Below, piece after piece: positions 1 through 23,084 of a DNA stretch of 23,084 bases (position 1 is its first letter; each line of letters starts with the position of its first letter). The notes under the pieces were generated by a model. The model was not told where the DNA came from. It was given only the letters and a program-made list of their open reading frames with translations, and searched no databases. This DNA is from a virus: the IMG/VR virus record IMGVR_UViG_3300037189_020131, positions 1 to 23,084 of that record. One strand, 5' to 3'. The position numbers and the translations under genes were made by a program.

Positions 1-1
1 A

Positions 2-355
2 AGATCTATTGGGAATATGATCACTGGAAATGATATCCGCTCAGTATCTCGTTCTGATGGTAAATCTGTATATAAAAAACCAAAACAAAATGACAAAATT
101 GAAACTAATGTAAGAAGAGAAGTTCTGGGTATAAAACTCAGAGCACAGGGAGAAAAAGAACATAAAAATGATCTGAGAGATCGTGAAAGACAAGCAATTA
201 ATTCTAGATCTATCAAAAGATTGAATGCGATAAAAAATGCGGGCGTAAAACACGGAGATCATAAGGTAGACTTTACTACAAGTGATTCCAATTCTGGATA
301 TAGAGAAGTTCCTACCGACTATCGTGCCCGTAAACGTAGAGCATCAGGTAGGTGA
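2..355 (+). CDS. C-terminal part of a basic hypothetical phage protein (partial at left edge)
   Basis: The reading frame is open from the first codon in the window, so this is probably the 3' end of a longer gene. An ATG at 17 exists but has no convincing ribosome binding site. The visible 118 residues are strongly basic and hydrophilic, rich in Lys, Arg, Asn and Asp, with no membrane segment. The last residues end in a cluster of arginines (RARKRRASGR). Basic tails and bodies of this kind also occur in the proteins at 10080 and 20028. I do not recognise a domain. A DNA- or capsid-associated role is only a guess from charge. A sigma70-like promoter for the next operon starts about 9 bases after the stop codon. 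Confidence 0.6.
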   Translation, partial: RSIGNMITGNDIRSVSRSDGKSVYKKPKQNDKIETNVRREVLGIKLRAQGEKEHKNDLRDRERQAINSRSIKRLNAIKNAGVKHGDHKVDFTTSDSNSGYREVPTDYRARKRRASGR

Positions 356-363
356 TTTTACAC

Positions 364-392
364 TTGACAGGATTTTAAAGACATGCTACAAT
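364..392 (+). promoter_or_regulatory. Sigma70-like promoter P1 for the gp45-44-62 operon
   Basis: A perfect -35 box TTGACA lies at 364-369 and a -10 box TACAAT at 387-392, with a 17-base spacer. Transcription should start near 398-400, inside the left arm of a hairpin. This is a host-type, probably early promoter for the DUF3310-like gene and the clamp and clamp-loader genes. Confidence 0.8.
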
Positions 393-393
393 A

Positions 394-425
394 TTGGTTC
401 TCCCTGCAAGGAGAGCCGATTTTTT
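394..425 (+). terminator. Terminator-like hairpin overlapping the P1 start site
   Basis: GGTTCTCC at 396-403 pairs with GGAGAGCC at 410-417, including one G-T wobble, around a 6-base loop. T394-A419 and T395-G418 can extend the stem. Six T residues follow at 420-425. The structure is an intrinsic terminator by shape, but it overlaps the predicted start of promoter P1. It could stop read-through from the gene to the left, attenuate P1, or protect the 5' end of the new transcript. Confidence 0.65.
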
Positions 426-438
426 ATGTGATATTAAT

Positions 439-762
439 ATGAAACCTAATCATCTTTGGAAATACAATGAAGATAACATTCTGAATGATATTGAAGAATA
501 TGTAACAAGTACTTATGGTGGCCATTATTGTGGTGAAGACGGAGAGTATGCGGATATACAAACTATTGATTTGATGGCAGCCAAGAAATTGGCCTCTGGT
601 TTTTGTCAAGCAAATATTATTAAGTATGGATCAAGATATGGTGAAAAAGATGGAAGAAACAAACGTGATTTGATGAAAGTCATTCACTATGCAATGCTAC
701 TTCTACATTTTGATGGCCATTATTCCCGTAGTAATAACGGACTCAATGAATTCTCTCGCTGA
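439..762 (+). CDS. DUF3310-like small conserved phage protein
   Basis: The protein has 107 residues from an ATG at 439. An in-frame TTG at 394 lies in the upstream hairpin and is unlikely to be used. The middle of the protein matches the pattern I know from DUF3310 (SaV-like) phage proteins: HY near residue 29, then QTIDLM (41-46), GFCQANIIKYGSRYG (54-68) and a hydrophobic helix with Lys/His to residue 90. Members of this family occur in many lytic phages next to replication or nucleotide genes, and their function is not established. It is the first gene after promoter P1 and stops 5 bases before the sliding-clamp gene, so it is probably co-transcribed with the replication genes. The assignment rests on motif recall, not a search. 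Confidence 0.75.
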   Translation: MKPNHLWKYNEDNILNDIEEYVTSTYGGHYCGEDGEYADIQTIDLMAAKKLASGFCQANIIKYGSRYGEKDGRNKRDLMKVIHYAMLLLHFDGHYSRSNNGLNEFSR

Positions 763-767
763 TTAAT

Positions 768-1442
768 ATGAAATTATCATCTGAAACACTTTCCATTCTT
801 AAGAATTTTTCGGCCATTAACAAGTCTATTCGTGTAAAAATCGGAAATAATCTTAGGACAATTAAAGTATCAAAAAATGTTCTAGCCGAAGTTCAAATAA
901 AGGAAAAGTTTGAATCTGAGTTTGCTTTATATGATTTAAATCAATTTTTAAGTAGCTTCAATCTCTTGGAGGATCCAGATTTGGATTTTACAAATGAGTC
1001 TTATATGTTACTTAAGGAGGGTAAAAAGACAATAAAATATTTTTATGCTGATCCGTCAGTAATTGTTTCCCCACCAGATAAAAAGCTTTCTTTGCCGACA
1101 CAAGATATTACTTTTGTTCTAGATCAAGCACATCTAGATAAAATTATCAAAGCAAAACAGATCTATCAACTAGATGATCTATCTGTTGTTGGTGACGGTA
1201 AAGATATTAAATTGCTCGTTCAGGACAAGAAAAACGATACTTCTAATGAGTATTCAATTCTAGTTGGAGAAACCACTGAGAAATTCTGTATGAATTTTAA
1301 AATTGAGAATCTACAGCTATTCCCTGGTAGTTATGAAGTTGTAATTTCCAGGAAGAATATCTCAAAATTTACCCACAAAAAAATGGCCCTCACTTATTGG
1401 GTCGCAATGGAACCAGACTCAACATTTCAATCAACATCATGA
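768..1442 (+). CDS. gp45: DNA polymerase sliding clamp (T4 gp45-like)
   Basis: The protein has 224 residues, close to the 228 of T4 gp45. By family knowledge gp45 is a ring-shaped trimer that holds the DNA polymerase on the template and also takes part in late transcription as a mobile activator. The sequence starts MKLSSETLSILKNFSAIN, the typical N-terminus of T4-type clamps, and alternates short helices and strands with no catalytic motif, as expected for a PCNA fold. The best support is context: the next two genes are the gp44 and gp62 clamp-loader subunits. Its stop codon overlaps the gp44 start in ATGA. There is no clear Shine-Dalgarno sequence. The start context ATTAATATGAAA is identical to that of the preceding gene. 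Confidence 0.92.
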   Translation: MKLSSETLSILKNFSAINKSIRVKIGNNLRTIKVSKNVLAEVQIKEKFESEFALYDLNQFLSSFNLLEDPDLDFTNESYMLLKEGKKTIKYFYADPSVIVSPPDKKLSLPTQDITFVLDQAHLDKIIKAKQIYQLDDLSVVGDGKDIKLLVQDKKNDTSNEYSILVGETTEKFCMNFKIENLQLFPGSYEVVISRKNISKFTHKKMALTYWVAMEPDSTFQSTS

Positions 1443-2374
1443 GTAAGAATTTTCTATTTGTAGAAAAATATGCATCCAAAAGTGTAGAAGAGTGTATTCT
1501 ACCAAAATCAATTAAAAAGCTTTTTTTGGAGATTGAAAAGTCTGGTAATGTCCCGAATATGATTTTGGCTGGGCCACCTGGAATAGGTAAAACTAATCTA
1601 TGTAAGGCACTAGCACATAGCCTAGATCGGGATTTTATGATCATCAATGGATCCGATGAAAGGTCGATTGATGTAATCAGAACCAAGGTAAAAAACTATG
1701 CTTCTACAGTATCTCTTTCAAATACTGGTAAAAAAATTCTTCTGATTGATGAGGGAGATAATCTCACCAATGACTCGCAATTAGCACTGAGAGCCGCTAT
1801 TGAAGAATTACAACATAACTGTTCCTTTATCTTTACTTGTAACTATAAGAACAGAATCGATCCGGCATTACATTCTAGATGTCCAGTGATCGATTTTATG
1901 ATACCGAATAAAGAAAAACCTGAATTAGCCAAGCAATTTTTTGATAAAATTGTGTATATCCTAGAACAGGAGAATATAAAGTGCGAAAATGAGAATATCA
2001 TATCAAAACTACTTATTAAATATTTCCCAGATTTTAGAAGAACATTAAATGTCTTAGATAAGTATTCCAATGCTGGTCTACTTGATTCATCTATTTTAGC
2101 CCAGGCTACGGATATTAAAATATCTACACTGTATGGATACCTAAAAAATAAGAATTTTACTGAAGTTAGAAAATGGGTTGTTGATAATCTGGATAATGAT
2201 CCAAACATGATTCTCAGGAAATTCTATGATGGAATTGAAAATGTGATGACTAAACATTCTATACCACAAGCTATTTTAATTATACATGATCACATGGGTA
2301 AAAATGTTGTGGATAATGAGGTTAATTTAATTGCTTGTTTTATCAAAATTATGATTGAATGTGAATGGATTTAA
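1439..2374 (+). CDS. gp44: Clamp loader ATPase subunit (T4 gp44-like)
   Basis: This is an AAA+ ATPase of 311 residues (T4 gp44 has 319) that, with gp62, opens gp45 and loads it onto primer-template DNA. Visible motifs are Walker A GPPGIGKT (45-52), Walker B LLIDEGD (101-107), a sensor-1 strand ending in FTCN (132-135), and the SRC arginine-finger motif (146-148) typical of clamp loaders. I chose the ATG at 1439, which overlaps the clamp stop as ATGA and gives the family N-terminus MSKNFLFVEKY. An in-frame ATG at 1397 would add 14 residues encoded inside the clamp gene. The 3' end overlaps the gp62 start by 10 bases, consistent with translational coupling of the two loader subunits as in T4. 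Confidence 0.95.
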   Translation: MSKNFLFVEKYASKSVEECILPKSIKKLFLEIEKSGNVPNMILAGPPGIGKTNLCKALAHSLDRDFMIINGSDERSIDVIRTKVKNYASTVSLSNTGKKILLIDEGDNLTNDSQLALRAAIEELQHNCSFIFTCNYKNRIDPALHSRCPVIDFMIPNKEKPELAKQFFDKIVYILEQENIKCENENIISKLLIKYFPDFRRTLNVLDKYSNAGLLDSSILAQATDIKISTLYGYLKNKNFTEVRKWVVDNLDNDPNMILRKFYDGIENVMTKHSIPQAILIIHDHMGKNVVDNEVNLIACFIKIMIECEWI

Positions 2375-2739
2375 AAGACTGGTTAAAATCAATTTACTCA
2401 AGTAAACAAGATCTATTAAAGGATTTGGACAATGCAAATCAATACCCGGCTTTTATTGTCAATCGGATGTTATCTGGAAATATAGATACCGCTCTTTTTG
2501 CGAATGAGTTGAATGAGCGTTATACTATGGATAAGGATATGCAATATAAATTTTTATTATATGCCATTCCATCCAAAAAAAGATATACACCATATCTGAA
2601 AAAAAGTAAACTTGAAGATCTGGATGTAATCAAACAGTATTATGGTTATAATACTGAAAAAGCTTTAGATGCCCTAAAATTATTAACTACAGAAGAAATC
2701 GACTATATCAAAAAAAAGTTAAGTATCGGAGGAATATAA
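2365..2739 (+). CDS. gp62: Clamp loader small subunit (T4 gp62-like)
   Basis: The protein has 124 residues, clearly shorter than the 187 of T4 gp62. It has no nucleotide-binding motif, as expected for the non-ATPase subunit of the T4 loader. The sequence starts MDLKDWLKSIYSSKQDLL and is mostly helical, with a Lys-rich middle. Identification rests mainly on position: it directly follows and overlaps gp44, as in T4 and its marine relatives, and it precedes regA, also the T4 order. The short length suggests that only the collar-forming part is kept. A TATAAATA box overlaps its stop codon. Confidence 0.85.
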   Translation: MDLKDWLKSIYSSKQDLLKDLDNANQYPAFIVNRMLSGNIDTALFANELNERYTMDKDMQYKFLLYAIPSKKRYTPYLKKSKLEDLDVIKQYYGYNTEKALDALKLLTTEEIDYIKKKLSIGGI

Positions 2740-2742
2740 ATA
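2735..2742 (+). promoter_or_regulatory. T4-late-like promoter box upstream of regA
   Basis: TATAAATA is the exact T4 late consensus. It overlaps the gp62 stop codon and lies 27 bases before the regA start. The 6-base core is expected many times by chance in AT-rich DNA. The placement before a gene start is the supporting point. Confidence 0.5.
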
Positions 2743-2769
2743 GTACATAATTAATTATTTGAGGATTTT

Positions 2770-3216
2770 ATGAATACATATGAAATGGATGGTCAGTATG
2801 TGAAGTGGGTGCCCGATTTGATGGTTGAGATAGAGTTGGATACTCCAGATGCTTTCTTGTTGGCTAAAGAAACACTCACACGAATCGGTGTTGCATCTAG
2901 ATATAAAAAAGAACTATATCAAACTGCACATATTTTATACAAAACTGGAAAATATTATTTGATTCATTATAAGTTTGGTTTCTGTTTGGATTCTAGATCT
3001 GCTACTATTAGCCAAAATGATCTAGAGAGATTGCATACGATTGCACATCTACTGGAGCAATGGGGCCTATTGCGTGTTAAAAATCCAGATCAGATCGAAG
3101 ATAGAGCACCGTTGAATCAAATTAAAATAATTTCATATAAAGAAAAATCCGAATGGAATCTAGTTGAGAAATATTCTCTAGGTAATAAAAAAGCCGACCG
3201 CACTAAAGTTGATTAG
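2770..3216 (+). CDS. regA: RegA translational repressor
   Basis: The protein has 148 residues. From residue 18 it follows T4 RegA closely: MVEIELDTPDAFLLAKETLTRIG, then LYQTAHIL, YYLIHYK, a conserved LLEQWGL, and EWNLVEKYSLGN near the C-terminus. RegA binds AU-rich sites at the start codons of early phage mRNAs and represses their translation. T4 RegA has 122 residues and begins at the position of Met18 here, so this protein has an N-terminal extension of 17 residues and a short basic C-terminal tail. I kept the ATG at 2770 because GAGG (2761-2764) sits just upstream. The ATG at 2821 is the alternative. Likely targets include its neighbours, such as the gp45 and gp44 messages. Confidence 0.92.
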   Translation: MNTYEMDGQYVKWVPDLMVEIELDTPDAFLLAKETLTRIGVASRYKKELYQTAHILYKTGKYYLIHYKFGFCLDSRSATISQNDLERLHTIAHLLEQWGLLRVKNPDQIEDRAPLNQIKIISYKEKSEWNLVEKYSLGNKKADRTKVD

Positions 3217-3246
3217 GGATTCCCGTACTTTTGTTCGGTTTTCTAC
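3188..3246 (+). terminator. Possible weak terminator after regA
   Basis: AGCCGA (3192-3197) can pair with TCGGTT (3235-3240), followed by TTTCT-type bases. The loop is long (37 bases) and contains the small palindrome GGGATTCCC. This is a weak candidate with no compact GC-rich stem. Confidence 0.25.
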
Positions 3247-3269
3247 ACTTGTAAAATTTTAATATTCAT

Positions 3270-3277
3270 GATAAATA
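3270..3277 (+). promoter_or_regulatory. T4-late-like promoter box upstream of hsp20
   Basis: GATAAATA lies in the 122-base gap between regA and hsp20, 61 bases before the hsp20 start. If it works as in T4, transcription would begin near 3283, at the edge of a perfect inverted repeat. Confidence 0.5.
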
Positions 3278-3280
3278 TGA

Positions 3281-3310
3281 GTAAGAAGTTGCTTTTTAAG
3301 GACTTCTTAC
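3281..3310 (+). repeat. Perfect inverted repeat in the hsp20 5' leader
   Basis: GTAAGAAGT (3281-3289) and ACTTCTTAC (3302-3310) form a perfect 9-bp stem with a 12-base loop. No T-tract follows, so it is not an ordinary terminator. It would sit at the very 5' end of a transcript from the box at 3270. Confidence 0.7.
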
Positions 3311-3338
3311 TACAAACTCGCTTATTAAGGAGATTATA

Positions 3339-3770
3339 ATGAACAAATTAGCAAAATTTACTGCACCAACTTTAGTTAAATTATTTAATGATATTGATAG
3401 AACTTCAATTGGATTAGATAATTTTTTCGATACCTTATATGCAACAGAACATATACATGACAATTATCCTCCATATAACTTAATTAAAGAAACGGATACT
3501 CAATATAGACTTGAGTTGGCTGCATCTGGATTTAAACCTAACGAATTGACAGTATTTACTGAGAATAACCAATTGGTAGTAGAGTCAACGAAATCAAATG
3601 AAAAAGAAATTGAATACATTCATCGATCATTATCTACTCGGAATTTTAGACGAGTTTGGACACTCTATGATCATGTTATGGTTAAAGAAGTTTCATTTGA
3701 AGCTGGTTTATTGACTATAATCTTAGAAAAGGTTATACCCGAACAACAAAAAAGAAAAATATTTTTTTAA
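3339..3770 (+). CDS. hsp20: Small heat-shock protein, Hsp20/alpha-crystallin family
   Basis: The protein has 143 residues. After a short N-terminal arm it carries PPYNLIKETDTQYRLELA (45-62) and AASGFKPNELTVF, the usual start of the alpha-crystallin domain in IbpA-like proteins. HRSLSTRNFRRVW and GLLTIIL with a Pro-rich end follow. Hsp20 proteins hold unfolding proteins as ATP-independent oligomeric chaperones. A member is commonly carried by T4-like marine phages, where a role in capsid assembly or host stress has been proposed but not proven. The start is well supported by AAGGAG (3327-3332) 6 bases upstream of the ATG. It stands alone between two promoters, behind a late-like box and a leader hairpin. 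Confidence 0.93.
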   Translation: MNKLAKFTAPTLVKLFNDIDRTSIGLDNFFDTLYATEHIHDNYPPYNLIKETDTQYRLELAASGFKPNELTVFTENNQLVVESTKSNEKEIEYIHRSLSTRNFRRVWTLYDHVMVKEVSFEAGLLTIILEKVIPEQQKRKIFF

Positions 3771-3782
3771 ATCATATGGGGC

Positions 3783-3811
3783 TTGACAGCCCTACAAAAA
3801 TGTGATAGACT
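3783..3811 (+). promoter_or_regulatory. Sigma70-like promoter P2 for the gp43 operon
   Basis: A perfect -35 TTGACA at 3783-3788 and a -10-like TAGACT at 3806-3811 are separated by 17 bases. The predicted start near 3818 falls in the left arm of a hairpin, as in promoter P1. It should drive the small gene at 3838 and the polymerase-to-mazG block. Confidence 0.72.
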
Positions 3812-3812
3812 G

Positions 3813-3836
3813 AAGGAGTCCATAGGCTCCTTTTTT
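3813..3836 (+). terminator. Terminator-like hairpin overlapping the P2 start site
   Basis: GGAGTC (3815-3820) pairs with GGCTCC (3825-3830), with one G-T wobble, around the tetraloop CATA. Six T residues follow at 3831-3836. The ATG of the next gene comes one base after the T-tract. It could terminate hsp20 transcription, attenuate P2, or act as a 5' cap-like hairpin. Confidence 0.68.
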
Positions 3837-3837
3837 C

Positions 3838-4089
3838 ATGGAAATTAAAGTTATATTATTCCCCAATAAAGATCTACTGATTACACAAATAGAAGAAATT
3901 GTACCGGATGAAATAGGGGAACCAAATTGTAGAATGATAGAACCATTTTTGATCAAGGGTGATTACCTTGAGCCATGGTTAATCCAATACTCTAATCAAA
4001 ATACATTTATGATACATTCTGATAAGTTTGTAACTATTGCTGTACCCAATCCACCACTACTTGAAAAATATAAAGAACTTATTAAATAA
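3838..4089 (+). CDS. Small conserved phage protein upstream of DNA polymerase
   Basis: The protein has 83 residues, is soluble, and is mostly predicted strands: MEIKVILFPNKDLLITQIEE, then GEPNCRMIEPF, PWLIQYSNQNTFMIHSDKF and a short C-terminal helix. From memory, T4-like marine phages carry a similar small protein close to hsp20 or the polymerase gene. The alternating hydrophobic pattern and length would fit a small beta-barrel of Sm-like type, but I cannot confirm this and its function is unknown. The ATG follows the T-tract of a hairpin by one base, leaving no room for a Shine-Dalgarno sequence. The gene ends one base before the gp43 start, so it is co-transcribed and probably translationally coupled with the polymerase. 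Confidence 0.78.
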   Translation: MEIKVILFPNKDLLITQIEEIVPDEIGEPNCRMIEPFLIKGDYLEPWLIQYSNQNTFMIHSDKFVTIAVPNPPLLEKYKELIK

Positions 4090-4090
4090 A

Positions 4091-6583
4091 ATGTTTTATA
4101 CTAGTGTCAAACAAATTGGAAATTTTATATATGAAAGAGGGTATGATGATCTAGGTGTTCCGTTTGCAGAAAGAGTTGAATACAAGCCAACTTTTTATAT
4201 TACCACTAATAAAAAATCCGATTGGGTCACTTTAGATAATAAATCAGTCACACCCATAAAACCCGGAACAATTAAAGAATGTAGAAATTGGCTAGAGCAA
4301 TACAAGGATGTAGATGGCGTATCGATATATGGTCACGAAACTGCAATGTATCAATATATTTCAGACAAATACCCCGAGGAAATTGAATCTTTTGATATTA
4401 GCAAAATTAAGCTGTACACTCTTGATATTGAAACTACTGCTGAACATGGCGGTATAAACGTTGATGCTTGTTTGGAAGAAATTCTTTTAATTACAATTCA
4501 GAATTACACAGATAAGAAAACATATACATGGGGCTCTAGACCTTTTGGACTTACCGTAGAAAATAACGTTTACTGTGAGTGCTCCAATGAAGTTGAACTA
4601 TTAGAAAAGTTTTTAACTTTTTGGGAGCAAAATTACCCCGATGCATTGACTGGGTGGAATATCACTTTCTTCGATTGTCCTTATCTGGTCAATAGAATCA
4701 CAAAGGTTCTAGGTGAAAAAGAGGCAAAAAGACTTTCTATCTGGAAATATATAAAACAAAAAGTTGTAGAAATTAATAATAGAGAGCAAACTACCTATGA
4801 GCTTGTGGGTATTGCGTCCTTGGATCTACTTGATCTATACAAGAAATATTCATTTAAAAAACCTGAAAATCATATGTTAGACACTATTGCCTATAATGAA
4901 CTAGGTGATAGAAAACTGGAACAGGAGTATGAAACCTTTAAGGATAGATACACAAAAGATTGGGATAATTTTGTTCGATATAATATACAAGACTGTTCTC
5001 TTGTTGACAGATTGGAGCAAAAACTTCAATTGATCAACATGTCAATTGATCTTGCATATCAATCAAAGTCTAACTATGATGATGTTTTTTATCAGGTTAG
5101 GATGTGGGATAATATTATTTACAACTATTTGAAAAAAAAGAATATTGTTATTCCATTAAAAACAAGAAAGAATAAAACTGATAAATTTGCCGGGGCGTAT
5201 GTTAAAGAACCTATTCCAGGCAAATATGGTTGGACTGTTTCTATGGACTTGTCGAGTCTATACCCACACATCATGATTAGTTCAAATATCAGTCCAGAAA
5301 CCTTAGTGCCTGATGTTTTTCCTGATATTTCAGTAGATAAATTGCTTCAAAAAAAAGTAGATACTTCAATATATCCTGACTATTGCATTTGCCCAAATGG
5401 AGCGATGTTTAGGCGAGATCAGCTTGGGTTCTTTCCTTCTATCTTGTCTGAGATGTTCATGAAACGACAGTTTTATAAGGATAAGATGATCGAGACTGAA
5501 AAAGAATATGAGAAAACTAAAAACAAAGACCTGCTTTTTGATATTGCAAATTATCAAGTAAAGCAGTTGAGCCTCAAGGTATGCCTAAATAGTGGGTATG
5601 GTGCAAGTGGAAACCAATACTTTAGATTCTATGAATTAAGGAATGCGGAAGCAGTCACCTTATCTGGCCAATTGGCAATTCGTTGGATTGAGAATAAATT
5701 AAATAATTATTTTAATAAATTACTAAAGACGGAGAATGTTGATTATGTAATATGTGAAGATACTGATTCCTGCTTTCTTAATGTACAAACATTAGTTGAT
5801 AAAATTTTTGAAAATAAAGATCCAGACAAAGAACAAATAGTAAATTTACTGGACAATATATTTTCAACTACAATAAAAGATTATATCGATAATTCATATT
5901 CAGAATTGTCTGATTATCTCAATTTTTATGTGAATAAATTACACATGAAGCGAGAAAAAATCGCTGATCAATTTTTAATCACAGGTAAAAAGCACTACAT
6001 CATTAATGTTTGGGATAATGAAGGAGTTCGATATTCAGAGCCAAAGATTTCAATTACTGGGCTAGAGGCCGTAAAATCATCTACTCCTGCATACTGTAGG
6101 CAAAAATTCAAAGAGGCTTTTAATGTTCTTATGAATTCTGGTCAAGATGAAATGATTGATTTTATTGCAAGAACCAGAGAAGAATTTAAATCTTTGACTC
6201 CTGAACAAATTTCTTCTCCTAGATCAGTGAACAACTTGACAAAATACAAGAATGGCTCTACACTGTACTCTAAAGGAGCCCCATTGGCTGTTAGAGGATC
6301 TATATTATATAATCACCATATAAAAAGAAATAATCTACAAGACAAATATACCTTAATTAATAATGGCGATAAAATAAAATATTGCTATCTAAAATTACCA
6401 AATCCAATCATGGAGAATGTAATTAGCTACATTCAAAAGTTTCCGGTTGAATTAAATTTATTAAAATATGTAGATTACGATTTACAGTTTGAAAAAACTT
6501 TTGTTCAGCCATTAAAATCCATATTGGACATTATTAATTGGGAAGTTGAAAAAACAGCAACCTTGGAAGATTTTTTCATCTAA
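4091..6583 (+). CDS. gp43: DNA polymerase, family B (T4 gp43-like)
   Basis: This replicative polymerase has 830 residues, somewhat shorter than the 898 of T4 gp43. The N-terminal half carries the 3'-5' proofreading exonuclease: Exo I DIET (112-115), an Exo II region WNITFFDCPYL, and Exo III YNIQD. The polymerase part carries motif A DLSSLYP (Asp386), motif B KVCLNSGYG, and motif C DTDS (557-560) with the two metal-binding aspartates. All catalytic residues are present, so it should polymerise and proofread. The C-terminus LEDFFI resembles the clamp-binding tail of T4-type polymerases. I chose the ATG at 4091; an upstream in-frame ATG at 4037 lies inside the preceding gene. The gene is followed 28 bases later by uvsX. 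Confidence 0.97.
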   Translation: MFYTSVKQIGNFIYERGYDDLGVPFAERVEYKPTFYITTNKKSDWVTLDNKSVTPIKPGTIKECRNWLEQYKDVDGVSIYGHETAMYQYISDKYPEEIESFDISKIKLYTLDIETTAEHGGINVDACLEEILLITIQNYTDKKTYTWGSRPFGLTVENNVYCECSNEVELLEKFLTFWEQNYPDALTGWNITFFDCPYLVNRITKVLGEKEAKRLSIWKYIKQKVVEINNREQTTYELVGIASLDLLDLYKKYSFKKPENHMLDTIAYNELGDRKLEQEYETFKDRYTKDWDNFVRYNIQDCSLVDRLEQKLQLINMSIDLAYQSKSNYDDVFYQVRMWDNIIYNYLKKKNIVIPLKTRKNKTDKFAGAYVKEPIPGKYGWTVSMDLSSLYPHIMISSNISPETLVPDVFPDISVDKLLQKKVDTSIYPDYCICPNGAMFRRDQLGFFPSILSEMFMKRQFYKDKMIETEKEYEKTKNKDLLFDIANYQVKQLSLKVCLNSGYGASGNQYFRFYELRNAEAVTLSGQLAIRWIENKLNNYFNKLLKTENVDYVICEDTDSCFLNVQTLVDKIFENKDPDKEQIVNLLDNIFSTTIKDYIDNSYSELSDYLNFYVNKLHMKREKIADQFLITGKKHYIINVWDNEGVRYSEPKISITGLEAVKSSTPAYCRQKFKEAFNVLMNSGQDEMIDFIARTREEFKSLTPEQISSPRSVNNLTKYKNGSTLYSKGAPLAVRGSILYNHHIKRNNLQDKYTLINNGDKIKYCYLKLPNPIMENVISYIQKFPVELNLLKYVDYDLQFEKTFVQPLKSILDIINWEVEKTATLEDFFI

Positions 6584-6611
6584 AACTATAAAAATTAAAC
6601 AGAGGAATTAA

Positions 6612-7667
6612 ATGGATTTTTTAAACGATGTAATCAAAGTAGTTGGGGGAGAATATACTCGATTAGCTCAGGAAATAGAAGAAGATGAATGTTATGTTGA
6701 TACTGGATCTCTTGTATTGAATGCACTTATAAGTGGAACTCTTTTTGGTGGGGTTTCTTCTAATAAGATTACCACTTTTTCTGGGCTACAGGGTTCAGGA
6801 AAAACTTTCTTTTCTCTTTCAGTCGTAAAGAATTTTTTGGATGATAATCCAAATGGATATTGTTTGTATTTTGATACAGAGGCTGCAGTAACTAAAAAAA
6901 TGCTTACCACTAAAGGAATTGATCTTTCTAGGGTAATAGTTCTCAATGTGGTTACTATTGAAGAATTTAGAACAAAAGCACTTAAGGCTGTTGATTTATA
7001 CATGAAAACACCAAAAGAGAATCAAAAACCATGTATGTTTATTCTTGATTCACTTGGAATGCTTTCAACAAATAAAGAAATCAAGGATACACTCGAAGAA
7101 AATGATAAAAAGGATATGACCAAGGCTGGTCTTATTAAGGCCGCATTTAGAATGCTTACTTTAAAATTAGGTCAAGCAAATATTCCTATGATTGTAACCA
7201 ATCACATATACGCTAATGTTACTGGATATGGCCCAAAACAAGTACAAAGCGGTGGCTCAGGAATGCTCTACTCGGCTTCAACTATTATTGAATTATCTAA
7301 GTCTAAAGAAGAAGAAGGTAAAGAGGTTGTTGGCAACATTATCACAGCAAAAACATTCAAGTCTAGATTAAGTAAAGAAAATCAAGAAGTTCAAGTAAGA
7401 TTGTATTATGATGCGAGAGGATTGGACAAATACTATGGTTTAGTTGAGCTAGGTGAAGAATCTGGTATTATTCCTAGAATTGGAAATCGATATGAAATAG
7501 ATGGAAAAAAGTTGAATAAGAAAGATATTTATAAAAATCCAGAAAAATATTTTGTAGGAGAACTTCTTGAAAAATTGGATCAATATGCACAGAAAAAATT
7601 TAAATATGGTTCTAATATGAATGAAGTAATAGATACAGAAGAGAATAAAATCACTGAAGAAGAATAA
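6612..7667 (+). CDS. uvsX: UvsX recombinase (RecA family)
   Basis: The protein has 351 residues (T4 UvsX has 391). It is the phage RecA homologue, which forms filaments on single-stranded DNA and drives strand exchange for recombination-dependent replication and repair. Visible motifs are Walker A GLQGSGKT (58-65), a Walker B strand MFILDSLGM, an L1/L2 region with TNHIYAN and QSGGSGMLYSAS, and an acidic C-terminal tail EENKITEEE. The start has a good Shine-Dalgarno (AGAGGAA just upstream). The stop codon overlaps the start of the oxygenase gene as TAATG, so the two are translationally coupled. Position between gp43 and gp41 matches T4-like marine phages. Confidence 0.95.
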   Translation: MDFLNDVIKVVGGEYTRLAQEIEEDECYVDTGSLVLNALISGTLFGGVSSNKITTFSGLQGSGKTFFSLSVVKNFLDDNPNGYCLYFDTEAAVTKKMLTTKGIDLSRVIVLNVVTIEEFRTKALKAVDLYMKTPKENQKPCMFILDSLGMLSTNKEIKDTLEENDKKDMTKAGLIKAAFRMLTLKLGQANIPMIVTNHIYANVTGYGPKQVQSGGSGMLYSASTIIELSKSKEEEGKEVVGNIITAKTFKSRLSKENQEVQVRLYYDARGLDKYYGLVELGEESGIIPRIGNRYEIDGKKLNKKDIYKNPEKYFVGELLEKLDQYAQKKFKYGSNMNEVIDTEENKITEEE

Positions 7668-8227
7668 TGTCCATTGAACTTAATGATTTTATTCATGTAT
7701 ATGAAAATGCTTTAGAACCTGGCATTTGTGATTTTTTAATTAATGTTTTTGACACAAATACTGAAAAACATGAAGTCATAAGAAATGATAAAAGACCAAA
7801 TTTTACTCAATTCAATTTGACTGAAAATTGTCAAATCAGTGAACAAGTTAATACAATTCATAATATTTTGATTGCAAAAGTCTTTGAATATAAGAAAAAG
7901 TATTATGAATTTGTACATGACAAATGCTTTCCTGCCATTAATAATTTTGAACAATTCAGAATTAAAAAATATAATCCAGGTGGCGAAGATTTGTTTGATA
8001 CACATGTTGATGTGTTAGACTATGATACCGCAAGACGATTTTTGTCTTTCATGTGGTATTTAAATGATGTTGATGAGGGGGGTGAAACAGTGTTTACTGA
8101 CATGCGAATTAAGCCCAAAAAAGGATCCTTATTGGTATTCCCCCCTCTGTGGTTATTCCCCCATCGGGGTGATGCTCCGATCAGCAATGCAAAATATATT
8201 ATGAGTGTTTATCTTCACTACAAATAA
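7667..8227 (+). CDS. 2-oxoglutarate/Fe(II)-dependent oxygenase
   Basis: The protein has 186 residues with the double-stranded beta-helix signature of prolyl-4-hydroxylase-type enzymes: HVD (His113, Asp115), the distal His166 in FPHRG, and Lys177 eleven residues later as the likely 2-oxoglutarate anchor. FRIKKYNPGG (97-106) and EGGETVF (137-143) are typical of the phage and bacterial P4H-like group. Such enzymes hydroxylate a protein or small-molecule substrate using oxygen and 2-oxoglutarate, but the substrate here is unknown. The gene sits between uvsX and gp41 and overlaps both as TAATG, so it is translated together with the replisome. Iron ligands are complete, so it should be active. Confidence 0.92.
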   Translation: MSIELNDFIHVYENALEPGICDFLINVFDTNTEKHEVIRNDKRPNFTQFNLTENCQISEQVNTIHNILIAKVFEYKKKYYEFVHDKCFPAINNFEQFRIKKYNPGGEDLFDTHVDVLDYDTARRFLSFMWYLNDVDEGGETVFTDMRIKPKKGSLLVFPPLWLFPHRGDAPISNAKYIMSVYLHYK

Positions 8228-9594
8228 TGGAAAAAGTTGAGCTTCTAATTTTAAAAAACTTAATTTACAATGAAGAATATGTAAGAAAAATTCTACCATA
8301 CATACAATCTGATTACTTTCAAGACTATTCCCAAAAAGTCATATTTGAGGAAATATATCAGTTTTTCTCTACATATAATGAACTACCCACGAAAGAAGCA
8401 ATTGAAATTGAAGTTGAAAATCGGACTGATCTAAATGAACAATCATACGCAGATTGTACTTCATTAATTTCGGATTTTGTTTATGAGCCAGTTGAGTTTA
8501 ATTGGCTATGTGATACAAGTGAAAAGTGGTGTAAAGATAGAGCCATTTATTTGGCTCTTATGGAATCGATTCAAATTGCAGATGGAGGTGATCCCAATAG
8601 AACAAGAGATTCTATTCCTTCAATTCTTGAAAAGGCTCTTGCTGTTTCTTTTGATAATCATATTGGACATGATTATATTGAAGATGCAGAACTTCGTTTT
8701 GACTTATATCATAAAAAAGAACAAAAAATTCCTTTTGATATAACTTACTTTAATAAAATCACTGATGGTGGAATGTCACCCAAGACACTGAATCTGTTTG
8801 TGGCCGCTCCTGGTGTCGGTAAAAGTTTATTTTTATGTCATGTAACTTCTTCTATTTTGATAGAGAATAAAAATGTTCTATACATAACTCTTGAAATGTC
8901 GGAAGAAAGAATTGCAGAAAGAATTGATGCAAATCTTTTGGACTACCCAGTACAAGAGCTTTCAAAAATAACAAAGGCGCAGTTTCTAAACAAAACGGAT
9001 AAGATTAGAGAAAAAACAAGAGGTAAACTAATCATCAAGGAATATCCACCTGGTGCAGTGAATTGTAATCATTTCAAGGCTTTACTCAAAGAACTTGAAA
9101 TCAAAAAGAATTTTAAACCTGATGTAGTTGTAGTTGATTATCTGAATCTATGTGCATCCTCCAGGTATAAAACAAATAACACTAACACTTATGTTTATGT
9201 TAAGGCTGTAGCCGAAGAATTGAGAGCGATTGGTGTTGAATATAATATTCCTATACTTTCCGCCACACAATTCAATCGTAGTGGTGCATCAAGCACTGAA
9301 GTTGATATGACAGACACATCAGATTCTTTTGGTATTGCATTTACTGTTGACATACTATTGGCTCTAATATCTACAGAAGAATTAGAACAAATGGGTCAAA
9401 TTATGATTAAGCAATTGAAGAACAGATATGCTCCACTTGATCGATATAGGAAGTTTGTGGTGGGGGTTGACAAATCTAAGATGCGAGTCTATGATGTTGA
9501 CCAGTCAGCCCAAGACGAATTAATCGAGACTAAAATAAACTCAAATAAAAATACAGACTTAAAAACTAAATTCAAATCCTTTAACTTTGATTAA
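8227..9594 (+). CDS. gp41: Replicative DNA helicase (T4 gp41-like, DnaB family)
   Basis: The protein has 455 residues (T4 gp41 has 475). It is the hexameric 5'-3' helicase that moves on the lagging strand and pairs with primase gp61. The N-terminal ~150 residues form a helical domain. The RecA-like core follows, with Walker A AAPGVGKS (193-200), a LEMSEER motif (222-228) typical of DnaB-like helicases, and Walker B VVVDYLNL (301-308). A glutamine-bearing SATQFNRSG segment follows. The C-terminus is Lys/Asn-rich and disordered. The ATG overlaps the oxygenase stop as TAATG. mazG begins 3 bases after the stop. Confidence 0.95.
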   Translation: MEKVELLILKNLIYNEEYVRKILPYIQSDYFQDYSQKVIFEEIYQFFSTYNELPTKEAIEIEVENRTDLNEQSYADCTSLISDFVYEPVEFNWLCDTSEKWCKDRAIYLALMESIQIADGGDPNRTRDSIPSILEKALAVSFDNHIGHDYIEDAELRFDLYHKKEQKIPFDITYFNKITDGGMSPKTLNLFVAAPGVGKSLFLCHVTSSILIENKNVLYITLEMSEERIAERIDANLLDYPVQELSKITKAQFLNKTDKIREKTRGKLIIKEYPPGAVNCNHFKALLKELEIKKNFKPDVVVVDYLNLCASSRYKTNNTNTYVYVKAVAEELRAIGVEYNIPILSATQFNRSGASSTEVDMTDTSDSFGIAFTVDILLALISTEELEQMGQIMIKQLKNRYAPLDRYRKFVVGVDKSKMRVYDVDQSAQDELIETKINSNKNTDLKTKFKSFNFD

Positions 9595-9597
9595 ATT

Positions 9598-10005
9598 ATG
9601 ACTAATATTAATTCAACTGAATATATTGAATTCGTAAGACAAACAACCAGCCCATGTTCTTCGGACCCTGAAGAACTTATTGGTAGGATCCGTGAACTTG
9701 AGAGTGAAGGCGTCAAATTAACGCACCTACTCACTTTTGCATTAGGTGCTTCGGCTGAAATTGGGGAAGCCGTTGAGATTGTTAAAAAGTGTTTATTTCA
9801 GGGAAAATCTTTTAATGAGGATGCCAAGACACATTTAATAAAAGAATGTTCGGATACCTTTTGGTATTTGGCTCAGTTATGTATTGCTATGGGTGTTGAT
9901 TTTGAAGATATTATGCAAATAAACTATGATAAACTCACAGCCCGTTATCCTGAGGGTCATTTTACAATAAGTCGGTCAGAAAACCGAAAAGCTGGTGATA
10001 TCTGA
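9598..10005 (+). CDS. mazG: MazG-like NTP pyrophosphohydrolase
   Basis: The protein has 135 residues and matches the all-alpha MazG family. Metal ligands are visible as E54-x2-E57 in SAEIGEAVE and E83-x2-D86 in KECSDTFWYLAQL, the ExxE...ExxD pattern of the family. Such enzymes hydrolyse (d)NTPs to the monophosphate and pyrophosphate. Phage MazG proteins have been discussed as ways to alter host nucleotide or ppGpp pools, and for cyanophages recent biochemical work favours dNTP substrates. Here it is the last gene of the gp43 transcription unit and is followed by a strong terminator, so a role in shaping the dNTP pool during replication is likely. Confidence 0.9.
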   Translation: MTNINSTEYIEFVRQTTSPCSSDPEELIGRIRELESEGVKLTHLLTFALGASAEIGEAVEIVKKCLFQGKSFNEDAKTHLIKECSDTFWYLAQLCIAMGVDFEDIMQINYDKLTARYPEGHFTISRSENRKAGDI

Positions 10006-10025
10006 TAAAACATAAAATACTAAGT

Positions 10026-10047
10026 GAGCGCCTAATGGCGCTTTTTT
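10026..10047 (+). terminator. Intrinsic terminator after mazG
   Basis: AGCGCC (10027-10032) and GGCGCT (10037-10042) form a perfect 6-bp GC-rich stem with loop TAAT, followed by TTTTT. It closes the polymerase-uvsX-gp41-mazG unit and separates it from the late block. Confidence 0.9.
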
Positions 10048-10051
10048 AATA

Positions 10052-10059
10052 ACTAAATA
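10052..10059 (+). promoter_or_regulatory. Late-like promoter box for the virion gene block
   Basis: ACTAAATA lies just after the mazG terminator and 20 bases before the next ATG. It shares the TAAATA core of T4 late promoters, and the same ACTAAATA recurs at 13227 and 21843. Confidence 0.6.
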
Positions 10060-10079
10060 ATTAAAATAGTTATATTAAA

Positions 10080-10700
10080 ATGTACGAATTAGTAGAATTC
10101 TTGATAGGGGAACAGTATTGCTATTCTGAAAAAGAAGCATATAAAATCATAGAAAGTGTCAGTGATGATTTTTATAATCATTTAGTGGAAGAAAGTGATG
10201 GATATTCCGATAAGGCTAAGCAGGTAAGAACATTAAATACAGAACTACAAAACCCAAGAACTTCTTCCGCTAGGCAGCAAGAAATTCGTATTGCTTTAGC
10301 AAAATTAGGTAGAGAAAGAAGAATAGAAACACAGGGTCAAACTGCATTAAAAAAAATTCAAGGAAAAGAAACTAAACCGAGAGCTTCAAGTGGTAGAGCA
10401 CAAACCACGGATATTGGTGTTACTAAAACAGCAGAAGCCAAAGCAAAAGCGCGAGGTATTTCCATGACCGGATCTACACTAAATAACCCAAGAGTTGCAT
10501 CTGCTGCGTCCAGGGAGGCATCTAGATTGACTGGTACTACTGCGGAAGTGGGAAGAGCCGGTGGTTCTAGTCAATCTACTGGCGTTGTTAGAACTGGTAA
10601 ATATTCCGATATGCAAGTTGGTGGCAGGGCAACTGCTTCTACTCCAAATCGAGGACAATCGAGAACTGGTGTGAGATTTCCACGACAATTGGGTGAATAA
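10080..10700 (+). CDS. Basic low-complexity protein, candidate head or internal virion protein
   Basis: The protein has 206 residues. The N-terminal 45 are acidic and helical (MYELVEFLIGE, then SEKEAYKIIESVSDDFY). The remainder is basic, low in hydrophobic residues and rich in Arg, Lys, Ala, Gly, Ser and Thr, with no catalytic motif. The N-terminus loosely recalls the T4 capsid-targeting pattern: EFLIGE fits the prohead protease rule (Leu/Ile)-x-Glu with cleavage after Glu11. That is inference only. It opens the late block and is followed 11 bases later by the nucleotidyltransferase-fold gene, which carries a clearer targeting sequence. There is no Shine-Dalgarno sequence. A DNA-associated internal head protein is the most economical guess. 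Confidence 0.72.
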   Translation: MYELVEFLIGEQYCYSEKEAYKIIESVSDDFYNHLVEESDGYSDKAKQVRTLNTELQNPRTSSARQQEIRIALAKLGRERRIETQGQTALKKIQGKETKPRASSGRAQTTDIGVTKTAEAKAKARGISMTGSTLNNPRVASAASREASRLTGTTAEVGRAGGSSQSTGVVRTGKYSDMQVGGRATASTPNRGQSRTGVRFPRQLGE

Positions 10701-10703
10701 ATA
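10696..10703 (+). promoter_or_regulatory. Possible late-like box upstream of the nucleotidyltransferase-fold gene
   Basis: AATAAATA overlaps the stop codon of the preceding gene and ends 8 bases before the next ATG. A T4-like start would fall almost at the ATG, giving a leaderless message, so this may be chance. Confidence 0.35.
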
Positions 10704-10711
10704 GCAACAAA

Positions 10712-11944
10712 ATGAAAAAATATTTAGAATTTATAGTTGAAGCACGGGGATCTAGAGCAGCTGAAAAAGCAGCTCAGTTTAATTTAGTGAGTGATAATCA
10801 TGGTATGTGGGTCGATAGATCAGGTAGACCAGTTGCAAAAACTGTAAAGGGTGATTTAGTATTTTTAAGAAAAAAATCACCAAAACCACAAAAAGTTGAA
10901 ACACCTAAGTCTCCACCAAAACCAGCAAAAAGACAGGATCCGCCACTACAAAAAAGAGTTTCGGCTGAAAGACAGGTAAATCCACCCAAAGAAGAACCTG
11001 GGGCACCAGAGATTGATCCCCAAAATACACTTACTGTTGTTTTTGGTAGGTTTAATCCACCAACTATAGGTCACGAAAGATTAATCAAGAAAGCAAACGA
11101 GATTGCACAGGGTAAAGATTTAAAAATATATCCATCTAGAATGTATGGTGATCCATTAAATCCTCTAGATCCACCTACAAAAATATTTTATATGAGAAAG
11201 GCATTTCCCAAATTTGCCGATAATATTATTAATGATGATGATATGAAAAGTATTTTTGATGTATTAGTGTCGGCAGAGGAGAGTGGATATAATTCTGTAA
11301 ATATCGTAACCGGTATAAAAAGAAAAGCAGAAATTGATAGATTATCTAATCAATATAATGGAGAAATTTATAACTTATCTTCTATTAATGTGATTCCTTT
11401 GGATAGTGAAGATCCAGACTTGGAAAATAGTCCAAATCCAACTTCTGCATCAAAGTTAAGGAAAAATGCGGTCGAAGATAATTTCTTTGATTTTCAAAAA
11501 GGACTACCTAAAAATTTGGATGATAAACAACAAAAAAGTCTATTCTTTGCTGTTCAGCGAGCACTTGAAGGCGAATTGCAAAATGAATCATGGAAATTTG
11601 CACCTAAACTTAGTTTTAATCCTTTGAAGGAAGCATATTATCAAGAGAAAATATTTAAGACTGGTGACGTTGTAGAAAATCTTAATACTGGATTGACTGG
11701 TAAGATTATTCGAAGAGGTCCAAATTATGTAATATGTGTAAATGAAAAATATAACATAATGTTTAAGTCTTGGATTCTTGATATCAGAGAGTGGACGGAA
11801 GTTTCTGGTGTTCCAGCTAATCAACGAGAAGTTGGTACTGATGCATTAAGAGACTATGTGATGAAGTTGACTAAAACTGATGTCATATCAAACTTTATAA
11901 ATAAGAGAAAGAAAAAGCTAAATAATAAAAAGATTCCAATATAA
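10712..11944 (+). CDS. Nucleotidyltransferase-fold protein with T4-type capsid-targeting N-terminus
   Basis: The protein has 410 residues in distinct parts. Residues 1-10 (MKKYLEFIVE) match the T4 internal-protein capsid-targeting sequence MKTYQEFIAE at 7 of 10 positions and end in an I-x-E prohead protease site before Ala11. A Pro/Lys-rich linker covers about 55-100. A cytidylyltransferase-like domain follows, with FGRFNPPTIGH (111-121, the HxGH-type nucleotide-binding motif with Thr in the first position) and TSASKLRK (244-251), which fits the second ISxTxxR-type motif. Residues 316-356 (GDVVENLNTGLTG through FKSWI) look like a small SH3/KOW-type barrel, and the tail is basic. Relatives in T4-like marine phages are annotated as cytidylyltransferases. 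I infer that it is packaged in the head and injected. The substrate is unknown. Confidence 0.88.
   Translation: MKKYLEFIVEARGSRAAEKAAQFNLVSDNHGMWVDRSGRPVAKTVKGDLVFLRKKSPKPQKVETPKSPPKPAKRQDPPLQKRVSAERQVNPPKEEPGAPEIDPQNTLTVVFGRFNPPTIGHERLIKKANEIAQGKDLKIYPSRMYGDPLNPLDPPTKIFYMRKAFPKFADNIINDDDMKSIFDVLVSAEESGYNSVNIVTGIKRKAEIDRLSNQYNGEIYNLSSINVIPLDSEDPDLENSPNPTSASKLRKNAVEDNFFDFQKGLPKNLDDKQQKSLFFAVQRALEGELQNESWKFAPKLSFNPLKEAYYQEKIFKTGDVVENLNTGLTGKIIRRGPNYVICVNEKYNIMFKSWILDIREWTEVSGVPANQREVGTDALRDYVMKLTKTDVISNFINKRKKKLNNKKIPI
11896..11924 (+). promoter_or_regulatory. Two possible late-like boxes inside the end of the preceding gene
   Basis: TATAAATA (11896-11903) and GCTAAATA (11917-11924) lie 45 and 24 bases before the ATG at 11949. 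Both are inside the Lys-rich coding end of the previous gene, where AT-rich codons make chance matches common. Confidence 0.35.
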
Positions 11945-11948
11945 AATT

Positions 11949-13181
11949 ATGTCAGAACGTATTGTAAATGCTCTTGATGCAATGAAGCAATTGTACCTAG
12001 AAACTATCGGTTCAAATGATCTAACTCAACAAAGAATCAATGAACAAACCGAACAAATCGAAGAATATAAAAATTCAAAATTAGATCCGGTTGGAAAAGA
12101 GGATTCTGATGTTGATAATGATGGTGATGTAGACAAATCAGATAAGTACCTAAAAAATAGAAGAAAAGTTATATCAGACAAAATTGGTAAAAAAATTGTT
12201 GCTGAAATGAAGAGATTGGAGAATATTGAAATACCAAATACTGAGGATTTTGCTTTACACGTAAAACCACCAATAAGTGAGGCTTCACATTATCAGTGGA
12301 GAAATGATATCGGAGAGAAAGTTCTCTGGGAGATTCTTGGCACTGATGAGGAAAATGCTAAACAAGTAAAGGAAAAAAAAGTAAATAATTATTCGGGTAA
12401 AAATCCGGTAATTAAAATTAACCCTGAAACTAAGGCTGAGATTTCTGAAAAATATAAACTAGTTGAATCAGAGGAAATGAATGAAGAATTCATTGAAGAA
12501 GCCATTGATGTAGCCGCTAATTATCTTTGCTTAGAAGGATTATCAGAACAAGATGTTGTCGATCTTGTTGATGAATTAGGTGTGGAAGAATTTTCCGAAT
12601 GGATTCTTGATATTGGTTATCAAAAAATACAAGAAGAAGCTCGACAGGGTGAATTATTGACCAAGGATCTAAAAGCAAGAAAAAATCCACAAACTACAAA
12701 TCGCCCTGGTGCTTCATCCGTAATTTCACATACACCATCAGTTAATAAGAGTGAAAAAACAAAAACTAATTCTAAAACATCACAAGGGCAGTTAAGTATT
12801 GATTATAGCCGACCAGCCAAAAAGCCTTTACCGCCTGGACAGGAAAGAATCATTAAAGCGGCTAAATCAACCGCTAAAAAAATGACATCACCCGAAACCG
12901 TAAAACCAATTCTTAGAGGTGCATTGGATACTGCTGCTAGAGCCGCTCTTTCTGGTTGGGCGGGACATAAGGCAGCAATGGCAACACAAAAGAAGGGTGG
13001 AACTGCTGGACAGGCTATCCGAAAAGGACTTGGGGCTGCAGCCTCCTCTTTCTTTAAGAAAGGCTCTGAGCATTTCAAGGAATGGGTAGATGAACTTCTT
13101 GATGAAGGTTACGATCTTTCAGATTGGACTTGGGATGAGCTATACGAAGAATACGAAATCTTTCAAAAAAAATCTGTTTAA
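11949..13181 (+). CDS. Hypothetical late protein with EF-hand/dockerin-like calcium loop
   Basis: The protein has 410 residues and no recognised enzyme domain. Residues 54-65 read DVDNDGDVDKSD, matching a calcium-binding loop with Asp at positions 1, 3, 5 and 12, Gly at 6 and a hydrophobic residue at 8. A basic YLKNRRK stretch follows. Residues 112-165 contain SHYQWRNDIGEKVLWEILG, a pattern I associate with phage proteins of this group. An acidic helical stretch covers about 172-230, a basic Pro/Lys-rich region and an Ala/Gly-rich basic segment about 235-375, and an acidic tail (DELLDEGYDLSDWTWDELYE) ends the protein. Several (Leu/Ile)-x-Glu sites (for example ISE-A at 109-112) would fit processing by a prohead protease. 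A virion or head role is inferred from charge layout and context. Confidence 0.72.
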   Translation: MSERIVNALDAMKQLYLETIGSNDLTQQRINEQTEQIEEYKNSKLDPVGKEDSDVDNDGDVDKSDKYLKNRRKVISDKIGKKIVAEMKRLENIEIPNTEDFALHVKPPISEASHYQWRNDIGEKVLWEILGTDEENAKQVKEKKVNNYSGKNPVIKINPETKAEISEKYKLVESEEMNEEFIEEAIDVAANYLCLEGLSEQDVVDLVDELGVEEFSEWILDIGYQKIQEEARQGELLTKDLKARKNPQTTNRPGASSVISHTPSVNKSEKTKTNSKTSQGQLSIDYSRPAKKPLPPGQERIIKAAKSTAKKMTSPETVKPILRGALDTAARAALSGWAGHKAAMATQKKGGTAGQAIRKGLGAAASSFFKKGSEHFKEWVDELLDEGYDLSDWTWDELYEEYEIFQKKSV

Positions 13182-13226
13182 GAAAGATAATTAATTTATT
13201 CTAAAAACTCGTTAATTCAATACAAG

Positions 13227-13234
13227 ACTAAATA
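13227..13234 (+). promoter_or_regulatory. Late-like promoter box for the structural protein gene
   Basis: ACTAAATA lies in the 84-base gap before the structural gene, 31 bases before its ATG. The gap contains no other clear signal. Confidence 0.6.
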
Positions 13235-13265
13235 ACTTTATACATTAGAAATAGGAAAAATAGCT

Positions 13266-14096
13266 ATGGCTTTATGGGGGGCAAAGGATAATATCGGTGC
13301 TAATGGCACAGTGTCACTTAACTACGCTACGCTAGTTGTTACTGGGGCTGGCACAAGTTTTGGACAAGTAGGTGCAGCTGGAACTGGTGATGTGATTCGG
13401 TTTGGTCTACGGGCCGGGACTTATTTTGGTGATGCTGTGATTGTTGGTATTGCAAGCACCACAACACTTTCAATTGCAAGCACAACTGGTTTAAGGGGTA
13501 CTGCGATTGCTAGTACTAGTTTTACTGTAAGTCAGTTACCTAAATCTTCTATTTTAGATTCGCATTACACTAAATTAGCTGGTGTTAATACTGGATATGA
13601 TGCTCTTGTTTATGGTGCAGACGTAACAGAAACACAAGCAAGTGTAGAAACAACATATTCATTAACACATGCTGGTTGGGTCGGAATTACCACATATATG
13701 TGTGACGGCGTGATGCGAGTAAAGACAGAAACTCTAGTCGCAATGTCTAGCATTGAGAGTGATTCATCTGATGATCTCGTTCTACCTGATGCTGCTGTCG
13801 TCATCTTGATACAACCACAATCTATTGGTGTTGGAACTACTGGAACCGCAAGATTTAATGTAGTTGTTGAAATAATTCCATCAACTATACCACCAACTTA
13901 TCAGTGGCAATATTCTAGCACTGGAGTTGCATATACTGCTCTGACTAATAATGCTACATATTCAGGAACTACTACTGCTGGATTGGCTGTAACAAATACT
14001 AGCTCTTTATTGAATAACCATAGATATAGGGTGGTGGTTAGTGCAGCCGGTGCTACTAGTGTGACATCAGATCCTGCAATTATGACCGTTTCTTGA
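13266..14096 (+). CDS. Virion structural protein with C-terminal Ig-like domain
   Basis: The protein has 276 residues, is Gly/Ala/Thr/Val-rich and strand-rich, with few charged residues. This is typical of a virion decoration or neck/tail protein. The start MALWGAKDN is a pattern I associate with a structural protein of T4-like marine phages. Residues 1-90 have repeated short beta motifs (TLVVTGAGTSFG, GDVIRFG, STTTLSIAS). From about residue 186 a separate domain begins with VGTTGTARFNVVVE and includes PTYQWQYSSTG and HRYRVVVSAAGATSVTS, a good match to an Ig-like fold often used for surface binding. No catalytic motif is visible. Its stop overlaps an upstream TTG in the next gene. Confidence 0.85.
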   Translation: MALWGAKDNIGANGTVSLNYATLVVTGAGTSFGQVGAAGTGDVIRFGLRAGTYFGDAVIVGIASTTTLSIASTTGLRGTAIASTSFTVSQLPKSSILDSHYTKLAGVNTGYDALVYGADVTETQASVETTYSLTHAGWVGITTYMCDGVMRVKTETLVAMSSIESDSSDDLVLPDAAVVILIQPQSIGVGTTGTARFNVVVEIIPSTIPPTYQWQYSSTGVAYTALTNNATYSGTTTAGLAVTNTSSLLNNHRYRVVVSAAGATSVTSDPAIMTVS

Positions 14097-14104
14097 GTTT
14101 AAAA

Positions 14105-14491
14105 ATGTTTTTTGATGAACTGAGTGAAGAAAATTTTCTTTTATTTGCAATAAAGAATTACAATAATCCCCAGGGATTAACTGAAGAAGATTTTTATAAA
14201 GATCTAAATCATTTTAAATATATCAAAAGGCATTTAAAAAAATATAAGGTTTCGGGAGAATTGAAAATACATCTTCTCCTGAAACACTTTATTATTTTAT
14301 ATAATATTTTTGGTGATGCAACGACCCCAATGTTATTCTTCAAGGTTCCGAATAATTTGTGGAGTTCAATGAAAACTTTCATTGTTTTTTTAAATAGACT
14401 TCCCGAATATCCAAAATGCTATATTCATGAGATTGAATTTGATTCATTTTGTATGGAAAAATTACAGGAGATCGTTAATGGAAAAGATTGA
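14105..14491 (+). CDS. Conserved phage protein of DUF7207-like type
   Basis: The protein has 128 residues, is helical and soluble. The first part holds FLLFAIKNYNNPQ, EEDFYKDLNHFKYIKRHLKKY and GELKIHLLLKHFIILYNIFG. Then come MLFFKV and a hydrophobic FIVFLNRLPEYP. This pattern is one I know from a small protein conserved among T4-like marine phages. The DUF number is from memory, and the function is unknown. I chose the ATG at 14105, 8 bases after the structural gene stop. A TTG at 14093 would add four residues and overlap that gene. The end overlaps the next gene by 14 bases, suggesting coupled translation of a structural cluster. Confidence 0.78.
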   Translation: MFFDELSEENFLLFAIKNYNNPQGLTEEDFYKDLNHFKYIKRHLKKYKVSGELKIHLLLKHFIILYNIFGDATTPMLFFKVPNNLWSSMKTFIVFLNRLPEYPKCYIHEIEFDSFCMEKLQEIVNGKD

Positions 14492-14705
14492 TGAAATTAT
14501 AAAATTAGTAAGAGAAGAAATGACCGTAGCGAATCAACCTGGACAATCAGGTGGATTCGGTGAAAAATCACCAAGCGAAGGTCCAACTGCAGGAGTTTCA
14601 CAACCAATGTTTGGTTTACCTATAAAAAGAAATGGTAAATTAGATAACAGAAACTCTTTTATTAAAAAGTACCAAACTTTATTAAAGTCTTTGGGATTGG
14701 TTTAG
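14478..14705 (+). CDS. Small conserved hypothetical protein
   Basis: The protein has 75 residues starting at an ATG with a good Shine-Dalgarno AGGAG (14466-14470). The in-frame ATG at 14427 lies inside the preceding gene and would add 17 unrelated residues. Layout: an N-terminal charged helix (MEKIDEIIKLVREEM), a Gly/Pro/Ser-rich flexible middle, and a C-terminal basic helix (FIKKYQTLLKSLGLV). There is no membrane segment or catalytic motif. The helix-linker-helix layout would suit a small adaptor or assembly protein, but this is a guess. It is the last plus-strand gene of the late block and faces a minus-strand gene only 4 bases away. Confidence 0.75.
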   Translation: MEKIDEIIKLVREEMTVANQPGQSGGFGEKSPSEGPTAGVSQPMFGLPIKRNGKLDNRNSFIKKYQTLLKSLGLV

Positions 14706-14738
14706 ATTATTATTTGATATTGACTGTACCAATAATCT
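14704..14738. repeat. Inverted repeat at a convergent gene junction
   Basis: AGATTATT (14704-14711) and AATAATCT (14731-14738) are perfect complements around a 19-base loop. The repeat overlaps the stop codons of the two convergent genes. It could be a weak two-way terminator, though the stem is AT-rich and has no T-tract. Confidence 0.4.
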
Positions 14739-15459
14739 TACCGAAAATTCTATGTACTGGAGATGGATAAATAACCCTTCTTCTCATAATACTGGATATT
14801 TGTGTATATAGATCTTCCATAAGATATATGTGCTCTTTTTCAATCAGTTCATCAATACGGAATAATTCGTCGGTGCAATTTGCTTGGTTTATATTTGTGT
14901 ATTGAATTGACAATATAGCAATAGGTAGATTACCCACTACAACAAGACGGTTCCACATTTTCTTTATATCATTTTTTAGTAAATGATCTTTACATGATTG
15001 AGGTAGGTCTTCTTTGTAGGTTACGCAAGTCCAATCTCCAGGATTACTGAACATCTGTTCAAGATCGTATGATATTTTACCTATTGGTAAATCTTTGATA
15101 GGATAAGCCATTCCACTGCTACCAGGAGCAGTATATGTATTAATTGTAGATAGTTTTTGTAAGTGATATCCCGCTGAATCTAGTGATCCATTATGAAAAG
15201 CTGCTAAAATCACTCTAGATGCTTTAGTGATAATTCCAATTTGAGCCAGAATGTTTGATAACTTCCTAGCCTCATCCACGGGAGTGAATATATTATTTAA
15301 TCTATCTCTAATCATAGGCCATATAACTTTAGTATAGATTCCCCAAATTATAATAGAACTTATTACAATAACATCTGTACTTATGTGTAAATTAATGTCT
15401 GGGGCATCTTTTTTGTTATATGTGATGGGTACTTCAATGGTGGAAGATTTGTTATCCAT
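14710..15459 (-). CDS. Membrane-anchored protein with possible GAF-like domain
   Basis: The protein has 249 residues. Residues about 28-48 (STDVIVISSIIIWGIYTKVI) form one transmembrane helix after a short polar N-terminus, so the bulk should face the cytoplasm if positive charges (Arg51, Arg53) stay inside. The C-terminal part holds LAQIGIITKASRVILAAFHNG (71-91), then GMAYPIKDLPIG and WNRLVVVGNLPIAILSIQY, which resembles the strand-helix order of GAF/PAS sensor domains. I cannot name a ligand. It is one of two minus-strand genes here and has its own late-like box. Membrane anchoring and late timing could fit a role in lysis control or host envelope signalling, but the sequence does not prove either. 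Confidence 0.75.
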   Translation of the reverse strand: MDNKSSTIEVPITYNKKDAPDINLHISTDVIVISSIIIWGIYTKVIWPMIRDRLNNIFTPVDEARKLSNILAQIGIITKASRVILAAFHNGSLDSAGYHLQKLSTINTYTAPGSSGMAYPIKDLPIGKISYDLEQMFSNPGDWTCVTYKEDLPQSCKDHLLKNDIKKMWNRLVVVGNLPIAILSIQYTNINQANCTDELFRIDELIEKEHIYLMEDLYTQISSIMRRRVIYPSPVHRIFGKIIGTVNIK

Positions 15460-15484
15460 TTAGTGATACAAAATTTAATATAAC

Positions 15485-15492
15485 TATTTATT
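15485..15492 (-). promoter_or_regulatory. Late-like promoter box for the minus-strand membrane protein gene
   Basis: Read on the minus strand this is AATAAATA, 25 bases upstream of the start of the gene at 15459. The spacing matches that of the boxes at 19993, 21843 and 21863. Confidence 0.55.
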
Positions 15493-15518
15493 TTCTTGGT
15501 TGGCTCACCACATGGCAC

Positions 15519-15547
15519 TTGACAAGACCGACTGGATCCGGTATAGT
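15519..15547 (+). promoter_or_regulatory. Sigma70-like promoter P3 for the gp61-nrdA-nrdB operon
   Basis: A perfect -35 TTGACA (15519-15524) and -10 TATAGT (15542-15547) are separated by 17 bases. Unlike P1 and P2, no clear terminator-like hairpin follows. It drives primase and ribonucleotide reductase. Confidence 0.82.
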
Positions 15548-15575
15548 GGTCTGACTTAAGCCGTTATTTTGAGTA

Positions 15576-16538
15576 GTGGATTTTATTGATGAGACATTTA
15601 TTCAAAGAATATCATCTAAATTAGATAAATTTAAAAAAGTAAAGTCGGGGCTTTATAATTTTAGATGTACTTATTGTGGTGATTCCACCAAATCAAAAAT
15701 TAGGGCAAGGGGATACTTATATTCTAAGAATAATAACACAAATTATAAGTGCCATAATTGTGGCATGAGTCTGTCCTTTAGTAATTTTCTAAAGGATCTG
15801 GACCCTAATTTACATCGAGATTTTTGTATTGAAAAATATAAATCAGGATTTACTGGTAAGAATTTTGTTACCCCAGCGCCGAAATTTGATTTCAAAAAAC
15901 CAACCTTTAGGGAAAAAGTTTATTTACCTAAAGCATCTGAGAATGAAAAAGCTAATGAGTATTTGATTAGAAGAAAATTAAATCCCAATCTTTTTTATTA
16001 CGCTGATAATTTTTCTAAATGGGTCAATGAAATTGCATATGAACCAAACTTAAGGGAAGAACCCAGAATTGTAATTCCTCTTTTTTATCATAAAAAATTG
16101 ATAGGAATTCAGGGGAGATCACTTGAACCTTCGGCAATCAAGTACATTACTATCATGCTTGATCCGAATGCTCCTAAAATTTATAACTACGATAACGTAA
16201 ATAAAAACAATATTGTTTATGTATTAGAGGGACCTTTTGACGCATCTTTATTGTTAAACTCAGTAGCAATGTGTGGGGCAGATATAAATTTAAAAGATCT
16301 AAATATTCAATACCCGGTTTATGTGTATGACAACGAACCCCGAAACAAGGAAATACACACCAGAATGATTAAAGTCATAGAGAGTGGATTCCCGATTGTC
16401 ATATGGCCCGAAATAATCAAAGAAAAAGATATTAATGACATGATTTTAGCCGATCATTCAGTAAATGATATCTTGATTAAAAACACGTATAAGGGTTTAG
16501 AAGCAAACCTAAAATTTAACTTTTGGAAGAAAAAATGA
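15576..16538 (+). CDS. gp61: DNA primase (T4 gp61-like)
   Basis: The protein has 320 residues (T4 gp61 has 342). It makes short RNA primers for the lagging strand together with helicase gp41. A zinc-binding domain is visible with Cys31, Cys34, Cys59 and Cys62 (CTYCGDS and CHNCG). A TOPRIM catalytic core follows with EGPFDA (Glu218, Asp222) and YDNEPRN (Asp252, Glu254), the metal-binding acidic residues. The start is a GTG at 15576, giving MDFIDETFI; there is only a weak TTGAG upstream. The stop overlaps the nrdA start as ATGA. Separation of primase from the gp41 block and linkage to nrdAB differ from a single T4-style replication cluster but keep it under an early-type promoter. Confidence 0.93.
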   Translation: MDFIDETFIQRISSKLDKFKKVKSGLYNFRCTYCGDSTKSKIRARGYLYSKNNNTNYKCHNCGMSLSFSNFLKDLDPNLHRDFCIEKYKSGFTGKNFVTPAPKFDFKKPTFREKVYLPKASENEKANEYLIRRKLNPNLFYYADNFSKWVNEIAYEPNLREEPRIVIPLFYHKKLIGIQGRSLEPSAIKYITIMLDPNAPKIYNYDNVNKNNIVYVLEGPFDASLLLNSVAMCGADINLKDLNIQYPVYVYDNEPRNKEIHTRMIKVIESGFPIVIWPEIIKEKDINDMILADHSVNDILIKNTYKGLEANLKFNFWKKK

Positions 16539-18805
16539 ACGAAGAAATTAAAGTCAAAAAACGCAATGGCGGAATAGAACCTCTACAGCTATCAAAGCTA
16601 CATGAGATGGTTTTCTGTGCCTGTGAGGGCCTCTCAGGCGTGTCTGTGTCGCAAGTTGAAATGGCATCAGGGATCCAAATATATGATGGAATTTCTACTA
16701 ATGAAATACAGGAGATTTTAATTAAATCTGCATCTGATCTGATTTCTCTTGATAATCCAAATTATCAGTATGTTGCGGCCAGACTTCTGTTATTTTCTAT
16801 TAGGAAGAAAATTTACGGTGGAAGAATCGATACACCACATCTGAGGGAACATGTTCGAAAATGTGTCGATATGGGCGTATACGACTCAGCAATTTATGAT
16901 AATTATACTGAAGAAGATTTAGAGCTTGCTAATTCTTTTGTTGATCATGATCGGGATAAACTATTCACATATGCAGCTATGCGTGAAGCTGTAGACAAAT
17001 ATCTTGTTCAAGATCGGACCACAAAGACTTTATACGAGACTCCCCAGTTTATGTATATTATGATTGCATTGACTGCATTTTCAAGATATCCTAAAGAAAC
17101 TAGAATGTCTTTTGTGAAGAGATTATATGACGCATCTAGTCGCCACAAGATTAATATTCCAACACCAGTTCTTGCTGGAGTTAGAACAAAAAAAAGACAA
17201 TATTCTAGTTGTACTCTTTTAGATTGTGGCGACTCCCTGGATTCGATTATTGCAACAAAATCAGCGTTACTTCGTTATGTTGCAAACAAAGCCGGAATTG
17301 GTCTTAATGTGGGCAGAATCCGTGGACTAGGAAAACCAATTCGTAATGGTGATGCTATTCATACAGGATTGGTACCATTTATCAAGGCATTTGAGGCCGA
17401 TTTGAATTCCTGTTCACAAGGTGGCATACGTAAAGGTTCTGCAACTATCTTCTTCCCCATTTGGCATCATGAAATTCGTGAGCTAATTGTATTAAAAAAT
17501 GAAAAAGGTAATGATGAAAATCGGGCAAGATCTCTTGATTATGCTGTGAGCACATCAAAAATATTTTATGAGCGATTCATTAAAAACGAGAATATTACGC
17601 TATTCTCACCTTATGATGTTCCTGGTCTTTACGATGCATTTGGAACCCCAGAATTTGATGAGCTTTATGTGAAGTATGAGAATGATCCAACCATACCTAA
17701 AGAAACAATAAGTGCTCAAGAATTGACGCTCAATATTTTAGGTGAAAGAAGTGATACTGGTCGCATTTATTTAATGAATATTGACCATGTGAATACACAT
17801 AGTCCATATAGACAAGTTGTGAGAATGAGCAATCTCTGTGTTGAAATTTGTCTTTTGACTGAGCCATTAGATCATGTAGATGACATTATTGGTATGATTG
17901 CTCTCTGTATTCTTGCTGCGATTAATGTTGGATCACTGAAAAGCGAAAAAGAAATGGAAGAGTATTGTGAACTTATTGTTAGGATGCTTGATGAATTAAT
18001 CGATCTACAAGAATATCCAGTGAAAGCAGCCGAAATTCCAACTAAAAAAAATAGACCACTAGGTGTTGGTATTACTGGTCTTGCACAATACCTTGCCAGA
18101 CATAGTGTAAATTATGAAGATCCTGAAGCCGTTGCCCTCACCCACCGATTATCCGAAAGTCATCAATATTATCTGTTAAAGGCATCGGTTCAACTTGCAA
18201 AAGAAAAAGGGGCGTGTGAGGGATTTGTAAATACCAAATATATTGAAGGTATTCTTCCGATTGACACATATAAAAAAGAAATAGATGAATTTTGTTCTGA
18301 ACCACTACAACACGATTGGGATTCTCTACGACAAGATATTGTCAAATACGGTCTAAGGCATACTACGCTCTCTGCTCAAATGCCATGTGAATCTTCAGTT
18401 AAATTACTTAATACTACAAACGGTATTGAGCCACCTAGAGGATATCTAACAATTAAGCGAAAGGTTCGCAACATCGTCCCACAATATACAAAACTGAAGA
18501 GTAATTATACATTGCTTTGGGACATGAGATCCAATGAAGGTTATTTTAATATTGTTGCAGTAATGCAAAAATTCTTTGATCAATCGATCAGTGCAAACTG
18601 GAGTTACAATCCAGAGCACTACCCCGATAATAAAGTACCAATGAGTGTTATTGTTAAAGATTTCCTTTCAGCTTATGCCAAGGGACATAAAACGGCATAT
18701 TATCTCAATACCTATGATGGTAAAGAGGATGATATGGTTGTTGAAGGTTTAGTAGATGATATTTTAGATATGGAGGAAGAAGATTGTGACGCATGTAAAC
18801 TCTGA
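16535..18805 (+). CDS. nrdA: Ribonucleoside-diphosphate reductase, large subunit (class Ia NrdA)
   Basis: The protein has 756 residues. It reduces ribonucleoside diphosphates to deoxy forms together with NrdB, supplying dNTPs for phage replication. The N-terminal ~90 residues (KVKKRNGG onward) form an ATP-cone allosteric domain. Catalytic residues are all visible: Cys226 and Cys458 as the redox pair, Asn433, Cys435 and Glu437 in NLCVE, the radical-transfer pair Tyr722-Tyr723, and NGIEPPRG near the substrate site. The C-terminal CDACKL (Cys751, Cys754) is the thioredoxin/glutaredoxin-reducible tail. I chose the ATG at 16535, overlapping the primase stop, over a TTG at 16523. The gene is intact, without an intron or inserted endonuclease. 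nrdB follows after 10 bases. Confidence 0.96.
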   Translation: MNEEIKVKKRNGGIEPLQLSKLHEMVFCACEGLSGVSVSQVEMASGIQIYDGISTNEIQEILIKSASDLISLDNPNYQYVAARLLLFSIRKKIYGGRIDTPHLREHVRKCVDMGVYDSAIYDNYTEEDLELANSFVDHDRDKLFTYAAMREAVDKYLVQDRTTKTLYETPQFMYIMIALTAFSRYPKETRMSFVKRLYDASSRHKINIPTPVLAGVRTKKRQYSSCTLLDCGDSLDSIIATKSALLRYVANKAGIGLNVGRIRGLGKPIRNGDAIHTGLVPFIKAFEADLNSCSQGGIRKGSATIFFPIWHHEIRELIVLKNEKGNDENRARSLDYAVSTSKIFYERFIKNENITLFSPYDVPGLYDAFGTPEFDELYVKYENDPTIPKETISAQELTLNILGERSDTGRIYLMNIDHVNTHSPYRQVVRMSNLCVEICLLTEPLDHVDDIIGMIALCILAAINVGSLKSEKEMEEYCELIVRMLDELIDLQEYPVKAAEIPTKKNRPLGVGITGLAQYLARHSVNYEDPEAVALTHRLSESHQYYLLKASVQLAKEKGACEGFVNTKYIEGILPIDTYKKEIDEFCSEPLQHDWDSLRQDIVKYGLRHTTLSAQMPCESSVKLLNTTNGIEPPRGYLTIKRKVRNIVPQYTKLKSNYTLLWDMRSNEGYFNIVAVMQKFFDQSISANWSYNPEHYPDNKVPMSVIVKDFLSAYAKGHKTAYYLNTYDGKEDDMVVEGLVDDILDMEEEDCDACKL

Positions 18806-18815
18806 TATAAAAGGT

Positions 18816-19955
18816 ATGACTGTTTTTAATAAAAATCAAGTAGACTCGATAAATCAACCAATGTTTTTTGGACAACCATTGGGCATACAAAGATACGATG
18901 TTCATAGATTTCCGGTTTTTTATAAATTAACTCAACAGCAGTTGGGGGCATTTTGGCGGCCGGAAGCCTATCAATATATGTTCCCCAAAGACCGGGCGGA
19001 TTATCAAAAACTTCGCACTGAGCAGAAACATATTTTTACTTCCAATTTAAAGTATCAAATCATGCTTGATTCTGTTCAGGGGCGAGGACCTGGTATGGCC
19101 TTTATTCCATATTGCTCCCTACCTGAATTGGAATCAGCAATGATCTGTTGGGAATTTATGGAAATGATTCATAGTTATTCTTACACATTCATTATTAAAA
19201 ACATATATTCTAATCCATCTGATATTTTCGATACAATTATTACGGATGATAATATTTTAGAAAGGGCAAAGAGTGTTACTGCATCTTATGATGATTATTT
19301 GCAATCGGCCAATAGTTATTCTTCTTCTAATCTTTGGCAATTCAATAACGAGGGTGTTGAATTGGGTAAAACTGAACTATATGAAGTAAAAAGAAAACTT
19401 TACAGAGCAATTTCTAATGTGAATATCCTAGAAGGAATCCGTTTTTATGTTTCTTTCGCTTGTTCTTTTGCCTTTGGTGAACTTCATTTGATGGAAGGAT
19501 CAGCCAAAATCATTTCTAAAATCGCGCTCGATGAAAGACTGCATCTTTTCTTAACTCAGAACATTCTAACTAAGTGGAAAAATGGATCAGATGATCCAGA
19601 CATGAAAAAGATTGCACAAGAAGAGGAAGGTTATGTTTATGAAATGTTTAAAAAAGTCGTTGATGAGGAAAAGCGTTGGGCACAATATCTATTTAAAGAT
19701 GGCTCAATGATTGGCCTAAACGATAAACTTCTTTATAATTATGTTGAGTGGATTGCGAATAGAAGAATGAGATCAATTGGACTCAAACCTCTTTATGATG
19801 TACCTGCAAATAATAATCCTCTACCATGGACAGAAAATTGGCTGAACAGTAAAAATGTTCAGAATCCACCCCAAGAAGAGCCACTGGAATCTTACATTGT
19901 TGGTGGTCTTAATCAAGACGTACAACCAGATGCATTCAGTGATTTTAAACTATAA
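18816..19955 (+). CDS. nrdB: Ribonucleoside-diphosphate reductase, small subunit (class Ia NrdB)
   Basis: The protein has 379 residues (E. coli NrdB has 376). It carries the di-iron/tyrosyl radical centre that starts catalysis in NrdA. Glu116, His119 and the radical Tyr123 are present in EMIHSYSY; further iron ligands lie in SFAFGELHLMEG and DERLHLF. The C-terminus ends in FSDFKL, the tail that docks on NrdA. The radical tyrosine shows this is a classical class Ia enzyme, not a Tyr-less variant. I chose the ATG at 18816 (MTVFNKNQVD, like T4 NrdB). A GTG at 18786 lies inside nrdA. It is the last gene of the P3 unit and is followed by a terminator. Confidence 0.96.
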   Translation: MTVFNKNQVDSINQPMFFGQPLGIQRYDVHRFPVFYKLTQQQLGAFWRPEAYQYMFPKDRADYQKLRTEQKHIFTSNLKYQIMLDSVQGRGPGMAFIPYCSLPELESAMICWEFMEMIHSYSYTFIIKNIYSNPSDIFDTIITDDNILERAKSVTASYDDYLQSANSYSSSNLWQFNNEGVELGKTELYEVKRKLYRAISNVNILEGIRFYVSFACSFAFGELHLMEGSAKIISKIALDERLHLFLTQNILTKWKNGSDDPDMKKIAQEEEGYVYEMFKKVVDEEKRWAQYLFKDGSMIGLNDKLLYNYVEWIANRRMRSIGLKPLYDVPANNNPLPWTENWLNSKNVQNPPQEEPLESYIVGGLNQDVQPDAFSDFKL

Positions 19956-19958
19956 TTC

Positions 19959-19979
19959 TAAGAGCCGAAAAGCTCTTTT
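19959..19979 (+). terminator. Intrinsic terminator after nrdB
   Basis: AAGAGC (19960-19965) pairs with GCTCTT (19972-19977) around the loop CGAAAA, and the T-run continues to 19979. It begins 4 bases after the nrdB stop and closes the primase-nrdAB unit. Confidence 0.75.
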
Positions 19980-19992
19980 AATGTTCAAAAAG

Positions 19993-20000
19993 CATAAATA
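19993..20000 (+). promoter_or_regulatory. Late-like promoter box upstream of the large basic protein
   Basis: CATAAATA lies after the nrdB terminator and 27 bases before the ATG at 20028. An AGGAG at 20003-20007 is nearly 20 bases from the ATG, rather far for a normal ribosome binding site. Confidence 0.6.
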
Positions 20001-20027
20001 ATAGGAGAAAACTTATTTAAAATCGAT

Positions 20028-21287
20028 ATGACAATTTACAGTCTCACTGAAGCCTATTCTGAAATTTATGATTTAAGAAAAGTAGAAGAGATCGATGATA
20101 ATCTCCGCTTTATTGATTATATGCTTGATGAGGATATTGAGGAAGTGGTCGAATCTTTAGTTTGGGAATTCCGTGATTATGGAAATACTTTAGATGAATC
20201 TTTTGATCTACTTGAATATTCTGCTAGCAGTGAAGTAATTAATGAATCTTATACTCAAATTATAGAAGATCTTCTAAATGAAGCAACTGTCACATATGGT
20301 AGGGGTGACGTTCTTGCAAATAAAGCAAAAGCAGATGAACTAGCAAAAAGAAATAAAGATAGAAGTACTGCACAAAGAAAAGAAGTTAGACGAGCCAGAG
20401 TTGATGGTGCAATTAGTAAAGTAAAGGCTGCTATGGCTGGTGCCAAAGGTGGTATGGGTCGGGCTTCCAAGGCTTTAGGTGGTGCAGTTAGTAAAGGCCG
20501 GAATCTAGTTGGCGCTGTCGCACAAAAGGGTAAGGCTCTACTTGGCCGACTTCTTCGCAAGGGTGCCAGCGCAACAGGAAAGGTAGTATCTGGTGTTGGT
20601 AAGACCATACAGAAAAGTGGTGAAACTGCTGCATCAGCATCCAGAGCCGAAAGAACTGTCAGAGTCCCAGGTGGTGAGTATGTAAGAGATCCAGGTGGTA
20701 GTAAGAGACAAACTGTAGGAAAAGCCGTTCGTAAAGTCGGAGTCGCCTTACAGAGAATGAGTAAAGGTGAAAAATCTACTCCAACAAAACCAGAAGCCCC
20801 TAAAATGAAGGCTTTACCTCCAGCTAGACCAGAGACAGAAAATCGTCGTGCAGCAGTACAAAGAAAACTTGATACTGCAAATAAAGGATCTACTGGTGAT
20901 AAAAGAGTGGGTTCCCCTTCTCCTACGTTGGCTTTACCAGCAAAAACTTCCGGCAAACCCGCCGTAGAGAGAGCTATTTCACAACGCAAACTACAAGCCG
21001 CTGCTAAATTACAAAGATCTGCAACTGGATCTCGGGCTCGTGGGGTAAGATTTGCTGGCCCTAATTCAAAATTATCTTCCACCAGAACCAATACTGGATA
21101 TAAAGAAAAGCTTGCAAAATTTGCCAGTAAATTAAACAATGAAGATTATGAAATTTTAATTGATTATATTATTGAGGATATAATTTCTTCTGGATATGCT
21201 TTAGATGAGATGGCTGCTCTTGATATATTTGAAAATCTTACTGAAGATACTATTGCCGACATCGCATTAGAATATCTTAACGACTGA
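20028..21287 (+). CDS. Large basic, histone-H1-like protein, candidate processed internal head protein
   Basis: The protein has 419 residues in three clear parts. Residues 1-85 are highly acidic and helical. Residues about 95-365 are basic and rich in Ala, Gly and Lys (for example GAKGGMGRASKALGGAVSKG), with no globular domain, like a histone H1 tail. The final ~60 residues are again acidic (NNEDYEILIDYIIEDII). DLLNE at 81-85 followed by Ala fits the prohead protease rule (Leu-x-Glu), as does LTE-A at 6-9. Cleavage after Glu85 would release the basic body from its acidic leader. I infer a DNA-binding protein packaged in the capsid; no family is recognised. The long antisense frame here is a by-product of its codon bias. 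Its stop overlaps the next small ORF as TGATG. Confidence 0.8.
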   Translation: MTIYSLTEAYSEIYDLRKVEEIDDNLRFIDYMLDEDIEEVVESLVWEFRDYGNTLDESFDLLEYSASSEVINESYTQIIEDLLNEATVTYGRGDVLANKAKADELAKRNKDRSTAQRKEVRRARVDGAISKVKAAMAGAKGGMGRASKALGGAVSKGRNLVGAVAQKGKALLGRLLRKGASATGKVVSGVGKTIQKSGETAASASRAERTVRVPGGEYVRDPGGSKRQTVGKAVRKVGVALQRMSKGEKSTPTKPEAPKMKALPPARPETENRRAAVQRKLDTANKGSTGDKRVGSPSPTLALPAKTSGKPAVERAISQRKLQAAAKLQRSATGSRARGVRFAGPNSKLSSTRTNTGYKEKLAKFASKLNNEDYEILIDYIIEDIISSGYALDEMAALDIFENLTEDTIADIALEYLND

Positions 21288-21439
21288 TGATACATGTAAC
21301 TGACGTTTATGCTTTAAAAGCAAAACTTAATCTTTTAAAACATAAGCTAAGTGATGAAAAAAGATCACAAAAAGAAAAGGACTTTGTTGACGAATATCTC
21401 AACGAGGTCCTCTTTTTAGTGGATTCGATGCTTCTGTAA
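21287..21439 (+). CDS. Hypothetical 50-residue protein
   Basis: A short frame starts at the ATG that overlaps the preceding stop as TGATG. It encodes a charged, coiled-coil-like helical peptide (MIHVTDVYALKAKLNLLKHK, then an acidic second half ending LFLVDSMLL). Coupled start, plus orientation and helical periodicity favour a real gene. The last 41 bases overlap the 3' end of the minus-strand endonuclease gene, so some of the apparent constraint could come from that gene. There is no family match I can name. Confidence 0.55.
   Translation: MIHVTDVYALKAKLNLLKHKLSDEKRSQKEKDFVDEYLNEVLFLVDSMLL
21375..21416. terminator. Possible two-way terminator hairpin between converging transcripts
   Basis: AGGAC (21378-21382) pairs with GTCCT (21407-21411), and inside it GTTGA (21386-21390) pairs with TCAAC (21399-21403) around an 8-base loop. 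T-rich runs flank both sides (CTTTTTAG after it on the plus strand, CTTTTC and more on the minus strand). It lies inside coding sequence of both flanking genes. Confidence 0.45.
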
Positions 21440-21836
21440 CTAGATTGTATATCCTATCTACTTCACTGCTATAAAATTTGCCTTCTATATTAGTGTTGTA
21501 ATAAGTTTCATCAAGTAAAACATTTCTATTAAATTGCTCGTATGTCTCATAATAGGACATGCTTTTTTTGTGTGGGCATAGATATAATATTTCTCTTTTA
21601 AACTTTTCTTTACCTAACTTTTTTACATCTTCTTTAAGGTCATCACAACTACCAAAGTAATTTCTCCAATCACTTTCTTTGGTTTGTCTTCTTCCAGTCT
21701 TTGGATTTTTTCTTCTTTCCCAGAAATGCTTTTTACCAACGTATCTCATTCCATTTTCCTGATTTGTAATTAGATAAACAAATCCTTCGTATTTTTTACC
21801 TACTTCATCAAAAATTTCACCATTGAATGTCCACAT
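21399..21836 (-). CDS. GIY-YIG nuclease, Seg-like putative homing endonuclease
   Basis: The protein has 145 residues from the ATG at 21836 (MWTFNGEIF). A longer version from 21902 would run across the promoter and the start of the divergent endolysin gene. The GIY-YIG core is visible: GFVYLI and, some 10 residues on, RYVGKK, then [11 protein letters not shown] with the conserved Ser/Gly loop region, and the catalytic Glu in the SYYETYEQF segment followed by YYNTNI. Such free-standing enzymes cut DNA at a target site and promote spread of their own gene. Similar short proteins are common in T4-like phages. It is inserted between two plus-strand late genes in opposite orientation and has its own late-like box, which fits a mobile gene. 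Confidence 0.85.
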
Positions 21837-21842
21837 CGGGAT

Positions 21843-21850
21843 ACTAAATA
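21843..21850 (+). promoter_or_regulatory. Late-like promoter box for the endolysin-like gene
   Basis: ACTAAATA is identical to the boxes at 10052 and 13227 and lies 26 bases before the ATG at 21877. It sits in the 40-base gap that also holds a minus-strand box. Confidence 0.6.
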
Positions 21851-21862
21851 CTAATGAAATAT

Positions 21863-21870
21863 TATTTATT
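21863..21870 (-). promoter_or_regulatory. Late-like promoter box for the GIY-YIG gene
   Basis: On the minus strand this reads AATAAATA, 26 bases upstream of the GIY-YIG start at 21836. It faces the plus-strand box at 21843, so the two divergent late-like promoters overlap. Confidence 0.55.
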
Positions 21871-21876
21871 GTGGAT

Positions 21877-23084
21877 ATGATAGGACCAAAAAAATCACCC
21901 AAAGATTTTGGCTTTAAAGAAGGAGATACTCATGTTGTAGTTAATGACATTACAGAAACTGCAAAGGCGTATGATTTTTCGGGCAAACTACTGTGGGAAA
22001 TTCCTGCTCTCGCTAGAGGACAAGAAACTGACCTTGAATTTAGATATGTAAAAACAGATACTCCCCCAGGTCTTTATAAACTCGGAACAATATATAAAGA
22101 TTATGAGAAAGTTGGTGCAAATCCAGCTTATGATAGAACCCTAATGTCATATGGCTGGTATTCTTTTGATATGAATGAACTAGAAGGTCAAATGAGTAAA
22201 TATGGTAGATCAGGTATTATGCTTCATGGTGGTGGTTCAGCCGCTGGTTGGCCTGGCGCATGGGCACCTAATCAACCTCTTTTTTCAACACATGGTTGTG
22301 TCCGGTTGAGAAACGTGGACCTAAGAGATAAGATTCTTCCTTTATGTAAAAAGGGAACTGTTTATATTTCAGTTTACCAAGAAGCTAATTCTGTAATTTC
22401 TCCTGTATCTACACAAAAACCTAACACACCAAAACCAGATATAACAAAACCAGCGGTTACAGCACCACAGAATGGACCGATTAAATTCACTAATGCTGCA
22501 AAATTCTTTAAGGGGGAACCACAGCAAATTGACGCATTTGATTACTTAGAAAAAAATACTTCAGATGATGTTAAGCGGGAATTTGAAAAAAGATATCGAA
22601 ATTCACCCGAACCACAAGAAAAAGAATATTTTACTAAAGAACAACTAAAACAGGTGTGGAAAAGGACACCAACGGATGCACAGGTAATAGAACTTAATTC
22701 AGCACTTGAACGATTTGATATTACAACTAAATCGAGACTCGCCCATTTTATTTCTCAGATCTCACATGAATCTGGTGGTGGTAAATGGATGAAAGAACTC
22801 GCATCCGGCGAGGATTATGAGGGTAGAGATGATCTAGGTAATTCCCAACCTGGCGATGGTAAAAAATATAAAGGAGCCGGGTATATTCAGTTAACCGGAA
22901 GATATAATTATCAAAAATTCGCTGATTATATTAAAGACCCTAAAGTGATGGATGGTGTCGATTATGTTTCTGTGAAGTATCCTGCAACTAGTGCTGGTTT
23001 TTGGTGGATGAATAATAGAATGAATGCTTTGTGTGATACTAACCCAACCGTAGAGCAAGTCACAAGACGGGTGAATGGTGGTGT
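21877..23084 (+). CDS. Endolysin-like fusion: L,D-transpeptidase (YkuD) plus GH19-type lysozyme domain (partial at right edge)
   Basis: The frame is open for 402 codons from the ATG at 21877 to the window end, so the C-terminus is missing. A GTG at 21871 is the alternative start; no clear Shine-Dalgarno is seen. Residues about 1-165 form a YkuD-type domain with His117 in LHGGG and the catalytic motif STHGCVR (His139, Cys141, Arg143). A Pro/Thr/Lys-rich linker spans about 170-205. The second domain matches GH19 chitinase-like phage lysozymes: Glu298 in [11 protein letters not shown] and the signature [13 protein letters not shown] (333-345). YkuD enzymes act on the peptide stems of peptidoglycan, and GH19 lysozymes cut its glycan chains. 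Together they could open or remodel the host wall at lysis or at entry. All visible catalytic residues are intact. Confidence 0.88.

Follow-up and report, generated by a model that had tools for sequence, protein, structure and literature searches.

Genomic context of the tagged protein

The locus raises the question of whether a phage carries an enzyme in its head and delivers it into the host together with the DNA. The first-pass annotation had suggested that the phage injects a nucleotide- or cofactor-modifying enzyme at the start of infection, on the basis of a phage T4-type capsid-targeting sequence (CTS) at the N-terminus of a protein with a nucleotidyltransferase fold. Our analysis supports this reading, and the protein is likely a head-packaged enzyme which is injected with the DNA and acts as a nucleotidylyltransferase (NTase). 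The tag identity, its conservation at functional positions, the protease in the genome and the conserved enzyme motifs are shown; cleavage, injection, catalytic activity in the host and the substrate are inferred.

The window, i.e. the whole stretch of 23,084 nucleotides analysed here, is about 98.7% identical to Synechococcus phage B23 (Kyanoviridae, 243.6 kb) over 19.3 kb, with 97.9% over the first 3.2 kb. Separately, about 560 bases of the window (3189-3754) have no B23 counterpart at this place, with an Hsp20-like ORF (3339-3770) inside. The 410-aa ORF starts with MKKYLEFIVEARGSRAAEKAAQ, and its first eleven codons (10712-10744, + strand) encode M-K-K-Y-L-E-F-I-V-E-A. It is arranged as follows.

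10712..11944, +: 410-aa protein consisting of CTS, small module, linker, nucleotidylyltransferase domain, SH3/KOW-like C-terminal domain and tail (B23 orthologue, phrog_395, T4-GC190)
10712..10741, +: CTS MKKYLEFIVE, with predicted gp21-type cleavage after Glu10 (T4 IPII/IPIII match, homologue conservation)
10742..10744, +: Ala11, the predicted new N-terminus (Ala in 69/85 homologues)
10754..10876, +: small alpha+beta 'DGHGxW' module, about residues 15-55 (HMM matches, pLDDT)
11021..11578, +: nucleotidylyltransferase fold, residues 104-289, with GRFNPPTxGH and SASKLRK motifs (VIA-align, conserved motif columns)
11615..11791, +: SH3/KOW-like C-terminal domain, residues 302-360 (AF2 model; a separate gene in P-HM1, S-WAM2 and S-CAM3)

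The B23 orthologue b23_0308 (99.8%) is annotated as cytidylyltransferase, T4-GC190, and the S-SM1 orthologue SSM1_190 is likewise noted as T4-GC190. Sequence homology, with phrog_395 as the matching family (E=4e-80), and genomic position both place the window ORF in T4-GC190 / phrog_395. A tblastn search with the family gave matches in 518 phage records, nearly all of them cyanophages. The protein is the cyanophage core "cytidylyltransferase" common to most known T4-like cyanophages.

Match of the N-terminus to the T4 packaging signal

In the T4 record, internal proteins IPII and IPIII begin with MKTYQEFIAEARVGAG and MKTYQEFIAEASVV, respectively. As had been claimed, the window tag MKKYLEFIVE is identical to their CTS, MKTYQEFIAE, at seven of ten positions; beyond the tag, Ala11 matches both proteins and Arg12 matches IPII. 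The tag possesses the aromatic residues of a T4-type targeting sequence (Tyr4 and Phe7) and, in Ile8-Val9-Glu10-Ala11, an L/I-x-E processing site. The proposed prohead protease site before Ala is thus present in the sequence, while cleavage between Glu10 and Ala11 is inferred. The T4 internal proteins IPI, IPII and IPIII share this ten-residue N-terminal tag with aromatics at positions 4 and 7 and I/L-x-E before the cut, as well as a gp21-type protease in the genome; they differ in being small basic proteins, whereas the cyanophage cargo is a 410-aa enzyme.

This likeness is not due to chance. When 363 B23 ORFs were scored against the T4 CTS, 358 reached at most 4/10 and only three reached at least 7/10, namely the NTase and two small ORFs starting with MKTYREFISE (70 aa) and MKTYSQFITE (130 aa). 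The strict pattern occurred three times in B23 compared with 0.02-0.06 expected from shuffled N-termini, and at none of 1146 internal Met residues. In the S-SCSM1 genome, translated in six frames, the only match was at the NTase orthologue. A degenerate DNA pattern for this start matched the T4 genome at three places only, ipII, ipIII and 61.1.

Gene 61.1 (AF158101, 18966-19130) encodes gp61.1, a 54-aa protein with the CTS-like start MKTFKEFIKED that is not annotated as an internal protein, and a protein of Vibrio phage EniLVp02 has the GNP..I..G motif of gp61.1.

Conservation of the tag across homologues

The expectation that homologues keep the first ten residues was confirmed. The pattern M-K-x-[FY]-x-x-F-[IL]-x-E is kept in 83 of 85 distinct homologue N-termini, with F/Y/L at position 4 in 82, F at position 7 in 81, E10 in 80 and A11 in 69. 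The E-F-I-x-E pattern anticipated by the first-pass annotation held only in part: its first Glu is not conserved, and the F-[IL]-x-E core is. Lys2, Phe4, Phe7, Leu/Ile8, Glu10 and Ala11 are conserved, while positions 3, 5, 6 and 9 vary. In an alignment of 55 members, the former columns (2, 4, 7, 8, 10 and 11) average 3.91 bits, compared with 3.11 in the enzyme domain, 1.97 in the remaining CTS columns and 1.53 in the linker. In T4, mutagenesis assigned residues 4 and 7 of the CTS to targeting and residues 8 and 10 to processing, and proteins fused to the CTS are carried into the host cell (PMC9026906). Since the conserved columns coincide with these targeting and processing residues, the NTase family conserves what T4 needs.

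The tag is also kept without the module behind it in S-H34, S-CRM01, S-CREM2 and loci L091, L108 and L110, and is shortened in Melnitz-3 and locus L093. The free NTases of jumbo phage PBECO4 and phage XG4 lack it. In P-HM1, S-WAM2 and S-CAM3 the gene is split, so that the NTase and KOW-like parts are separate; the NTase part has no CTS, and the KOW genes start with MKSLADFTKK, MKDFKKLREEA or MKNFKRLREEA. No description of a CTS in cyanophages was found in the open-access literature searched, in which co-mention was limited to T4 work (PMC9026906) and the string 'MKTYQEF' was absent.

Virion presence, protease and neighbouring genes

Published mass spectrometry of relatives, not of the window phage, shows NTase orthologues in the virions of four phages: S-SM1 (PMC3037559), S-SCSM1 (ORF91, PMC9602691), S-SZBM1 (S-SZBM1_140, 2 peptides, PMC9146016) and S-CREM2 (ORF154, 3 unique peptides, PMC10665884). 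ORF91 is also marked as a virion protein in the S-SCSM1 genome record. For the window protein itself, presence in virions is inferred from these relatives. The T4-GC190 / phrog_395 family ('cytitidyltransferase', NMNAT-like), to which the window protein belongs, is thus a published virion protein, but the proteome papers give no packaging signal or mechanism, and the authors of two (S-SCSM1, PMC9602691; S-CREM2, PMC10665884) leave open the carry-over of abundant proteins in CsCl preparations.

As the window is a fragment, protease and scaffold were looked for in the near-identical B23. The gp21-like protease that had been asked for is present there as Peptidase_S77 (164837-165487, E=2e-25), followed in gene order by a gp22-type T4-like scaffold (T4_CASP, E=1e-78) and gp23. 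Around the NTase of S-SCSM1, genes 89-93 are all annotated as virion proteins, and several neighbours in the window have related features.

10080..10700, +: upstream basic protein, 206 aa, pI 9.8, CTS-like start MYELVEFLIGE (conserved upstream neighbour in close relatives; composition)
11949..13181, +: downstream protein, homologue of S-SCSM1 virion protein ORF92 (blastp E=8e-20)
13266..14096, +: homologue of S-SCSM1 virion protein ORF95 (blastp E=1e-42)
14427..14705, +: homologue of S-SCSM1 virion protein ORF97 (blastp E=6e-6)

The product of 10080..10700 is, by inference, a probable internal head protein. ORFs similar to 11949..13181 are present in many NTase loci.

Some further features of these neighbours were observed. 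The 11949-13181 product holds an EF-hand-like DVDNDGDVDKSDKYLKNRR repeat, found beside the NTase in many loci. A GGFxG...(E/G)GP(T/V)AG motif occurs in the small virion proteins encoded by window 14427-14705, S-SCSM1 ORF97 and S-CREM2 gp160, and in the N-terminal arm of gp23. The S-SCSM1 virion protein ORF93 (91626-91835) has a CTS-like C-terminal end, RTFKEFLEYIE.

The enzyme domain and its possible substrate

The AF2 model (mean pLDDT 81) comprises a low-confidence CTS helix and linker, the module, the NTase domain (residues 104-289) and the SH3/KOW-like domain (302-360). In VIA-align, the NTase domain was closest to PPAT/CoaD (6b7a; Z 13.8, rmsd 2.7, 151 residues) and NMNAT (1m8j; Z 13.7), a tie by structure. 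The window protein contains GRFNPPTIGH (residues 112-121) and SASKLR (245-250), so the claimed intact HxGH-like and S-x-x-K-L-R motifs held, the first being TxGH rather than HxGH. GRFNPP, His121, Ser245, Arg250, Gly201 and Arg204 do not vary among 55 diverse homologues. Residue 203 is Asp in 50 of the 55 and Lys in the B23 clade, where activity may differ because of this replacement.

The Pfam model PF01467 (CTP_transf_like) scored 15.3 bits, below its gathering score of 21; placement in the HIGH-type nucleotidylyltransferase superfamily therefore relies on the fold and the (T/H)xGH and S-x-x-x-x-R motifs. PPAT (CoaD) and NMNAT (NadM) share the fold, GxFxP, (T/H)xGH and an S-x-x-x-x-R-type motif with the window protein, but identity in structural alignments is only 11-19% and none of the equivalog models passes its cut-off. 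Naming the substrate by sequence failed: no NCBIfam equivalog reached its cut-off (the NMNAT models TIGR00482 and TIGR01526 were far below, and no model for PPAT was among those listed), the PDB sequence search gave E 0.2 or worse, and the structure does not separate PPAT from NMNAT. Since B23 already has separate genes annotated as NMNAT and NAMPT (gp46, gp49), a plain NAD-salvage duty would be redundant. On expression timing, one paper offers only an entry for a 'glycerol-3-phosphate cytidylyltransferase' that follows a daily rhythm.

A conserved L-x-E at residues 305-307 ('LKEAY') was considered as a second protease site and rejected; the next residue is Asn in 39 of 55 homologues and the site lies inside a confident helix, and it is probably structural. 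In a relative from a Vibrio T4-like phage (locus L129, 2623-3510), TAAH replaces TxGH, the enzyme domain is immediately preceded by LVE|A, and a KWDG-bearing protein is encoded upstream.

Proposed mechanism

In the favoured model, the first ten residues would bind the prohead scaffold core, as the CTS of T4 internal proteins does, and the phage's own gp21-type protease would cut after Glu10; no cleavage data exist for any member. The enzyme would stay in the head with the DNA, which agrees with the virion data for four orthologues, and would be ejected with the genome into the cyanobacterium, a step for which no member has injection data. There it may act at once as a nucleotidylyltransferase, the activity being inferred from the fold and motifs. 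It would most likely be an adenylyltransferase joining AMP to a small phosphorylated substrate, e.g. NMN or phosphopantetheine, although the evidence for the substrate is weak. Another enzyme that is packed into the head core and then ejected into the host is T4 Alt (PMC9026906), but it is an ADP-ribosyltransferase, not a nucleotidylyltransferase. The NTase would be one of several enzymes loaded by the tag; a CTS is also present on kinases, on HNH-like proteins and on a SAM hydrolase.

The tag rule in S-CREM2 and a shared module

The rule was applied to 155 annotated S-CREM2 genes from two stretches, with virion status taken from mass spectrometry. The CTS columns picked six N-termini, five of which belong to virion proteins compared with 27/155 overall (hypergeometric p=6e-4): SAM hydrolase gp6, gp13, kinase gp14, gp136 and NTase gp154. 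The columns were taken from the NTase family, and the p-value was calculated only once the N-termini had been inspected. Under a relaxed rule, which accepts the core anywhere in residues 1-30, the HNH-like 'Cas9' gp12 is gained as well (6/7, p=1e-4); this rule was framed after gp12 had been seen, so p=6e-4 is the fairer figure.

Behind the CTS lies a module of about 40 aa (consensus DGHGxW...G..VA.T..G.L) with a helix and three strands, predicted with a block pLDDT of 90-91 (residues 21-50). Its profile matches the kinases of S-N03 (6e-23) and MA10 (3e-24), with two copies each, S-CRM01 and S-CREM2 (6e-23), and the HNH-like proteins of ACG-2014f (3e-22), S-N03, MA10 and S-CREM2 (5e-15). The S-CRM01 kinase is also reported as a virion protein (PMC10665884). 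The S-CREM2 virion kinase, HNH protein ('Cas9') and SAM hydrolase and the S-CRM01 kinase thus resemble the window protein in their CTS-like N-terminus, and the kinases and HNH-like proteins also in the module; they are of other enzyme classes, and the CTS of the HNH-like protein lies about 20 residues in. The module gave no useful match by sequence and, predicted alone, no PDB match with Z>=2 among 67 chains compared, which does not show a new fold.

A bolder reading, towards which we lean slightly, is that unrelated enzymes of T4-like cyanophages, namely the nucleotidylyltransferase, a protein or small-molecule kinase and an HNH-like protein, have been fitted with a portable injection cassette (CTS plus DGHGxW module), and the SAM hydrolase with a bare CTS; a group of enzymes would then enter the host with the DNA and act before phage gene expression.

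The S-CREM2 virion SAM hydrolase (locus L130, 3837-5081, minus strand) has a CTS, MKDFDSFLEE, at its start; if packaged, this enzyme would affect host restriction at entry.

Alternative explanations

It remains possible that the enzyme acts together with a DUF6267 protein on nucleic acid ends (e.g. RNA or DNA end repair) rather than on the small precursor of a cofactor. In about 15 loci, including P-HM1, S-SM1 and Melnitz-3, the NTase is directly preceded by DUF6267, which has a ligase-like KWDG motif; a KWDG-bearing neighbour is also found in S-WAM2 and S-CAM3, and the phrog_455 profile, whose positions 5-345 match a DUF6267 protein and 413-723 the NTase, suggests fusions. Against this, B23 has no DUF6267 match, and the closest folds are small-molecule adenylyltransferases.

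It is unlikely that the protein is packaged by a real tag and serves head assembly or DNA condensation, the fold being a non-catalytic relic. In favour of such a role, T4 IPIII affects head morphogenesis (PMC9026906), the protein is basic (pI 9.5), the B23 clade has Lys203 where others mostly have Asp, and the Vibrio relative lacks the HxGH Gly. However, the six invariant elements of the enzyme domain are hard to explain without catalysis.

Very unlikely is a soluble auxiliary metabolic enzyme of NAD+ or CoA synthesis, with contamination behind the virion detection and a merely conserved N-terminal helix: the proteome authors raised contamination and peptides were few in S-SZBM1 and S-CREM2, but a variable, low-confidence linker separates the N-terminus from the enzyme, this N-terminus matches the T4 packaging signal at functional positions, recurs in virion proteins that are otherwise unrelated and, in S-CREM2, is a predictor of presence in the virion, and B23 already has annotated NMNAT and NAMPT genes.

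Implications and further candidates

Returning to the head-packaged enzyme, the tag suggests that cyanophages inject ready-made enzymes together with their DNA. Whether the enzymes detected in cyanophage virions are cargo or contaminants had been left undecided; a rule of ten residues whose genetics are known from T4 offers a direct test and makes cargo predictable from sequence alone in hundreds of sequenced cyanophages. T4-GC190, a core cyanophage gene of unknown role, becomes a candidate player in the first minutes after marine picocyanobacteria are infected. The rule also names further candidates, including small basic proteins resembling T4 internal proteins.

The two small B23 ORFs that also scored at least 7/10 against the T4 CTS are basic and lie beside baseplate genes at 122703-123304 (minus strand), starting with MKTYSQFITEAEKK (130 aa) and MKTYREFISEAPF (70 aa). 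They match no Pfam or PHROG family and have no counterpart inside the window; with their near-perfect T4-type CTS they are probable internal head proteins, an inference drawn only from their sequences. The window ORF 20028-21287, without a confident family, encodes 419 aa with acidic ends, a Lys/Arg/Gly/Ser-rich middle, pI 9.4 and LTEA at residue 8; on the same kind of inference, it could be a packaged DNA-binding protein.
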